Assembly: GCF_016900655.1 (NCBI RefSeq)
Contig: NZ_JACJKH010000007.1
Span: 1 to 64,000, forward strand
Direction of reading: 5' to 3'
DNA from: Drancourtella massiliensis
Lineage (GTDB): Bacteria; Bacillota; Clostridia; Lachnospirales; Lachnospiraceae
DNA length: 64,000 nt
Below the pieces are notes generated by a model. The model had not been told where the DNA came from, ran no database searches, and saw nothing but the letters and a program-made list of their open reading frames with translations. Positions 1-64,000 of this stretch are shown one piece after another. A program made the position numbers and the translations under genes. Position 1 is the first letter of the stretch; every line of letters starts with the position of its first letter.

Positions 1-33
1 TACTTTGTATTCATGGTCATATTTACGTGCCAC
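1..33 (-). CDS. Probable IS3-type transposase OrfA, N-terminus only (runs off window)
   Basis: An AAGGAGG ribosome site (42-48) precedes a GTG start at 33 by 8 bases. The frame then reads MARKYDHEYKV to the window edge without a stop. IS3-family OrfA proteins (helix-turn-helix subunit of the transposase) often begin with a very similar peptide. Only 11 residues are visible, so the family name is an inference from that resemblance and from the mobile context. Confidence 0.4.
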   Translation of the reverse strand, partial: MARKYDHEYKV

Positions 34-63
34 TTTGAATGCCTCCTTATTCTCTTGGTTTTA

Positions 64-222
64 TTATGAAATCCTTGAGAATAAGCTGTCAACTTTTTTT
101 ATACCACACCATTTACATTTAGGGCAGAAAAGAGGAAAATTTCTTAATACCGTATTATAAAATACTTGAACCCTCGTCTTTCCGTTACAAATTGGACATT
201 TTATCCAATATTTTTCAAGCAT
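64..222 (-). CDS. Cysteine-rich KTR domain small protein
   Basis: A 52-residue protein with two CxxC pairs (CPIC at 9-12, CPKC at 33-36) around a KTR tripeptide (residues 15-17), the pattern of the Cys_rich_KTR family. Members are short zinc-ribbon-like proteins of unknown function that are frequent in Tn916-type conjugative elements. An upstream start exists at 258, but the ATG at 222 is preferred because AAGGAG lies just before it and the family normally starts close to the first CxxC. Zinc binding is inferred from the cysteines. Confidence 0.7.
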   Translation of the reverse strand: MLEKYWIKCPICNGKTRVQVFYNTVLRNFPLFCPKCKWCGIKKVDSLFSRIS

Positions 223-379
223 AATATTTCTCCTTTTGTGCAAAAAAATACAGGTCAATTCTCAACATGAGCATTATCTCTCATGCGTTCCCTCCATTTT
301 GCTTTCCGTTGCCGTTCTCCCCGAAAAGGTTTCCTGCCCCATTCCTGCGGCGTGTTCCGGCGTTGGCACGCTCCTCGCA

Positions 380-404
380 ACTTCGGGACATTTTGTCCCG
401 AAGT
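380..404. repeat. Perfect 11-bp dyad, copy 1 of an element-specific motif
   Basis: The arms ACTTCGGGACA (380-390) and TGTCCCGAAGT (394-404) are perfect inverted repeats around a 3-base TTT loop. A degenerate second copy is at 3261-3285, on the other side of the accessory genes. No T-run follows, so it is not a standard terminator. A protein-binding site or a folded DNA signal of the mobile element is possible. Confidence 0.6.
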
Positions 405-508
405 CCGACTCCTTGCGGTGCTTCCCCAGCCGGGGTATTCCTTTTCGGACGGTCATTCTGTTTTCAAGGTGCCGTCCATCGATGAACTACCCTAAGTCTA
501 CACGAAAA

Positions 509-544
509 AAATGCAATTCCCGGAATATTGCGAGAATTGCATTT
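509..544. promoter_or_regulatory. Operator-like inverted repeat upstream of the XRE gene
   Basis: AAATGCAATTC (509-519) and GAATTGCATTT (534-544) form perfect 11-bp arms separated by 14 bases. The half-site core AATTGCAT recurs at 566-573 across the -35 box, with a diverging TTGCAAT at 577-583. Repeated half-sites over a promoter just before a helix-turn-helix gene suggest autoregulation by that protein (inference). Confidence 0.5.
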
Positions 545-567
545 TGATGAAGTTTACACTTTGGAAA

Positions 568-595
568 TTGCATTTTTGCAATCATTCTGTATAAT
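568..595 (+). promoter_or_regulatory. Promoter of the XRE regulator gene
   Basis: A TTGCAT -35 box (568-573) is separated by 16 bases from a consensus TATAAT -10 box (590-595). The start codon is at 623, after a GGAGGAGG ribosome site. The -35 box overlaps an AATTGCAT half-site. Confidence 0.65.
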
Positions 596-622
596 GGAAG
601 TATGCGGAGGAGGTGCGTATCT

Positions 623-1426
623 ATGGCTTTACCCGGAACGCCCGGACAGCGGATTTCCGATTTATGCAACGGGAACCACATCACACAAAAGGAACTTGCG
701 GAGAAGATAGGCGTTTCCGCTTCCCAGTTGAGCCGCATTGTCAGCGGCGAAACAAGAACGGTCAGCAGTGATATTCTCATAGGTGTGGCAAAGGAATTTA
801 AGGTATCGACAGACTACATACTGGGCTTGTCTACCGTGAGCGTTCGTAAAAGCTACGATATTTCTGAATTAGGCTTGTCCGAGGGAGCCGTGAGGGGGCT
901 TGTGACGGGTGCTGTTGATGTGCAAATCCTCAACCGCCTGTTGGAACACAGGAATTTTCCTAAGCTGATAGATTTGATACGGATTTATTTTCAGGATACG
1001 GCGGCAAAGGGCATAACAGCAAGAAACCAGCTTATCGAGATGGCAACGGCTTCCCTGTCCGACCTGATGAAAGAACACCCGGAACACCGGGCAGAAGCGA
1101 AGCAGGATTTACAGCTTTTGAACGCCCAAAAGATAGGGGAACATGAAGCGGAGATTGAAAAAATCAAAAATGTGTTCCTGGCTATCCTGCGGGACATTAA
1201 GAAAGACATTGACAACGGGGAACAGCCGGGAGAAGCTGTGACCGCCGCTATGTTCCAAGCCATGCGGGACGCACTGGCGGAACAGAAACAAAAACCACTT
1301 TCCATTGACGATGTAACGGCGATGATAGCTGGACAGATCGGACAGCTTACACCGATGGATAAAGAAACTGTTGAAATGTTCCAGCAGTTTGCGAAGAAGA
1401 TGATTGAGCAGGCAGGAACAAAGTGA
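623..1426 (+). CDS. XRE-family helix-turn-helix transcriptional regulator
   Basis: A 267-residue protein with an N-terminal HTH_XRE domain (about residues 8-68, recognition helix near VSASQLSRIVSG) and a long, mainly helical, charged C-terminal region of unknown function. The ATG at 623 is chosen over the one at 602 because GGAGGAGG lies directly upstream of it and inside the longer frame. It has its own promoter with repeated AATTGCAT half-sites, so it probably represses itself. It stands first in the accessory gene group and may control that group or transfer of the element, but no target is proven. Family call is firm; role is inferred. Confidence 0.8.
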   Translation: MALPGTPGQRISDLCNGNHITQKELAEKIGVSASQLSRIVSGETRTVSSDILIGVAKEFKVSTDYILGLSTVSVRKSYDISELGLSEGAVRGLVTGAVDVQILNRLLEHRNFPKLIDLIRIYFQDTAAKGITARNQLIEMATASLSDLMKEHPEHRAEAKQDLQLLNAQKIGEHEAEIEKIKNVFLAILRDIKKDIDNGEQPGEAVTAAMFQAMRDALAEQKQKPLSIDDVTAMIAGQIGQLTPMDKETVEMFQQFAKKMIEQAGTK

Positions 1427-1454
1427 TAAATTTGAATTGTGAGGGAAAATACAG

Positions 1455-2000
1455 ATGAATCAAGGAAGAATTATTGTGATTACAGGCTCACCGGGGACAG
1501 GAAAAACAACAACTGCGTCAATTGTCGCAAAGGAATCAGATATGGATAAATCAGTGCATATGCACACCGATGACTTTTTTCATTACTTAAGCAAAGGCGC
1601 AATACCACCACATTTGCCAGAATCCAACGAGCAAAATCTGGTTGTCATTGAAGCCTTTTTAGAAGCTGCAAAGCGATATGCTCGTGGCGGATATGATGTA
1701 ATTGTAGATGGGATTGTCGGGCCATGGTTTTTGGAGCCATGGAAAGCTCTTGCCCAAGAAGATTACGAGGTACACTATATTGTATTAAGAGCGAGTAAAA
1801 AAGAAACTATGAAGCGAGCTGTGGAACGCTCAAAATTAGATAGAAAAACAAATATTGAATTAGTGGAAACAATGTGGGAGCAATTTTCCGGTTTGGGAGT
1901 ATATGAATCAAATGTCATAGACACAACTACATTCACAATTAAAGATACGGTTTCCGCAATAAAAGAAAGAGTTGCATGTGGGACGTCTTTACTATCTTAG
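1455..2000 (+). CDS. P-loop kinase-like AAA protein of unknown substrate
   Basis: A 181-residue single-domain protein with a Walker A motif GSPGTGKT at residues 11-18. The fold order resembles small-molecule kinases of the AAA_33/chloramphenicol phosphotransferase/zeta-toxin kind (P-loop, then HTDDFF, then a VIVDGIVGPW strand). It follows the XRE gene by 28 bases with a GAGGG ribosome site and so may be co-transcribed. It lies just before the streptomycin resistance gene. It could phosphorylate a drug or small metabolite, but no substrate motif allows a firm call. Confidence 0.6.
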   Translation: MNQGRIIVITGSPGTGKTTTASIVAKESDMDKSVHMHTDDFFHYLSKGAIPPHLPESNEQNLVVIEAFLEAAKRYARGGYDVIVDGIVGPWFLEPWKALAQEDYEVHYIVLRASKKETMKRAVERSKLDRKTNIELVETMWEQFSGLGVYESNVIDTTTFTIKDTVSAIKERVACGTSLLS

Positions 2001-2042
2001 ACATTCCCATTTGTCAGGAAGATAGCAAAGCCAGCCGAGCCA

Positions 2043-2087
2043 GTCAACGGTCAAGATGAACGGCGCATTTCATGCGCCGCCGTTGAC
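2043..2087. repeat. Nested stem-loop between the P-loop gene and ant(6)
   Basis: Outer arms GTCAACGG (2043-2050) and CCGTTGAC (2080-2087) enclose an inner perfect stem GGCGCAT (2062-2068) / ATGCGCC (2072-2078). It is GC-rich and has no T-run, so it is not a typical terminator. It may be a remnant of an insertion event or a regulatory fold in the leader of the resistance gene. Confidence 0.45.
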
Positions 2088-2175
2088 AGTCCCGCCCGTC
2101 TTTGCTAAAGGGTAATCAAGGCGGGAAAGCCCTAAAATGGCTTCACACCTATTTCAATAATTGGAGGAGATAAAA

Positions 2176-3042
2176 ATGAGATCAGAAAAGGAAGTTTATG
2201 ATATTGTTTTGAATTTTGCAAAAACAGACAAACGCATTCGCATGGTTACTTTGGAAGGATCTAGAACAAATACAAATATTCCGCCTGATGATTTTCAGGA
2301 TTTTGATATTACTTTTTTTGTTACGGATATGGACAGCTTCACAAGTGATGATAAATGGCTAGATATATTTGGTGAAAGGTTGATTCTGCAAAAGCCGGAA
2401 GATATGGAATTATTTCCAGCTGTAGAAAAGGGATTTTCATATTTAATGCTGTTTACTGATGATGTTAAGATAGATTTAACTTTGCTGCCGCTGGAACTGA
2501 TAGACGAGTATTTTACATGGGATAAACTGGTAAAGTTACTGTTGGATAAAGACAACCGTATCGTAAAGCCGCCAATACCAACGGATATAGACTACCACTT
2601 GCAGAAGCCTACTCAAAGAATGTTTGACGATTGCTGTAATGAATTTTGGAATACTACAACATATGTAGTAAAGGGCTTATGCCGCAAAGAAATTCTTTTT
2701 GCTATTGACCATATGAATGATATAGTACGAAAAGAATTGCTTCGCATGATTTCCTGGCTGATTGGTATCAAACAGGGATTTCATTTCAGTTTGGGAAAAA
2801 ACTATAAATTTATGAAGCAATATGTCCCAGAGGAATTGTGGGAACGACTTATGTCCACTTATAATATGGATTCCTATCCCCATATGTGGGAATCCTTTGA
2901 ACAATGTATGGCATTGTTCCGGGAGGTTTCGTCAGAAGTGGCATGCCAGTTGGATTACCAGTATCCACTATATGATGAAAAAATCAGTAATTATGTGATT
3001 CGGCAAAAGAAAAAATATGGCATTGAAGATGATAACAAATAA
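2176..3042 (+). CDS. ant(6)-Ib: Aminoglycoside 6-adenylyltransferase, ANT(6)-Ib-like (streptomycin resistance)
   Basis: A 288-residue protein of the streptomycin adenylyltransferase family, which transfers AMP from ATP to position 6 of streptomycin and inactivates it in the cytoplasm. The nucleotidyltransferase signature is present: GSR at 28-30 and the metal-binding D-x-D at 42-44 (DFQDFDITFFV). The overall wording resembles ANT(6)-Ib more than ANT(6)-Ia, but the exact allele cannot be fixed by eye. The ATG at 2176 follows a GGAGGAG site at 2163-2169. The codon use is AT-rich, unlike the GC-rich noncoding DNA around it, which fits transfer of a resistance cassette. Confidence 0.85.
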   Translation: MRSEKEVYDIVLNFAKTDKRIRMVTLEGSRTNTNIPPDDFQDFDITFFVTDMDSFTSDDKWLDIFGERLILQKPEDMELFPAVEKGFSYLMLFTDDVKIDLTLLPLELIDEYFTWDKLVKLLLDKDNRIVKPPIPTDIDYHLQKPTQRMFDDCCNEFWNTTTYVVKGLCRKEILFAIDHMNDIVRKELLRMISWLIGIKQGFHFSLGKNYKFMKQYVPEELWERLMSTYNMDSYPHMWESFEQCMALFREVSSEVACQLDYQYPLYDEKISNYVIRQKKKYGIEDDNK

Positions 3043-3260
3043 AATTTTTTCAATCGAAAAAATTTATTTTGATTATTCAATTTTGAAAAACTGAATACCT
3101 CAAAATCAGAAAGAGAGCGGCCAAGCACTTTGAGGGATTGGCCGCCTTGTCCACCCATCCAGCGGGGCGGCGGACGGCGGTCAAGACCGGGTGCAAACCC
3201 GTTCATTTCAGTCTTGACGGTTGCCCGCTGTCCTGCTATTTTTCCGGGAGTGTGGCCACA

Positions 3261-3285
3261 ACTTCGGGACACTTTGTCCACAAGT
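3261..3285. repeat. Degenerate copy 2 of the ACTTCGGGACA dyad
   Basis: The left arm ACTTCGGGACA (3261-3271) is identical to copy 1 at 380-390. The right arm TGTCCACAAGT (3275-3285) differs at two positions, so the dyad is no longer perfect. The two copies flank the XRE, kinase and ant(6) genes. Confidence 0.55.
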
Positions 3286-3469
3286 CAGAGCGTAGGACGA
3301 AGAACGGGGGTGTTCATATACGCCCTGTCTGCTGTCGAAAACAGACCTGCGCTTGCGGCTCCACGCCACACAAGCACAGCCCTGTTTTCCTGCCGCTTCA
3401 AATGCCCTTGCCCTCCCCAGCGGCAACGGCATTTTCACGGCAACGCCGACAGAGCGTATAACACACTAC

Positions 3470-3494
3470 ACTTTGCTTCGCAAAGTCGTGTGCC
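3470..3494 (+). other. oriT-like hairpin with GTGTG motif
   Basis: ACTTTGC (3470-3476) and GCAAAGT (3480-3486) form a perfect 7-bp hairpin with a TTC loop, followed at once by CGTGTGCC. A hairpin directly followed by a GTG-containing nick sequence is the usual plan of transfer origins used by MobV and MOBP relaxases. No relaxase gene is visible here. The call rests on this layout and on the mobile context only. Confidence 0.35.
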
Positions 3495-3526
3495 AAATGG
3501 GGGCGTTGCCCCCTTTGGAAACCCCC

Positions 3527-3580
3527 ACAAGAAAAGGCGGTACGCTACCCCTCCACGGGGCGCATACCGCCTTTTCTTGT
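3527..3580. terminator. Strong bidirectional stem-loop
   Basis: The arms ACAAGAAAAGGCGGTA (3527-3542) and TACCGCCTTTTCTTGT (3565-3580) are perfect 16-bp inverted repeats. With A-rich and T-rich outer parts the structure could stop transcription in both directions. It could also belong to the transfer origin region just upstream. Confidence 0.55.
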
Positions 3581-3640
3581 TATCCAGCCCTCCGGCTGTA
3601 TCGGTTGAGCAAAAGTCCGCGTGGGATTGGTGTGGTATCT

Positions 3641-3778
3641 TTATCTAAGTGATACCCCTGTTTCCCATCTGGATACTGTTCTGCTGGATACATTTAATGC
3701 TTCTGCCAGCACTTCTTGCGTGATATTTTTTTCTTTACGCAGCGTTTTCAAAAACTGACCTGTCTTTTTCTGATCCAT
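3641..3778 (-). pseudogene. Truncated XRE-family regulator (45 codons left)
   Basis: An ATG at 3778 with a GGAGG ribosome site opens a frame for 45 residues ending at TAA 3641-3643. The peptide is a good HTH_XRE N-terminus (TQEVLAEALNVSSRTVSRWE), with the recognition helix complete. Family members normally continue after the conserved SRWETG segment, but here the frame reads only VSLR and stops. The 3' part has probably been replaced by the mobile element, so the junction would lie near 3640-3650. A naturally short regulator cannot be excluded. Confidence 0.55.
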
Positions 3779-3897
3779 TCACCATACCTCCTTGAGTAAC
3801 AGAGTATGTCAAAAGTCCGATTATTTACACGACACAAAGTGAGAAAATGCCGTATTTTCAACCCGACACGCTTGTCTGGATGTCTCAAATCCGTTTT

Positions 3898-4683
3898 CTA
3901 TAGAATATCTTTCCTATTGTATTTCATATAGCCTGCAGCAATCCCGCATGCTCCATAGAGCATTCCCAGCACTACCATTACTCCGTCCAGGCTTATATTT
4001 GTTACAATTTCTGTACCTTCTGCGTAACCGTACGGAGAAATATACTTCAGAAATTCAGCGGATTCAGATATATTTGCAATAATATTAAGAAAATAGAGTA
4101 TAATCGCAAGTCCAAGACCGACTCCCAGACTTCCTTTCCGCAGAAAGGCTGAAATACCGAAACATATGGACGCAATCTCTATCTGCAATAGAACATAGGC
4201 CAGATGAAGCAGGAGAATCTCTTTCCAGGGAATATCTTCCCCCACCGCATAAATGGAGATTATTGAGATGAGCAGTACAAAGGCATTGAGGACCATAATC
4301 TGAAAAAATAACGCCGCAAGTTTTCCGCTCATGATTCGTGTCCGGCTGACCGGGTGGGTCAGAAGGAATTCTGCCGTATGCCCTTTTTCTTCTTTAGACA
4401 GCATTGAGATCCCGCACATGGCGGCATACAAAGCTCCTCCAAGTCCAAGGATATTTCCACATTCAATAGCGTAGAAACCGGTCAAGGTACCAAAGCTTAC
4501 CTGATCCATGCCAAAGGCAGCACTGAAATTTCCCATGGTCGAAAAAACGTCACTGACCTGATCCATTTCTCCCTTCATCTCTGGAAATAAAAAAACACAT
4601 ACCGCAAAAAGAAATGCGATGGATACAGTCCATATAATCAGAGCTGTCCGGCCCTGACGCAGTTCATGTCTGAAGATTGTCAT
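3898..4683 (-). CDS. ABC-2 type transporter permease
   Basis: A 261-residue integral membrane protein with about six hydrophobic segments and a charged N-terminus, typical of ABC-2 permeases (residues such as HPVSRTRIMSGK after the second membrane segment are usual in this family). Its start overlaps the end of the ATPase gene by 4 bases, so the two are translationally coupled and must form one exporter. The substrate is unknown; TetR-linked exporters of this kind often deal with antibiotics, peptides or lipids. Confidence 0.85.
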   Translation of the reverse strand: MTIFRHELRQGRTALIIWTVSIAFLFAVCVFLFPEMKGEMDQVSDVFSTMGNFSAAFGMDQVSFGTLTGFYAIECGNILGLGGALYAAMCGISMLSKEEKGHTAEFLLTHPVSRTRIMSGKLAALFFQIMVLNAFVLLISIISIYAVGEDIPWKEILLLHLAYVLLQIEIASICFGISAFLRKGSLGVGLGLAIILYFLNIIANISESAEFLKYISPYGYAEGTEIVTNISLDGVMVVLGMLYGACGIAAGYMKYNRKDIL

Positions 4684-5561
4684 ACCTGTTCCTCTCCTTC
4701 CGTATAATAATGAAGAAAAATCTCTTCCAGATCCGGTTCAGATATGCTAAGATCCATAATTCGCTGCCGGCTAAGTCTGTCCAGAAGCAGATTGATATCA
4801 TCACTGTACAGAAAACTGGTGGAGTCATCAGCCTTCTGCAGATCCCGTACATCCGGCAGACCGGAAGGGTCAAAATTTCCCCGGACAGAAATCCGTTTTG
4901 CGTTTGTACGTGCCAGTTCCTCCACACTTCCGGAAGCTATAATTCTGCCCTCCCGTATAATCGCAGCCCGGCCGCAAAAGCGCTGGACTTCGGAGAGGAT
5001 ATGTGAGGAAAGGAATACTGTCATGCCCTTCTTGTTTCTTTCCTTCAGTATTTCAAAGAATTCCCGCTGCATCAGAGGATCCAGCCCTCCGGTTGGTTCA
5101 TCCAGAATGCAGAGTCTTGGATCATGCTGCAGGGCACAGATAACAGCCAGTTTCTTCCTGTTTCCAAACGAAAGCTCGCCGATCCGTCGAGAAGGATCCA
5201 GCTGCAGACGCTCGCACAGATCAGCGGATACTTTCCGGCAGTCTTTCCGGTGCAGCTCCGCCGAAAGGCGGATCAGATCCCGGCCTCGCATATCTGGATA
5301 GAAAACCGCTTCTGAGGGAAGATAACCGATCTCAGACAGAATCTGTTCTTTTTCTTTGGAAATATCCTTTTCCAGTACCCATGCGCTGCCATGAGTTTTC
5401 TGTATCAGTCCCATCAGAATACGGATCGTCGTACTTTTTCCGGCTCCATTTGGACCAATAAATCCAAAGAATTCACCCTCACATACCTCCAGATCAAGAT
5501 CGACAATTCCCCGGGACCTTCCATAATATTTCGTAAGCCCCTCTGTTCGTATTGCGTTCAT
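4680..5561 (-). CDS. ABC transporter ATP-binding protein
   Basis: A 293-residue ATPase with Walker A GPNGAGKST at residues 36-44, a slightly divergent signature LSFGNRKK near 130-136 and Walker B CILDEPTGGLDP near 151-162. It energises export through the ABC-2 permease encoded by the next gene. The second of two adjacent ATG codons (5561) is chosen because it has the better distance to AAGGG. The TetR gene ends 3 bases upstream, so all three genes are one operon. The C-terminal 90 residues form the usual accessory domain of this exporter type. Confidence 0.9.
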   Translation of the reverse strand: MNAIRTEGLTKYYGRSRGIVDLDLEVCEGEFFGFIGPNGAGKSTTIRILMGLIQKTHGSAWVLEKDISKEKEQILSEIGYLPSEAVFYPDMRGRDLIRLSAELHRKDCRKVSADLCERLQLDPSRRIGELSFGNRKKLAVICALQHDPRLCILDEPTGGLDPLMQREFFEILKERNKKGMTVFLSSHILSEVQRFCGRAAIIREGRIIASGSVEELARTNAKRISVRGNFDPSGLPDVRDLQKADDSTSFLYSDDINLLLDRLSRQRIMDLSISEPDLEEIFLHYYTEGEEQV

Positions 5562-5564
5562 CAT

Positions 5565-6191
5565 TTAACCCTTCTTTCTCAGATATATCTTTTTCCAGAA
5601 TGCAATCATTTCCCGGAAGTCCACTTCTATTTTTTCGATGTCCTCTTCTGTCTGCAGAGAACCCTTCTTCTGTAGTTCCCACAGATATCCCTCTGAGACA
5701 AGATACATTTCCCTGAGAATTCTCTCAGGCTCCACGCCCTCAACAAACTGATCCGGCTCCAGATTAGCCCACGACGGGGCAGCTTTCATAGAAATCAATC
5801 TGGCATAGCTCTTCTCGATTTCCGTTTGAATAGAAGGATCGGTTTCATAAAAGGCACGGATCACATAGTTCCCCATTAAGGGATATTTTTTCATAATATG
5901 CATTTTTGCCCTTAATCCCCGTTCCATCATTTCAAACAGATCTCTGCGGTCATAACATCCATAAGCCGTCATTGTAGAAATAGAAATTCTGCCGCAGGTC
6001 GTCCAGAGAAACATATAAAATTTTTTCTTATTTTGAAAATAGTGAAAAAGAAGCGACTTACTGATTCCTGCTGCATCAGCGACCTCCTGCATCGGACTCT
6101 TTTTATAACTGTTCTGTGAGAATACCCGATAGCCGGCATTGATAATTGCCTGTTGCTTTTCCTTTGGCAGACTATAAAACTTTTCGTTCAT
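5565..6191 (-). CDS. TetR/AcrR-family regulator of the ABC exporter
   Basis: A 208-residue protein with a TetR N-terminal helix-turn-helix (about residues 33-53, AGISKSLLFHYFQNKKKF) and a variable ligand domain. It is the first gene of the TetR-ATPase-permease operon and has a GGAGG site 4 bases before the ATG. An imperfect palindrome lies just upstream of its ribosome site, so it probably represses its own operon until a ligand binds. The ligand is unknown. Confidence 0.85.
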   Translation of the reverse strand: MNEKFYSLPKEKQQAIINAGYRVFSQNSYKKSPMQEVADAAGISKSLLFHYFQNKKKFYMFLWTTCGRISISTMTAYGCYDRRDLFEMMERGLRAKMHIMKKYPLMGNYVIRAFYETDPSIQTEIEKSYARLISMKAAPSWANLEPDQFVEGVEPERILREMYLVSEGYLWELQKKGSLQTEEDIEKIEVDFREMIAFWKKIYLRKKG

Positions 6192-6202
6192 GAATCCTCC
6201 TT

Positions 6203-6219
6203 TTGACCAACTTGGTTAA
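6203..6219. promoter_or_regulatory. Candidate TetR operator
   Basis: The sequence TTGACCAACTTGGTTAA is nearly palindromic (14 of 16 paired positions around the central C). GTTGACCA recurs at 6235-6242. A TATAAT box on the minus strand (6225-6230) lies between the two copies. Position and symmetry fit a self-repressing TetR protein. Confidence 0.5.
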
Positions 6220-6415
6220 TTTTTATTATATATAGTTGACCATTTTTGAGAAGACCTTATTCTGTATTTTTTCAAAGAAATATAAAAGATACCATCCTCT
6301 GCGCATACAAAAAAGAGCAGAACATTACCTGTCCACTCTCTTCTAAACTGCGTCTTAAGATCCACTCCTTCAAATTACAGCCACCTCTATATTCAAGATT
6401 TCTTTTTGCCATCTG

Positions 6416-6619
6416 TTATCCGTGTTTCCTTTTTGCTCTTTCTTTCTCTAATATTGTAATCGCAAATATCGCTATGGAAAATCCAAGAATGCAGATTGCT
6501 GTTCCGCTAAATGAAATAGCAGAATTTATAAATCCCGTAATCCCATTTACCACAGATAAAATAATTAAACCTATACATATTGCTAATGCCGCCTTCGATA
6601 TTGTTGTATAATTCTTCAT
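6416..6619 (-). CDS. Small membrane protein, two predicted helices
   Basis: A 67-residue protein with two hydrophobic segments and a charged C-terminus (EKERAKRKHG). The ATG at 6619 is preferred to the GTG/ATG pair just upstream, because AAAGG then sits 8 bases away. The family is not recognised. It may belong with the small ORF that follows, but no function is visible. Confidence 0.5.
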   Translation of the reverse strand: MKNYTTISKAALAICIGLIILSVVNGITGFINSAISFSGTAICILGFSIAIFAITILEKERAKRKHG

Positions 6620-6707
6620 TTCCATCACCTTTCAATTAGCAAACTAACTCTCGCACAAAAATCTTAGTTCTTAACAGACACTATTCTTTACTCTGTATCA
6701 CCTATAT

Positions 6708-6968
6708 TTATCCTTGGTAAAAGTAATAGTAAAACATTAATACAACCAGTGCCATTATAAAAGGAACAATAATTATCAGCCAATACGAAAAATGCTTCTT
6801 TTCAGCTTCATTGATTGTATATTTGTACTCATCTTCCGTGACTTCCGATTTTAATTTTTGTAACTCAATATTTGTCAACCAAAAGTTGCGTATAATCCAC
6901 TCCTTTTCCAAATACTTTACATGCCTTATTACTTCCCACCATATCACACCCAAGTGCGAAAACCGCAC
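6708..6968 (-). CDS. Possible small membrane-anchored protein
   Basis: An open frame of up to 86 residues with a charged middle region and a single C-terminal membrane helix (about 63-83). The frame opens with GTG directly after the rlmH stop codon, but no good ribosome site fits that start. A better AAGGAG sequence lies further in, before a non-ATG codon. The true start is therefore uncertain and the gene itself is doubtful. Confidence 0.3.
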   Translation of the reverse strand: MRFSHLGVIWWEVIRHVKYLEKEWIIRNFWLTNIELQKLKSEVTEDEYKYTINEAEKKHFSYWLIIIVPFIMALVVLMFYYYFYQG

Positions 6969-7448
6969 TTATTTGTGATATGGTTCTCCATTGATAATCC
7001 GATATCCTCTGTAAATCTGTTCCAGCAGTACTACCCGCATGAGCTGATGCGGGAATGTCATCTTCGAGAAACTTAATGCAAAGTCTGAACGCTTCAGAAC
7101 TTCTTTTCCCAGTCCGATAGAGCCTCCGATCACAAAGGCGATGCTGCTGGTTCCCTGTACACCGAGCTGTTCGATCTTTTTTGCAAATTCTTCCGATGTC
7201 AGCATTTTCCCTGCAATTTCCAACGTAATCACATACATATCGTCCCGAATGTACTTTAAAATCCGCTCCCCTTCTTTATCACGGATGCTTTCTTCCACCG
7301 CTTCACTAGCCTGATCCGGTGTCTTCTCGTCAGCCACTTCAATGATCTCCAGCTTGCAGTATCGCGAAAGCCGCTTGCTGTATTCTGCGATGGCATCTTT
7401 CAGATATTTCTCTTTGATTTTTCCTACAGTAATCAGTGTTATTTTCAC
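6969..7448 (-). CDS. rlmH: 23S rRNA (pseudouridine(1915)-N3)-methyltransferase RlmH
   Basis: A 159-residue SPOUT-class methyltransferase, full length for the family. It methylates pseudouridine 1915 in helix 69 of 23S rRNA on assembled ribosomes, using S-adenosylmethionine. The conserved parts are the N-terminal KITLITVGK strand, the glycine-rich [10 protein letters not shown] loop that binds the cofactor, and the C-terminal [11 protein letters not shown] tail. The start is a GTG at 7448 with an AAGGAG site. In Firmicutes it is often a stand-alone gene, as it seems here. Confidence 0.95.
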
Positions 7449-7485
7449 GTTGTTCTCCTTTTTCTCTTTTACTCCAATGCTCCAT

Positions 7486-8526
7486 TTACGGAACGATGTA
7501 TTTCAATACCGGAATCTTTTTCAAAATCAATACCAGTACCACACAGATTCCATAGATCACAAACGGCATAACAAGCCGCCACCACCCGGACTCCATACTG
7601 AGGCCCGTCGCATCCTGGAGGATACGGAAAACGATCATATGCATCAGATAGACACCAAATCCGGTTCCGGCAAGAGTAGTGACAATCCGGCGGATCTTCG
7701 GAGTATTTTCCAGCTTGTCCCATGGTCCGTATTTCGCCGCTACAAAGACTCCGACAGCCAGAAAGACCGCCGGAAATTTCATGTATCCCCAGAAAGTCTG
7801 ATCCAGTCCGGCGCTTTCTGATGATCCAAGAATCGTACTTCCAAACCGGATTCCTGCCCCTGCAAGGCCAAGGATATAGAAAAGAATTCTTGTCTTTCGT
7901 GTCATGTCAGTCGTTGCAAGCAGATACCCGAGAATGACATATAGAATATATCCGCCTGCCACAGGGATCTGTATTGATCCGTTCATCGGGATCTGAAACA
8001 CAATACAGCAGACCGGGTAAACAGAATAAACCAAAAACGCCAGCCCCGCCATATAAAGCAGAATATGCTTGTAATCTTTCAAAAGCGACAGTACCGGCAT
8101 GGAAAGGTAAACCATAAACAGCGGAATGAAAAACCAGTACACATTCTCGGCTGTTGTATTGGTAAACAGGCTGACGATACTGGACAAACCCGGCTCGAAT
8201 TCCATCTGTTGAAACTGGATTTTGTATGCCAGACTGATCAGCGTCCATGCGGCAAATGGAATCCCTGTCTTCAAAAACCTCTTTTTGAAGAAGACTCTGG
8301 TCAGATATTTATCCCGGTAGTCCAGAAGCGTCGCTCCGGATATCATAAAATAGACCGGAACCGCCCAGTATGCAATCGTTTCGATCACCATGCTCTGTCT
8401 CCATGCGGCTGTATCGGAATACTGGTGCGCAATCCCGTTGCAATGCATAAAAATCACGCACAGACATGCAAGTATATTTAAAATATCAATATACAATAAT
8501 CGTTTTTTCTGTTGTGTTTTCCCCAT
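7486..8526 (-). CDS. Acyltransferase family membrane protein (acyltransferase 3)
   Basis: A 346-residue polytopic membrane protein with about ten hydrophobic segments. The N-terminus carries the usual start of acyltransferase-3 proteins ([18 protein letters not shown]), with the conserved His before the second helix, and [10 protein letters not shown] follows. Such enzymes O-acylate surface sugars or peptidoglycan using acyl donors from the cytoplasm. The acceptor cannot be read from the sequence. The gene stands between rlmH and the helicase gene with short gaps but no clear functional link. Confidence 0.8.
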
Positions 8527-8547
8527 TCCTTTTTCCTCCGTCCGGAA

Positions 8548-10590
8548 TCAGACTCTGTACACGTAAAGCTCATGCAGTGCTCTCGTAGCGCAGATGTACT
8601 CTGCCTGTCTGGTCAGGCCCGTCTGCTCCTTACAAGCCGCAGTAAATACCTGATCAAATTCCAGACCTTTGGCCATGTAAAACGTTGTAACCGTCAGACC
8701 GCGTCCGAATCTGGAGCTGTCCCGGTCAATATAATGAACCTGATCTGTCTTTTCCCGGATGTTCTCATAAATCTCTTTTGCTTCCTGTTCTGTCATGGTA
8801 AGCACCGCCGCTGTCTCATAGCCGTCCGGTCCGGTTTTTACCTGTTTCAGAATCTGAGAGGTACGTTCTTCCCCGGATGAGAACTCTGCTTCTTCCACCG
8901 CCTTTCCATGCCGGTCCAGAAGCTCTGTCTCTTTGATGCCGCCGAGTGTTTCTGCATATCTGGCAATCTCCACGGTATTGCGGTAGCTTTTGTTCATCTC
9001 GATCTTTCTGAGGTGTTTTCCCAGGATCTGCGGAAGAAATTGTGTCACATCATTTTGCTCTTCCTCCATCGTCTGCGCCCGGTCTCCCAGAATCGTCATC
9101 GGACAGGAAAATAGAAGGGAGAGAATCGTATACTGCAGGTAGGAATAGTCCTGCATTTCATCCACTACCAGATGCCGGATCTGGTCCTGTCTTCCGGCCC
9201 CTTCAAGTCGGTATTTTAAATACAGCATCGGATAGACATCCTCATAAGAAAGATATCTTCTGTCATACGGGACATCCGGAAGCAGAGGAAGTCCCTGTTC
9301 TTCCAGAAACCAGTTATAGATCTTATAGACATCCACTGTCGTATACATGGCATTAAACTTCGTCCGCAGCTTCTCCACCTCTTCTTCCGACAGTTCCGTA
9401 CTGTATCTGGTTTCGTATTCATCTACAAAATATTCCATGATTGCTCCCATCCTCGCAAGGACAGGAACTTCCTGGAATTTGAAATAAAAGAGGCGGATCA
9501 TCTCTTCCTCTGTCTTTTCCAGGCCACGGAAATGAACACCCTTCAGATTGACAAGCCATTCTTCGAGCTGTGCCAGAAATCCTTCCATCGCTCCAATACA
9601 GTCTCTGGACTGCTTCCACTGACAGCGTTTCCATTCTGCTTCGTCCATTCCTGCAAGCCGGTGCTCGATTTGATGATACCGGTCTTCACAATCCGGAACA
9701 ATCTTTTTCAGCTCCCGGTACGCAAACAGATCCAGACTCATTTCCCGGATATTCTCTTCTCCGAGTTCCGGAAGGATATGGGAAATGTAATCGGAAAATA
9801 CACTGTTCGGTGAAAGCACCAGTATACTTGACGATTTCAGGTGCTTCCGGTCATGGTATAAAAGATAGGCGATCCGGTGGAGAGCCACCGACGTTTTCCC
9901 GCTGCCGGCTGCTCCCTGAATCATAAGGATCTTGTCGTTGGTATTCCGGATAATCGCATTCTGCTCTTTCTGAATCGTCCGGACAATATTTTTCAGCTGT
10001 ACATCGCTGTTTGTTCCAAGCTCCTGCTTTAGAATCTCATCATCGATTTTGACATCGCTTTCAAATCCATAGACCAGTTTTCCTCTTCGGATCTTATACT
10101 GCCACTTGGATGTGATTTCTCCCTCCAGCTTTCCTGCCGGTGCTTCGTAAAAGGCCGGTCCTTTATCATAATCATAAAACAGGCCGCTTACCGGAGCTCT
10201 CCAGTCATAAATCAACGGAATTTTTCCTGCTTCTTCTGCAAAATTCCCGATTCCAATGTAAAATACTTCCGGCTCATCGTCTCCGTCATAGCAGAAATCC
10301 ACTCTGCCGAAAAAAGGAGAATCCAACATTTTTTCGTATCTCGCCTTCAGACGCAGAGAATCCTGATTCGCATTGACACGCTGAAGAAGAGCCTGCTGAT
10401 TATCATAATCTTCGTAGCCATACTGGTCCATCTCTGTATAATTTTCCCAGTAATATTCATGCATACTCTCGATGTCTTTCTGCCCGGCTGTAATCTCCTC
10501 GTTCATCTGTGCAATTTTCTTTGTCAGTTTTTCTTTGATTTCATCTAAAAAGTTCATACCTTCCAATGTTGTTTCCTTCTTTGCTGTCAC
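8548..10590 (-). CDS. helD: HelD-like RNA polymerase recycling helicase (UvrD/Rep superfamily)
   Basis: A 680-residue superfamily-1 protein. The N-terminal 200 residues form a coiled coil and a HelD-type insert (IPLIYDWRAPVSGLFYDY). Walker A GAAGSGKTS is at 226-234, and the helicase motifs VVDEMQDYSYLQ and ILGDRAQTM follow near the C-terminal half, with AKGLEFDQV near the end. HelD removes stalled RNA polymerase from DNA using ATP. The length fits the low-GC Gram-positive class of HelD. The start is GTG at 10590 after a GAGGTAGG site. Confidence 0.85.
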   Translation of the reverse strand: MTAKKETTLEGMNFLDEIKEKLTKKIAQMNEEITAGQKDIESMHEYYWENYTEMDQYGYEDYDNQQALLQRVNANQDSLRLKARYEKMLDSPFFGRVDFCYDGDDEPEVFYIGIGNFAEEAGKIPLIYDWRAPVSGLFYDYDKGPAFYEAPAGKLEGEITSKWQYKIRRGKLVYGFESDVKIDDEILKQELGTNSDVQLKNIVRTIQKEQNAIIRNTNDKILMIQGAAGSGKTSVALHRIAYLLYHDRKHLKSSSILVLSPNSVFSDYISHILPELGEENIREMSLDLFAYRELKKIVPDCEDRYHQIEHRLAGMDEAEWKRCQWKQSRDCIGAMEGFLAQLEEWLVNLKGVHFRGLEKTEEEMIRLFYFKFQEVPVLARMGAIMEYFVDEYETRYSTELSEEEVEKLRTKFNAMYTTVDVYKIYNWFLEEQGLPLLPDVPYDRRYLSYEDVYPMLYLKYRLEGAGRQDQIRHLVVDEMQDYSYLQYTILSLLFSCPMTILGDRAQTMEEEQNDVTQFLPQILGKHLRKIEMNKSYRNTVEIARYAETLGGIKETELLDRHGKAVEEAEFSSGEERTSQILKQVKTGPDGYETAAVLTMTEQEAKEIYENIREKTDQVHYIDRDSSRFGRGLTVTTFYMAKGLEFDQVFTAACKEQTGLTRQAEYICATRALHELYVYRV

Positions 10591-10620
10591 GTTTCCTACC
10601 TCATTTTCTAATTTCAGTCT

Positions 10621-11562
10621 CTAGTCTGCCTTCCCTTTTATTTTTTCTTTTAATCCATCATAAAACTGTTCTGAAAGCGGAACCGGCACTCCAAGCTCTT
10701 TTGCCGTCTTAATCAGGTATCCTCCGAATGTCTCAAATTCGGATGGGCGTCCCGCTTCCACATCCCGCTTCAGGGAACTGGTAGATCCTTCATTCAGCCC
10801 CAGAAATCTCGTATATTCTTCATCAATATAATGTTCCCTGATGTGAACTCCGGCTGCTTCTGCCACAGCCAGTGCCTCCTCAAGTAATGTATGAAATTCT
10901 CTTCTTCTGTCTTCGTGGTCACGGATATTCTCCACAGTTTCCAGATAATACGCCGTAATGACGTTGTAAGCACAATTAAAAATATACTTCTCCCACACCG
11001 CCTGTCTGACATCCTCGTATACTTCGCAGTCGATTCCCGCCGTCTGGAGAACTCTGAAAGCCTCCTGCGCTGCTTCCTTCTCCTTCGGATCAGACGCTCC
11101 AAGGATAATTTTTGTATATTGTCCAAGCTGTGTGATGGAATAATCTTTATTTGCGGCGGCAGTCGTGTAGATTACGGAATCTACGACCAGTCCTTTTCCC
11201 AGATACTCCCGCACCCTCTGTGCAGTGTCCGCGCCGTTCATCACAGGCACAATGATCGTATGTTCATCCACACAGGAAGCAAGAGTGCTGCATACTTCCT
11301 CCAGCGCATAGGTCTTGACACAGAGAAAAATCAGATCCTGTACCGCTCCTGCTTCTGACGCGCTCTCCAGGACGGCTGCGGCTCTGGTTACCATTTCCCC
11401 GTTATAATCACTGTGAAGCACTACTCCATGCTCTCTGAGAGCCTCTCCACGTTTTCCTCTTGCAATCAGTGTCAGGTTACTATATTTCTGTCCGGTCATC
11501 CCGGCGAGGTATCCGCCTACGCCTCCAATACCGACGATCATCATCTTTTTTTCTTCCATCAT
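10621..11562 (-). CDS. Ketopantoate reductase family protein
   Basis: A 313-residue NADPH-binding protein with the Rossmann motif GIGGVGG at residues 11-17 and the C-terminal ApbA helical domain. PanE-type members reduce 2-dehydropantoate to pantoate for coenzyme A synthesis. The conserved active-site lysine region (AVWEKYIFNCAYN) is present. No other pantothenate genes are nearby, and the genome could carry several paralogues, so a different 2-keto acid substrate is possible. Confidence 0.8.
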   Translation of the reverse strand: MMEEKKMMIVGIGGVGGYLAGMTGQKYSNLTLIARGKRGEALREHGVVLHSDYNGEMVTRAAAVLESASEAGAVQDLIFLCVKTYALEEVCSTLASCVDEHTIIVPVMNGADTAQRVREYLGKGLVVDSVIYTTAAANKDYSITQLGQYTKIILGASDPKEKEAAQEAFRVLQTAGIDCEVYEDVRQAVWEKYIFNCAYNVITAYYLETVENIRDHEDRRREFHTLLEEALAVAEAAGVHIREHYIDEEYTRFLGLNEGSTSSLKRDVEAGRPSEFETFGGYLIKTAKELGVPVPLSEQFYDGLKEKIKGKAD

Positions 11563-11668
11563 TCAAGCCACCTCTTGTATTATATGTATCTTATTATTAT
11601 ACCCTATTTTCTTTCTCTTTCCAAGAAAAAAGGCCGAAACTTCCGGTCCTTTGCAGAATAACAAGAAA

Positions 11669-11707
11669 GACACGGAAGTTTGCAGCTGTTCTCAAAGCTT
11701 CCGTGTC
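11669..11707 (-). terminator. Intrinsic terminator after the first Fe-alcohol dehydrogenase gene
   Basis: GACACGGAAG (11669-11678) and CTTCCGTGTC (11698-11707) form a perfect 10-bp stem. On the minus strand TTTCTTG follows the stem. Confidence 0.65.
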
Positions 11708-11736
11708 TCCTTTTACATCTCATTCTGTTTTTCCTG

Positions 11737-12900
11737 CTACAGTGCCTCCAGATAAATCCGGCGTACCTCTTCCTCGGTAAATACTTTCGGATGATTCTGA
11801 ATGCCGGCTGCGGAAACTTTAAATGCATTTTTAGTCATCCATTCCACGTCTTCCGCAAGCACTCCTTCTCTGGAAAGGGTCGTGCGAAGATCGAGGCAAT
11901 CCAGAAGATGTTCAATCACACTCACACAGTCATTCTCGTTTGTTCCTCCCAGGCATTTGGAAATCACTGCAAATTTCTCCGGCGCCGCATCGATTGTCCT
12001 GCGGTAAATGACAGGAGTCAGAGCAGCAAGTCCTCTTCCATGGGTGATATTGCGCATACCGCTTGCCGGATGTTCCAGACCATGCGGTGCTGTTACTCCT
12101 GCCTGATGAATCACCATGCCTCCATAGGTACTTGCAAGAGAAACCGCGCTCCATGCATCCATATTCATTTTGGACGGTTCTGTCATCCCCTGCTTTTTCT
12201 CCTCGTAAATTGTCAGCAGGTTATTCCCGATCAGTCGGATACCTTCCAGTGCAGTAATTTCCGTGATCGGGTCACAGATCTTGCTCAGATAAGCTTCCAT
12301 ACAATGGCAGAGTGCATCAAATCCAACGGATGCCAGAACAGAAGCCGGCATTGTCGTCATCAGTTCCGGATCAATGATGGATGCCTTTGCAATAACCGCG
12401 TTATCCCGAAGAGACTTCTTGTCTTTTGTCTCATCCTCTGTCAGAACCGCAAAGCAGTTTCCTTCGCTTCCGGTTCCGCATGTCGTCGGAACAAGAATCA
12501 GCGGAAGGGCTTTGTCTCCTTTTTTTATCCCGTAAATATAGTCAAAAATATTTCCTTCATTGCAGGCGGCAAATGCCACTGCCTTACTGCAGTCCATAAT
12601 GCTTCCGCCTCCCAGGCCGACAATCACATCACAACCTTCTTCTTTCGCAACAGCTGCACCCTTCATGGCTGTAGAGGCAAGGGGATTTGGCTCCGCCTTG
12701 TCAAAGATCACGACTTCCAGGCCCTCTTTTTCCAGAAGCGCCTTTGCCCGGTCCAGAAGCCCGGTTCGCTTTGTACTGTTCTGTCCTGTAACAATCATTG
12801 CCTTGCGCCCGTATTTTGCAGTCTCCTTTCCCAGCTCTTCTGTCTTTCCGGCACCAAAAATCAGATTGACCGGAAGATAATGGTTAAATTGTGTCAGCAT
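11737..12900 (-). CDS. Iron-containing alcohol dehydrogenase (butanol-dehydrogenase-like)
   Basis: A 387-residue Fe-dependent alcohol dehydrogenase. The nucleotide-binding motif GGGSIMDCSKA is at residues 97-107. The metal ligands are found in DALCHCMEAY and in HGLEHPASGM...THGRG. It interconverts aldehydes and alcohols with NAD(P)H. AGGAGG precedes the ATG. It lies immediately downstream of the NfnAB-like pair, separated by about 100 bases with a long imperfect hairpin, so partial co-transcription is possible. The natural substrate (ethanol, butanol, propanediol or another) cannot be told from the sequence. Confidence 0.85.
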   Translation of the reverse strand: MLTQFNHYLPVNLIFGAGKTEELGKETAKYGRKAMIVTGQNSTKRTGLLDRAKALLEKEGLEVVIFDKAEPNPLASTAMKGAAVAKEEGCDVIVGLGGGSIMDCSKAVAFAACNEGNIFDYIYGIKKGDKALPLILVPTTCGTGSEGNCFAVLTEDETKDKKSLRDNAVIAKASIIDPELMTTMPASVLASVGFDALCHCMEAYLSKICDPITEITALEGIRLIGNNLLTIYEEKKQGMTEPSKMNMDAWSAVSLASTYGGMVIHQAGVTAPHGLEHPASGMRNITHGRGLAALTPVIYRRTIDAAPEKFAVISKCLGGTNENDCVSVIEHLLDCLDLRTTLSREGVLAEDVEWMTKNAFKVSAAGIQNHPKVFTEEEVRRIYLEAL

Positions 12901-12925
12901 CTCGTTTCCTCCTGTTTTCCGCGCA

Positions 12926-12976
12926 GAAGATAAAATGGGACCGCAGATTCATATCTACAGCCCCATTGCTATCTTC
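12926..12976. repeat. Long imperfect hairpin between nfnB and the alcohol dehydrogenase gene
   Basis: GAAGATA (12926-12932) pairs with TATCTTC (12970-12976), and inner segments around ATGGG/CCCAT also pair. No clear T-run follows on the minus strand, so it may reduce readthrough or protect the upstream mRNA rather than stop transcription fully. Confidence 0.4.
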
Positions 12977-12997
12977 GCTTCTCTATTTCTGTCGGTT

Positions 12998-14383
12998 TTA
13001 TTTGTCTTTTAAGTATTCGTGGATACCTTTTGCTCCGGCTTTTCCTGCACCCATGGCAAGGATAACCGTTGCCGCACCTGTTACAGCATCTCCACCGGCA
13101 TAAACACCTTCTTTAGATGTCTTACCGAACTCTTCGTCTGCAACGATGCACTGCCACTTGTTGACTTCCAGGCCTTCTGTTGTAGAAGAAATCAGCGGGT
13201 TCGGGGAAGTTCCAAGAGACATGATGACAGTATCAACATCCATCTCAAACTCAGATCCTTCAATGACAACCGGGCGTCTTCTTCCGGATGCGTCCGGCTC
13301 ACCGAGTTCCATTCTTACACACTTCATACCTTTTACCCATCCGTCTTCTGTCACGATTTCAGTCGGGTTTGTCAGAAGGTCAAAGATAACTCCTTCTTCT
13401 TTTGCATGATGAACTTCTTCCACACGGGCTGGAAGCTCTTCTTCACTTCTTCTGTACACAATGTGTACTTCTGCTCCAAGACGAAGTGCTGTTCTCGCTG
13501 CATCCATTGCAACGTTTCCACCACCGATTACGGCTACTTTCTTTCCTGCAACAATCGGAGTATCGTAGCTGTCATCGAAAGCTTTCATCAGGTTGCTTCT
13601 TGTCAGGTACTCATTTGCGGAGAAGACACCGTTTGCTGTCTCACCCGGAATACCCATAAATTTCGGAAGTCCTGCACCGGACCCGATAAATACGGCCTCA
13701 AATCCTTCTTCTTCGATCAGCATATCAATCGTTGTGGATTTACCGATTACAACGTTTGTTTCAAATTTAACACCGAGTTCTTTTACTTTCTCGATCTCTT
13801 TTGCAACAACTTTCTGTTTTGGAAGACGGAATTCCGGAATACCGTATACAAGTACACCGCCCAGTTCATGGAGTGCTTCGAATACAGTCACATCGTATCC
13901 CATCTTAGCAAGGTCGCCTGCGCATGTCAGGCCGGCCGGTCCGGAACCGATTACGGCAACTTTGTGTCCGTTTTTCACTTCTGCTCCAACCGGTTTGATG
14001 TCATGTTCCAGAGCGTAGTCCGCAACAAATCTCTCCAGTTTACCGATGGAAACCGGCTCGCCTTTAATACCGCGGATACATTTTCCTTCGCACTGTGTCT
14101 CCTGAGGACATACACGTCCGCAGATAGCCGGAAGTGCCGATGAAAGACCGATTGTCTTATATGCGCCCTCAAAATCGCCTTCTTTTACTTCTTTGATGAA
14201 TGCCGGGATATTGATTGCTACCGGGCATCCCTGAATACATTTCGCATTTTTGCAGTTGATGCAGCGGGAAGCTTCTTCCATGGCTTCTTCTGCATTATAT
14301 CCTAAACATACTTCTTCAAAGTTTGTAGCTCTCACCTTTGGATCCTGTTCACGGACCGGTACTTTCTTTAATACGTCTCCCAT
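12998..14383 (-). CDS. nfnB: NfnB/SudA/GltD-like NADPH oxidoreductase large subunit
   Basis: A 461-residue flavoprotein related to the small subunit of glutamate synthase. Two cysteine sets for iron-sulfur clusters are at C41/C44/C49/C53 and C88/C92/C98/C102. An FAD motif GSGPAG lies at 146-151 and an NADPH motif GGGNVAMD near 285. The ATG at 14383 starts one base after the stop of the partner gene and is preceded by GGAGG. In Nfn complexes this subunit works with NfnA to link NADH, reduced ferredoxin and NADPH by electron bifurcation. A sulfide dehydrogenase or plain glutamate synthase role is the alternative, but no gltB-type gene is adjacent. Confidence 0.85.
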   Translation of the reverse strand: MGDVLKKVPVREQDPKVRATNFEEVCLGYNAEEAMEEASRCINCKNAKCIQGCPVAINIPAFIKEVKEGDFEGAYKTIGLSSALPAICGRVCPQETQCEGKCIRGIKGEPVSIGKLERFVADYALEHDIKPVGAEVKNGHKVAVIGSGPAGLTCAGDLAKMGYDVTVFEALHELGGVLVYGIPEFRLPKQKVVAKEIEKVKELGVKFETNVVIGKSTTIDMLIEEEGFEAVFIGSGAGLPKFMGIPGETANGVFSANEYLTRSNLMKAFDDSYDTPIVAGKKVAVIGGGNVAMDAARTALRLGAEVHIVYRRSEEELPARVEEVHHAKEEGVIFDLLTNPTEIVTEDGWVKGMKCVRMELGEPDASGRRRPVVIEGSEFEMDVDTVIMSLGTSPNPLISSTTEGLEVNKWQCIVADEEFGKTSKEGVYAGGDAVTGAATVILAMGAGKAGAKGIHEYLKDK

Positions 14384-14384
14384 T

Positions 14385-15275
14385 TTAATTGTCACCTCCA
14401 CAATTTCCACATCCGCCGTGATGTGTATTGCCTTCCTGCAGTCTCAGCATTGCTCTTCCTTCTTCTGTTCTGTACATCTGCTGTCTCTTCATCGCTTCGT
14501 CAAAGTCTACAAGATGACCATCAAATTCCGGACCGTCTACGCATGCGAACTTCACTTCGTCGCCTACGTGCAGACGGCATGCACCGCACATTCCGGTACC
14601 GTCAACCATGATCGGGTTCATGCTGACGATCGTCGGAATTCCCAGATCCTTTGTCATGAGGCATGTGAATTTCATCATGATCATCGGTCCGATTGCAACA
14701 CAGACATCATAATGCTTTCCTTCCTCTTTTACAAGCTTCTCCACCATGGAAGTAACCATGCCGGCATGTCCGTAGCTTCCATCGTCTGTGCAGACATAAA
14801 CGTTACCTGCTACTGCCTTCATCTCTTCTTCCATGATTACAAGATCTTTTGTCTTTGCACCGATGATGACATCTGCATCAACGCCGTGCTCATGCAGCCA
14901 TTTTACCTGCGGGTATACAGGCGCAGTTCCAAGACCGCCTGCCACGAACAGGATTTTTTTATTCTTTAATGTTTCCGGATCTTCGGAAATGAACTCGGAC
15001 GGACGTCCAAGCGGTCCTGTGAAATCACGGAAATATTCTCCTTCTTTATACTCTGCCATTTTCTTAGTGGATGCTCCAACCACCTGTACTACAATTGTGA
15101 TCGTTCCCTTTTCTCTATCGTAGTCACAAATTGTAAGCGGGATTCTCTCACCTTTTTCATCCATTTTTACAATGACAAACTGCCCCGGCTCGCAATGGCG
15201 CGCAACACGAGGAGCTTCCACATCCATGAGAAAAATATTTTCTGCAAGGTCTTTTGCTTTTAAAATTTTGTACAT
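14385..15275 (-). CDS. nfnA: NfnA/SudB-like FAD and [2Fe-2S] subunit
   Basis: A 296-residue ferredoxin-NADP reductase-like protein related to PyrK. A flavin-binding barrel (residues 1-95, with RIPLTICDYD), a nucleotide-binding domain (FVAGGLGTAP at 110-119) and a C-terminal [2Fe-2S] segment are present. The cluster cysteines are C230, C233 and C245; the fourth ligand position upstream is Asp225 rather than Cys, which fits the Asp-ligated cluster known for Nfn (inference). It is the first gene of the two-gene operon and has a consensus-like promoter upstream. The C-terminal tail is Gly/Cys-rich. Confidence 0.85.
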   Translation of the reverse strand: MYKILKAKDLAENIFLMDVEAPRVARHCEPGQFVIVKMDEKGERIPLTICDYDREKGTITIVVQVVGASTKKMAEYKEGEYFRDFTGPLGRPSEFISEDPETLKNKKILFVAGGLGTAPVYPQVKWLHEHGVDADVIIGAKTKDLVIMEEEMKAVAGNVYVCTDDGSYGHAGMVTSMVEKLVKEEGKHYDVCVAIGPMIMMKFTCLMTKDLGIPTIVSMNPIMVDGTGMCGACRLHVGDEVKFACVDGPEFDGHLVDFDEAMKRQQMYRTEEGRAMLRLQEGNTHHGGCGNCGGDN

Positions 15276-15307
15276 CTCCCATGCCTCCTAATTGTTATAC
15301 TTTAATT

Positions 15308-15336
15308 ATCATAAGATATTGTTCATAAAATATCAA
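15308..15336 (-). promoter_or_regulatory. Promoter of the nfnAB operon
   Basis: On the minus strand TTGATA (15331-15336) is followed after 17 bases by TATGAT (15308-15313). It lies 33 bases upstream of the nfnA start. Confidence 0.55.
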
Positions 15337-15397
15337 GTAAATTCTTACAGGGAAACTGTTTTTTTCGATAAGGAATTCACAATTTCGCCAAAAGGAA

Positions 15398-15423
15398 ACC
15401 GCCGCTTCCGAAAAAGCGGCGGT
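15398..15423 (-). terminator. Intrinsic terminator after the second Fe-alcohol dehydrogenase gene
   Basis: ACCGCCGCTT (15398-15407) and AAGCGGCGGT (15414-15423) form a perfect GC-rich 10-bp stem with a 6-base loop. On the minus strand TTTCCTTTT follows. Confidence 0.75.
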
Positions 15424-15433
15424 CATACGGTAT

Positions 15434-16615
15434 TTAGAAGTCTACCTCTGTTCCGTAATATGTACATGTGAGAAGTTTTTCCATCTCTGCAGGTGTGATG
15501 CTTCTCGGGTTGGATCCTGTACATGCATCGCCGACTGCAAGTTCTGCGATACTGGAAAGTTTTTCTTTAAATTCTTCTTCGTTGATTCCGAATTCTTTTA
15601 ATGTTTTCGGGATTCCGAGTTCTACATTGAATGCATCAATCTTTGCAACGAGGCTGTTGATTAATGCTTTTTCAGATGTTCCCGGAAGTCCCATCCTGCG
15701 TGCGATCTCTGCGTAACGTTTTGCTGCTACAGGATCTTTTGCATTGTATTTGATAACATATGGAAGATAAATTGCATTCGCGCATCCGTGCGGAATATGT
15801 CCTGTGGAGAATGCAGCTCCTGTCTTATGAGCCATAGAGTGTACAATACCAAGCAGTGCATTGGAGAATGCCATTCCGGCCAGGCACTGTGCGTAGTGCA
15901 TCTGCTCTCTTGCGTCCATATCACAATGGTAGGATGCCGGCAGATAATCCAGTACCATCTCGATTGCCTGCAGTGCAAGCGGATCTGTAAATGGTCCATT
16001 CAGTGTGGAAACATAAGCCTCAATCGCATGAGTAAGAGCGTCCATTCCTGTGTAGGCAACCTGTTTTACCGGAAGTCCTGCAACAAGATCCGGGTCTACA
16101 ATGGCGATATCCGGTGTGATGTTGAAGTCAGCAAGCGGATATTTTACTCCTGTCTGATAGTTTGTGATAACGGAGAATGCAGTCACCTCTGTAGCTGTAC
16201 CGGATGTAGACGGAATTGCTGCAAATTTCGCTTTCTGTCTTAATTCCGGGAAGTTAAACGGTGTGCACAGATCTTCGAATGTTGTATCCGGATATTCATA
16301 GAATGCCCACATTGCTTTTGCAGCATCGATCGGTGATCCGCCGCCCATAGCAACGATCCAGTCAGGCTCGAATGCTCTCATGGCTTCTGCACCTTTCATA
16401 ACTGTTTCAACAGACGGGTCCGGCTCAACTCCTTCAAAGAGCTGTACTTCCATGCCTGCCTCTTTCAGATAATTCACTGCTCTGTCGAGGAATCCCTGGC
16501 GTTTCATGGAGCCTCCTCCGACTACCAGAATGGCTTTCTTTCCTTTCAGGTTTTTCAGCTCTTCTAAACAGCCCTTACCATGGTAAATATCTCTTGGTAA
16601 ACAAAATCTGCTCAT
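15434..16615 (-). CDS. Iron-containing alcohol dehydrogenase
   Basis: A 393-residue Fe-dependent alcohol dehydrogenase, distinct in sequence from the one at 11737. It carries GGGSPIDAAKA for nucleotide binding and the metal-binding segments DALTHAIEAY and HSMAHKTGAAF...PHG. The ATG at 16615 has an AAGGAG site; the longer frame from 16690 has none. A strong terminator follows directly. Together with the other dehydrogenase and NfnAB it marks a region for reducing-power balance. Substrate unknown. Confidence 0.85.
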   Translation of the reverse strand: MSRFCLPRDIYHGKGCLEELKNLKGKKAILVVGGGSMKRQGFLDRAVNYLKEAGMEVQLFEGVEPDPSVETVMKGAEAMRAFEPDWIVAMGGGSPIDAAKAMWAFYEYPDTTFEDLCTPFNFPELRQKAKFAAIPSTSGTATEVTAFSVITNYQTGVKYPLADFNITPDIAIVDPDLVAGLPVKQVAYTGMDALTHAIEAYVSTLNGPFTDPLALQAIEMVLDYLPASYHCDMDAREQMHYAQCLAGMAFSNALLGIVHSMAHKTGAAFSTGHIPHGCANAIYLPYVIKYNAKDPVAAKRYAEIARRMGLPGTSEKALINSLVAKIDAFNVELGIPKTLKEFGINEEEFKEKLSSIAELAVGDACTGSNPRSITPAEMEKLLTCTYYGTEVDF

Positions 16616-16796
16616 TGCTTGTCTCTCCTTTTCTTCCATTGATAATTTTTTAACTATCGTTAGTATACTCCTACTTTTAAAATTTTTCAAGTTCTTTCAC
16701 TTGTTTTTAACAATTTTTATGTCCGGATTTTTAATTGATTGAATATTTCTCTGATTTGGAACAATTATCTTATCCAAGGAGTACCCTGAAAAAAGA

Positions 16797-16833
16797 AAAG
16801 AGAGGAAGAACCCTCTGAATTCTTCCTCTCTTT
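16797..16833 (-). terminator. Intrinsic terminator after the TPR-protein gene
   Basis: AAAGAGAGGAAGAA (16797-16810) and TTCTTCCTCTCTTT (16820-16833) are perfect 14-bp arms. On the minus strand the stem is followed by TCTTTTTTC. It ends the long folD-TPR transcript. Confidence 0.75.
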
Positions 16834-16894
16834 CTCCTGTTTTCCCGGCAGATCATTTTCTGTTTTCAGGTCATATTCATAAAATCTACGGCCA

Positions 16895-17896
16895 TCAGGA
16901 ACTGAATCTGTATTTTCTCGTTGTAACTTCACTTTTCTTTCCGTTTCCATCAATCAGTACAACATTCAGTTCCGTATCTTCGTAAACCGCGAATGCGCCG
17001 GTATACTGAATAGACTGATCCGACGGTTCGGTTCCGTCCAGTGTATAGTATGCAGTGTAACCGTCCGGCACCTGTATTTCAACGCTGACCGCCTCGGAAT
17101 ACTGTCCCGTTGTCGGTGATACTGCAGGCGCGTCCGCTACCGGAAACTGGATCGTATATGTTTTTTGTACCTCAACACTTGCAATTCCTTTTTTATTGAC
17201 AAAAATGGCCCGGACTGTCGTCTCTCCTTCCTGATTCAGCTGGATCGGTTCTTTGTATTCTGTACTGTCTGTTGTCGCCTCGCTGCCGTCAAGAGTATAA
17301 TAGATAGTCCCTTCATCTTCACTGCTCAGTGTCAACTCCTGCACATTATCGTAGACCTTGTCGTCGTCCAGACTGAATTCCGGAATTTTGGCCACATAAT
17401 CCTTGAGTTCTGTGAGTATCTGCTCATTGGTACAGGTGCTCATGATATAGGCGATTTTTTCCGTCTGCTCTGTGTCTTCATAAAACTCTACCGCAGCGCG
17501 GTATACGCCTGTGCTGTCCGGATAGGTATTCACCGCTTCCTGCAGAAGAGTATCTGCCTTATCATCCTGATCCCGGCCGTGATAAAGCTTTGCAAGACTC
17601 ACGTAGGCATCCTCTTTTTCGCCGTTTTTTTCAATTGCCCTCAGATAGAGGTCTTCCGCTTTTGTAGTATTGCCGTCTGCTTCGGCTCTTTTCCCCTGAT
17701 TTACCACACCGGTATATGTATTCCGATAGATCAAAACTCCGATTCCGATGATCGCTGCAAGAAACAGGATCATTCCCAGAATCAGAATCCGTCTCAGCCT
17801 TCTCTTGCGGCGCATCCGCTCCGCTTTTGCTCTTCTCCTCCGCCTTCTGATCTCTTCCTCTGACAGTCTGTCTCCTGGATTTGTCATTCTTTGCAT
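16895..17896 (-). CDS. Membrane-anchored TPR protein with two chitobiase-C-terminal-like repeats
   Basis: A 333-residue protein with a very basic N-terminus, one membrane helix (about residues 36-57) and an extracellular part. The first outer part contains tetratricopeptide-like helices (GNTTKAEDLYLRAIEKN and following). Two beta-rich repeats each contain YYTLDG followed by an acidic loop, the hallmark of the CHB_HEX_C_1 domain. The start at 17896 is the first ATG with a nearby purine-rich site, 7 bases after folD ends. It probably acts at the cell surface, perhaps in envelope assembly; the function is not known. Confidence 0.65.
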   Translation of the reverse strand: MQRMTNPGDRLSEEEIRRRRRRAKAERMRRKRRLRRILILGMILFLAAIIGIGVLIYRNTYTGVVNQGKRAEADGNTTKAEDLYLRAIEKNGEKEDAYVSLAKLYHGRDQDDKADTLLQEAVNTYPDSTGVYRAAVEFYEDTEQTEKIAYIMSTCTNEQILTELKDYVAKIPEFSLDDDKVYDNVQELTLSSEDEGTIYYTLDGSEATTDSTEYKEPIQLNQEGETTVRAIFVNKKGIASVEVQKTYTIQFPVADAPAVSPTTGQYSEAVSVEIQVPDGYTAYYTLDGTEPSDQSIQYTGAFAVYEDTELNVVLIDGNGKKSEVTTRKYRFSS

Positions 17897-17903
17897 GGTA
17901 CCC

Positions 17904-18755
17904 TTATTCTCTCCTCTTTTTCCGTGCCGCCTCCACACAGTTATTCATCAACATTGCAATTGTCATCGGTCCTACTCCCCCGGGTACCGGTGTGATTGCT
18001 TCTGCCTTTTCTTTCACATGTTCAAAATCCACATCTCCGCACAGCTTTCCGTTTTCATCCCGGTTCATCCCGACATCAATGACAACGGCTCCCTCTTTGA
18101 CATCGTCCGCCTGAATCAGCTTCGGATTTCCGACTGCAACTACAAGAATATCAGCCCGCCTGGTAATCTCACTGAGGTTTTTTGTTCTTGAGTGTGCGAT
18201 TGTTACCGTTCCATTCTGCTCAAGCAGGAGAAGCGCCATCGGTTTCCCGACGTGGTTGCTCCGTCCAACTACTACACACTCTTTTCCCTCGATTGTATAG
18301 CCGGACCGTTTAATTAACTCGAGCACTCCGGCAGGAGTACAGGACCGGAATCCTTCCGATCCAATACAAAGCGCGCCAATGCTTTCCGGAAGGAATCCGT
18401 CCACATCTTTTTTCGGAGAAATCATTCCGGTAATTTTTTCTTCGTCAATCTGCTCCGGAAGAGGCAGCTGAACAAGGATGCCGTCCACGGTTTCATCTTC
18501 ATTAAGCTCTCTTACCAGTTTTTCCAGCTCCTGTTCGGTAGTCTCCTTTGGGAGTTCATAAGAACGAGATTCAATTCCGATATATTCACATGCTCTCTTT
18601 TTGTTTCTTACGTAGATGGCAGATGCGCTGTCGTCTCCCACCAGTATGACAGCCAGGCACGGGGTAATCCCCTGTGCCTTCAATTCTGCCACTTCCTGTT
18701 TCAGTTCCTCTTTGATTTCCGAGGAAATTGCTTTTCCGTCTATCAATACTGCCAT
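17904..18755 (-). CDS. folD: Bifunctional methylenetetrahydrofolate dehydrogenase/cyclohydrolase FolD
   Basis: A 283-residue FolD protein of normal length. The catalytic Tyr48 and Lys52 lie in YVRNKKRACEYIGI, and the C-terminal PGGVGPMTIAMLMNN motif is intact. It converts 5,10-methylene- to 10-formyl-tetrahydrofolate with NADP. It starts 15 bases after fhs ends, with AAGGAG before the ATG, so the two form a one-carbon operon giving formyl groups for purines and initiator tRNA. Confidence 0.97.
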   Translation of the reverse strand: MAVLIDGKAISSEIKEELKQEVAELKAQGITPCLAVILVGDDSASAIYVRNKKRACEYIGIESRSYELPKETTEQELEKLVRELNEDETVDGILVQLPLPEQIDEEKITGMISPKKDVDGFLPESIGALCIGSEGFRSCTPAGVLELIKRSGYTIEGKECVVVGRSNHVGKPMALLLLEQNGTVTIAHSRTKNLSEITRRADILVVAVGNPKLIQADDVKEGAVVIDVGMNRDENGKLCGDVDFEHVKEKAEAITPVPGGVGPMTIAMLMNNCVEAARKKRRE

Positions 18756-18770
18756 TTTTCGTCTCCTTTT

Positions 18771-20441
18771 TTAGAACAATCCCGTAATCTTTCCATCGTC
18801 TGTCACATCAATATTATTTGCCGCAGGCACTTTCGGAAGTCCCGGCATCGTCATTACTGCTCCTGTAAGCACGACTACAAATCCCGCTCCCGCACTTACG
18901 TAAACTTCTCTTACATGAATGCGGAATCCTTCCGGACGGCCAAGAAGTGTCTGATCATCGGAAAGGGAATACTGGGTCTTTGCCATGCAGACCGGAACAT
19001 TGGCGAATCCGAGCTCTTCGATCTTGGCCAGCTGTTTCAATGCGGCCTTATCGTAATCAACGCCGTCTGCCCCGTAAATTTCCTTTGCTACTGTCTCAAT
19101 CTTATCTTTCAGCGGCATCTCATCCGGATAAAGCGGGTGAAAATGACTTTCTTTTGTCTCCAGTGTCTTCAAAACTTTATTTGCAAGCTCAACACCGCCT
19201 TCTCCGCCTTTTGCCCATACATCCGCGATTGCAAATTCACAGTCTCTCTCTTCGCAGAATGTTTTGACAAATTCTTTTTCCGCGTCTGTATCTGCTGAAA
19301 AAGCATTCAGTGTAACGACAACCGGCACACCGAACTTCTGCAGATTTTCAATGTGTTTTTCCAGGTTGACAATTCCCTTTTTCAGGGCATCCAGATTTTC
19401 CTCATTTAATTCATTTTTCGGTACGCCGCCGTTATATTTCAGTGCACGGATCGTTGCAACCAGAACAACTGCATCCGGTTTCAGTCCGCTCATCCGGCAT
19501 TTGATGTCCATAAATTTTTCAGCACCCAGATCCGCACCGAATCCGGCCTCGGTGATGGTGATATCGCTCATCTTCAACGCCATTTTTGTTGCCTGTACAC
19601 TGTTGCATCCATGCGCAATATTTGCAAATGGTCCGCCGTGTACAAGAGCCGGTGTATGCTCCAGAGTCTGGATCATATTCGGCTTGATCGCATCCTTCAA
19701 AAGCGCTGCCATGGCACCTGTCGCCTGCAGATCATCTGCTGTCACCGGTTTTCCGTCAAAGGTATAGGCAACGATAATCTTTCCAAGACGTCTTTTGAGG
19801 TCTGCAAGGTTGTCAGCAAGACAGAGAATCGCCATAATCTCGGATGCCACAGTGATAACGAAATGATCTTCCCTTACCATACCGTCCATCTTGTTTCCAA
19901 GGCCCACAACGATATTTCTGAGAACACGGTCATTCATATCCTCGCAGCGTTTCCATACGACCTGTCTTGGATCAATTCCCAGCTGGTTTCCCTGCTGAAT
20001 ATGATTGTCAAGCAGAGCCGCCAGCAGGTTGTTTGCAGATGTGATTGCGTGAAAATCACCGGTAAAATGAAGATTCAGATCTTCCATTGGAACAACCTGG
20101 GCATATCCGCCGCCAGCTGCTCCTCCTTTGATTCCGAAACATGGACCCAGGGATGGTTCACGAAGGGCAATCAATGCTTTCTTTCCGATTTTTGCCATGG
20201 CTTCTCCGAGTCCTACCGTCACGGTGGTCTTACCTTCTCCGGCCGGTGTCGGATTGATCGCCGTTACAAGGACAAGTTTTCCATTTGGACGGTCTTTCAC
20301 CTTATCCCACAGTTCTGCGGATAATTTTGCTTTGTATTTACCGTAGAACTCCAGATCCTCTTCTTCAATCCCGATTGAAGCGGCCACATTTTTGATTGGC
20401 TCCATTGTTGCTTCCTGTGCAATCTGAATGTCTGTTTTCAT
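18771..20441 (-). CDS. fhs: Formate--tetrahydrofolate ligase
   Basis: A 556-residue enzyme that makes 10-formyltetrahydrofolate from formate, ATP and tetrahydrofolate. The ATP-binding motif [10 protein letters not shown] is at residues 64-73 and the length is standard. The ATG at 20441 is chosen because the family begins MKTD-like there and a GGAGG site precedes it; the longer frame from 20471 overlaps ftsK. It pairs with folD. The enzyme is typical of Clostridia with formate metabolism and does not by itself prove acetogenesis. Confidence 0.97.
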
Positions 20442-20463
20442 TTTCCTTCCTCCATTTCTTCCC

Positions 20464-23028
20464 CTAAACATGTTCCTCTATGTACTGGTCAAACTGTTCC
20501 TTTGACATCAGAACCTTTCTTGGTTTGGTGCCTTCTTCTTCCCCGACGACACCTGCTTCATAAAGCTGGTCCATGATCCTTGCCGCCCGGTTGAATCCGA
20601 TTTTGAATACCCTCTGCAGCATGCCGATCGACGCTTTATCCTTTTCAATAATAAAGTATCCGGCGTCTTTAAAATAGACATCTCTTTCCTCGCCGGATCC
20701 TCCCGGTCCGGAAGCAGAAGTGCCACTTGCCGCATTGGTCATGTGCGTCTGGACCGCTTCATCATAAGAAGCATTTCCATTATTTTTTACGAGATAATCT
20801 ACAACCGCCTGAACTTCCTTGTCGGATACAAATGCTCCCTGCACCCGGACCGGCTTCTGATAGCCTGCCGGGTAGAACAGCATATCTCCCTTTCCAAGGA
20901 GCTTTTCCGCGCCGTTCATATCGATGATCGTCCTGGAGTCGACACCGGATGACACGGAAAAGGCAATTCTGGACGGCATGTTTGCCTTAATCAGCCCTGT
21001 AATGACGTTTACAGACGGCCTCTGAGTTGCAAGCACCAGATGAATTCCTGCCGCTCTCGCAAGCTGCGCAAGACGGCAGATCGACTCTTCCACATCACCG
21101 GGTGCAACCATCATCAGATCCGCAAGCTCGTCTACGATAATAACGATCTGTGGCATCTTTTCCGGTTTTTCCTCATTTGTTTCAATATGCCGGACACTCT
21201 CTACCTTTGCGTTGAATCCTTCCATATCCCGCACTTTATACTGTTCAAAGAGCTGATAACGCTTCATCATCTCCGCCACGGCCCAGTTCAGTGCTCCGGC
21301 CGCCTTTTTCGGATCTGTCACGACCGGAATCAGAAGATGCGGAATCCCATTATAAACACTGAGCTCCACAACCTTCGGGTCGATCATGATTAACTTGACT
21401 TCCTGCGGAGAAGCCTTGAACAAAATACTCATAATCAGTGTGTTGATGCAGACGGACTTTCCGGATCCGGTCGCGCCCGCCACGAGAAGATGCGGCATTT
21501 TTGCGATATCCGACACCACCGTCCGTCCGCTGATATCTTTTCCGACCGCAAAACTGATTTTAGACTTTGCGGTCCGGAATTCCTCGGTTTCAAGAAGATC
21601 CCTGAGCTGTACTGTTGAATTTCCTTTATTTGGCACTTCGATACCGACCGCTGCTTTCCCCGGTATCGGCGCTTCGATCCGGATGTCCGCCGCCGCCAGA
21701 TTCAGTTTCAGGTCGTCTGCAAGTCCTACAATCTTGCTGACCTTGACGCCCATTTCCGGCTGTACCTCATAACGGGTCACTGACGGTCCGCAGCTGACGT
21801 TCGTCACCGTCACATTGACGCCAAATGTCTTTAATGTCTGCTGAAGCTTTGCCGCGGTCTCACGAAGATGGGCATCCGAATCTCCGGCTCCCTTTGTGCC
21901 GTGCTTTAACAGACTCATCGGCGGAGCATGGTAGACCGGAGCCGGTTTTGCAATCGACTTCTCAATCTCTGCTGTTACGTTCTTACGGGCCTCTGCCTCC
22001 AGTGCCTTCTCGGCAGCTCTGTTCTTCTGTTCCTCCGCCTGAAATACCGATGCATCCGGTGCCGCAGCCTGTGCAGAAGCAGCCCTGGATGATGCAGCCG
22101 GTTCTTTCATAAAGGTAATTCCCTCCTCCGGAAGTTCGGAAAGATCAGGAACTGCCTCATAAGCCTCTGCCGAAACGCCGTCTTCTGTCCCATACGTTTC
22201 TTCTCTTGTAATGGTAAGCTCCTCTTCCGGTGCCCTGACAGATTCTGCTTCTGCTTTTTTATTTTTCTCAGCTTTCGCTGCTCTTTTCTTTTCTTTTTTA
22301 TCCTCTTTGATCACAAGTTCCTGGATCTCCGGATTGCGTCCTTCCAGTGTTGTGTCAAAAGAAACACCTTCCACTTTGTGTTCCTGGCGTTTTACCGCCT
22401 TTTCCTTTTTCTTCTCCTCACGCTGTGCCTTTCGGTGCTCCCTTCCGGATTTTGCCTTTGTCTGAATGTTCTGTCCGGCTCTCTGCATACTCTTCAGAAG
22501 AGAACGCTGTGTAATCAGAATCAGACAGATCAGCATCAGAATTACAATTACTACATAGGAACCTACAATTCCAAGCGCCGGTACCATCAGCCCCGCAATC
22601 ACCTCGCCGATGCTTCCTCCTGCCCGGTTGACAAGTTCCAGAAATGAGCAGATCAATATGACAAGCACCACTGCTGCTCCCAGTTTCGTATATGCCTTTG
22701 TGTTCCCTCTGTTGGAAATAACAAATGCGATGCCCGCGAAGAAAAGGAACGGGAAAATATAGGAGAGCTGTCCAAAAATTCCTTCCATAAAATCCGCAAT
22801 AACTCTGCCTACAGCCCCTCCAAGTCCAAAGTTACTGATCAGCAGAAGAATCGAAAGTGCCAGTGCCACCAGTATAACGATCTCTTCTCTGACAATCGCC
22901 TCTCTTTCCAGTTCGGCCTTTGTAGGACGGCCGGAACGGCTGGATTTTGCCCTTGTCCGGGTGGATTTTGCCCCTGTTCTCTTTGTTGTTGTTTTTTTCT
23001 TCTTTTTCTGTGGCGTCTTCTGGGCCAT
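20464..23028 (-). CDS. ftsK: DNA translocase FtsK/SpoIIIE
   Basis: An 854-residue protein that pumps chromosomal DNA through the division or sporulation septum. Order: basic N-terminus, four membrane helices (about 50-190), a charged Glu/Lys/Ala-rich linker (about 190-360), then the motor with Walker [11 protein letters not shown] and Walker [14 protein letters not shown], and a C-terminal gamma winged-helix domain that reads DNA polarity. A GGGGG-type ribosome site precedes the ATG. It stands between tepA and fhs, as in several Clostridia. SpoIIIE and FtsK cannot be separated by sequence alone. Confidence 0.95.
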
Positions 23029-23110
23029 GAAAGATCCCCCTTGCTGCTTTCCCGCTTTTTGCGGGTTTTTCGCTTATGTTTCATTATAGCATTTTTAAAA
23101 TATGATGTCA

Positions 23111-23836
23111 TTATCTATTTTCAACGGCATTCCCGCTGTGTTTTTCTGTTTTCTTTTCATCCGAACGCTTCTCGATCAGTTCATAGATTTTTGCAAATGC
23201 TTCCCGTATTCCCCCGACTTCATCAATAATGCCCTCTCTGACGGCATCTTCTCCCTCGAGGAGTGTTCCTACATCTTTGACAAGCTGTGAAGAATCCAGC
23301 ATCAGTTCCTCAAGCCTTTCCTGTGTGATTCTGGAATGTCCGGAAATAAATCTGGTAATCCTGTCCTGGGTTCGTTCCATATTGCGGTAACTCTGAATCA
23401 CTCCGATAAACATACCGTTGGACCGGACAGGATGCACGATCATCGTTCCGCTCGGCACAATAAAGGAATAGTCTGCCGATACGGCAAGCGGTCCTCCGAT
23501 CGAGTGACTTCCTCCAAGAACAAGGGATACGGTCGGTTTGCTCAAAGATGAAATCATCTCCGCAATGGCAAGTCCGGCCTCCACGTCCCCTCCCAGAGTA
23601 TTGAGCAGGATCAGTACTCCTTCAATCTCGTCATTTGACTCAATCTCCGCAAGTTTCGGAAGAAGATGCTCATATTTGGTTGCTTTCGTATTTCCGGATA
23701 CCGCTTCATGCCCTTCAATCTCACCGATAATAGTAAGCAGATAGACCTTGTAGTTTCCGTGTCTGCCTTCCAGTTCCAAGCTTCCGGTTTCTTTGATCTG
23801 TTCGGTTTCTTTTTCCTGTTTTTCCTGATTTTCCAT
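23111..23836 (-). CDS. tepA: ClpP-like serine protease, TepA family
   Basis: A 241-residue cytosolic protein of the ClpP/crotonase fold. The LGGDVEAGLAIAEMI segment and GGSHSIGG (Ser112 in the nucleophile position) followed by MIVHPVRS (candidate catalytic His) match the translocation-enhancing protein TepA of Bacillus. N- and C-termini are highly charged. The ATG at 23836 is chosen over 23851. Its GGAGG site is part of the right arm of a terminator-like hairpin after metY, with a run of six T directly before the ATG. It lies just upstream of ftsK, the usual neighbour in Clostridia. Confidence 0.8.
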   Translation of the reverse strand: MENQEKQEKETEQIKETGSLELEGRHGNYKVYLLTIIGEIEGHEAVSGNTKATKYEHLLPKLAEIESNDEIEGVLILLNTLGGDVEAGLAIAEMISSLSKPTVSLVLGGSHSIGGPLAVSADYSFIVPSGTMIVHPVRSNGMFIGVIQSYRNMERTQDRITRFISGHSRITQERLEELMLDSSQLVKDVGTLLEGEDAVREGIIDEVGGIREAFAKIYELIEKRSDEKKTEKHSGNAVENR

Positions 23837-23882
23837 AAAAAACACCTCCACATTTTCTGCTTAGTATGCGGAGGTGTTTTTT
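23837..23882. terminator. Bidirectional terminator hairpin that contains the tepA ribosome site
   Basis: ACACCTCC (23842-23849) and GGAGGTGT (23870-23877) form an 8-bp stem, extended by CAT/ATG after one mismatch. Runs of six A/T flank both sides (23837-23842 and 23877-23882). On the minus strand it terminates metY, but the GGAGG of the 3' arm is also the Shine-Dalgarno site of tepA, 8 bases before its ATG. Confidence 0.65.
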
Positions 23883-23892
23883 GAAATATGCA

Positions 23893-25176
23893 TTAAACGA
23901 GCGCAAGTGCCTGTTCCAGATCCGCAATAATATCGTCAGCATTTTCAATGCCAACGCTGAAACGGATCAGATCCGGCTGTACTCCTGCTTCCAGTAGTTC
24001 CTGATCATTCATCTGCCGGTGTGTATGACTTGCCGGGTGAAGTACGCATGTTCTGGCATCTGCCACATGGGTAACGATGGCCGCAAGCTTCAGATTGTCC
24101 ATCATTTTTACAGACGCATCTCTTCCGCCTTTTAAACCGAACGTAATCACACCGCAGGTACCGTTTGGCATGTATTTCGCTGCCAGATCATGGTATTTAT
24201 CCCCTTCCAGCATCGCGCAGTTTACCCAGGCAACTTTATCATGTCCTTTCAGATAAGAAGCGACTTTCTTTGCATTCTCGCAGTGGCGCGGCATTCTCAG
24301 GTGCAGAGTCTCCAGACCGATATTTAAAAGGAATGCATTCTGAGGAGACTGAATCGATCCCAGGTCACGCATCAGCTGTGCTGTCGCCTTGGTGATGTAT
24401 GCTCCTTTTCCGAATTTTTCCGTATAGACAATTCCATGGTATGTTTCGTCCGGCTGTGTCAGTCCCGGGAATTTATCCGCATGGGCACTCCAGTCGAAGT
24501 TTCCGCTGTCTACGATTGCCCCGCCGACTGTCATGGCATGTCCATCCATGTATTTTGTTGTAGAATGGGTGACAATGTCTGCTCCCCACTCAAACGGGCG
24601 GCAGTTGATCGGAGTCGCAAATGTATTATCCACAATCAGCGGAACACCGTGTGCATGTGCCGCCTTTGCAAATTTCTCAATGTCCAGTACTGTCAGTGCA
24701 GGATTGGCGATCGTCTCACCGACTACAGCTTTCGTATTTTCACGGAATGCTGCGTTTAACTCTTCTTCCGAACAGTCCGGATCCACAAAAGTAGCTTCCA
24801 CACCCATTTTACGGATGGTGTGTGCATACAGATTATAGGTGCCTCCATAGAGAGCAGACGAACATACGATATGGTCTCCTTCCTCTGCAATGTTCATAAC
24901 AGCATAAAAATTTGCTGCCTGTCCGGACGATGTCAGCATGGCGGCATAACCGCCTTCCAGTTCGCAGATCTTTTCCGCTACTGCATCATTTGTCGGATTC
25001 TGCAGTCTTGTGTAGAAATATCCGCTGTCTTCCAGGTCAAACAGACGTCCCATCTGTTCACTTGTATCGTACTTAAATGTCGTACTCTGATAAATCGGAA
25101 GGATTCTCGGTTCTCCCTTTTTTGGTTTCCAGCCTGACTGGATACATTTTGTTTCGATATTAAACTGTTCACTCAT
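23893..25176 (-). CDS. metY: O-acetylhomoserine aminocarboxypropyltransferase (homocysteine synthase)
   Basis: A 427-residue PLP enzyme of the Cys/Met metabolism family. The lysine for the cofactor is in HSTTKYMDGH (about residue 209). The length and the QSPQNAFLLNIGLETLHLRM segment point to the MetY group, which makes homocysteine from O-acetylhomoserine and sulfide, rather than cystathionine synthase. It follows the CFI-box gene by 32 bases. No T-box or SAM riboswitch could be seen in that short gap. Confidence 0.92.
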   Translation of the reverse strand: MSEQFNIETKCIQSGWKPKKGEPRILPIYQSTTFKYDTSEQMGRLFDLEDSGYFYTRLQNPTNDAVAEKICELEGGYAAMLTSSGQAANFYAVMNIAEEGDHIVCSSALYGGTYNLYAHTIRKMGVEATFVDPDCSEEELNAAFRENTKAVVGETIANPALTVLDIEKFAKAAHAHGVPLIVDNTFATPINCRPFEWGADIVTHSTTKYMDGHAMTVGGAIVDSGNFDWSAHADKFPGLTQPDETYHGIVYTEKFGKGAYITKATAQLMRDLGSIQSPQNAFLLNIGLETLHLRMPRHCENAKKVASYLKGHDKVAWVNCAMLEGDKYHDLAAKYMPNGTCGVITFGLKGGRDASVKMMDNLKLAAIVTHVADARTCVLHPASHTHRQMNDQELLEAGVQPDLIRFSVGIENADDIIADLEQALALV

Positions 25177-25208
25177 ACCCTTGCTCCTCCTATATTTTCT
25201 TTACCGGA

Positions 25209-25979
25209 TCAGGAAAACAAATATTCCCGTTCCAGTTCGTGTACCATCTTTGTATATACTTCTCTGCATTCTTCCATCTTACCGGTTTCGATCAGTCCGA
25301 TGCACCGCTCCAGATATTCTTTCCAGATCTTTCGGTAAATCTCATCCGCATTTTTCTGCCGTTCGATTCTTTTTACAATCGTCGGTGCAATATTGTAATA
25401 CTCGCGGATTGTCTCCCTGCCTCCCGGAGAAGATGCCAGATATCTATCCCGGTAGTCCCGAAGAGTTTTCAGCTCATAACACCCGTCCGGTTTATCCAGT
25501 GAACGGCAGACGGCTGTTGTCACATAACAAAGCCGGTTTCGGAATCCGCCGTTGATCTCTTCAAAAGTAGACTTTCCGATCTTCATGGTCACATTCTCAA
25601 GCTGATTCCAGTTCTTAATTGTCTGGTCTGCCACAGCTTCCAGTTCCGGTTCCCTGCTGTGTAACAGAAGCGGAATGAAAAAGGTTACAAGTGCAAGATT
25701 ATAATCCATAACCTGATTCTCCCTTTTCCGTTTTCCTGCGATCTCTTCAAGCTTTTCATCCACATAATCCGGAACGCTTTTTCCGGCCCGGGCAATCAGC
25801 TCTTCCTGATTTTTTTCTTCCGTCCCCCGGATCTCGCTGAGGAGTTCTTCAAGATCTGTACTGCGTCTCCTGAAAAACTCACGGAAGGCCGGTTCATATG
25901 TATTCTTTCGAAAGCGCCCCGACAGTTCCATGGCCTCGTTGAACATGGAAATCATCCGTTTTTCTGGTCCTGCCTGCAT
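25209..25979 (-). CDS. CFI-box-like protein of unknown function
   Basis: A 256-residue soluble protein. The N-terminal 150 residues are charged and helical. The C-terminal third contains the cysteine segment CYVTTAVCRSL, then CYELKTLRDYRDRYLAS, then a conserved EYYNIAPTIVKRI. This pattern is typical of CFI-box domains, which are found in many Clostridia in proteins of no known role. The conserved cysteines could bind metal (inference). It is encoded between yebC and metY on the same strand. Confidence 0.6.
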   Translation of the reverse strand: MQAGPEKRMISMFNEAMELSGRFRKNTYEPAFREFFRRRSTDLEELLSEIRGTEEKNQEELIARAGKSVPDYVDEKLEEIAGKRKRENQVMDYNLALVTFFIPLLLHSREPELEAVADQTIKNWNQLENVTMKIGKSTFEEINGGFRNRLCYVTTAVCRSLDKPDGCYELKTLRDYRDRYLASSPGGRETIREYYNIAPTIVKRIERQKNADEIYRKIWKEYLERCIGLIETGKMEECREVYTKMVHELEREYLFS

Positions 25980-26013
25980 AGGACCCCTCCCTTACAGTAT
26001 ATTCCAAAACGCT

Positions 26014-26745
26014 TTACTCTTCCCAGTTATGGTATACTTCCTGCACATCATCATCGTCATCGAGAAGATCCAGTGTTTTCTGAATGTTTTTGATATCCGT
26101 CTCGTCTGTCAGCTCTACATAGGTCTGAGGAATCATGGTCACAGAGGCTTCCATCATAGGGATGCCTGCTGCTTCCAGCTTCTCACGTACCTCGGAAAAG
26201 CTGTCCGGATCTGTGATAATCTCAAAGCTGTCCTCCTCTTCCGCGAAATCCTCGGCTCCCGCGTCAAGCGCCAGCATCATCAGCTCATCCGCGTCCATCT
26301 CAAACTCCTCCCTGTCGATCAGAATCTGTCCCTTCTTGTCAAACATAAAGGATACGCATCCTGGTGTCCCGATATTTCCGTTTCCTTTTGTAAATGCACT
26401 TCTGACATTGGAAGCTGTACGGTTTTTATTGTCGGTCAGCGCCTCTACAATAATAGCTGTTCCGTTCGGCCCATATCCTTCATATACGACTCTTTCGTAA
26501 TTGTTGGCATCCGCGTCTCCGGCTGCCTTTTTAATGCTTCGCTCAATATTGTCATTTGGCATGTTGTTTGCTTTTGCCTTCGCAATCACATCGCGGAGTC
26601 TGCTGTTGTTCGCAGGATCCGCTCCGCCTCCTTCTTTAACTGCTACAGCGATCTCACGCCCGATCTTTGTGAAAATCTTTCCCTTTGCAGCATCATTTTT
26701 TTCCTTTTTATGCTTAATATTTGCGAATTTGGAATGTCCTGACAT
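26014..26745 (-). CDS. yebC: YebC/PmpR-family regulator/translation factor
   Basis: A 243-residue protein starting [19 protein letters not shown], the typical YebC start. It belongs to a family first described as DNA-binding regulators and more recently linked to relief of ribosome stalling at proline-rich sequences. Three domains, full length. It follows the CBS gene on the same strand by 66 bases. The sequence does not show which of the two roles applies here. Confidence 0.93.
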
Positions 26746-26811
26746 GTTCTCTACCTCTCTTCGTATGTAATCTCTCTTCCTTCTTCAGGAAAACTCATGT
26801 TCTTAATTTTA

Positions 26812-27633
26812 TCATTCTTTCGATTCCGTGACAAGTTCCGTTTTTGTAATCTTCACCTTTTGGATAATATTGTTGTCCACTTCCTTGATCTCAAACAGAT
26901 AGCCCTCGTAGGAAACACTGCACAGCTCGTCTTCTGCAGGAATCCTCTCAAGCTTTACAATCAGAAATCCATTTAATGTCTCATACTCATTGTCCTCGTC
27001 TTCATCCTGAAAAACAATGCCAAGTACGTCCGAGAGTTCGGTAAGCCCGCACAGACCGTTCACCTCGTAGGAACCGTCCTCGTTTTTGCGGATCATCTCT
27101 TCTTCCTCATCGTATTCGTCCCGGATATTTCCCATAATTTCTTCAATAATATCTTCCATGGCGACGAGTCCTGCTGTCTGACCGTACTCGTCAATCACAA
27201 CGCACAAATGGATCTGTTTTGCCTTCATCTGCATGAAAAGGCGGCTGATCTTCCTCGTTTCCGGAATAAAACATACCGGCATGAACGCGTCCCGGATTTC
27301 TCCAAGTTTCTTGCCCCTCATTTCGGGATTCAGATAGAGCTTCATAATATCCCGGATATGAATAATGCCAAGTATATTGTCGATTTCCTCTTCATAGACA
27401 GGAAATCTGGAATATTTTGCCCTGGATGCAAAAGCTGCCACCTCTTCCAAAATATCATTGCAGTTTAATGCGACAATATTTTTCCTGTGAGTCATGACTT
27501 CCTTTGCATCTTTATCCAGGAACGAAAAGACATTACGGATCATCCGGTACTCCATCTCCTGAATACTGCCGTCCTTTTCCCCTTCTTTGAGATTTTCCAG
27601 AACCTCTTTTCTAATTGTATCCCGTTGGTCCAT
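26812..27633 (-). CDS. CorC/HlyC-type protein with CBS pair (no membrane domain)
   Basis: A 273-residue soluble protein with a CBS pair (about residues 45-170: THRKNIVALNC and IDEYGQTAGLVAMEDIIEEIMGNI) and a C-terminal CorC_HlyC transporter-associated domain (about 185-265). Full-length hemolysin-family ion transporters have an N-terminal DUF21 membrane part that is absent here, as in E. coli CorC. It may help magnesium or cobalt homeostasis; mgtE is also in the window. The mazF-like gene ends 11 bases upstream, so the two are co-transcribed. Confidence 0.85.
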   Translation of the reverse strand: MDQRDTIRKEVLENLKEGEKDGSIQEMEYRMIRNVFSFLDKDAKEVMTHRKNIVALNCNDILEEVAAFASRAKYSRFPVYEEEIDNILGIIHIRDIMKLYLNPEMRGKKLGEIRDAFMPVCFIPETRKISRLFMQMKAKQIHLCVVIDEYGQTAGLVAMEDIIEEIMGNIRDEYDEEEEMIRKNEDGSYEVNGLCGLTELSDVLGIVFQDEDEDNEYETLNGFLIVKLERIPAEDELCSVSYEGYLFEIKEVDNNIIQKVKITKTELVTESKE

Positions 27634-27644
27634 ATTTTCTCCTT

Positions 27645-27995
27645 CTATGTAGAAAGTGCAATACTGATCTTCAGTGCCTCATCCACTTTTTTCATGATTT
27701 CCTGATCCAGGTGGCACACACTTTCCTTTAATCTTTGTTTATCGATTGTACGGATCTGCTCCAGTAGAACAACCGAATTTTTTACTACACCATATCTTCT
27801 TGCGTCGATCTCCACGTGGGTCGGGAGCTTTGACTTATGCATCCGTGACGTGATCGCCGCGCAGATTACCGTCGGGCTGTGTTTGTTTCCCATCTCGTTC
27901 TGTATAACAAGAACCGGGCGGATGCCTCCCTGTTCGGAACCAACCACCGGACTTAAATCCGCATAAAAAATATCTCCACGATGAACCTGCTGCAC
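27645..27995 (-). CDS. ndoA: MazF/EndoA-family endoribonuclease toxin
   Basis: A 116-residue PemK/MazF protein, the exact length of Bacillus EndoA. The conserved [19 protein letters not shown] start, RPVLVIQN and LPTHVEID segments, and the [13 protein letters not shown] segment are present. It cuts single-stranded mRNA at short sequence motifs. The GTG at 27995 is chosen because GGAG then has normal spacing; the GTG at 28004 is too close. In Bacillus the antitoxin ndoAI lies between alr and ndoA. Here only 80 bases separate alr from the toxin gene, with no room for the antitoxin. Confidence 0.9.
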
Positions 27996-28075
27996 TTTCT
28001 TCACACTCCATTTTCTAAGATATAGTGAGTATTTCCACCTTTACTTTGAAGTATTCCAAAAGCCGGCCGTCTTTT

Positions 28076-29242
28076 TTATGCAAAATAGTCAATCTGCTCA
28101 ATGACTTTTCCGTCTTTGATATATTCTCTTGGTATCCTCTTGTCGAGATCGCAGAGAAACTCATAGTTAAACCTTCCGGACAGTGCACTTAAATCTTCCA
28201 CTGCAATCTGTTCCCCGCCGCTTTTCCCTACCAGTACGACTTCATCCAGGAAATCTGCATCTTCGATCTCTGTCACATCTGCCATCATCTGATCCATGCA
28301 GACTCTGCCAAGAATCGGAGCCCTCTTTCCCCGGATCAGGACATAGCCCTTGTCCGAGAGACTCCTCGGGTATCCGTCCGCATATCCGACAGGGATCGTT
28401 GCCACGCGGGTCCGTTTCCCGGCCCGGAAGCACCCGCCGTAACTTACAACAGCTCCGGGCTCGATCCATTTGATATGTACAATACTGCTTACCAGCGACA
28501 GTGCCGGCTTCAGATCCAGACGGTCTTTCTTCACCTCGTCAGATGGATAGAGCCCGTAAAGAGCAATACCCGCCCGTACAAGATCCAGATTGGCCTCCGG
28601 ATGATCGATAATTCCGGCACTGTTGGAGCAGTGGCGGTATTTCGGCTCGATGCCTCTATCCTTTAACCGGTCTGTCATCCAGATATATTGTTCCATCTGC
28701 TTGTTTGTAAAGGACTTATCTGCCTCGTCTGCTTTTGCAAAATGAGTAAAAATACCTTCCATCTCAAGATCCGGGAGATGAAAAATCCGTTCTATGGCAT
28801 CCAGAGAATCTTCACCTGTCTGAAATCCGAGTCTTGACATCCCCGTGTCCAGCTTGACGTGAATCCATGCTTTTTTCTGCTTTGCGGATGCCAGGGCGGA
28901 GATCGCTTTCGCAGACTCTTCAGTGTAGACTGTCATGCGTATCTCGTTTTCCACCGCCTCCTCATACTGCTCCGGAAAGGTACATCCGAGAACAAGAACC
29001 GGTTTCTCAATTCCTGCCTTTCTCAGAAGCACCGCCTCGTCAAGCGTTGCGGTCGCGTATCCCCAGACGCAGTCCAGATTCTGAGTCTCTTTTGCGATCC
29101 GTGATGCCCCGTGGCCGTAACCGTCCGCTTTTACTACCAGAATCATCTTCGTATCCGGTGAGATATGTTTCCTCATCTGTTCTATATTATATGTAATATG
29201 ATTCAAATTGATTTTTGCGCATACTCTGCTGTACTTTTTCAT
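28076..29242 (-). CDS. alr: Alanine racemase
   Basis: A 388-residue PLP enzyme that makes D-alanine for peptidoglycan. The cofactor lysine is K38 in VVKADGYGHG; the catalytic tyrosine is in VSYGGCFRAG; the C-terminal barrel is complete. The ATG at 29242 overlaps the nnr stop codon by 4 bases (ATGA), so the two are coupled. An upstream frame extends to 29356 but would overlap nnr deeply and has no ribosome site. Downstream is the EndoA-type toxin, a classic Firmicute order. Confidence 0.96.
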   Translation of the reverse strand: MKKYSRVCAKINLNHITYNIEQMRKHISPDTKMILVVKADGYGHGASRIAKETQNLDCVWGYATATLDEAVLLRKAGIEKPVLVLGCTFPEQYEEAVENEIRMTVYTEESAKAISALASAKQKKAWIHVKLDTGMSRLGFQTGEDSLDAIERIFHLPDLEMEGIFTHFAKADEADKSFTNKQMEQYIWMTDRLKDRGIEPKYRHCSNSAGIIDHPEANLDLVRAGIALYGLYPSDEVKKDRLDLKPALSLVSSIVHIKWIEPGAVVSYGGCFRAGKRTRVATIPVGYADGYPRSLSDKGYVLIRGKRAPILGRVCMDQMMADVTEIEDADFLDEVVLVGKSGGEQIAVEDLSALSGRFNYEFLCDLDKRIPREYIKDGKVIEQIDYFA

Positions 29243-30771
29243 TTTGACTGAACCTTTCTTCGCTCGATTTCCTGTAAAACAGCTGATGCCATCTCGATCA
29301 GGTCCCCGGCAAGCACGCTGTGCGCCCCGAGTTTTTCCCTTGCCTCGTCTCCGCACAGCCCGTGTATAAATACACCAAGCGCCGCAGCGTCAAAGCGGTC
29401 CATTCCAAGGGCCAGGCAGCCTGTAATCATACCTGCAAGTACATCCCCGGAACCTGCTTTTGCCATCGCACCGTTCCCGGATGTATTCAGATATGGAATC
29501 CTGCCTTCTCCTGCCACAACTGTTCTGGCATCTTTTGCTGTTAGTATTATATTATAGGTTTTGGCATACTCTTGCGCAAGTCCAATCCTGTTTTTTTTCG
29601 TTTCTTCCGTCGTTTTCCCAAGAAGACGCGCGAATTCCCTGATGTGAGGCGTAAAGATCAGGCTGCTTCCCGCTGCTTTTAGATATGTGTTTCTTCTTTC
29701 TTCTTCCATTCCGGAAATTAGATTCAGGCCATCCGCATCCATCACGCAGTATTTTCTGTGTGTGCCCAGATACACGAGCAGATGTTCTATTATCATACCG
29801 GCCTGTATATCCGTCCCCAGTCCACATCCGGCGCAGATCACATCCGCCCAGTTCAGAAGTTCCTCCAGCTGGTTTTCCAGAGCCTCTCCGTAAGGCGTTA
29901 TGACTGCTTCCGGCAGGGTTGCCTGAAGTACTTCCCGGTTGGATTCCGGCGTCAGTATACGTACCAGTCCGCTTCCCATCCGGTATGCCGCCTTCGCGGA
30001 AAGAATCGCGGCGCCTGCCATGCCCTGGCTTCCGGTAATCATCAGCACTTTTCCGTAAGTTCCTTTATGTGCATCGTCTTTTCGCTGCGGACAGAGCCTT
30101 CCTACGTCCTTTCTTTCATAAGTCAGATACCGTGTTCCTTCCACGCCGCCGCGCAGATAAATTCCGATATCTTCCACACAGACCTTTCCGGCGCAGAAAG
30201 CTCCCGGATACAGAACCATCCCTGCCTTCTGGTATGCAAATGTCACCGTCAGATCCGCGCGAAATGCCGTCCCCAGAATCTCTCCGTTCCCCGCATCAAT
30301 TCCGGACGGAATATCCACCGCTATTTTCGCTGCGTCCAGTCTGTTCATCTGCTCCAGAATCCCCGCGTAGCGCCCTTCGACCGGCCTGCTCAGTCCGATA
30401 CCAAATACAGCATCAAATACAGCCGTGTACCTTCCCTCCGGGATTTCCCGTTTTACGGTTCCTCCGACTGCCTCAAAAATCTGAATCTGTGTCTTTGTCT
30501 CTTCGGTACAATGGTCCGGATTCCCAACCAGTACGGCAGTCACTCCGTATCCTTTTTCCAGAAGCAGTCTTCCCACTGCAAACCCGTCGCCCCCGTTGTT
30601 TCCGCTTCCGCACACAATCAGGCTTTTCGACAGGTTAAGCCTCTCCCTTTCGGCTGCCTCTACCACTTTCAGAGCCGCCCGTTCCATCAGGACAAGAGAC
30701 GGAATCCCGATCGTCCCGATCGTGTATGCATCCGCTGCTTTCATTGTCCTGCCATCAATGATATATTTCAT
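29239..30771 (-). CDS. nnr: Bifunctional NAD(P)H-hydrate epimerase/dehydratase
   Basis: A 510-residue fusion of a YjeF N-terminal epimerase (about 1-210, with GSGNNGGDGFAVGR) and a C-terminal ADP-dependent dehydratase of the ribokinase-like fold (about 225-505, with GNGAMAKAGSGDVLAGMI). It repairs NADH and NADPH damaged by hydration. The ATG at 30771 has GGAG upstream; the longer frame from 30798 adds no family sequence. It is encoded before alr and overlaps it by 4 bases. Confidence 0.95.
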   Translation of the reverse strand: MKYIIDGRTMKAADAYTIGTIGIPSLVLMERAALKVVEAAERERLNLSKSLIVCGSGNNGGDGFAVGRLLLEKGYGVTAVLVGNPDHCTEETKTQIQIFEAVGGTVKREIPEGRYTAVFDAVFGIGLSRPVEGRYAGILEQMNRLDAAKIAVDIPSGIDAGNGEILGTAFRADLTVTFAYQKAGMVLYPGAFCAGKVCVEDIGIYLRGGVEGTRYLTYERKDVGRLCPQRKDDAHKGTYGKVLMITGSQGMAGAAILSAKAAYRMGSGLVRILTPESNREVLQATLPEAVITPYGEALENQLEELLNWADVICAGCGLGTDIQAGMIIEHLLVYLGTHRKYCVMDADGLNLISGMEEERRNTYLKAAGSSLIFTPHIREFARLLGKTTEETKKNRIGLAQEYAKTYNIILTAKDARTVVAGEGRIPYLNTSGNGAMAKAGSGDVLAGMITGCLALGMDRFDAAALGVFIHGLCGDEAREKLGAHSVLAGDLIEMASAVLQEIERRKVQSK

Positions 30772-30810
30772 CTTTACCGCTCCTTTCCCCGCTTTCATTC
30801 CGGGATACAG

Positions 30811-30834
30811 AAAAAAGACGCGGAGTCCCGCATC
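30811..30834 (-). terminator. Intrinsic terminator after rex
   Basis: On the minus strand GATGCGG and CCGCGTC (one G-U pair) enclose a GACT loop and are followed by TTTTTT. It separates rex from nnr. Confidence 0.75.
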
Positions 30835-30867
30835 TGTTGTACGAATCTCTCACGTCCTTCTTTTCTC

Positions 30868-31518
30868 TTATTTTTTCTTCTGATGTTTTTCCTCATAGCG
30901 GAGTACATTGTAGGAGAGCCGCATCAGACTCTCGGAAAGATGTACGTTTTCCACAACAACATTATCCGGAAGATTCAGATCCGTATGCGCAAAATTCCAG
31001 ATTGCACGGATACCGTTTTCCACGAGCATATTGGCTACTGCCACCGCCTTCGTCTTCGGTATCGTCAGAATCGCAATTTCAATGTCATTATTCCTGATGA
31101 AACTTTTCAGCTCGTCCATCATACGGATCTCGATTCCGCGGACCGTAACACCTGCCAAAGTCGGGTTGACATCAAACAGACCCTTCAGCATAAATCCGCT
31201 GCGCTCAAAAGCGGTATAGTTTGCCAGCGCCTGTCCAAGGTTTCCGGCTCCGATAATAATCATATTATGTTCTCTGTCCAGCCCCAGGATCTTTCCAATC
31301 TCCGAGTGCAAATATTTCACATTATATCCATACCCCTGCTGACCAAAACCGCCGAAATTATTCAAATCCTGGCGGATCTGGGAAGCAGTGACTTTCATGC
31401 GTTTGCTCAAGTCGTTGGAGGAAATGCGCTCTACACCGTCTTCCAGTAATTCTCCCAAGTATCTGTAGTATCGAGGCAGTCTTCTGATAACTGCCTGAGA
31501 AATTCCTCTTCCTTCCAC
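30868..31518 (-). CDS. rex: Redox-sensing transcriptional repressor Rex
   Basis: A 216-residue repressor that binds DNA when NADH is low and leaves it when NADH rises. An N-terminal winged helix (ISSNDLSKRMKVTASQIRQDLNNFG) and a Rossmann domain with IIGAGNLGQALANY are clear. The GTG at 31518 is preferred over the one at 31527 because AAGG is then 8 bases away. It has its own strong promoter and terminator. Likely targets are fermentative dehydrogenase genes, including perhaps the alcohol dehydrogenases in this window, but no clear Rex site was found before them. Confidence 0.95.
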   Translation of the reverse strand: MEGRGISQAVIRRLPRYYRYLGELLEDGVERISSNDLSKRMKVTASQIRQDLNNFGGFGQQGYGYNVKYLHSEIGKILGLDREHNMIIIGAGNLGQALANYTAFERSGFMLKGLFDVNPTLAGVTVRGIEIRMMDELKSFIRNNDIEIAILTIPKTKAVAVANMLVENGIRAIWNFAHTDLNLPDNVVVENVHLSESLMRLSYNVLRYEEKHQKKK

Positions 31519-31551
31519 TTTTAGCACCTTCCTGTTCTTTTCAATACTTTT

Positions 31552-31580
31552 ATTATATGTAATACTTGAAATAAAGTCAA
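31552..31580 (-). promoter_or_regulatory. Promoter of rex
   Basis: On the minus strand the hexamer TTGACT (31575-31580) is followed after 17 bases by TATAAT (31552-31557). The rex start lies 33 bases downstream. Confidence 0.7.
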
Positions 31581-31600
31581 ACTTATTATGGGATTTTATG

Positions 31601-31628
31601 TTGTATTTTGTACAAATTCCGTTATAAT
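31601..31628 (+). promoter_or_regulatory. Promoter of the ABC-F gene
   Basis: TTGTAT (31601-31606), a 16-base spacer and TATAAT (31623-31628), divergent from the rex promoter. The start codon is at 31665 after GAGGAGG. Confidence 0.6.
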
Positions 31629-31664
31629 GAATACGGTACTTTTGTTTTATCAGAGGAGGATACT

Positions 31665-33584
31665 ATGATACTTGCATGTCACAATCTGGAAAAATCGTTT
31701 GGGGACCAGGTCATTGTAAGACATGGCTCTTTTCATATAGAGGATCACGAGAAAGCGGCTCTGACAGGTTTAAACGGTGCCGGAAAATCTACCATTTTGA
31801 AAATGATTACCGGAGAGATTCCGGCAGATTCCGGGGATATTATTCTCGCAAAAGGGAAACAGCTCGGGTATCTTTCCCAGCATCCCATGACGGACAGCAC
31901 ACGTACAGTCTATGAGGAAATGCAGACTTCCAAACAGTATCTGATCGATATGGAAAGCCAGATCCGCAAAATTGAGGCGGAGCTTCAGACTTTATCCGGA
32001 TCTCATCTGGAGGACAGGCTTGCCGCTTATCACAATCTGACTTCCCGGTTTGAACGGGAAAACGGCTATGCCTATCAAAGTGAAATCACCGGAGTCCTGA
32101 AGGGACTGGGATTTACAGAAGAAGATTTTGAAAAGCCGGTCGCTTCCCTTTCCGGAGGGCAGCGAACCCGTGTTTCTCTGGGAAAACTTCTGCTTACCAA
32201 ACCGGATATTCTGCTTCTGGATGAGCCGACCAATCATCTTGATCTGCATTCGATTGCATGGCTTGAGACCTATCTTCTGAACTACCCCGGAGCGGTCCTG
32301 ATTGTCTCCCACGACCGGTATTTTTTGAACAGGGTCGTTACAAAGATCATTGAAATCGAAGCCGGCACGCTCACTATGTATCTTGGTAACTATCAGGAGT
32401 TTGCGAAGAAAAAACAGATGCTCCGGGATGCAAGGCTGAAAGAATACCTTAACCAGCAGCAGGAAATCAAGCATCAGGAAGCGGTCATTGAAAAACTTCG
32501 TTCCTTCAACCGGGAAAAATCCATCAAACGGGCCGAGAGCCGGGAAAAGATGCTTGCAAAGATTGAGCGGATTGAAAAGCCGGTTGAGCTTGCTTCAGAT
32601 ATGCATTTAAAGCTGGAGCCTTCTGTTGTCAGCGGAAATGATGTGCTCCGTGTTGATCACCTCAGCAAAGCTTTCCCGAATCAGACGCTCTTTGAAGACA
32701 TCAGCTTTGAAATCAAACGTGGAGAACACGTTGCGATTATCGGGGACAATGGTACCGGAAAGACGACACTTCTGAAAATCCTGAATGAAGTCATTCCTGC
32801 GGATTCCGGAACTTTCACCCTTGGCTCCAATGTCACTATCGGTTACTACGACCAGGAACACCATGTCCTTCACATGGACAAAACGGTTTTTGATGAGATC
32901 TCGGACGATTATCCGTCCCTTACGAATACCCAGATCCGGAATATGCTTGCAGCCTTTCTCTTCACCGGGGATGATGTCTACAAGCTGATCGGAGACTTGA
33001 GCGGCGGGGAACGTGGACGTGTCTCTCTTGCAAAATTGATGCTTTCCGAGGCCAATTTCCTCATTCTCGACGAGCCGACCAACCATCTTGATGTTGCATC
33101 CAAAGAAATCCTGGAGCACGCATTGAATGATTACACCGGCACGGTACTTTATGTTTCCCATGACCGGTATTTTATCAACGAAACTGCCACGAGAATTCTG
33201 GAACTGGTCAATCAGAAATTTGTCAACTACATCGGAAATTATGATTATTATCTTGAAAAGAAAGAAGAACTTACCGCTGTTTACGCTGCTCCTGCCGCAG
33301 CAGATACGCCGTCTTCCACAGACACTCAGGCTTCGGCCGGAAAGCTGGACTGGAAGGCTCAGAAGGAAGCGCAGGCGAAGGAGAGGAAACGCCAGAACGA
33401 TCTGAAGCGGACCGAAGAGCGGATTGAGACTCTGGAAACCCGGTGCGGTGAGATCGATGAACTGATGACCCACGAAGATGTATATTCCAATTCCGTCCGG
33501 TGCCAGGAGCTGGCAAAAGAAAAGGACAACATCACAGCAGAGCTTGAGACTCTCTATGAACAGTGGGAATCTCTCGCGGAATAA
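31665..33584 (+). CDS. ABC-F family ATPase (ribosome-associated)
   Basis: A 639-residue protein with two ABC domains on one chain and no membrane part. Walker A motifs are GLNGAGKST (about 35-43) and GDNGTGKTT (about 358-366); both have LSGG signatures and LLDEPTNHLDL-type Walker B motifs. The linker between them carries the ABC-F helix pair, and a charged coiled-coil tail covers the last 90 residues. ABC-F proteins act on the ribosome in translation control or antibiotic protection. The long tail fits the Uup/YfmR group more than known resistance types. Confidence 0.88.
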   Translation: MILACHNLEKSFGDQVIVRHGSFHIEDHEKAALTGLNGAGKSTILKMITGEIPADSGDIILAKGKQLGYLSQHPMTDSTRTVYEEMQTSKQYLIDMESQIRKIEAELQTLSGSHLEDRLAAYHNLTSRFERENGYAYQSEITGVLKGLGFTEEDFEKPVASLSGGQRTRVSLGKLLLTKPDILLLDEPTNHLDLHSIAWLETYLLNYPGAVLIVSHDRYFLNRVVTKIIEIEAGTLTMYLGNYQEFAKKKQMLRDARLKEYLNQQQEIKHQEAVIEKLRSFNREKSIKRAESREKMLAKIERIEKPVELASDMHLKLEPSVVSGNDVLRVDHLSKAFPNQTLFEDISFEIKRGEHVAIIGDNGTGKTTLLKILNEVIPADSGTFTLGSNVTIGYYDQEHHVLHMDKTVFDEISDDYPSLTNTQIRNMLAAFLFTGDDVYKLIGDLSGGERGRVSLAKLMLSEANFLILDEPTNHLDVASKEILEHALNDYTGTVLYVSHDRYFINETATRILELVNQKFVNYIGNYDYYLEKKEELTAVYAAPAAADTPSSTDTQASAGKLDWKAQKEAQAKERKRQNDLKRTEERIETLETRCGEIDELMTHEDVYSNSVRCQELAKEKDNITAELETLYEQWESLAE

Positions 33585-33593
33585 GAGCAGCAG

Positions 33594-33637
33594 AAAAGAG
33601 GCCGAAGCCCGTTTATAACACGGGTCTGCCTCTTTTT
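33594..33637. terminator. Convergent terminator between the ABC-F gene and icd
   Basis: AAAAGAGGC (33594-33602) and GCCTCTTTTT (33628-33637) pair, with an inner CCCGT/ACGGG stem. The A-rich and T-rich ends allow use on both strands. Confidence 0.75.
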
Positions 33638-33665
33638 CTATGCTCTCTTTGATTTTGACTTCTTT

Positions 33666-34865
33666 TTATGCAAGCCGTTTTGCGATGGCTTTGATAAAGT
33701 CTTCGCTGTTTAATACAACCGGATCTTTCAAAGTCGTTATCAGCGCCAGGTCTTTTGTCATTTCGCCCGCTTCGATGGTATCGATAGTCGCTTTTTCAAG
33801 CCGGTCCGCAAACTCCTGAAGCTCCTTGTTTCCATCCAGTTCTCCGCGCTTTCTGAGAGCCCCGCTCCATGCAAAGATCGTTGCCACGGAGTTGGTGGAT
33901 GTCTCCTCCCCTTTCAGGTGTTTATAATAATGTCTCTGAACTGTTCCATGAGCTGCCTCGTACTCATAGTATCCATCCGGTGAGACAAGAACGGACGTCA
34001 TCATGGCAAGGGAGCCGAATGCGGAGGAAATCATATCACTCATAACATCTCCGTCATAGTTTTTGCATGCCCAGATATATCCGCCTTCTGATTTCATTAC
34101 ACGTGCCACCGCGTCGTCAATCAGTGTGTAGAAATACGTAATTCCCGCCTGTTCAAACTGCTCTTTAAATTCCGCGTCAAAGATCTCCTGAAAGATATCC
34201 TTGAATGTATGGTCGTATTTCTTTGAAATCGTATCTTTCGTTGCAAACCAGAGATCCTGTTTCGTGTCCAGTGCATAGTGGAAACAGCTCCTTGCAAAAC
34301 TTTCGATGGACTTGTTGATATTGTGCATTCCCTGAATGATGCCGGGTCCGTCAAACTCATGGATCAGTTCTCTTGTCTCGCTTCCGTCCTCAGCGGTGTA
34401 GACAAGCTCTGCCTTTCCTTTTCCAGGGATTTTCATTTCCGTTCCTTTATACACATCCCCGTAGGCATGTCTTGCAATGGTGATCGGTTTTTTCCAGTTT
34501 CTGACGCACGGCTCAATTCCTTTTACGACAATCGGTGCACGGAATACGGTTCCATCCAGAATCGCACGGATCGTCCCGTTCGGGCTCTTCCACATCTCTT
34601 TCAAATCATATTCTTCCATCCGCGCTGCATTTGGTGTGATGGTCGCACATTTTACGGCCACTTTATACTTTTTCGTTGCAAGCGCACTGTCAATCGTCAC
34701 CTGGTCATCAGTCTCATTACGGTGTTCCAGCCCAAGATCGTAATACTCCGTATTCAGATCAATAAAAGGCAGGAGCAGATGATCCTTGATCATCTTCCAG
34801 AGAATTCTTGTCATCTCGTCTCCATCCATCTCAACGATTGGTGTCTGCATCTGTATCTTTGCCAT
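33666..34865 (-). CDS. icd: NADP-dependent isocitrate dehydrogenase
   Basis: A 399-residue enzyme of the homodimeric eukaryote-like class (start [21 protein letters not shown]). It oxidises isocitrate to 2-oxoglutarate with NADP. The substrate-binding segment [19 protein letters not shown] is intact. The ATG at 34865 has AAAGGG at a good distance. It is the last gene of the operon with Re-citrate synthase and a GntR regulator, which points to glutamate synthesis. Aconitase, needed between them, is not in the window. Confidence 0.95.
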
Positions 34866-34890
34866 CATACCATCCCTTTCTTTTTCTTTC

Positions 34891-35538
34891 TTAGATTTCT
34901 TCCAGATGTAAATTCTGAACAACATGGCGGATATGCTCTTCCATCAGTTTCTCCGCCCTGTCCTCATCCTTGTCCCGGATTGCCGAGAGGATCTCCGAAT
35001 GTTCCCTGATGGATTTTTCCGCACGGTTTTCCACTTTGACGGACATCCTCCTCGCCATCTGGACATAGCGGTGGAAATCCGTCAGTACATTTTTCAACAT
35101 CCTGCTTCCGCAGGCTTCATAAAGGATAAAGTGGAACTTTCCGTCCAGAGTGGAAAGCTGTTCGGTCATCCCCTTTTTCAGATAAAATTCGGAGAGAAGA
35201 ATCATCTCTTCCATCTCGTCAATCTGCTCCTTCGTAATCCGTCTTGTCGCAAGCCGGGCCGCAAGCCCTTCCAGCCTGGACCGGATCATATAGATATCCT
35301 GAACGTCCTCCCTGGAAATGCCGTTGACATACGTGCCTTTGTTTGGAATACTGGTCACCAGTCCTTCCAGTTCCAGCTTCCTGAAGGCTTCTCTGACCGG
35401 AGTCCTGCTGACTCCCAGCTCTTTTCCCACGGTCACTTCCCGGAGTTCGTCTCCTTTTTGATATTTCCCGGAAAGGATCTGTTCACTCAGTGTCCGAAAC
35501 ACCTTTCCGCTCAAAGAATAATCTTGATATTCTTCCAT
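34891..35538 (-). CDS. GntR-family regulator with FCD domain
   Basis: A 215-residue protein with an N-terminal winged helix ([24 protein letters not shown]) and an all-helical FCD effector domain with conserved metal/ligand residues. It is encoded between the Re-citrate synthase and icd genes with gaps of 18 and 25 bases, so it is part of that operon. A 32-bp palindrome with the core ATTGTATACAAT, typical for GntR/FadR-type proteins, covers the operon promoter and is its likely binding site. The ligand may be citrate or another pathway acid (inference). Confidence 0.88.
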
Positions 35539-35556
35539 GACTGTTACTTCCTTCTA

Positions 35557-36945
35557 TTAAAGAATGATTGACTTCTCACGGCAGATTTCCGTGATCTTCT
35601 GAACCATTTCTTCGTCCGTCATCACAGTTACACGTCCGTCGTCATACTGCTTATCCACCCATTCCTTCACTGCCACAACCAGCTCGGAGTCTTTTCCGAC
35701 TTTTCTGTCCTCCGGAAGCTTGTAGTAGGTATTGATCCAGTGGGCAATTCCTGCGATGCCGGATGTGTTGGACACTGATACTACGGCCGGCCGGTTCAGA
35801 AACTTTCCGGTGTCAAAAATATTGTAGATCTCTTCGTTTTTCAGAAGTCCGTCCGCATGGATTCCGGCCCTTGTCACATTAAAGTTCTTTCCCACAAACG
35901 GCGTGTGCTCCGGAATATGGTAGCCGATCTCCTTTTCATAGTACTCGGCAAGCTCTGTGATGACAGTCGTCTCCATGCCGTCCAGTGTTCCCCGAAGCTG
36001 CGCATATTCAAATACCATTGCTTCCAGTGGTGTATTTCCTGTACGTTCTCCGATTCCAAAGAGAGAACAGTTTACGCCGCTTGCTCCATAAAGCCATGCG
36101 GTCGTTGCATTGCTGACTGCCTTGTAAAAGTCATTGTGCCCGTGGAACTCGATGAGTTCACTCGGTACTCCGGCATGGATCATCAATCCGTAGATGATAC
36201 CCGGAATAGACCGCGGAATCACCGCTCCCGGATAGTTGACTCCGTATCCCATCGTGTCACAGACACGGATTTTAATCGGAATCTGATATTCTTCCATCAG
36301 ATTCATCAGTTCCAGACAAAACGGAATCACGAAACCGTAAATGTCTGATCTTGTAATATCCTCCAGATGGCATCTCGGGCTGATCCCGATTTCCAGACAC
36401 TGACGGATAATCGAAAGATAATGGTTAAGCGCCTCCCGCCTTGTCATCTTGAGTTTATAGAAAATGTGATAATCGGAACAGCTTACAAGAATCCCTGTCT
36501 CTTTCAGTCCGATCTCTTTTACCAGCTCAAAGTCCTTCTTATTTGCCCGGATCCAGCTTGTAACTTCCGGAAACTCATATCCTTTCTCCAGACACTGGTA
36601 AACAGCATCCCTGTCTTTTTTACTGTAAAGGAAAAACTCACTCTGACGGATCTTTCCCTTTGGACCGCCCAGACGGTGCAGGTAGTCATAAATCGTCACA
36701 ATCTGCTCTGTCGTATACGGCGCTCTGGACTGCTGCCCGTCACGGAATGTTGTATCCGTAATCCAGATCTCGTCCGGCATTGAATGCGGTACGATTCGAT
36801 CGTTGAACGCGATTTTCGGAACTTCGTCATATGGAAACAGATTCCGGAATATATTCGGCTTATCTACGTCCACCAGCGGATACATATGTTCTTCGAGCTG
36901 CAGTAAATTATTGTGATGGTTCATGTAAACTTTTCTATTATCCAT
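35557..36945 (-). CDS. Citrate (Re)-synthase
   Basis: A 462-residue protein of the homocitrate/isopropylmalate synthase family. It shows ITDTTFRDGQQSR at the catalytic N-terminus, the EFHGHNDFYKAVSNA metal-binding segment and the GERTGNTPLE segment. The long N-terminal extension before the barrel and the context with NADP isocitrate dehydrogenase match the Re-citrate synthase of Clostridium kluyveri, which makes citrate from oxaloacetate and acetyl-CoA with reversed stereochemistry. The ATG at 36945 has AAAAGGAG; the frame further upstream crosses the promoter. Homocitrate synthase is the main alternative. Confidence 0.85.
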   Translation of the reverse strand: MDNRKVYMNHHNNLLQLEEHMYPLVDVDKPNIFRNLFPYDEVPKIAFNDRIVPHSMPDEIWITDTTFRDGQQSRAPYTTEQIVTIYDYLHRLGGPKGKIRQSEFFLYSKKDRDAVYQCLEKGYEFPEVTSWIRANKKDFELVKEIGLKETGILVSCSDYHIFYKLKMTRREALNHYLSIIRQCLEIGISPRCHLEDITRSDIYGFVIPFCLELMNLMEEYQIPIKIRVCDTMGYGVNYPGAVIPRSIPGIIYGLMIHAGVPSELIEFHGHNDFYKAVSNATTAWLYGASGVNCSLFGIGERTGNTPLEAMVFEYAQLRGTLDGMETTVITELAEYYEKEIGYHIPEHTPFVGKNFNVTRAGIHADGLLKNEEIYNIFDTGKFLNRPAVVSVSNTSGIAGIAHWINTYYKLPEDRKVGKDSELVVAVKEWVDKQYDDGRVTVMTDEEMVQKITEICREKSIIL

Positions 36946-36962
36946 TTTATACACTCCTTTTC

Positions 36963-36994
36963 GCTTTGTATAATTGTATACAATTATACAAAGC
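36963..36994. promoter_or_regulatory. Perfect 32-bp palindromic operator
   Basis: The half GCTTTGTATAATTGTA (36963-36978) is followed by its exact reverse complement (36979-36994). The core ATTGTATACAAT fits GntR-type operators. The palindrome covers the -10 box and most of the spacer of the Re-citrate synthase promoter, so a bound protein would block transcription. Confidence 0.75.
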
Positions 36995-37001
36995 ATGTCA
37001 A
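36973..37001 (-). promoter_or_regulatory. Promoter of the Re-citrate synthase operon
   Basis: On the minus strand a consensus TTGACA (36996-37001) is followed after 17 bases by TACAAT (36973-36978). It drives Re-citrate synthase, gntR and icd. Confidence 0.7.
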
Positions 37002-37045
37002 CCCGAAGTTTGATATTTTTATAACCAGCGAAGTTTTCTGATAAA

Positions 37046-37073
37046 CAAAAAGGATCCTGCGCCATGCAGGATC
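37046..37073 (-). terminator. Intrinsic terminator after the 37.1-37.5 kb gene
   Basis: GATCCTGC (37053-37060) and GCAGGATC (37066-37073) form a perfect 8-bp stem; on the minus strand CTTTTTG follows. Confidence 0.75.
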
Positions 37074-37093
37074 TCTTTCCATTTCAAAAGTAG

Positions 37094-37504
37094 TTACCTT
37101 CTCTTACGTTCATATTTGATTTTTGTCCGAAGATAGTTCTCAAAATCCAGAAACTGCATTTCTTCGCTTTCTCCGCTCAGGGCGTAGTCCATGCTCTGGG
37201 CGGCAGCCTCCAGCAGGTCTTCTGTTACTTCCGGACGGTTTTTCTGAAGAATCGAGAGCTTTTCTTCATTGGAATCTGCCTCCAGAAATCGGAGAAGCAG
37301 ATCCGATGTATGCCCGTTTTCTGCTTTTTGGAATTCTTTTGTAAAATCAGGAACCGGAACAGCATAGAGGGTCTTCTCTTCCTCCTCTTGAAAAATCAAA
37401 AGCTCTTCCATCGTCTGCCAGTGTCTGGACGTGCCGATGAAACGGTAGATCGTGCCCTGCTGATCGGTGTATAAGAAACCTGTTTCAGGCAGTTTTCCCG
37501 GCAA
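37094..37504 (-). CDS. Hypothetical protein with DUF1653-like N-terminus
   Basis: A 136-residue soluble acidic protein. The first 50 residues (GFLYTDQQGTIYRFIG, then SRHWQTMEELLIFQ) resemble DUF1653, a small beta fold seen in many bacteria. The rest is helical and charged. The start is a TTG at 37504 with GGAGG 7 bases before it. It follows ilvA by 18 bases and ends in a terminator, so it is the last gene of that transcript. Function unknown. Confidence 0.6.
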   Translation of the reverse strand: MPGKLPETGFLYTDQQGTIYRFIGTSRHWQTMEELLIFQEEEEKTLYAVPVPDFTKEFQKAENGHTSDLLLRFLEADSNEEKLSILQKNRPEVTEDLLEAAAQSMDYALSGESEEMQFLDFENYLRTKIKYERKRR

Positions 37505-37522
37505 TCTGCTCCCTCCTTTTCT

Positions 37523-38737
37523 TTAATACAGTTTTGTTGTAACCAGCTTCGGACGGAATCCGTTGTTTTCCAGAGCCTGCAGAATCTCATGCTTGTGCTC
37601 TGTTCCAAATGCTTCCATGGTTACTCTCAGCTCTACAGCCGCATTTCTGTTTGTGCTTACAAACTGGTTGTGTTCCAGCTTGATGACATTGCCCTGTGCG
37701 TCCGCGATAGTCTTTGCCACGCGTACCAGTTCGCCCGGCTTATCCGGAAGCAGAACAGAAACAGAAAAGATCCGGTCTCTCTGGATCAGTCCGTGCTGTA
37801 CGATGGAAGCCATGGTGATCACATCCATGTTTCCTCCGCTCAGGATGCAGACTGCCTTTTTCCCTTCCAGATTCATCTGTCTGAGCGCTGCTACAGAAAG
37901 CAGGCCGGAATTTTCCACAACCATCTTGTGATTCTCTACCATATCCAGAAAAACGCCGATCAGGTCATCATCATCGACTGTCAGTATCTGATCCACATTT
38001 TTCTGTACATACTCAAAGGTCTGGCTTCCCACGCGTTTTACCGCAGTACCGTCCGCAATCGTATTGGCGCTTGGAAGGGTTACCGGTTCTCCTGCTTTCA
38101 GAGCTGCTTTCATACTGGCTGCTTCTGAAGGCTCCACACCGATGACTTTGATCTTCGGATTAAGCATCTTTGCAAGGGTTGCTACACCTGCAATCAGTCC
38201 GCCTCCTCCTACCGGGACAAAGATATAATCAACAGTCGGAAGCTCCTGAACGATCTCCATGGCGATACTTCCCTGGCCCGTCGCTACATCCAGGTCGTCG
38301 AACGGATGGACGAATGTGTATCCATGCTCTTCGGCAAGCTCGTAGGCCTTGTCACAGGCATCATCATAAACATCTCCGTAAAGAACGACATCCGCTCCCA
38401 GATTCTTTGTTCGGTTTACCTTGATCAGCGGCGTAACGGTCGGCATAACGATCGTTGCCTTGCATCCGAACATCTTTGCCGCATAGGCAACGCCCTGGGC
38501 ATGATTTCCTGCTGAAGCCGTGATCAGTCCTTTCTGCTTTTCCTCCTCGGACAGCGTACTGATCTTATAGTAGGCGCCGCGGATTTTGTACGCGCCCGTA
38601 TGCTGCATGTTTTCCGGCTTCAGATAAATCTTTCCACCTGTTTCCTCGCTCAGGTATTCACTGTAGACCAGTTTTGTCGGATTTGTGACTTTTTTTACAA
38701 GCTCACTTGCTTCTTCAAATTTTTCCAATGTCATCAT
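37523..38737 (-). CDS. ilvA: Threonine ammonia-lyase (threonine dehydratase)
   Basis: A 404-residue PLP enzyme that turns threonine into 2-oxobutyrate and ammonia. The cofactor lysine is in GAYKIRGA (about residue 51), the PLP phosphate loop is VPVGGGGLIAG, and a C-terminal ACT-like domain (about 325-404) suggests allosteric control. The length matches the catabolic/ACT class rather than the long IlvA with two ACT domains. It follows ftsY by 30 bases, so it may share the large plsX-ftsY transcript. Confidence 0.92.
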   Translation of the reverse strand: MMTLEKFEEASELVKKVTNPTKLVYSEYLSEETGGKIYLKPENMQHTGAYKIRGAYYKISTLSEEEKQKGLITASAGNHAQGVAYAAKMFGCKATIVMPTVTPLIKVNRTKNLGADVVLYGDVYDDACDKAYELAEEHGYTFVHPFDDLDVATGQGSIAMEIVQELPTVDYIFVPVGGGGLIAGVATLAKMLNPKIKVIGVEPSEAASMKAALKAGEPVTLPSANTIADGTAVKRVGSQTFEYVQKNVDQILTVDDDDLIGVFLDMVENHKMVVENSGLLSVAALRQMNLEGKKAVCILSGGNMDVITMASIVQHGLIQRDRIFSVSVLLPDKPGELVRVAKTIADAQGNVIKLEHNQFVSTNRNAAVELRVTMEAFGTEHKHEILQALENNGFRPKLVTTKLY

Positions 38738-38767
38738 GGCTGTAACCTTCTTTCCTCTGTGTCATGT

Positions 38768-39721
38768 TTATTCTGTTTCTTCCTCCGGATGCTCCTCTGT
38801 CGTAAACAGGGCATTGACAAAATCATCGGAATCAAATTTCTGCAGATCATCGATACTTTCTCCGACTCCGATATATTTGACCGGAATGCCAAGTTCCGAC
38901 TGAATTGCTACCACAATTCCCCCTTTTGCGGTTCCATCCATTTTTGTCAGAACGATTCCCGTAATGTCTGCCGCCTCCGCAAACTGTTTTGCCTGCGAAA
39001 GTGCGTTCTGCCCTGTTGTTCCATCCAAAACCACCAGGGTTTCTCTGTACGCGTCAGCGTACTCTCTCTCAATGACACGATTGATCTTTTTCAGCTCTTC
39101 CATCAGATTCTTTTTATTATGAAGACGCCCCGCCGTATCACACAGCAGAACATCCGCCTTCCTTGCCTTTGCGGCCGCAACCGCATCGTACACGACAGCT
39201 GCCGGATCAGAGCCTTCCTGTCCCCCGATAAACTCTGCATTTGCCCGGTCTGCCCATTCTTTCAGCTGTTCTCCCGCCGCGGCACGGAATGTGTCCGCCG
39301 CTGCGATCACAACTTTTTTCCCTTCACCGCGAAGCTTCCCTGCAAGCTTACCGATGGTCGTCGTTTTTCCTACCCCGTTAACTCCAATCACCAGTACTAC
39401 GGATTTCTGATTTTCAAACTCATATGCTGTCTCCCCGATCTGCATCTGCTCCTTGATACTGTCAATCAGAAGCTGTTTGCAGTCAGCCGGATCCTTGATA
39501 TGCTGTTCTTTCACCTTTTCTCTAAGGTCATCAAGGATCGAATAGGTCGCCTTGACGCCGAGATCTCCCATAATCAGGATCTCTTCCAGCTCTTCATAAA
39601 AGTCTTCATCAATTTTGGAAAACCCGCTGAACAGGCTGTCAAGGCCGGAAACGATATTCTGCCTTGTTTTTGTCAGGCCTGACACAAGCCGCCGGAAAAA
39701 TCCCTTTTTTTCCTCTGCCAT
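38768..39721 (-). CDS. ftsY: Signal recognition particle receptor FtsY
   Basis: A 317-residue SRP GTPase. It has the NG domain with [15 protein letters not shown] (P-loop), DTAGRLHNK and [10 protein letters not shown]. The N-terminal A domain is very short, as in many Firmicutes. It docks ribosome-SRP complexes at the membrane. It follows smc by 23 bases, the standard smc-ftsY order. Confidence 0.97.
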
Positions 39722-39744
39722 AGTCTCTTCTACTCCTTTATTTT

Positions 39745-42700
39745 TTATTTGCTGAGCTGGTTTTCAAGCAGATCTACTGAAACCAGCGTAGAAACTCCCT
39801 TCTCCTGCATCGTAATTCCATACAGTCTGTCCGCTGCTGTCATTGTTCCTCTCCGGTGGGTAATAACAATAAACTGCGTATTTTTCGTCAGTCTGTGAAG
39901 ATACTGCGCAAACCTTGTAACATTGGAATCGTCCAGGGCTGCTTCGATCTCGTCCAGCAGACAAAACGGCGACGGTTTCAGATTCTGAATCGCAAAGAGA
40001 AGCGCGATCGCCGTCAGCGCTTTTTCTCCACCGGAGAGCTGCATCATATTCTGAAGCTTCTTTCCCGGCGGCTGTGCAATGATCCGGATTCCCGCTTCCA
40101 GAATATCCTCGTCCTCCAGAAGCTCGAGTGTCCCTTTTCCGCCTCCAAAGAGCTGGCGGAAAACATTATGGAACTCTTCTTTTATCCTTGCGAACTGTTC
40201 CTCAAACTGCCTTCTCATGGCGGTATCCAGTTCTTCAATAATCTGTTTTAAGGTTGCCTCCGCTTCGATCAGGTCTTCATGCTGGTTTTTCAAAAAGAGA
40301 TACCGTTCTTCCAGATTTTTAAAATCTTCAATGGCATTGACATTGACATTGCCAAGGCTGCGGATCTCTGAGCGAAGCCGCTGAATCTCTTTCTTCATGA
40401 AGCCCAGATCTCCAATACTTTCATCCCGGTACTGCTGCGCATGATTATAGGTGATCTCGTATTCTTCCCACATATAATTCATCTGCTTTTCCATCGTCTC
40501 CTCCAGCCCGTCCTTCTTTCCGCCAAGCCGGAAGGTTTCTTTATCAAGATCGGAAATCTGTTCCGAGATGGCATCGCGCTTTCCAAGGAATTCCTTATGT
40601 CTGCGGGAAAGTGTTTCCTTTTCCCCGGCATACTGCCCGATCTCCTGTTCGATCTCTTCGATCAGTTCTCCGGCTTCCCGGATCTTTTGTCCGGCCCGTT
40701 CCATCTCCTGCTCTTTTTCAGCAATCGCTTTCTTATTGTCTCCCTGGTTTTCCTCCAGCAGTTTCTTTTCCTGTGTATACTTCGTATACTCCTGCCAGAT
40801 ACGTTCCTGATTTTCATTCAGGAAGATTTCTTTTTGTCCAAGTTCCGCAAAAACAAGATGTGCGTCCTCGGCACGTTTCTGTAAAATCTGTTCCTCTTCC
40901 TTCTTTTTCTCCAGCTCCTTCTGCTCTTCTTCCGTCTCCTTTTTCAGCCTTTCTTCCAGTTCTTCGGAAGTTCCCAGTTCGATTTCAATGGATTCCTGAT
41001 TCTCCTGAAGTTCCCGGAGCTGGTTTTCATAGCTTTCGTTTTCTTTTAAAAGCTCCGCCTTTCGGTCAAGGATCGACTTCTGCCTGCTTTGTACCTGAGA
41101 AAGATTCATCTTTGCGGTATTCTGCCGGACGTATATCTTCTGCATCTCATCTTTGAGGCTGTCCATTTTCGCATAATATCCGGCACGCTCTTCTTTATGA
41201 CGCTCCAAAGACTCCCTCGTCTGCTCCAGGTCCTTTTTGAGCATCTGTACGGTCTTTTCAAATTCCTCAATCTCACGCCGTCTGCTTAACAAACTGCTGG
41301 AATTTTTAAAAGCCCCTCCTGTCATGGATCCACCCGGATTGAGAAGCTCTCCCTCCGGTGTCACCATCCGGACAGTTTGGCGGTATTTCCTTGCAAGACG
41401 GATACCCACGTCAATATTTTCCACTACCACGGTACGGCCAAGAAGGTTCTTCATAAGACTTTTGAATTCTTCATCTGTCTCCACAAGCGTATGGGCAAGT
41501 CCGATGACACCGTCTTCTCTGAGCACTTCCGGCTTTGGGAACTCGGAACCCTTCACGCTGGTCAGAGGAAGGAACGTTGCCCGCCCGAATTTATGCTGTT
41601 TCAGATAAGTAATCATTCTTTTCGCGGTCTCTTCATCCCTCGTTACGATATTCTGGATGCTTCCGCCGAGTGCAGTCTCCACCGCAGTCTCGTACTTTTT
41701 CTCTACACGGATCAGATCCGCCACAACTCCAAGGATGCCCTGCTCCCGGTTTTTCTGCTCCATGACTCTCCGGATACTGTTACCGTATCCTTCGTAGCGC
41801 TCGGTCATATTTTTCAAAGATTCCAGTCTGGACTGCTCTCTGTGATACGCACTCTGTCCAGTCTGAATCAGTCCATTTTCTTTTGTAATTTCTTCCTGAA
41901 GTCTTATAATTTCACTTTCATACTGCGCAATCGTTTCCGAACAGGTACGGATCTGGGCGGAAAGCTCTTTCCATTCACTTTCATACTTTTCATATTCTGT
42001 CCGGTATACTTCCGTTTCCTGGGTAATCGTTAAGAGCTGCTGCGCAAGTCCTGTCTTCTGAACCCTGATCTGCTCTTTCATCGTATGAAAACGCTGTAGT
42101 TCGGCCTTTGTCGAAGCCCGCACGGAAAGAATCTTCATAATCTCGTTTTTCTTTTCCTCGCTGGAAAGACTGATCCTGGCCATCTCCTCCTGAAGGCTCG
42201 TCAGATTCTCTTTTTCTTTCTCGCTCTGCGCTTCCTTCTCCCTCATCTGGGCTTCCAGATCTGCGCGCCGGCTTTTCAGTTCTTCAAGCTCGGTCTCCCG
42301 TTTCCGGATCTCTTCCTCAACAGTCTTTTTCCGCTCCAGATAATGGGCGTCGTTCATCCGCACGCTGTTGATCTGCTCTTTGAGAAGGTCAATGCTGTTC
42401 TCATACTGCTGCCGGATCAGTCTTGTATCATTCAGCTGCTTTCTCGCGGTCTCCGTCTGAAGGTCAATCTCCCCGATCCGGTTTTCTACTTCGGCATACT
42501 CCTCTTTCATGGCGTCATACCGCTTTCTCGATTCATCAAGCTCTTCCTGCGCACGTGCCAGAGCCTCTTCTGTTTCCTTTTCTTCCGCTTTTATCTTTTC
42601 TGTCTGAACGAGGAACAGATTGACGTCCAGCTTTTTCATTTCTTCCCGTTTCTTCAGATACTCTCTCGCCGTCTCAGACTGCTTTTTAAGCGGTCCGTAC

Positions 42701-43302
42701 TGCTTTTCCAGCTCCGAAAGGATGTCTGTTACACGTACCAGATTCTGCTGCTCTTCTTCCAGCTTCTTCAAGGATGTATTTTTTCTCCGCTTGAATTTGA
42801 CAATTCCCGCAGCCTCATCGAACAACTCCCTCCGGTCTTCCGGTTTTCCGCTTAAGATCTTATCGATCTGACCCTGTCCGATGATTGAATATCCCTCTTT
42901 CCCGATTCCGGTATCATAAAACAGCTCGTTGATATCTTTCAATCTGCAGCTGCTTCCATTAATCAGGTACTCTGACTCACCGGAGCGATAAAGCTTTCTT
43001 GTCACAGTGACTTCCTCAAAATCAATCGGCAGCTTGTGGTCGGAGTTGTCCAGCGTGATCCCGACCGAGGCGTAGCTTAGAGGCTTTCGGTTCTCAGTTC
43101 CCGAAAAAATGACATCCTGCATGTTGCCTCCGCGAAGCTGCTTCGCCCTCTGCTCTCCTAATACCCACCGGACCGCGTCCGCGACGTTGCTCTTTCCACT
43201 TCCATTCGGCCCTACAATGCCGGTGATTCCATTATGAAACTGAAAGACGATTTTATTTGCAAAAGATTTAAATCCCTGTACTTCAATGCTTTTTAAATAC
43301 AT
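39745..43302 (-). CDS. smc: Chromosome segregation protein SMC
   Basis: An 1185-residue condensin subunit. Walker A GPNGSGKSN is at residues 31-39; two long coiled coils flank a hinge (about 520-640); the C-terminal head has LSGGEKALTAIALLFAIQ and Walker B FCLLDEIEAALDDSN. Length is standard. It follows rnc by 7 bases. With ScpA and ScpB, encoded elsewhere, it compacts and separates chromosomes. Confidence 0.97.
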   Translation of the reverse strand: MYLKSIEVQGFKSFANKIVFQFHNGITGIVGPNGSGKSNVADAVRWVLGEQRAKQLRGGNMQDVIFSGTENRKPLSYASVGITLDNSDHKLPIDFEEVTVTRKLYRSGESEYLINGSSCRLKDINELFYDTGIGKEGYSIIGQGQIDKILSGKPEDRRELFDEAAGIVKFKRRKNTSLKKLEEEQQNLVRVTDILSELEKQYGPLKKQSETAREYLKKREEMKKLDVNLFLVQTEKIKAEEKETEEALARAQEELDESRKRYDAMKEEYAEVENRIGEIDLQTETARKQLNDTRLIRQQYENSIDLLKEQINSVRMNDAHYLERKKTVEEEIRKRETELEELKSRRADLEAQMREKEAQSEKEKENLTSLQEEMARISLSSEEKKNEIMKILSVRASTKAELQRFHTMKEQIRVQKTGLAQQLLTITQETEVYRTEYEKYESEWKELSAQIRTCSETIAQYESEIIRLQEEITKENGLIQTGQSAYHREQSRLESLKNMTERYEGYGNSIRRVMEQKNREQGILGVVADLIRVEKKYETAVETALGGSIQNIVTRDEETAKRMITYLKQHKFGRATFLPLTSVKGSEFPKPEVLREDGVIGLAHTLVETDEEFKSLMKNLLGRTVVVENIDVGIRLARKYRQTVRMVTPEGELLNPGGSMTGGAFKNSSSLLSRRREIEEFEKTVQMLKKDLEQTRESLERHKEERAGYYAKMDSLKDEMQKIYVRQNTAKMNLSQVQSRQKSILDRKAELLKENESYENQLRELQENQESIEIELGTSEELEERLKKETEEEQKELEKKKEEEQILQKRAEDAHLVFAELGQKEIFLNENQERIWQEYTKYTQEKKLLEENQGDNKKAIAEKEQEMERAGQKIREAGELIEEIEQEIGQYAGEKETLSRRHKEFLGKRDAISEQISDLDKETFRLGGKKDGLEETMEKQMNYMWEEYEITYNHAQQYRDESIGDLGFMKKEIQRLRSEIRSLGNVNVNAIEDFKNLEERYLFLKNQHEDLIEAEATLKQIIEELDTAMRRQFEEQFARIKEEFHNVFRQLFGGGKGTLELLEDEDILEAGIRIIAQPPGKKLQNMMQLSGGEKALTAIALLFAIQNLKPSPFCLLDEIEAALDDSNVTRFAQYLHRLTKNTQFIVITHRRGTMTAADRLYGITMQEKGVSTLVSVDLLENQLSK

Positions 43303-43309
43303 AGCTCTC

Positions 43310-43996
43310 CTATCGTTTCTCCTGTAATTTCAAAATCGCCTGATATGCAGCCTGCTGTTCAGATGCTTTTTTGGTCCTTCCTTCGCCTTCCCCGTAGATC
43401 TGTTCTCCGATCCTGACTGCCGTACAGAAACTTTTATTGTGGTCCGGTCCTTCCTCCCGGATCAGTTCATAGGAAACCTGATCATCAGAATTTCCCTGTA
43501 CAATTTCCTGCAGGATAGTCTTGCTATCAAAAAAGAGCTTCTTGTTTTCCAGGTCATTGAGGATAAACCGGTGAATGAACTCTTTTGCGCTAGCAAACCC
43601 ACCGTCCAGATAAATCGCTCCAATCAGCGCTTCCATCGCGTCAGATGTAACCGAATCCCGTTTTCTTCCGCCCGTTGCCTCTTCACCTTTTCCGAGCATC
43701 AGATATTCCCCCAGTTTGATATCTCTGGCACAAAAAGCAAGCGCCGGTTCACATACCATACTTGCCCTCTTTTTGGTCAGTTCACCTTCCGGCATTGTCT
43801 CATACTCAAAAAAAAGAAATTCGCTGGATACAACTTCAAGTACTGCATCGCCCAGAAACTCCAGCCGCTCATTACATTCATATTTCTTCATGTGCTTTTC
43901 GTTCACATAGGAGCTGTGTCTCAAAGCATGACGCAGAAGTTCCGGATTCCGGAACTGATAATCAATTGTTCTTTCTAGTTCTTTGATCTTTCTCAT
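43310..43996 (-). CDS. rnc: Ribonuclease III
   Basis: A 228-residue endonuclease for double-stranded RNA, with the catalytic signature ERLEFLGDAVL (about residues 43-53) and a C-terminal double-stranded RNA-binding domain ending near the stop. It processes rRNA precursors. The ATG at 43996 is chosen as the family start; a G-rich sequence lies 4 bases upstream, a weak ribosome site. A hairpin separates it from acpP, possibly lowering its expression compared with acpP. Confidence 0.96.
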   Translation of the reverse strand: MRKIKELERTIDYQFRNPELLRHALRHSSYVNEKHMKKYECNERLEFLGDAVLEVVSSEFLFFEYETMPEGELTKKRASMVCEPALAFCARDIKLGEYLMLGKGEEATGGRKRDSVTSDAMEALIGAIYLDGGFASAKEFIHRFILNDLENKKLFFDSKTILQEIVQGNSDDQVSYELIREEGPDHNKSFCTAVRIGEQIYGEGEGRTKKASEQQAAYQAILKLQEKR

Positions 43997-44015
43997 AAAA
44001 CCCCCAATTAGCACG

Positions 44016-44036
44016 AAAAAGCCCTGACGGGCTTTT
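44016..44036 (-). terminator. Attenuator-like hairpin between acpP and rnc
   Basis: AAAAGCCC (44017-44024) and GGGCTTTT (44029-44036) form an 8-bp stem with a TGAC loop. On the minus strand the T-rich 3' arm ends in TTTTTCG. It would stop part of the transcripts after acpP inside the essential operon. Confidence 0.6.
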
Positions 44037-44049
44037 CCGCATTTATGTT

Positions 44050-44283
44050 TTAATTATTTGTTGCCGTTCTGATCTGCTCTACTGCGTCTCCCACTGTCAC
44101 GATTTTTTCCGCATCATCATTATCAATCTCGATATCGAATTCTTCCTCGATTCCCATGATAATCTGGAAAATGTCCAAAGAATCTGCTCCCAAATCGTCT
44201 ACAAATGTAGTCTCCATTGTGATGTCTGAGGCATCCACATTTAATACATCTGCGATAATCCCCTGTAATTTTTCAAATTCCAT
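44050..44283 (-). CDS. acpP: Acyl carrier protein
   Basis: A 77-residue acidic four-helix protein. The phosphopantetheine attachment site is Ser35 in GADSLD. It carries growing acyl chains in fatty acid synthesis. It follows plsX by 23 bases. Confidence 0.97.
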
Positions 44284-44306
44284 AGTTACATTCCTTCCTT
44301 AAAAGT

Positions 44307-45320
44307 TTATTCTTTCTCTTTCTGAATGCATTCTCTGATTTTCTCATTAATCTTCTGCTCTTTGAAGGTCACGCACTGAATAATGGAGTTGCAGACCTCA
44401 CGTGCCTTTGAGTTGCCGTGTGTCTTTACAACCAGGCCATTGAGACCAAGCAGCGGTGCTCCGCCGTACTCGCTTGCGTCAAATCCCTTCATCGTCTCCT
44501 TCAGCGCCGGTTTTACAAGCAGTGCTCCGATTTTTGTCCTGAGGCTCTTCATCATGCCTTCCTTGATCTTATCAACCAGCACCCCTCCGACGCCCTCATA
44601 AAGTTTCAGGATAATATTGCCCGCGAAAGCCTCGCAGACAATGACATCCGCGTCACCATACGGAATATTGCGCGCCTCGATGCTCCCGGTAAAATTAATA
44701 TCCGGGCATGCCTTCAGCATCGGGAACGTCTCTTTCACAAGGGCGTTGCCCTTCTCCTCCTCAGCACCGATATTGACAATCGCCACTTTCGGATTCTTCA
44801 CGCCCATAACATGCTCCATATAGATCGAGCCCATTTTTGCAAACTGCACCAGATGGGACGGTCTGGCATCTACGTTTGCTCCGCAGTCGATCAAAAGCGA
44901 AAATCCCTTTTTGGTCGGTAAAAGCGGTGCAAGGGGCGGCCTCTCCACTCCTTTGATTCTCCCTACAATGACCTGTCCTCCAACGAGAATGGCTCCGGAG
45001 CTTCCTGCCGATACAAACGCGTCGGCCTCTCCTTTTTTAACCATATTCATCGCTACGACAATCGAAGAATCCTTTTTTCTGCGGATTGCCATTACCGGCG
45101 GCTCCGCGGTCTCAATCACTTCACTGGCGCCCTTGATCTCAATCTGCTCTTTGTCGTAAGTATATTTGGCAAGCTCTTCTTTTATGATGTCTTCTTTCCC
45201 GACAATCAATACCTGAATATCCCTGCGCTTATTTACTGCGTCAACAGCGCCTTTAATGATTTCCACCGGGGCATTATCCCCTCCCATGGCGTCGAGCGCC
45301 ACTTTCGTGTATTCTGCCAT
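44307..45320 (-). CDS. plsX: Phosphate acyltransferase PlsX
   Basis: A 337-residue enzyme that makes acyl phosphate from acyl-ACP, the first step of phospholipid synthesis in Firmicutes. The start KVALDAMGGDNAP and the segment SSGAILVGGQVIVGRIKG are characteristic. It starts the plsX-acpP-rnc-smc-ftsY series here. In many relatives rpmF lies directly upstream, but here 6.8 kb of other genes come between. Confidence 0.96.
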   Translation of the reverse strand: MAEYTKVALDAMGGDNAPVEIIKGAVDAVNKRRDIQVLIVGKEDIIKEELAKYTYDKEQIEIKGASEVIETAEPPVMAIRRKKDSSIVVAMNMVKKGEADAFVSAGSSGAILVGGQVIVGRIKGVERPPLAPLLPTKKGFSLLIDCGANVDARPSHLVQFAKMGSIYMEHVMGVKNPKVAIVNIGAEEEKGNALVKETFPMLKACPDINFTGSIEARNIPYGDADVIVCEAFAGNIILKLYEGVGGVLVDKIKEGMMKSLRTKIGALLVKPALKETMKGFDASEYGGAPLLGLNGLVVKTHGNSKAREVCNSIIQCVTFKEQKINEKIRECIQKEKE

Positions 45321-45347
45321 GCTTCTACCTCCTGCATTCTATCAGTA

Positions 45348-45376
45348 ATTCTACTAGACATTGTTATAAAAATCAA
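45348..45376 (-). promoter_or_regulatory. Probable plsX operon promoter
   Basis: On the minus strand TTGATT (45371-45376) is followed after 17 bases by TAGAAT (45348-45353), with AGGAGG just before the plsX start. A separate promoter would be expected if rpmF no longer precedes plsX. Confidence 0.5.
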
Positions 45377-45391
45377 TGCTTTTCTATCTTT

Positions 45392-46627
45392 TTAAGAACT
45401 CTTGCCAACGCGGTATTCCCGTTTCAGCGCACTCATAATGACTCTGGATGCTACATCCACGATATTGAATCCAAAGGCAATCGCAAGACATGTGGTGGCT
45501 AGAAGGATTCCTTCACTGGAAATGAGCGCGGAATCATTGCTTACAAAACCGTACATCATATAGTACAGATTTGGTCCCGGAATCAAAGGAAATACAGATG
45601 CTGTCAGGAAAATCGTCGATGGTGCCTTATTGACTCTGGACATGATAAATGCATAAAATCCGACAAATACCGCTGCAATCAATGTAGCAAGAAAGTTGCT
45701 CGGTTCAATGGCAAATACGAGAGCATAAATTCCCCATGTAATAAACGCACCAACTCCCGAGTAGAATACCTGACGTCCCCGGACTTTAAACCATATGGCA
45801 AAACCGATACAGGCAATCGTACAGGAAACAAGCTGCATCGGAACACTTGGTGTCAGCATAAATCCTTCCATGGATCTTGCATGAAAGACCATCATGGCAA
45901 GCGCGATCCCAAGAGCAATTCCTGTTGCCCCGAGAATGGAATTTAAAATATTAATGGACCCGGATATAAAGTCCCGCTGCAGTAACTCGCGGAATCCATT
46001 GGTCGTACCAAGTCCACTGATCAGCAGCATGACAATCCCGATCATGATTCTGTCGGGATGTGTTCCGATTCCATTTCTGGTCGCCAGGATAATAATGATC
46101 TCAGATAAAAAGGCAAGGATCAGATTATAAATCATCAGATTTCCTTCCCTTGTGCTCAGCCATTTTCCAACAAATACAATCATCAGTGAAACAACCACAG
46201 CAACAATCGCATCCATAAATCCGCACCCGAAGAATACGGCAAATCCGGCACCTCCCATGACTCCCGCCACATACCGGAGAATTTCCGGCTGTTCCGGCCG
46301 GTTCATCACTTCCTCAAACTTGATCTTCAGCTGATCCGCATCCGGCTTATGGGCACAGACATATCTGGAAAGATTGTTCAGATAGTCCAGCCGGTCAAAA
46401 TCATTCTCCGATGTCTCGATATGCCTTACCTGAGTGATAAACTCTCCTTCCGGCGTCTTCGCTGTCACCTGAATGTTGCTTGGAATAACAAATACATCAT
46501 ATCTGACAAATCCATAACTTTTCAGCATTCTGTAAAGGGCATCCTCCAACCGGAAATTTTCCGCTCCGCTTTTCAGCATCTCTTCTCCGATATCCAGGAT
46601 GCCTTCAATAATTCTGTTGTAGTCCAT
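45392..46627 (-). CDS. Threonine/serine exporter family protein (fused ThrE)
   Basis: A 411-residue membrane protein. It has a soluble N-terminal ThrE domain (about 1-120), five membrane helices (about 120-260) and a second set of about five helices (about 275-400) matching ThrE_2. Corynebacterium ThrE has the same fused plan and exports threonine and serine. In many Firmicutes the halves are split. It is encoded downstream of the YkvI-type transporter after a terminator. Substrate is inferred from the family only. Confidence 0.8.
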   Translation of the reverse strand: MDYNRIIEGILDIGEEMLKSGAENFRLEDALYRMLKSYGFVRYDVFVIPSNIQVTAKTPEGEFITQVRHIETSENDFDRLDYLNNLSRYVCAHKPDADQLKIKFEEVMNRPEQPEILRYVAGVMGGAGFAVFFGCGFMDAIVAVVVSLMIVFVGKWLSTREGNLMIYNLILAFLSEIIIILATRNGIGTHPDRIMIGIVMLLISGLGTTNGFRELLQRDFISGSINILNSILGATGIALGIALAMMVFHARSMEGFMLTPSVPMQLVSCTIACIGFAIWFKVRGRQVFYSGVGAFITWGIYALVFAIEPSNFLATLIAAVFVGFYAFIMSRVNKAPSTIFLTASVFPLIPGPNLYYMMYGFVSNDSALISSEGILLATTCLAIAFGFNIVDVASRVIMSALKREYRVGKSS

Positions 46628-46776
46628 CCTTCTACCTCACTCCACTTTCTTTTTTCTTTCTTAAGCACTTTCCTATTCTAGCAAATAATAATCGATTTTT
46701 CATCCCTTTTCTAAAAGAATTCCTCTTCTTTTACAAATTTCTTACAATTGTGGTTGAGCCTGCCCGCACTCCACAC

Positions 46777-46809
46777 AAAAAACAGCAACCGTTTCGATTG
46801 CTGTTTTTT
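46777..46809. terminator. Bidirectional terminator after the YkvI-type gene
   Basis: AAAAAACAGCAA (46777-46788) and TTGCTGTTTTTT (46798-46809) are perfect 12-bp arms. On the minus strand it stops transcription after the transporter gene. Confidence 0.8.
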
Positions 46810-46834
46810 ACAGACAGATATTTTCTGCAAATAG

Positions 46835-47980
46835 CTATGCTTTTTTCCTTTTAGCAAGGAAATCTGTAATATTTTTCTTAATCATAAACAGAATTAACAC
46901 TGCTCCGACATAACCATTCAGAACATAAATAACATTAACGAGTGTTCTGAATGGAAGGAACAGCCCGACGATCAGCCCTACAACCGCAAGAACAACTGTC
47001 AAAATTTTAAAACGGGAAGTTCCTTCTTTTGCGAAACGGGATGCCGGATTATAGAGCAGCGGAACAGCTGTCGTATAAATACCTGCAAATACAACAATTG
47101 CAAAAATAGCAGAAAACGGTTTCCAGATCTTCATGGCAAGAATCAGGTTCGGAATATCTGCATTCCATACATAAGCGCTTCCGTCCTCAAGCGGAGTATT
47201 GATATTGGCAATCTGGCCGAAAGAGATCAAAGCAATTGCAACACACACAGCAACCGTGCCACCTACGATACCATAGTTAAGATCTTTTTTCTTGTTCTTG
47301 GATCCCAGCGCTGCCGTAAAACTTGCAAACCACAGAAGAACAAATCCTGCATAGGAAGCTGCTGAAATAAACCAGTTCGCACCTGCATTTTTGATCGTTT
47401 CTCCCTCTGCTGCTCCTGCATAGGCACCTGTCCGGATAACTTCCAGTCCTGCCGGAATATTGCCTGCATCCTGAATCACCGTAACAAGACCGATAAAAAT
47501 ACAAAGTACAACGATAATCGGCCCTACGACACCAATGGCATCAACGAGAGAATTCAGTCCGCCGACTACTGTAATTGTCGTAAGGATTGTAAGGATGACT
47601 GCACCTGCCCAGTTCGGAAGTCCGTACTCCTGATTCAATGTAGATGCCGCACCGCCGATCATAACCCAAAATGACATATAGCAGAAAATCGTAGAATAAT
47701 AGTCACAAAATGTTCCTACATATTTTCCGCAAAAATATTTGTAAACATCATTTCCGTGTTCAAACTTCTGTTCAGCGCCTGCTTTCGCAAAGTTAAAATT
47801 GTAATACAGAAACATGACCGCAAAGCCAAGAATAACCAGAATTGACTGCCAGCCATATGCTGTATAGTATTGAATGATCTCCTGGCCTGTCGCAAATCCG
47901 GATCCGATGGTAAACGCGATTACCGCTCCTGCCAGAATCAGAACTCTCTTCCAGTTCACTGCGCCGTTCTCTTTGCCCAT
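46835..47980 (-). CDS. YkvI-family membrane transporter
   Basis: A 381-residue integral membrane protein with about ten hydrophobic segments. The start VLILAGAVIAFTIGSGFATGQEIIQYY resembles the substrate-binding first helix of LeuT/APC-fold carriers and the YkvI family, whose substrates are unknown. AGGAGGGG precedes the ATG. It lies 94 bases after grdB on the same strand, but a strong terminator sits between them. As membrane proteins of this family stand beside a GrdE/GrdB pair here, it may import the amine substrate of the reductase (inference). Confidence 0.75.
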   Translation of the reverse strand: MGKENGAVNWKRVLILAGAVIAFTIGSGFATGQEIIQYYTAYGWQSILVILGFAVMFLYYNFNFAKAGAEQKFEHGNDVYKYFCGKYVGTFCDYYSTIFCYMSFWVMIGGAASTLNQEYGLPNWAGAVILTILTTITVVGGLNSLVDAIGVVGPIIVVLCIFIGLVTVIQDAGNIPAGLEVIRTGAYAGAAEGETIKNAGANWFISAASYAGFVLLWFASFTAALGSKNKKKDLNYGIVGGTVAVCVAIALISFGQIANINTPLEDGSAYVWNADIPNLILAMKIWKPFSAIFAIVVFAGIYTTAVPLLYNPASRFAKEGTSRFKILTVVLAVVGLIVGLFLPFRTLVNVIYVLNGYVGAVLILFMIKKNITDFLAKRKKA

Positions 47981-48007
47981 AGAGTCCCCTCCTATCCATC
48001 AAAAATT

Positions 48008-48042
48008 AAAAAACGGGTACAGTACAGATCTGTACTGTACCC
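48008..48042 (-). terminator. Perfect 28-bp palindromic terminator after grdB
   Basis: GGGTACAGTACAGA (48015-48028) is followed by its exact complement (48029-48042), so the stem has no obvious unpaired loop. On the minus strand GTTTTTTAATTTTT follows. It separates grdB from the transporter gene. Confidence 0.85.
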
Positions 48043-48074
48043 GGATTCTGTTATTATTTTTTAGTTATCTTTCT

Positions 48075-49397
48075 TTAGAAATTGTCTTTTTCAAATACGG
48101 TCTGCTCGGTTACTTCAGTTTGAAGTGCTTTGAGCGCCCGGCGTACCATTCTCTTACGGATCTTCTTGGAATCCACTTCGCCCTGGGTTGGATCACCAAG
48201 CGGATACGGAATACCAACACCTGGGATAATTCTGTTGGCGCCGATTGTAAGGGAAATCGGAACTACCGTTGCCATATGTACTACCGGAACCCCATATTTT
48301 TCGATTCCTTTAACCATCGTTGCACCGCAACGAGTACAGGTACCTCATGTGCTGACGAGGATAACCCCGTCAACATGCTCCTGTTCTGTGAGGATCTTAC
48401 CGATCTCATCACCAAATTTTGCTGCAGATCCTGTCGCAGTTCCTGTACCTGTTGTTGTACAGAAGAAGTTTACGAGTTCACCGAACTCTCCGTCTCTTTC
48501 CATTTCACGAAGTACATCAAGCGGAACTACCAGGTTCGGATTTGCCATAACGAACTGACGGTCATATCCACCATGGATTGTTGTAAACTCTTCCGGGCTC
48601 ATAGAATCTTTTCCTTCGATGGAGTAGATTCCGAACTTCGTTGCATTGGAAGATTCGATATGATCCGGGTTTCCAACCGGAACAACACCACCGGAAGTAA
48701 CAACCGCGATCTTCGCATGTTTGATATCCTTGATTGCCGGTGCAGGCGGTACCCTGTCAAATTTCGGCATCGGAAGGTCTGTCTCAAACGGCTCGCCTTT
48801 CATCTTCTTTACAAGCATCTTGATGGCACGTTCGGATCCTCTTTCTTCCGCGAAGTAGTTGACACGGATTCCTCTTTCGTGATAATTTTCTTCATTCGGT
48901 CCAAGAATCTCTTCGCCTGTTGCCATCTTCTTGATCAGATTTACGATGGACGGAAGTACTTTTCTCATTGTAGCTGCGGAGTTTCCTGTCTTTACTGTGA
49001 TCACGTCCTTGCGGAACATATCAACACCAGGGTTCTCCTCATAGGCTGCTGTCAGCACCGGAATACCGAGTCTTTCTTCCACTGCTTTACAGATCGTTCC
49101 ACATGCAACGCCGTAACGTCCTGCGTTGAATGCCGGTCCTGCAAAGAAGACGTCCGGTTCATATTTCTTTACCATGTCGATAATCGTATCGGTTGCTTCA
49201 TCCAGATTTTCTCCGAAATAGTTGTCACCGCAGATTACTGTAGCTACGATTTCATAATCTTCACCAAGAGCCTGTGCAAGAGCTGCTCCTGGTCCAAGAG
49301 CCTCTTCTCTTACTTCCGGTTTGTAATCTGCCTTTTCCTCACCGCCGATACCGGCAAAGAACTGGTTAATATAATGAACAATTTTATATTTTGCCAT
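48075..49397 (-). CDS. grdB: GrdB-like selenoprotein B (glycine/sarcosine/betaine reductase family), Sec at residue 351
   Basis: A 440-residue protein read through an in-frame UGA at 48345-48347. Before the UGA the chain ends DGVILVST and after it continues GTCTRCGATMVKGIEKYG and GVPYPLG, the exact surroundings of selenocysteine in GrdB, giving a U-x-x-C redox motif. GrdB is the substrate-specific catalytic subunit that cleaves the C-N bond of an amine, with GrdE holding the substrate by a pyruvoyl group and selenoprotein A taking the product. The ATG at 49397 has GGAGG. It follows grdE by 21 bases. Substrate unknown; plain stop-codon loss of function is unlikely because the downstream part is conserved. 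Confidence 0.9.
48317..48333 (-). promoter_or_regulatory. SECIS-like hairpin for UGA decoding
   Basis: In the mRNA, 11 bases after the UGA, TCGTTGC and GCAACGA form a perfect 7-bp stem with a GGU loop. Bacterial SECIS elements lie just downstream of the UGA and show a short stem with conserved G and U in the apical loop, where SelB binds. Position and loop fit well. Confidence 0.7.
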
Positions 49398-49418
49398 TTT
49401 GGATCCTCCTTCCAAATC

Positions 49419-50705
49419 TTAATATCCCCTTGCTGCAAGGTGGTTAAAGCCGTTTGCGATCGTAGATGCAATGATGATCTGAAGCTCTGCCTCAAAGGAA
49501 CCGTCTTCATTGACACATCCTGCCCATCCGCCGATCTGGCTTTCGATGTAATCCATAGTACCGATCACTTTGTCCATAGCCGGGAACTGTAATGTCGCAT
49601 TTCCCTGTCCACAGGAGGAAAGTGCATCCGCCTCATCGCATGTATCTGCCAGAGACTGGGATTTTCCGTCTTTTCCCGGGAATTCGTCTGTGATCAGAAC
49701 TACTTTCACGCCTTTGCGTTCTACTTTACGGCAGTTCATCATCAGGTCGGTATCCGGATTTCCGTATCCTTCCTCTGTGATCAGTACGCCATCAAGTCCC
49801 ATCCATTCTGCCAATTTTGCAACCATGTCAGAATGTCTCTCTTTATCAGCAAGGAATACGTTTTCATTCGTAAGGATGACACCCATAAAGTTGATGTCTT
49901 TTCCGTGATGCTTATAGCAGTCCTCGATAACCGGGTTGTGGAAGTGGTGATAGGTCGTAACCTTGTCACACGGAGCTACACAGTTTCCGGATACGATCGC
50001 GCCGTCCATGATTTCTGTCGGATACATGAATGTCGGTACGAACTGTTTTGCGTCAACTCCATAGTAATATGTATCGTGGAGGAGTCCCTGTGACTGAAGC
50101 ATGTGGATATATCCTACTTTCGGAAGATCAGGATACATTGCGGCCTGCTCAAAAATCGGCTTCGTCTCATATGTTTCCAGTGTATCCGGTTCAATGTTTC
50201 TTCCTGCTTCTCCAAGGTAAGCTGCAACTTTCAGTCCTGCCATTCTTCCCGCTTTTTCATATACGTGGGTCTCAAGCCCTTCCTGAGGTTCGATTACAAC
50301 ACAGAGATTTACAGTCTTGGAAAACGGACAGTAATCTGCTGCCGGTCCGCTCATGTCGATAACACCTTCCTGGAAACCAACAATCCGTCCAACGGTAACT
50401 ACGCAGCATCCGTCCAGCGCATGTGTTCTTCCTTCGCCTACTGTCGGTGTTACTTTCCCTACAACTCCAGGGAAAATCTCTCCGCCTGATACTTTTACTC
50501 TAGGTTCGATTACATCCTTCACCGGTGTAATACGTGTGCTGTCACCCGGACGGGCGATGTCAAGGCTGCAGCCGATCAATTTGTCATCTTCCAGAACAAG
50601 CGCTTCCACTTCTTCCTTATTGACATAGAGCACATGGTCTTTCACATATGTCTTTTCTGCAAATTGGATATCGTCGATCTTAATCTTCCCTAATTCCAAT
50701 TTCAT
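49419..50705 (-). CDS. grdE: GrdE-like pyruvoyl proprotein of the reductase component B
   Basis: A 428-residue protein of the GrdE family. The processing site SGN/CVAPCDK places Asn241-Cys242, the same position as the Cys242 cleavage site known for GrdE of glycine reductase; cleavage gives two subunits and a pyruvoyl group that binds the amine as a Schiff base. The conserved end SCGQGNATLQFPAMDKVIGTMDYIESQIGGWAG is present. AAGGAGGG lies 8 bases before the ATG. It is the first gene after a dedicated promoter and is coupled to grdB. The family includes glycine, sarcosine and betaine enzymes and others of unknown substrate. Confidence 0.9.
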   Translation of the reverse strand: MKLELGKIKIDDIQFAEKTYVKDHVLYVNKEEVEALVLEDDKLIGCSLDIARPGDSTRITPVKDVIEPRVKVSGGEIFPGVVGKVTPTVGEGRTHALDGCCVVTVGRIVGFQEGVIDMSGPAADYCPFSKTVNLCVVIEPQEGLETHVYEKAGRMAGLKVAAYLGEAGRNIEPDTLETYETKPIFEQAAMYPDLPKVGYIHMLQSQGLLHDTYYYGVDAKQFVPTFMYPTEIMDGAIVSGNCVAPCDKVTTYHHFHNPVIEDCYKHHGKDINFMGVILTNENVFLADKERHSDMVAKLAEWMGLDGVLITEEGYGNPDTDLMMNCRKVERKGVKVVLITDEFPGKDGKSQSLADTCDEADALSSCGQGNATLQFPAMDKVIGTMDYIESQIGGWAGCVNEDGSFEAELQIIIASTIANGFNHLAARGY

Positions 50706-50733
50706 AGGTAAATCCCTCCTTCTTTGTAATCGC

Positions 50734-50766
50734 GATAACTTTAAGTCAAAAAAAAACTTTGTTATC
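50734..50766. promoter_or_regulatory. Inverted repeat in the grdE leader
   Basis: GATAAC (50734-50739) and GTTATC (50761-50766), with inner AGT/ACT pairing, lie between the grdE promoter and its ribosome site. They may bind the neighbouring TetR protein or fold in the mRNA. Confidence 0.35.
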
Positions 50767-50788
50767 TTTTTTCTTGTTCTTTATCCCT

Positions 50789-50817
50789 ATTATATGATTT
50801 TGTCTTACAATTATCAA
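50789..50817 (-). promoter_or_regulatory. Promoter of grdE-grdB
   Basis: On the minus strand TTGATA (50812-50817), 17 bases, then TATAAT (50789-50794). The leader to the start codon is about 75 bases. Confidence 0.65.
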
Positions 50818-50880
50818 GTTTTTTATTCAATCTTTCTATACATTTTTTCGATAAGTTCTATAAGTTCAGCATTTCCACCA

Positions 50881-50921
50881 AAAAAAGACGCCTTCAGACA
50901 GTTTTCCCGTCTGAAGACGCC
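50881..50921 (-). terminator. Intrinsic terminator after the TetR gene
   Basis: On the minus strand GTCTTCAGAC and GTCTGAAGGC pair around GGGAAAACT, with further pairing below, and TTTTTT follows (50881-50886). It separates tetR from grdE. Confidence 0.75.
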
Positions 50922-50923
50922 CC

Positions 50924-51616
50924 TTATTGAATTTGATATTCCTTATATCCTTTCAAGTCTTTCGCAAACATTCGAACCAGCTTTTCAATATCACGAATAA
51001 AGAGTCTTACCCTTCCGTTTACATCCTTTTCCTCAATTCCATCGTCACAGACCGTCTTGAAATATCCTTTGAACAGAAGGCAGACCATCCGGTTCAACGA
51101 TACCGCATTATCGTATCCAATCGCATTGGAACGGATACACTTTCTGCACATTTCAAAATCACGCCCCATGAAGTCCCCTGTCTGAAGCATCTCGTGGAAG
51201 ACCCTGTTGGAGAGCATCAGGTTTTCCGGAAACATCTTATAATACTCTCTGATGGAAACACGCAGCTTGTTATTGTTATTTTCGAAAAAGAGAAGATTAT
51301 ATGCCTCAGGCTTCCGGAATGCCTCCATGGAATAGCAGTACCATACCCCAACATAGATATCCCACACATTTTTCCAGTGCTTCTCCGCCGCGTTCAGACG
51401 CTGGATATAATAGTTCAGCTCCCCAAGCTCTGCATAGTATAACAGTTCATCCCTGCTGTCAAAATAGCGGTACAGACTTGCCGTAGAACAGTCCATCTCC
51501 TTTGCAATCCGCCGGATCGTCACCGCGCCGATCCCCTCCTGATGAATAATCTCATTCGCTTTCGCAATATAATCCCGTCTTGTCAGTCCTTTAAAGTACT
51601 TTTCATTCCTCTTCAT
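50924..51616 (-). CDS. TetR/AcrR-family regulator next to grdE
   Basis: A 230-residue regulator with an N-terminal TetR helix-turn-helix (about residues 33-55, AVTIRRIAKEMDCSTASLYRYFDSRDELL) and a larger-than-usual C-terminal ligand domain with several Cys residues (MCRKC). It follows grdX by 12 bases and so is co-transcribed with it. It faces the grdE promoter region and is the natural candidate to sense the reductase substrate. The exact operator is not proven. Confidence 0.85.
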   Translation of the reverse strand: MKRNEKYFKGLTRRDYIAKANEIIHQEGIGAVTIRRIAKEMDCSTASLYRYFDSRDELLYYAELGELNYYIQRLNAAEKHWKNVWDIYVGVWYCYSMEAFRKPEAYNLLFFENNNNKLRVSIREYYKMFPENLMLSNRVFHEMLQTGDFMGRDFEMCRKCIRSNAIGYDNAVSLNRMVCLLFKGYFKTVCDDGIEEKDVNGRVRLFIRDIEKLVRMFAKDLKGYKEYQIQ

Positions 51617-51628
51617 ATACCAATTCCC

Positions 51629-52018
51629 TTACATCAGTCTCGGAACGATATTTTCAATTACCGAAAGGTCGATGGTCTTAAAGTCTTCTTCTACGTTTTT
51701 CTGATAGTGGTCCGGTGTCGGGGCAATTTCCTGCCACTGTTCGTATGTTTCAATGCATTTTTCAATCAGCATGATATCTTTCGTATTATCTTCCTCCCCT
51801 TTCGGGTATACCATAACCGAACGGAACGGCGTCTGGTTCGGCTTCAGGCTGGACGCCTGAGGGTGGGTCAGAAGGATATGCCGGTCATACACAAGGTCTC
51901 TTACCTTGATCAGTACGTCTCTGTAAGAGTCCAGAAGAATGACTTCCATGTCATCTTTATATTTTCGGTACACTCTATCGTTGTTTGTCACCAAAGTTAC
52001 TTTTTCCATATTCCACAT
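51629..52018 (-). CDS. grdX: GrdX-family protein
   Basis: A 129-residue soluble protein of the GrdX family, small proteins found in glycine/betaine reductase gene clusters with unknown function. The segment DVLIKVRDLVYDRHILLTHP followed by SSLKPNQTPFRSVMV is the family hallmark. The ATG at 52018 with GAGG 10 bases upstream is used; MEKV three codons later is an alternative. Its presence strengthens the call of the downstream genes as a reductase locus. Confidence 0.82.
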   Translation of the reverse strand: MWNMEKVTLVTNNDRVYRKYKDDMEVILLDSYRDVLIKVRDLVYDRHILLTHPQASSLKPNQTPFRSVMVYPKGEEDNTKDIMLIEKCIETYEQWQEIAPTPDHYQKNVEEDFKTIDLSVIENIVPRLM

Positions 52019-52098
52019 CGTATATCAGCCTCTTTTCCGGTTGGTTTCTTTTTATCTTAACATAGTTGCTCTTTTTTCACCATAAATTACGGCAAATT

Positions 52099-52117
52099 TG
52101 TGGTAATTATGTGGTAA
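52099..52117. promoter_or_regulatory. Tandem TGTGGTAA direct repeats upstream of grdX
   Basis: TGTGGTAA occurs at 52099-52106 and 52110-52117, 11 bases apart (one helical turn). The position upstream of grdX and tetR suits a regulator-binding site. No -35/-10 pair could be fixed with confidence nearby. Confidence 0.35.
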
Positions 52118-52126
52118 ACCGGCATG

Positions 52127-52156
52127 AAAAAAGGGATCTGCATATTTGCAAATCCC
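52127..52156 (-). terminator. Intrinsic terminator after rpmF
   Basis: On the minus strand GGGATTTGC and GCAGATCCC pair (one mismatch) and TTTTTT follows (52127-52132). It ends the yceD-rpmF transcript before the grd block. Confidence 0.75.
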
Positions 52157-52174
52157 CGTTTTTCGGTATTTCCA

Positions 52175-52357
52175 TTAGTCTTCTACGGAAATGATTTCTT
52201 TCTTGTTATAGCTTCCGCAAGCTTTGCAAACTCTGTGAGGCATCATAAGTGCGCCGCATTTGCTGCATTTTACAAGATTCGGAGCGCTCATTTTCCAGTT
52301 TGCTCTTCTCTTGTCGCGTCTTGCTTTAGAAGTTTTATTCTTTGGACAAATTGACAT
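52175..52357 (-). CDS. rpmF: 50S ribosomal protein L32
   Basis: A 60-residue ribosomal protein starting MSICPKNKTSKARRDKRRA. Four cysteines in two CxxC pairs (CSKC, CKAC) form a zinc ribbon. It follows yceD by 3 bases. Confidence 0.98.
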   Translation of the reverse strand: MSICPKNKTSKARRDKRRANWKMSAPNLVKCSKCGALMMPHRVCKACGSYNKKEIISVED

Positions 52358-52360
52358 CGG

Positions 52361-52879
52361 TTACACCTCCTTAAAATTCTTAAACAGATCGCGGATAACT
52401 GACATTCTTGGATCAAGACCCGGATCTTCACAATCGCAGGTACCCTCGTTTAGGTTCTGACCACATACACTGCAAAGTCCTTTGCAGTCTTCCCTGCACA
52501 GGGTTTTTGTCGGCCATCCTATCAAAATCTCATAATAGAGTAATTTGTCGACGTCAAGATGATATCCGTCAATATAATCTGATTCTTCGTCTGTCTCTGC
52601 AGTCTCTCCACCGACAACGGCATGTCTCTCAAAAGAAATCTCCATCGGAACTTTCACCGGACTGAGACAACGGTCGCACGGAATCACTGCAGTCAGACTG
52701 CAGGAACCGGAGACAGAAATCTCTTTTCCTTTTACATGCTCAATATGAATCTGCACGCTGCTCTTCTCCACAAGAGGGAAAGGACCGCCTGGCAGTTTCA
52801 TCGCCTCCATCTCAAGCGGAAGGACGGCATCAATCGGTTTGTGCTGTTCGGACAGTACATCGGATAGGTTTAACAGCAT
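52361..52879 (-). CDS. yceD: YceD/DUF177 protein (23S rRNA accumulation)
   Basis: A 172-residue protein of the DUF177 family, which lies before rpmF in most bacteria and is thought to help 23S rRNA stability. It has CDRC in the middle and a cysteine-rich tail (CREDCKGLCSVCGQN and CDC) that may bind zinc. The ATG at 52879 is preferred because AGGAG is then 8 bases away. A consensus promoter lies 29 bases upstream. Confidence 0.9.
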   Translation of the reverse strand: MLLNLSDVLSEQHKPIDAVLPLEMEAMKLPGGPFPLVEKSSVQIHIEHVKGKEISVSGSCSLTAVIPCDRCLSPVKVPMEISFERHAVVGGETAETDEESDYIDGYHLDVDKLLYYEILIGWPTKTLCREDCKGLCSVCGQNLNEGTCDCEDPGLDPRMSVIRDLFKNFKEV

Positions 52880-52907
52880 ATTCATTGCTCCTATTCATAC
52901 CTTGACT

Positions 52908-52935
52908 ATTATATCATGTCATTTCATTTTGTCAA
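52908..52935 (-). promoter_or_regulatory. Strong promoter of yceD-rpmF
   Basis: On the minus strand TTGACA (52930-52935), 16 bases, then TATAAT (52908-52913): both hexamers match the sigma-A consensus exactly. It lies just after the ackA stop codon. Confidence 0.8.
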
Positions 52936-52959
52936 CAGTTTTTTTACTGTCTGAGGAGA

Positions 52960-54147
52960 TTAAACCAGTGCTTTTGTCTCACGTGCAATCGCAAGCTCTT
53001 CGTTTGTCGGGATGACATATACTTTGACTTTGGAGTCTTCCGTAGAAATCTCGGATGCCACTCCGCGCGCCTGAGCGTTCTTTTCTTTATCAATCTTCAC
53101 ACCAAGGTATCCAAGGTATTCACAGATTTCTTCTCTCATCTGAGTATCGTTTTCGCCTACACCTGCAGTAAATGTGATTGCATCTACACCGTTCATTGCA
53201 GCTGTGTAGGAACCGATATATTTTGCCACACGGTATCTGTAAGCGTCAAGTGCCATGATCGCACGTTCATTTCCTTCGTCTGCTGCTGCTCTTACATCAC
53301 GGAAATCGGAAGATACACCGCTCATTCCGAGAACACCGGATTTCTTGTTCAGGATGTTGAGCATTTCGTTGATATCGATATTCTCATGGTTGCAGATAAA
53401 CTGCAGGACAGCCGGATCAAGGTCACCGCTTCTTGTTCCCATGATCAGTCCTTCAAGGGGTGTCAGACCCATACTTGTATCAACGCATTTTCCGCCGATG
53501 GAAGCTGAGATGCTGGCTCCGTTTCCAAGGTGGCATACGATTACTTTTGCATCGTCTTTTCCGAGGCATTTCAGTGTCTCGCCGGATACGAACATATGGC
53601 TTGTACCATGGAAACCGTATCTTCTGATGCTGTATTTCTCATAATATTCATATGGAATTGCGTACATTGCCGCTTTTTCCGGGATCTTCATACCGAAAGC
53701 GGTATCGAATACTGCAACGTTCGGTTTGCCCGGCATTGCTGCTTCACATGCTTCGATTCCGATCAGGTTTGCCGGATTGTGGAGCGGTCCAAGGTCAAAG
53801 CAGTCACGGATAACTTTCTTAACATCATCGTTGATCAAAGTTGCGTCGCTGTAGATCGTTCCGGCATGCAGTACGCGGTGTCCGATTGCTGTGATATCAT
53901 CTGTGCTTTCGATAACACCGTGTTCTTTGTCCATCAGAGCGTCCAGCACAAGCTGTACAGCCACTTTGTGGTCTTCCATCGGAGTCTCTACACTGTAGTT
54001 TTCTTTTCCTGTCGGTTTGTGTGTCAGTTTGGATCCGTCGATCCCGATTCTCTCGCAAAGTCCTTTTGCAAGAACACTCTCATTTTCCATATCGATGAGC
54101 TGGTATTTTAATGAAGAGCTTCCGCAGTTAATAACTAAAATTTTCAT
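52960..54147 (-). CDS. ackA: Acetate kinase
   Basis: A 395-residue enzyme of the ASKHA fold that makes ATP and acetate from acetyl phosphate. The start [16 protein letters not shown], the catalytic segment FDTAFG and the RYGFHGTSH motif are intact. The ATG at 54147 has AAAGGAAG and lies 17 bases after pta. Acetyl phosphate from pta, or from a glycine-reductase-type system, would be its substrate. Confidence 0.97.
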
Positions 54148-54164
54148 TTTTCTTTTCTTCCTTT

Positions 54165-55160
54165 CTATTTTGACTGGCACTGCACTGCTGTAATTGCAAC
54201 AACACCTTCGATATCTTTGGCGCTGCATCCTCTGGAAAGGTCATTTACAGGAGCCGCGATTCCCTGAGTCATTGGTCCGTATGCTTCTGCCTTTGCCAGT
54301 CTCTGCACTAACTTATAACCGATATTTCCTGCATCCAGGTCAGGGAAGATCAGGACATTTGCCTTTCCTGCAACCGGGCTGTCCGGAGCTTTTGAAGCTC
54401 CTACGGAAGGAACGATCGCCGCGTCTAACTGAAGTTCTCCATCCAGCATCAGATCCGGAGCCTGTTCTTTCGCGATCTTAACCGCCTCTACTACTTTTGT
54501 GACATCATCATGCTTTGCACTTCCCTTTGAGGAATGAGAAAGCATTGCCACTCTCGGCTCTGCTCCTACAAGCTGTTTGAAGCTCTCTGCGGAGGAAATT
54601 GCGATTGCTGCAAGCTCTTCCGGTGTCGGATTCTGATTCAGACCGCAGTCACCGAATACAAATGTTCCGTTTTCTCCCATATCACAGTCCGGTACTACCA
54701 TGATAAAGAATGCGGATACAAGCTTTGTTCCAGGTTTCGTCTTGAGAATCTGCAGACACGGACGAAGTGTGTCAGCTGTAGAATGGCATGCTCCGGAAAC
54801 CATTCCGTCTGCGTCGCCCATCTTTACCATCATTACTCCGTAATATGGATAGTTGGTCAGAAGAAGCTCTCTTGCCTGTTCCTCAGTCATACCTTTTTTC
54901 TGTCTTAATTCCACCAGCTTTGCAATATAGCTCTCTGTCTTTTCACTCTTTGCCGGATCTACAATCTGTGCACCGCTGATATCGAAGCTTCCCTTATTCT
55001 TCGCGATTTCTTCTTCACTTCCGATCAGAACCAGTCTGGCTGTCCCCTCTTTTAAAATTGCCTCGGCAGCCTCATAGGTCCGGGCATCTTCTGTCTCCGG
55101 AAGTACAATTGTCTTGAGATCTGCTTTGGCCTTTGCCTTGATTTCATCAATAAATCCCAT
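54165..55160 (-). CDS. pta: Phosphate acetyltransferase
   Basis: A 331-residue enzyme, the short single-domain form usual in Firmicutes, that turns acetyl-CoA into acetyl phosphate. The PTA_PTB segments [17 protein letters not shown] and [18 protein letters not shown] are present. It is the first gene of the pta-ackA operon. Confidence 0.96.
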
Positions 55161-55199
55161 GATTTAATGACTCCTTTCCATATATTCTCAGATATCACT

Positions 55200-55228
55200 A
55201 TTATAACGTAAAGGGAAATTGTATACAA
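55200..55228 (-). promoter_or_regulatory. Promoter of pta-ackA with a TTGTATACAA palindrome over the -35 box
   Basis: On the minus strand TTGTAT (55223-55228), 17 bases, then TATAAT (55200-55205). The -35 box is half of the palindrome TTGTATACAA (55219-55228), the same core as in the 32-bp operator at 36963-36994. It also overlaps one arm of the hairpin after mgtE. Confidence 0.55.
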
Positions 55229-55265
55229 GAGATAATCTGTCTCTTTTTTAGTACAATTTCCCTTT
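55210..55265. terminator. Long two-part hairpin between mgtE and pta
   Basis: AAAGGGAAATTGTA (55210-55223) and TACAATTTCCCTTT (55252-55265) are perfect 14-bp arms; an inner AAGAGA/TCTCTT stem lies between them. T-rich sequence follows on the plus strand, less so on the minus strand. It probably reduces readthrough from mgtE into pta. Confidence 0.55.
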
Positions 55266-55273
55266 TTAAGCGT

Positions 55274-56605
55274 TTATAATTCAAACATCATTGTGACAAT
55301 CGCAAAATAAACAAGGATTGTCCCTGTGTCAAGAAGCGTGGAGATCAAAGGTGTCGCCATGAGAGCCGGATCCAGTCCGATTCTCTTTGCGATCAGCGGC
55401 AGGGTACATCCCACCACTTTTGCCATACAGACAATGGCTATGATCGTCACACCGATCACGATACCAAGCTTGATATCATTATACATAATATAAATCCTGA
55501 TTCCATTCGCGACAGAAAGGACCGCGCCGACAATCAATGCAATCCGGAGTTCTTTGAAAATCACCCGGAAAATATCTTTAAAACGGATTTCCCCGACCGC
55601 AAGTCCGCGGATCATCAATGTGGAGCTCTGAGAGCCGCAGTTTCCGCCCGTTCCCATCAGCATCGGAATCAGCGTAATCAGAATCGGCATGGCTGACATG
55701 GCATTTTCATAGTAGGCAAGCAAAAGTCCGCTTGCCGTCGCAGAAAGCATTAAAAACAGCAGCCACGGGATACGGGAAAGGGCGTGGCGCCAGACGCTCG
55801 TTCCGAAGTACGAGTCATCGTTCGGACTGACACCGGCCATCATACTGATATCTTCCGTTGCTTCTTCCTGCAGGACAATCATCGCGTCGTCAACGGTAAC
55901 GATACCGACCATGCACATCTCGTTATCCACAATCGGGATTGCCACAAGACCGTACTTCCGGATCATACTGGCTACGTCTTCCTGATCATCATGGGTATGC
56001 GCGTAAAGGACGTTCGTATCCATAATCTCTTCAATCGTCTTACTTTCACTGGATGTCAGAAGATCTTTGATATCCACCCATCCGATCAGCTTCTTCTTTT
56101 CTGTCACGTAACAGGTATAAATCGTCTCCCGGTTAATACCGACCTGGCGGATCTTCAAAATCGCCTCTTCTACCGTCATTTCTTTCCGGAAACTGACGTA
56201 GTCGATATTCATGACACTTCCGGCACTGTCCTCCGGATACTGCAAAAGCGCGTTGATCTGCTTTCTCGTCTCTTCATCAGTCGCCATCAGAAGCCTGTCT
56301 ACCACATTGGCAGGCATTTCTTCCAGGACGTCGACTGTATCATCAAGGTACATCTCATCCATGACTTCTTCCAGCTCGGAATCCGTCAGCGCATTAATCA
56401 GGAATTCTCTTGTCTCGCTGCTCATATAGGTAAAGGTCTCTGCCGCTTCTTCCTTGCCGAGGAGACGGAAAATCAGAACAATCTGCCTTTCATCTACCTC
56501 CTCCAGCAGTGCGGCAATATCGACAGGATACATATTCCCAAGTTCTTCTTTCAGTTCTTTAAATTTTCGTTCATCCAAAAGCTCCAGCAGATTTGTTTCG
56601 TTCAT
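55274..56605 (-). CDS. mgtE: Magnesium transporter MgtE
   Basis: A 443-residue magnesium channel. Order: N-terminal helical domain (about 1-125), CBS pair (about 130-250), then five membrane helices (about 280-443), including the conserved PILITLIPMLMGTGGNCGSQSSTL pore segment and a last helix with PLISTLLDTGT. Magnesium bound at the cytosolic domains closes the pore. It is transcribed away from tmcAL. Confidence 0.93.
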   Translation of the reverse strand: MNETNLLELLDERKFKELKEELGNMYPVDIAALLEEVDERQIVLIFRLLGKEEAAETFTYMSSETREFLINALTDSELEEVMDEMYLDDTVDVLEEMPANVVDRLLMATDEETRKQINALLQYPEDSAGSVMNIDYVSFRKEMTVEEAILKIRQVGINRETIYTCYVTEKKKLIGWVDIKDLLTSSESKTIEEIMDTNVLYAHTHDDQEDVASMIRKYGLVAIPIVDNEMCMVGIVTVDDAMIVLQEEATEDISMMAGVSPNDDSYFGTSVWRHALSRIPWLLFLMLSATASGLLLAYYENAMSAMPILITLIPMLMGTGGNCGSQSSTLMIRGLAVGEIRFKDIFRVIFKELRIALIVGAVLSVANGIRIYIMYNDIKLGIVIGVTIIAIVCMAKVVGCTLPLIAKRIGLDPALMATPLISTLLDTGTILVYFAIVTMMFEL

Positions 56606-56636
56606 GTGTATCCTCCTTTCCTGCCGCCATATTATT

Positions 56637-56665
56637 TTGCAAGCGGATTCCTTTTATAGTATAAT
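56637..56665 (+). promoter_or_regulatory. Promoter of tmcAL
   Basis: TTGCAA (56637-56642), 17 bases, TATAAT (56660-56665). The likely start of transcription is close to the ribosome site, so the leader is very short. Confidence 0.65.
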
Positions 56666-56694
56666 CACAACAAGGAGGATATTACAAGAAAATT

Positions 56695-57984
56695 ATGAAA
56701 ATAGTTGGTTTAATTACAGAATACAATCCATTTCACAATGGGCACGAATATCATATACAGAAGTCAAAAGAAGTGACCGGAGCAGACGCTGTGATCGTCG
56801 TCATGAGCGGAAATTTTGTACAAAGAGGAGCTCCTGCCATCATGCCCAAACATCTCAGGGCTAAAGTGGCTCTGAAATCCGGGGCATCCCTTGTTCTGGA
56901 GCTTCCGGTCTGCTTTTCCACCGGGAGCGCCGAGTATTTTGCACAGGGTGCCGTTGCGCTTCTGGACAGTCTGGGCTGTGTTGATTCCCTTTGTTTTGGA
57001 AGCGAATGCGGAGAGATTGATTCTTTAACCCGGATTGCGCAAGTGCTTGCGGATGAACCCGAAGATTACCGCATGATTCTGCGTTCCTACTTAAAAGAAG
57101 GGATTGCCTTTCCCAGGGCCAGAGAAAGGGCTCTGTCGGATTATCTGAAGGACAGATCCCTTTCCCGGATTCTTTCCAGTCCGAATAATACGCTTGGGGT
57201 GGAGTACATCAAGGCTTTGATCCGTCTAAAAAGTTCCATACGGCCCTATACGATTCTTCGGAAAGATTCCCGGTATCATGCGGACACACTGGAGACGGAC
57301 GGCGGTTTCAGCTCCGCTACCGCTATTCGGAAACTTCTTTTGTTCTCCGGCAGTTCCCTTCGGACAGACATGGATACTCCTTACGATGAGCCAAAGCTTT
57401 CCTCTGTTCTGACAAGACTGGAAGACCATGTGCCGCCGGAATGTGTCTCCCTGCTTGAGCGGACCCACCTGATCCGCTATCCGGTATACAGCAATGATTT
57501 TTCATTGCTCGTCAAATACCAGCTGATGCAGGAAAGCCGCGGAACCCTGACCCGCTATGCCGATATTTCCGAAGAGCTTGCCAACCGGATCATGAAACAT
57601 CTGAATGACTTTCAGAATTTTGACCAGTTCTGCGACCTGTTAAAGACAAAAGAAGTGACGTATTCCAGGATCAGCCGGGCGCTTCTGCACGTCATCCTCG
57701 GAATCCGTTCCTCCCTCTTTGAACAGTTAAGAGAAGACCGGATGGTTCATTATGCCAGAATGCTTGGATTCGTACGGAAAGACAGGGAAGTCCTTTCCCT
57801 GATCAAAAATCGTTCGTCAGTTCCGCTGATTCCCAAACTCAGCGATATGGACGCACTGTCTGAACGCGGCGAACAGATGCTTCATCTGGATATTTTTGCA
57901 TCCAACCTGTATGAATCTGTCATCAGCAACAAATTTAAAACTCCGTTCTGCAATGAATACAGTCATCCGCTTGTGATTGTATAG
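56695..57984 (+). CDS. tmcAL: tRNA(Met) cytidine acetate ligase TmcAL
   Basis: A 429-residue nucleotidyltransferase-like enzyme that acetylates the wobble cytidine of elongator tRNA-Met using acetate and ATP. The HxGH-like motif is NPFHNGH near residue 12, and the following VIVVMSGNFVQRGAPA segment is typical of the YlbM group. GGAGG lies 16 bases before the ATG, an unusually long gap, but no better start fits the family N-terminus. It shares no operon with its neighbours. Confidence 0.92.
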   Translation: MKIVGLITEYNPFHNGHEYHIQKSKEVTGADAVIVVMSGNFVQRGAPAIMPKHLRAKVALKSGASLVLELPVCFSTGSAEYFAQGAVALLDSLGCVDSLCFGSECGEIDSLTRIAQVLADEPEDYRMILRSYLKEGIAFPRARERALSDYLKDRSLSRILSSPNNTLGVEYIKALIRLKSSIRPYTILRKDSRYHADTLETDGGFSSATAIRKLLLFSGSSLRTDMDTPYDEPKLSSVLTRLEDHVPPECVSLLERTHLIRYPVYSNDFSLLVKYQLMQESRGTLTRYADISEELANRIMKHLNDFQNFDQFCDLLKTKEVTYSRISRALLHVILGIRSSLFEQLREDRMVHYARMLGFVRKDREVLSLIKNRSSVPLIPKLSDMDALSERGEQMLHLDIFASNLYESVISNKFKTPFCNEYSHPLVIV

Positions 57985-57990
57985 TCGTAT

Positions 57991-58059
57991 AAAAAAGAGA
58001 CTCTCTTTGGGAGCGTAGATGATTTCTTTTCATCTTCCGTCTCAAAAGAGAGTCTTTTT
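57991..58059. terminator. Convergent terminator between tmcAL and degV
   Basis: Segments around AGACTCTCTTT (left) and AAAGAGAGTCTTTTT (right) pair over a long imperfect stem. It serves both converging genes. Confidence 0.7.
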
Positions 58060-58065
58060 CTGATT

Positions 58066-58923
58066 TTAAAGTGTAATCACTTTGGAACATGCAACGGCCA
58101 TCGCCCCCGGTCCAATGTGGCAGGCAACACTTAAGGAAAGGCGGTCCATCTCCACTTTATACTGAGGGAATCTGTCCTCAATCTCTTCTTTCCACTTCTG
58201 CGCTTCCTCATCAGAGCAGGTGTATGCTGCTTCGAGGTGTACCGGCTGATTTCCAAAACGGTGAAGCAGGTCTTTTTCCATGGCGTCGAGCATTGTCTTC
58301 TTCGCCTGTTTCCATCCTCTGACCTTGGCATAGGCATCCAGCTTTTCTCCCTGGATCTGCAGAACCGGTTTCAGATTCAGGACTGTTCCGATTGCTGCAG
58401 CGGCCGGTGTGATTCTTCCGCCCTTTTTCAGATATTTCAGCGTGTCCACAGTAATGTAAATACTGGATTCAAATTTGTTTTTTTCCAGAATTTCCCGGAT
58501 CCCGGCTGCGGATTTTCCTTCGGATGCAAGCCAGATGGCGTCCTTGACAGACTGCCGCTGCGTCACGGAAATCCTCTGGTTGTTGACTACCTGCACACGT
58601 CCGTCATAATCATCCGCCAGCATCATGGCAGTCTCGCAGGAACTGCTCAGCCCGCTGGACATCGGAATATAGACAATTTCATCGTACTCTTCCAGATATT
58701 TGTCCCACAATCCCATGACATCCCCCGGCGCAGGCTGGGAAGTTTTAATATCATGATTTGCTTTCAGGCGCTCGTAAAATTCTTCCTGGGATAAGGTAAT
58801 TTCCTCAAAATATTCTTCCCCATCGATAAAAAACGGCATCGGAAGGATTCCGATTCCAAGTTCCTTCCCTTCTGCCTGTGTAATTCCACTGTTGCTGTCC
58901 GTCAAAACGGCAACACGACTCAT
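58066..58923 (-). CDS. DegV-family fatty-acid-binding protein
   Basis: A 285-residue two-domain protein that holds one fatty acid between its lobes, as known for the DegV/FakB family. The start VAVLTDSNSGITQ and the TSQPAPGD segment that contacts the carboxylate are present. FakB proteins feed host or recycled fatty acids to the FakA kinase; FakA is not in this window. A general lipid-binding role is safest. Confidence 0.87.
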   Translation of the reverse strand: MSRVAVLTDSNSGITQAEGKELGIGILPMPFFIDGEEYFEEITLSQEEFYERLKANHDIKTSQPAPGDVMGLWDKYLEEYDEIVYIPMSSGLSSSCETAMMLADDYDGRVQVVNNQRISVTQRQSVKDAIWLASEGKSAAGIREILEKNKFESSIYITVDTLKYLKKGGRITPAAAAIGTVLNLKPVLQIQGEKLDAYAKVRGWKQAKKTMLDAMEKDLLHRFGNQPVHLEAAYTCSDEEAQKWKEEIEDRFPQYKVEMDRLSLSVACHIGPGAMAVACSKVITL

Positions 58924-58952
58924 ACCATCCTCTCCTTTTCTTTGTTTTCTTC

Positions 58953-59750
58953 CTATACGGTAATGATATCCGATCTGGTGTCTCTTTTGGCAACCATAAT
59001 CGGAATGTCCTCTCCTTTGTATGGATTATCCCCGAGAGTGACTTCCAGTTTCACTGTTTCATAGGCCAGCTCGGCATAATTATTCTCCTTGCTCAGATGT
59101 CCAAGCATCACGCATTTCAGATCATCGTGCAGGATGTCGCACAGCAGTCTGCCGGAAGATTCATTGGAAAGATGTCCCCGGTTTCCCATCACCCGCTGTT
59201 TCAGGTAATACGGGTAGACACCGACTTCCAGCATATGTATGTCATGATTGGCCTCCAGAAGAACCGCGTCCAGATTTTTCAGATTCTCCACAGTATAATC
59301 ATCATAGATCCCCAGATCTGTCGCAACAGCGGCCGCTTTCTTTCCATTTTCGAAGCGGTATCCTGTCGGTTCATTTGCATCGTGTGAAATCCGAAATGGC
59401 CGTACTGTCAGCTCTTTTAAAGTAAACGGCTCATCCGCGCGAATCTCATGGAGCAGTCCCTCCGGCATTTTCCCAAGACTTTTATAATTCCGGATTCCTT
59501 CGATCGTTCCTTTTGTGGCGTAGATCGGAATGCCGTACTTTCTGCTGAAAACTCCAAGCCCCTGAATATGGTCGGCGTGCTCATGGGTAATAAAAATCCC
59601 GTCCAGCTCGTCCCCTTTCACATCCAGATCCTTCAGTCCTTCCTCGATCCGCTTCTTGCTGATCCCGGTATCGACCAGCACGTGTGTATGTTCATCTCCT
59701 ACATAAATACAGTTTCCGCTGCTTCCGCTGGCTATACTGCAAATTCTCAT
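58953..59750 (-). CDS. MBL-fold metallo-hydrolase, WalJ/YycJ-like
   Basis: A 265-residue protein with the metal-binding motif THEHADHIQGL (HxHxDH) and later His and Asp ligands. The start MRICSIASGSSGNCIYVGDEHTHVLVDTG is characteristic of the YycJ/WalJ group, exonuclease-like enzymes linked to genome repair in Firmicutes. The usual partner walKR genes are not here. It follows coaE by 24 bases on the same strand. Confidence 0.85.
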   Translation of the reverse strand: MRICSIASGSSGNCIYVGDEHTHVLVDTGISKKRIEEGLKDLDVKGDELDGIFITHEHADHIQGLGVFSRKYGIPIYATKGTIEGIRNYKSLGKMPEGLLHEIRADEPFTLKELTVRPFRISHDANEPTGYRFENGKKAAAVATDLGIYDDYTVENLKNLDAVLLEANHDIHMLEVGVYPYYLKQRVMGNRGHLSNESSGRLLCDILHDDLKCVMLGHLSKENNYAELAYETVKLEVTLGDNPYKGEDIPIMVAKRDTRSDIITV

Positions 59751-59774
59751 GTTTTCCTTTCTCCTTCAAAGTTT

Positions 59775-60365
59775 CTAGTACGATTCTAACGCTTCTTTGA
59801 TCTGGATGCAAGTCTCTTTAAAATCCTCTCCGTTTTCAATCACTACGCTGCATGCGTTCCGGAACTGTTCTTCCGATTTCTGGTTCTTCATGATTCCGTC
59901 TATCCTTTCGTCCGTATATCCCCGGCTTTCTTTCAGCCGCTTTCTGCGGACTTCATCCGGCGTATGGATATACCAGAGTTCATCACAGATCTCCTCATAA
60001 TGATCCTCGATCAGAAGCGCTGCCTCGACGACAAAAATCCGCGTACCAGCCTCTTTTTCTTCCTCTTTTTTCTTTCGGATGTATTCCTTGACCCGGGGGT
60101 GTACAATCCGGTTCAGCCTTTGAAGCTTTTTTTCATCAGCAAACACAATGTTTCCCAGCTTTTTCCGGTCAATCTTTCCATCCCCGTCAAGAATTCCGCA
60201 TCCAAACTTCTCTATAATTTCCTCATAGCAGACCTCTCCAGGCTCCTGAAGCTTATGCGCCACCTTGTCCGCTTCGCAGACAACTGCCTGAAAGTCTGTC
60301 TCCAGGAAGCCGAGGACCGTGCTTTTTCCGGTCCCGACTCCTCCTGTTATTCCTATTGTTTTCAT
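59775..60365 (-). CDS. coaE: Dephospho-CoA kinase
   Basis: A 196-residue P-loop kinase for the last step of coenzyme A synthesis. Walker A GGVGTGKST lies near residue 7-15. The ATG at 60365 has AGGA close by; the longer frame would overlap polA. The polA-coaE order is common in Firmicutes. Confidence 0.94.
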   Translation of the reverse strand: MKTIGITGGVGTGKSTVLGFLETDFQAVVCEADKVAHKLQEPGEVCYEEIIEKFGCGILDGDGKIDRKKLGNIVFADEKKLQRLNRIVHPRVKEYIRKKKEEEKEAGTRIFVVEAALLIEDHYEEICDELWYIHTPDEVRRKRLKESRGYTDERIDGIMKNQKSEEQFRNACSVVIENGEDFKETCIQIKEALESY

Positions 60366-60384
60366 CTGAATTCCTGACTTTTCT

Positions 60385-63027
60385 CTATTTGGCCTCATAC
60401 CAGTTTGATCCGACGCTCATATCTGCAATCAGCGGAACCTTCAGATCTGCGGCATGTTCCATCTCTTCTTTCAGTATCTCTTTAACTTTCTCTACTTCAT
60501 CGATTCTGGCCTCTACCAGAAGCTCATCGTGTACCTGAATGACAATGCGGGACTCCATCTGTTCCTCACGAAGCCGCTGATTGACACGGATCATCGCAAT
60601 CTTCATGATGTCTGCCGCTGCCCCCTGAATCGGGGAATTCATTGCCACACGTTCTCCAAAACTTCTCTGCATGAAGTTGCTGGAAGAAAGCTCCGGAACC
60701 GGTCTTCTTCTTCCAAAAATCGTTGTCACATATCCGTGCTCTTTTGCGAAAGCTACTTCTCCGTCCAGATATGCCTTGACACCCGGATAGGTTTCGAAAT
60801 AGCGGTCAATATATTCTGCTGCTTCTTTTCTTGTAATGCTCAAGTCCTGACTAAGCCCAAAGGAACTGATCCCGTAGACAATCCCGAAATTGACCGCCTT
60901 CGCATTTCTTCTCTGCAGATCTGTCACCTCGTCAAACGGTGTATGGAATACCTGGGATGCCGTCGTCCTGTGGATGTCTTTTGCCTCCTTATATGCCTGA
61001 ATCAGCGCCTCATCATCTGAACAGTGCGCCAGAATCCGAAGCTCAATCTGGGAATAATCCGCATCCACAAACACGAATCCTTCCTCCGGCACAAAGACTT
61101 TCCGGATCTGTCTTCCCAGTTCCATCCGGATCGGGATATTCTGAAGATTCGGCTCCGTACTGCTGATCCGGCCGGTCGCCGTAACAGTCTGGTTAAAAGT
61201 ACCGTGAATCCGGTGATCCTCCGAAATAAAATTCACCAGGCCGTCCGCGTAGGTGGATTTCAGCTTTGCCAGCTGCCTGTATTCCAGAATCTTCGATACG
61301 ACCGGATAGTCCGGCGCCAGCTTTTCCAGAATATCTGCCGCTGTGGAATATCCTGTCTTCGTCTTCTTTCCATGAGGAAGCTCCAGGTGTTCAAAAAGAA
61401 CGACTCCCAGCTGTTTCGGGGAATTGATATTAAAGGTTTCCCCTGCCAGTTCAAAAATCTCCGCCTCCAGTCTTTCGATCTGGACGCCAAGATCCTGTCC
61501 GTATTCTTTCAGGGCTTCCGCTTCCACTTTCACGCCTGCCTGCTCCATATCAAAAAGCGCAAACACAAGCGGCATCTCGATTTCATCAAAAAGTGCTTCC
61601 ATGCCGTATTCTTTCAGCTTTTCCCGGAGTACGTCTGCTGCCCGGTACATCGTATACGCCTCATAACAGCTCTTTTTCTCTTCAGAAAGCTTCGCATCAA
61701 TCGTAAGATCCAGATATTCTCTTGCCACATCGTCAGGCTCATAGGAGCTCTTGAGCGGATTTAACAGGTAGGCGGCCACATGAACATCAAAGAAATTCTC
61801 CCGTCTGCATGTCCGGACATGCGGCAGTTCTTTTTTTACGTCAAACATGGAAATCTGCGCCCGGCTTTCTGTCAGAGCGGACAGACGTTCCATAAGAGCA
61901 TCCGCGGAAATCCCGTTTCCGGTCTGAATGGAAACGATCTCGTCCTTCCCGTCTGCTGAAAAGGCAAGCACCGCTCCGGAAATACCGCTCATTGCGGCAA
62001 ATAACGGAAGAACATTCTCCGTATTCCGCTCCAGAACAACACCTACAGTCCCGGCCCCTGCCGCCTTTTCAAATACAGCATCCATGCCGGCAGGGTCTGT
62101 TACGGTCACAAAACTGTCCTCAATTTCGGAAGCCGGAGCCTGAATCTCAAACTTTCCAAGCAGATTTTTAAATTCCAGCTTCTGGAACCACTCATATGCT
62201 TCAGCAGTAAAGAGTTCTCCAATCTTTCCTTCTTCCACTTCATACGGAAAATCCGCATGGACATTGATCGTCGCAAGTTCCTTGCTCATCTGTGCCAGAT
62301 CGTAATGCTCTTTCAATGCTTTTGCCGCCCTCGGAGGCTTAAGTTCGTCCACATGGGCATATGCATTCTCGATCGTCTGATACTCCACGATAATCTTCGT
62401 CGCTGTCTTCTCTCCGATGCTCGGAACGCCCGGAATATTGTCAGAAGTATCTCCCATCAGCGCCTTGACATCGATAAACTCTTTCGGCGTCACCTGGTAC
62501 TTTTCTTTTACATCCTCTTCCAGATAATCTTCCACTTCAGTCCGTCCCTGCTTCGTCTTCGGGATACGGATTTTTACTTTCTTTGTGGCAAGCTGAAGAA
62601 GATCCCGGTCTCCGGAAAGGACAACGACCTGCATGCCCGCCTCCTCGCAGCGTCTGGAAAGTGTCCCGATCAGGTCGTCCGCCTCGAGTCCTGCCTGTTC
62701 AATCAGTCGGATCCCCATCGCTTTCAGAACCTCTTTGATCACCGGAACCTGCTGCCGGAGCTCTTCCGCCATCGGCTTTCTCGTGCCTTTATACTCCTTG
62801 TACATCTCATGCCGGAATGTCGGCGCATGAACATCAAAGGCAACCGTCAGATATTCCGGCTTTTCCTCCTCGAGTATTTTAAAAAGAATATTTAAAAATC
62901 CATAAACTGCATTCGTATGAAGTCCTTCGGCATTGGTCAGATCCGGAAGTCCGTAAAATGCCCTGTTCAGAATACTGTGTCCGTCAATCAGGACAATTTT
63001 CTGGTCTTGAAATTGTTTTTCATTCAT
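60385..63027 (-). CDS. polA: DNA polymerase I
   Basis: An 880-residue enzyme for Okazaki-fragment processing and repair. Order: 5'-3' exonuclease (about 1-290, with GLEADDLIGT and GDTSDNIPGVPSIGEKTA), a 3'-5' exonuclease-like domain (about 300-480), and the polymerase (about 490-880) with motif A VDADYSQIELRILAH and motif C IQVHDELLVEA. In the middle domain the metal-binding D-x-E is replaced by a VLERNTE-like sequence, so proofreading is probably lost. The ATG at 63027 is chosen; a GGGG site precedes it. Confidence 0.95.
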   Translation of the reverse strand: MNEKQFQDQKIVLIDGHSILNRAFYGLPDLTNAEGLHTNAVYGFLNILFKILEEEKPEYLTVAFDVHAPTFRHEMYKEYKGTRKPMAEELRQQVPVIKEVLKAMGIRLIEQAGLEADDLIGTLSRRCEEAGMQVVVLSGDRDLLQLATKKVKIRIPKTKQGRTEVEDYLEEDVKEKYQVTPKEFIDVKALMGDTSDNIPGVPSIGEKTATKIIVEYQTIENAYAHVDELKPPRAAKALKEHYDLAQMSKELATINVHADFPYEVEEGKIGELFTAEAYEWFQKLEFKNLLGKFEIQAPASEIEDSFVTVTDPAGMDAVFEKAAGAGTVGVVLERNTENVLPLFAAMSGISGAVLAFSADGKDEIVSIQTGNGISADALMERLSALTESRAQISMFDVKKELPHVRTCRRENFFDVHVAAYLLNPLKSSYEPDDVAREYLDLTIDAKLSEEKKSCYEAYTMYRAADVLREKLKEYGMEALFDEIEMPLVFALFDMEQAGVKVEAEALKEYGQDLGVQIERLEAEIFELAGETFNINSPKQLGVVLFEHLELPHGKKTKTGYSTAADILEKLAPDYPVVSKILEYRQLAKLKSTYADGLVNFISEDHRIHGTFNQTVTATGRISSTEPNLQNIPIRMELGRQIRKVFVPEEGFVFVDADYSQIELRILAHCSDDEALIQAYKEAKDIHRTTASQVFHTPFDEVTDLQRRNAKAVNFGIVYGISSFGLSQDLSITRKEAAEYIDRYFETYPGVKAYLDGEVAFAKEHGYVTTIFGRRRPVPELSSSNFMQRSFGERVAMNSPIQGAAADIMKIAMIRVNQRLREEQMESRIVIQVHDELLVEARIDEVEKVKEILKEEMEHAADLKVPLIADMSVGSNWYEAK

Positions 63028-63093
63028 TGTCAAACCCCGTTCCATGTCAAAATACTTCTTTTATTTTACTTCGTTTTGCCCTCTTTTACAATG

Positions 63094-63651
63094 CTAAAAT
63101 ATGCCAAGATGCTCCAGAAGAATTTTGAGTCCGATCAGAATCAGGACAATTCCGCCGAAACATTCCGCTTTATTTCTGTATTTTGTTCCGAATACCGTAC
63201 CGATTTTCAGGCCGGCTGCTGAAATCACAAATGTCAGGCAGCCGATAAACGCTGCTGCCGGGGCAATATTGACATCCAGAAACGCAAATGTCACGCCGAC
63301 TGCCAGAGCATCGATACTGGTCGCCACTGCCAGCGCAGTCATTTCCTTCACGTCAAACCGTGCACCCACGCATTCCTCTTCTCCTCTGGACTCCCGGATC
63401 ATATTTCCTCCGATGATGGCCAGCAGAATAAATGCGATCCAGTGATCCACACTCTGAATAGCTCCCTTAAAATTCACACCTACAAAATATCCAATGGTCG
63501 GCATCAATGCCTGAAATCCTCCGAAATAAAGTCCTACACACAATATGTATTTCGGTTTTGCCACTCCCACAGACAGTCCTTTACAGATGGATACTGCAAA
63601 TGCGTCCATGGCAAGGCCCACTGCTATGAAAAACAGTTCCAAAAATCCCAT
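63094..63651 (-). CDS. mntP: Manganese efflux pump MntP
   Basis: A 186-residue membrane protein with six helices in two repeats. The conserved acidic residues sit in [14 protein letters not shown] and [11 protein letters not shown]. It exports manganese when the metal is in excess. The ATG at 63651 has AGGAGG and matches the family start. A yybP-ykoY riboswitch with terminator lies upstream, the standard control of this gene. Confidence 0.95.
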
Positions 63652-63715
63652 TTCTTTTTCCTCCTGGTTGTTTTTTCTTCCCTTAAAATCTGCGCAGAAC
63701 TTCCGTAAAAAGAGC

Positions 63716-63765
63716 AAAAAAAATCGAGTCCTACCCATATCATCTTCTGATACAGATAAGTCTCG
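63716..63765 (-). terminator. Riboswitch-controlled terminator before mntP
   Basis: On the minus strand CGAG (63765-63762) pairs with CTCG (63728-63725), with inner CTTATC/GGTAGG and ATCA/TGAT pairing, followed by A and eight T. Its 5' part is also the 3' strand of the riboswitch P1 stem, so aptamer folding and terminator are mutually exclusive. Confidence 0.75.
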
Positions 63766-63838
63766 TTGTTTCATACAAAGCCAGGATCGCTCCAATATGT
63801 TGACTTTGTCACACCGAAAGTGCCAACTACTCCCTTAT
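63756..63838 (-). promoter_or_regulatory. yybP-ykoY (Mn2+) riboswitch aptamer
   Basis: The minus-strand RNA starts ATAAGGGAGTAG, then shows ACAAAGTCAACAT, a second arm with ATCCTGGC, and ends ACGAGACTTAT. These are the conserved blocks of the yybP-ykoY aptamer, which binds manganese. P1 pairs ATAAG (63838-63834) with CTTAT (63760-63756). Manganese binding would hold P1, prevent the terminator and turn mntP on. Confidence 0.88.
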
Positions 63839-63887
63839 GCTCATTCTTTCTTTGTCATTTCCGCGCCAGCGTTCATCGCTGTTTTGT

Positions 63888-63916
63888 ATTATAACCGACA
63901 TTCTGCCTTCTTTCAA
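63888..63916 (-). promoter_or_regulatory. Promoter of the mntP riboswitch transcript
   Basis: On the minus strand TTGAAA (63911-63916), 17 bases, then TATAAT (63888-63893). The aptamer starts about 50 bases downstream. Confidence 0.7.
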
Positions 63917-63957
63917 CATTTTTTTCATGATCTGAGCACTTTCTTTCTCACTGCGTC

Positions 63958-63997
63958 AAAAACGGCAGTCCTCCTCACCCGGGTAACTGCCGTTTTT
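63958..63997. terminator. Bidirectional terminator at the right edge
   Basis: AAAAACGGCAGT (63958-63969) and ACTGCCGTTTTT (63986-63997) are perfect 12-bp arms with T-rich ends. It insulates mntP from a gene beyond the window. Confidence 0.8.
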
Positions 63998-64000
63998 TCT

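Follow-up and report, generated by a model that had tools for sequence, protein, structure and literature searches.

The window, a 64,000-nucleotide stretch of a Drancourtella massiliensis contig, encodes a substrate-specific component B of the Grd selenoenzyme family with no gene for the shared core proteins in the same cluster, and it raises the question of which amine this component activates and with what partners. Six consecutive genes lie on the minus strand between 45392 and 52018, in the order and at the coordinates given in an earlier note on this DNA. The first, grdX (51629..52018; 129 aa), belongs to the GrdX family (NF038093, 132.8 bits; cut-off 40) and is followed by a TetR-family regulator gene (50924..51616; 230 aa; PF00440, 42.7 bits; cut-off 24). 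Next come grdG (49419..50705), which encodes the alpha subunit of sarcosine reductase component B (NF040793, 882.1 bits; cut-off 780), and grdF (48075..49397), which encodes its 440-aa beta subunit, a selenoprotein (NF040794, 822.7 bits; cut-off 800); the tree described below agrees with this assignment. GrdG also matches the GrdE-type family PF09338 (662 bits; cut-off 22.2) and GrdF the GrdB-type family PF07355 (551.3 bits; cut-off 22). The last two genes encode a 381-aa YkvI-like membrane protein (46835..47980), a proposed sarcosine importer from its locus position and modelled fold, and a homologue of ThrE-type threonine/serine exporters (45392..46627; PF06738, 196.2 bits, cut-off 26.3; ThrE_2 PF12821, 100.5 bits, cut-off 27). 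The ThrE-type protein, which missed the NCBIfam ThrE equivalog (100.2 bits vs. a cut-off of 550), is a possible accessory carrier; a thrE-type gene adjoins grdX in loci L012 and L013 too. We consider it highly probable that the module specifies the GrdG/GrdF component B of sarcosine reductase together with dedicated uptake and control genes.

The in-frame UGA claimed for the GrdB-type gene was borne out: grdF carries a TGA at 48345..48347 (minus strand) within the motif STUGTCTRC, and a bacterial SECIS element follows directly 3′ of it (48307..48344, minus strand; Rfam RF01990, 64.6 bits; gathering score 38). The GrdF protein had no PDB sequence match at E up to 1. A motif alignment of GrdG revealed the proprotein motif SGNCVAPC with the processing cysteines present. 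SGNCxxxC occurs in GrdG and GrdE and is missing from all three betaine-type GrdI proteins; by reasoning from the available part of PMC10838667, its presence in GrdG favors an amine that forms a Schiff base over a quaternary one.

The family models place both subunits with sarcosine reductase. GrdF clears its cut-off by the small margin of 22.7 bits, and the same cut-off was passed by six of six other GrdF-clade proteins and failed by both glycine-type GrdB proteins (that of this genome, on contig C110, and that of A. noterae) and by all three betaine GrdH proteins. The genome’s own glycine GrdB reached 720.1 bits with the GrdF model, below the cut-off and marginally above its score with the GrdB model (715.1). 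The window protein did not reach the betaine GrdH model (572.3 vs. 775 bits), nor did its GrdG reach the fluoroacetate FarE model (177.5 vs. 675). GrdG and GrdF are 72.8% and 65.5% identical to their counterparts in Peptoclostridium acidaminophilum, and GrdF is 64–66% identical to both GrdF proteins of that species; identity to the glycine GrdE and GrdB of the same genome is lower (57.2% and 60.5%).

The earlier note had proposed a tree of GrdB proteins to see whether this one forms a clade of its own. In the maximum-likelihood tree, the window protein instead falls in a 29-row clade with both P. acidaminophilum GrdF proteins (support 99/99, with the bootstrap not fully settled). A concatenated GrdG and GrdF tree from a quick search, reduced from 59 to 57 rows by dropping L093 (a very long branch) and L033 there only, gave the same grouping with P. 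acidaminophilum (aLRT 99), and the window protein lies outside the glycine clade in both trees. Placement within the sarcosine clade is an outcome that the earlier note had named as refuting its proposal, and the maximum-likelihood trees show it. The AU test did not reject one alternative, in which these GrdF proteins unite with the glycine clade and the P. acidaminophilum pair stays outside (p = 0.273; concatenated, p = 0.12).

Neighboring genes in relatives point the same way. In locus L083, an isochorismatase-family gene and a dihydropyrimidinase-type (hydantoinase) gene (523.9 bits; cut-off 393.25) lie directly upstream of grdG-grdF. The best PDB match of the isochorismatase-family protein is 1nba, N-carbamoylsarcosine amidohydrolase (E = 1.9e-57), and the two enzymes would yield sarcosine. 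The main reading of the earlier note, an amine not yet assigned, is rejected because the scores of both subunits, the trees and these neighbor genes all point to sarcosine, which we infer is very probably the substrate. A component B for some other amine near GrdF, such as N,N-dimethylglycine, N-ethylglycine or an unassigned N-substituted glycine, is improbable. Sequence does not prove specificity at 64–66% identity, the AU tests are not decisive, and in locus L022 an MttB-family methyltransferase and a BCCT carrier precede grdG-grdF, which brings methylated glycines into the picture. Nevertheless, both subunits exceed the sarcosine cut-offs, the L083 enzymes would deliver sarcosine itself, and the SGNCxxxC motif, as far as the available text on FarE allows, speaks against a quaternary amine. 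At E = 1e-20, the L083 amidase found no counterpart in 9 of 10 GrdF genomes, among them the present one. A creatininase-family gene on contig C79 was set aside as a local source of sarcosine: no creatinase was seen beside it, its neighbor is presumably RibU-like, and an M24-like protein further along the contig is one that we take to be an aminopeptidase.

Sarcosine also remains preferred over glycine. A glycine core operon is already present, and the window GrdF exceeds the glycine GrdB cut-off (616.1 vs. 602.2 bits), as a second glycine reductase component B serving as an isoenzyme for another condition would do. This pass is not discriminating, however, because the P. acidaminophilum GrdF pair likewise exceeds that cut-off (695.9 and 667.4). 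The sarcosine score of the window GrdF is the higher of its two, GrdG lies far above a cut-off that the genome’s own glycine GrdE fails (632.2 vs. 780), and the trees and the module’s own regulator and carrier make such an isoenzyme very improbable.

No grdA, grdC, grdD or trx gene was seen among the ORFs of the module, as had been claimed from the window, and the only GrdA match in the genome lies elsewhere. This match is on C110, where grdA, trxA, trxB, grdC and grdD form one operon, that of glycine reductase (GrdA, 276.3 bits, cut-off 130; GrdC, 809.7, cut-off 450; GrdD, 570.7, cut-off 350). The genome search that the earlier note called for also found selA, selB, selC and selD; the tRNA-Sec family search gave 13 matches, one over the cut-off, and at E = 0.001 it also gave matches in all 14 control genomes, over the cut-off in 5. 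These results support the proposal of a component B that must use GrdA, GrdC and GrdD from elsewhere, with the C110 operon as the presumed source. The accompanying statement that such genes normally lie in one cluster was too strong for sarcosine reductase, for which a split arrangement is published. In Clostridium sp. FS41 (DSM 6877), sarcosine-specific B genes and a hypothetical gene are clustered, and the shared A and C genes lie in another cluster (PMC4417704). This split resembles that of the window; PMC4417704 describes no TetR protein, operator or carrier, and FS41 degrades N-methylhydantoin. In locus L079, core and module genes stand in a single row as trxB-trxA-grdA-grdC-grdD-grdX-tetR-grdG-grdF-ykvI. 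The absence of core genes from the cluster might suggest that a once complete reductase operon has decayed and lost its activity, but this is scarcely credible given the open frames, the UGA with its 64.6-bit SECIS, the genome’s shared core and Sec genes, and the recurrence of the module in other genera, with the parts present in L029 89–99% identical and the G032 module 74–96% identical.

The 381-aa membrane protein, called YkvI-like after the name used in the earlier note, had no Pfam match at E = 0.001, no match to a library model named YkvI, and a weak match to the NCBIfam agcS model (E = 4.8e-5, 22.4 bits; cut-off 272.65). In 12 of 28 loci, counting the window, grdF is followed directly by a gene for a homologue of this protein. 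The predicted structure, of medium confidence (pLDDT 65, pTM 0.71), has a LeuT/APC-type fold; the best 50 Foldseek rows are what we take to be LeuT-fold carriers, with AgcS at rank 3, and the top VIA row is a manganese carrier (Z 22.6, rmsd 4.0 over 332 residues). With Nramp-type metal carriers at the head of the VIA list, the fold does not point to a substrate. In other GrdF loci, NSS-type carriers occupy the carrier slot. This exchange is not strict, as L015, L027 and L028 hold both types; L026 has an AgcS-type carrier and a YkvI-like gene together. From its position, the YkvI-like protein is likely a sarcosine carrier, presumably working in the direction of import. A 13-bp hairpin with a T-run separates grdF from its gene (48014..48043, minus strand, 33 bases before the start codon), so transcription of the carrier gene probably relies on read-through from grdG-grdF.

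Of the 27 GrdF loci with a grdG gene, the window among them, 17 have a TetR homologue next to it. We propose as its operator the 14-bp near-palindrome GTTATCGCGATTAC (50726..50739, minus strand), 20 bases ahead of the start codon of grdG, which is the only site in the 3.27-Mb genome with at most one mismatch to GTTATCGCGATWAC. Operators with at most two mismatches within 400 bases before grdG occur in 15 of 17 loci with TetR vs. 0 of 10 without it (Fisher p = 8e-6, uncorrected for kinship). Controlled for kinship, the comparison left six independent pairs, of which typically five agree and none is opposed (sign test, median p = 0.0625). Locus L081 has operator copies before a transporter gene and before grdX, and none with at most two mismatches lies in 19.9 kb around the C110 glycine operon. 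Upstream is a sigma-70-type promoter-like site, TTGATA-17-TATAAT (50789..50817, minus strand), which matches 11 of 12 consensus positions and is a consensus match only, with 19 such sites in the region vs. 14.6 in shuffles. An Rfam search of 44000–53000 at E up to 5 found the SECIS as the sole match above gathering score and no riboswitch; weak SpF25 (28.5 vs. 48) and sR14 matches were disregarded. The comparative data fit the transport and sensing roles suggested in the earlier note, and the TetR protein is proposed here as a repressor of grdG-grdF-(ykvI).

Sarcosine arises in the breakdown of creatine, creatinine and betaine, and the chemistry of glycine and sarcosine reductases is established. 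In the mechanism that we propose, sarcosine would enter the cell, probably through the YkvI-like carrier. Cleavage of the GrdG proprotein should create a pyruvoyl group that, with the selenocysteine of GrdF, would activate sarcosine in the manner of glycine reductase. GrdA would then accept the carboxymethyl group on its selenocysteine, and GrdC/GrdD would release acetyl phosphate, with methylamine as the other product and ATP gained via acetate kinase; GrdA, GrdC, GrdD and the thioredoxin pair would come from the C110 operon. TetR would bind GTTATCGCGATTAC-type operators before grdG and repress grdG-grdF-(ykvI) until released by sarcosine or a related compound. The fuller reading, in which the YkvI-like protein is dedicated to importing sarcosine, TetR represses at GTTATCGCGATTAC operators in response to sarcosine, and the whole is a mobile, self-contained cassette among anaerobic Firmicutes using the GrdA, GrdC and GrdD of its host, seems to us evenly poised. 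We know of no substrate assigned before to the YkvI-like carrier group; if the reading is true, the group gains sarcosine. Through the module, sarcosine as an electron acceptor and source of ATP is linked to this genus and to other Lachnospiraceae. The module also makes two predictions, an operator sequence for a TetR regulator and a substrate for an uncharacterized carrier.

The enzyme is known, and so is its separation from the core genes (PMC4417704); the proposed control by TetR and operator and the proposed uptake by the carrier look new. According to the available part of PMC4056300, P. acidaminophilum (Eubacterium acidaminophilum) can use sarcosine and carries two clusters for sarcosine reductase. 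Its GrdG/GrdF is likewise a two-subunit component B with a UGA in the beta subunit, a GrdX-family gene stands beside one of the two copies (L094) as in the window, and the stretches viewed hold no grdC or grdD, again as in the window. Its neighbors differ: they include a sigma-54 regulator, and one copy is accompanied by a BCCT carrier, an M24 peptidase and grdA, in contrast to TetR, the YkvI-like carrier and ThrE without grdA in the window module. Tissierella creatinophila is a creatinine fermenter with a sarcosine reductase, and the available text of PMC5364220 reports that its gene for N-carbamoylsarcosine amidase lies together with a D-hydantoinase-like gene, as in L083; no such feeder genes accompany the window module, and the genome that carries the window has no amidase homologue at E = 1e-20. 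The C110 glycine operon offers a homologous component B and a grdX, with component B at 57.2/60.5% identity and below the sarcosine cut-offs. The fluoroacetate reductase operon farACEB of Cloacibacillus porcorum, as presented in the accessible portion of PMC10838667, resembles the module in being a small operon of component B genes with their own carrier; FarE is described there as lacking the two processing cysteines that the window GrdG has.

Acetate kinase (52960–54228), beside a phosphate acetyl/butyryl transferase (54165–55160), does lie near the module as the earlier note observed, but its proximity carries little weight as functional evidence. We compared 30 plsX loci (29 of 31 genomes had a match). 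In 13 of them rpmF shares the strand of plsX and precedes it by no more than about 1.1 kb, with DUF177 seen in 11 and ackA in 10 of these rpmF-plsX loci, without a sarcosine module. Acetate kinase is a housekeeping neighbor. No rpmF was seen in the short flanks of the other 17 loci, some of which end at contig ends. The three plsX loci of this genus are among those 17, and there thrE neighbors plsX, an adjacency found within the 30 loci in this genus only.

In all likelihood, the module at 45392-52018 encodes component B of a sarcosine reductase in an already known split arrangement, as judged from sequence models, trees and gene context. ORF and family-model checks bore out the six minus-strand genes described in the earlier note: grdX, tetR, grdG and grdF (the alpha and beta subunits, there named grdE and grdB), a YkvI-like membrane protein gene and thrE. 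Within grdF, a TGA at 48345-48347 is read through into the conserved C-terminus on the minus strand, and a bacterial SECIS element (Rfam RF01990, 64.6 bits) lies exactly behind it on the same strand at 48307-48344. Each of the 59 distinct GrdB-type proteins gathered is interrupted once by an in-frame stop within the aligned stretch, and in 58 of them this stop stands directly before GTCTRC; in this set, the motif after the stop was not matched in the divergent protein of locus L093. On the alpha side, an alignment showed that the two pyruvoyl-proprotein cysteines, a role described in PMC10838667, are both kept in GrdG and missing in three of three betaine-type GrdI.

Both GrdG and GrdF of the window score over the NCBI sarcosine-model cut-offs, GrdF by a small margin of 22.7 bits, and GrdF also passes the glycine model, as do both P. 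acidaminophilum GrdF. In controls on the GrdF model (cut-off 800 bits), six of six other members of the GrdF clade passed (858.1, 854.0, 812.8, 852.8, 826.6 and 835.6 bits), two of two glycine-type proteins fell below (720.1 and 704.7), and so did three of three betaine GrdH (547.9, 568.4 and 582.1). The sarcosine models may have been built from the same P. acidaminophilum sequences as stand in the tree and are, to that extent, not independent of it. The earlier note had proposed a component B acting on an unassigned amine. In a GrdF tree of 59 rows, the window fell into a clade of 29 rows that also includes both P. acidaminophilum GrdF (99/99), and a concatenated GrdG and GrdF tree of 57 rows gave the same placement (aLRT 99), the loci compared being without the enzymes of C. 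litorale, T. creatinophila, Clostridium sp. FS41 and Sporomusa. AU tests did not reject a tree that joins the rest of this clade to the glycine clade without the P. acidaminophilum pair (p 0.273 and 0.12).

Gene context in a relative provides a further argument for sarcosine. At L083 (genome G085), two genes stand directly upstream of grdG-grdF. One encodes an amidase-like protein whose best PDB match is N-carbamoylsarcosine amidohydrolase (1nba, E 1.9e-57), the other a dihydropyrimidinase-type hydantoinase; such a pair serves the N-methylhydantoin route to sarcosine described in PMC4417704 and PMC5364220. Across the family, 31 of 299 genomes have a match at E 1e-60, and 10 of those 31 have a GrdF-type match (67-100% identity to the window). 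Nine of the 10 also have a match whose identity, 56-60%, is that of known glycine enzymes; among these nine, that of the window's genome, G000, is the one scored by model.

The earlier note had further supposed that the module borrows its core from elsewhere, and the gene content of the genome supports this. The G000 assembly (3.27 Mb, 163 contigs), to which the window belongs, encodes on contig C110 the order grdX-grdE-grdB-trxB-trxA-grdA-grdC-grdD followed by a thrE-type gene; GrdX, GrdA, GrdC and GrdD there score over NCBIfam cut-offs, the thioredoxin and pyridine-nucleotide disulphide reductase were identified by Pfam, and the GrdA match there is the only one in the genome. Contig C142 holds tRNA-Sec (68.8 bits vs a gathering threshold of 47), SelA, SelB and SelD (340.8 vs 125), along with PrdA (997.4 bits vs a cut-off of 700) and other proline reductase-type matches. 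Since the shared parts are encoded in the genome, the module is orphaned only locally. The same separation of a B cluster from an A/C cluster is printed for Clostridium sp. FS41 (PMC4417704), so the split arrangement was already known. A continuous run at L079:3373-17901 (G191) reads trxB-trxA-grdA-grdC-grdD-grdX-tetR-grdG-grdF-ykvI-like-grdI-grdH-BCCT, so that sarcosine and betaine component B stand together next to one core.

The natural reading of the TetR protein is that it would act as a repressor at a predicted operator, GTTATCGCGATTAC or a close form, upstream of grdG (50726-50739 in the window). Among 27 loci including the window (L029, without grdG, was left out), 15 of the 17 that have TetR carry a copy within 400 bases upstream of grdG, two mismatches being allowed, vs none of the 10 that lack it (Fisher p 8e-6), a count that includes several near-duplicate loci and is not an independent test, the motif having been discovered in the same loci. 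TetR differs in six independent pairs on the tree, of which typically five agree and zero oppose (sign test, median p 0.0625). Two loci with TetR depart from the pattern: L078 has sites with three mismatches that keep an ATCGCGAT or ATCACGAT core, and L081 carries a one-mismatch copy ahead of its NSS carrier gene and another, with two mismatches, ahead of grdX. Allowing at most one mismatch, GTTATCGCGATWAC occurs at one place in G000 (its backwards control, at none) and was not found in G117, which fits the three-mismatch sites of that genome. In 10 of 17 loci, a site with as many as three mismatches shares bases with a promoter-like match or with the sequence immediately following it; the copy in the window begins about 50 bases past the -10 box, making a road-block or a second promoter possible. 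A two-mismatch form at 47910-47923, in the opening part of the ykvI-like gene, may be due to chance.

The gene that follows grdF is the YkvI-like one in 12 of 28 loci (the window, L015, L017, L019, L020, L026-L029, L074, L078 and L079). An NSS-type carrier fills this slot in five loci (L014, L018, L021, L024 and L076) and lies on the upstream side instead in L080 and L081; each of these seven was recognised by a sodium-dependent transporter or SNF model. In L015, L027 and L028 the YkvI-like gene is accompanied by an NSS-type gene on the upstream side. An SLC6-type symporter adjoining grd genes is already drawn in a figure of PMC10838667. The 299 genomes contain five close YkvI-like copies (identity of 79% or more), spread over four genomes, and four of the five lie directly beside grdF. 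The fifth, an 80% identical second paralogue in G032 (L075:7321-8460, contig C5), showed neither a grd gene nor an operator within two mismatches in the surrounding 16 kb. A structure model of middling quality (pLDDT 65, pTM 0.71) has a LeuT/APC-type fold; top Foldseek matches include AgcS, and a second structural comparison returned metal, auxin and amino-acid carriers. An amino-acid-like carrier is thus plausible from the model, with sarcosine as the best guess for its predicted substrate. A 13-bp hairpin with a T-run (48014-48043) lies between grdF and the ykvI-like gene, 33 bases before the latter's start, which leaves little promoter room and suggests read-through. In the literature searched, mostly outside subscription journals, we found no description of a local TetR operator and probable dedicated carrier for sarcosine component B; these putative elements, rather than the enzyme split, are probably the parts that have not been described.

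Two other loci have grdG-grdF without tetR or a ykvI-like gene. At L022:701-9335 the pair lies behind an MttB-family methyltransferase (PF06253), a BCCT carrier and a Hydantoinase_A/MutL-type protein, and at L025:5312-9335 a shorter MttB-like ORF alone was seen; here betaine or dimethylglycine demethylation may feed sarcosine reductase. A same-clade sarcosine module in a Leptotrichiaceae MAG (L026, GrdF 81% identical), on a contig binned as Fusobacteriota, may reflect horizontal transfer or mis-binning. On contig C79 of G000, a creatininase-family protein (L137:8965-9783) is encoded beside a RibU-like membrane protein, and G117 has a comparable pair (L138).

In the host genus, the module and thrE sit between rpmF and plsX. 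The full module is present in G000 and G032 and part of it in L029, which is 99% identical to the window over the last quarter of grdF, 89% over the ykvI-like gene, 94% over thrE and 97% over plsX. ThrE adjoins plsX in three of three genus members; the short flanks of the remaining 27 plsX loci showed no thrE. It adjoins grdX in L012 and L013 too. ThrE could have a part in sarcosine or amine traffic, though the link is weak. A ThrE-type gene also follows the glycine reductase operon of G000 (L010:14999-15772), so ThrE relatives lie near both grd modules. The next gene after the module, at 44307-45320, encodes PlsX, which shares its Pfam family (PF02504) with GrdD, probably a coincidence of location.
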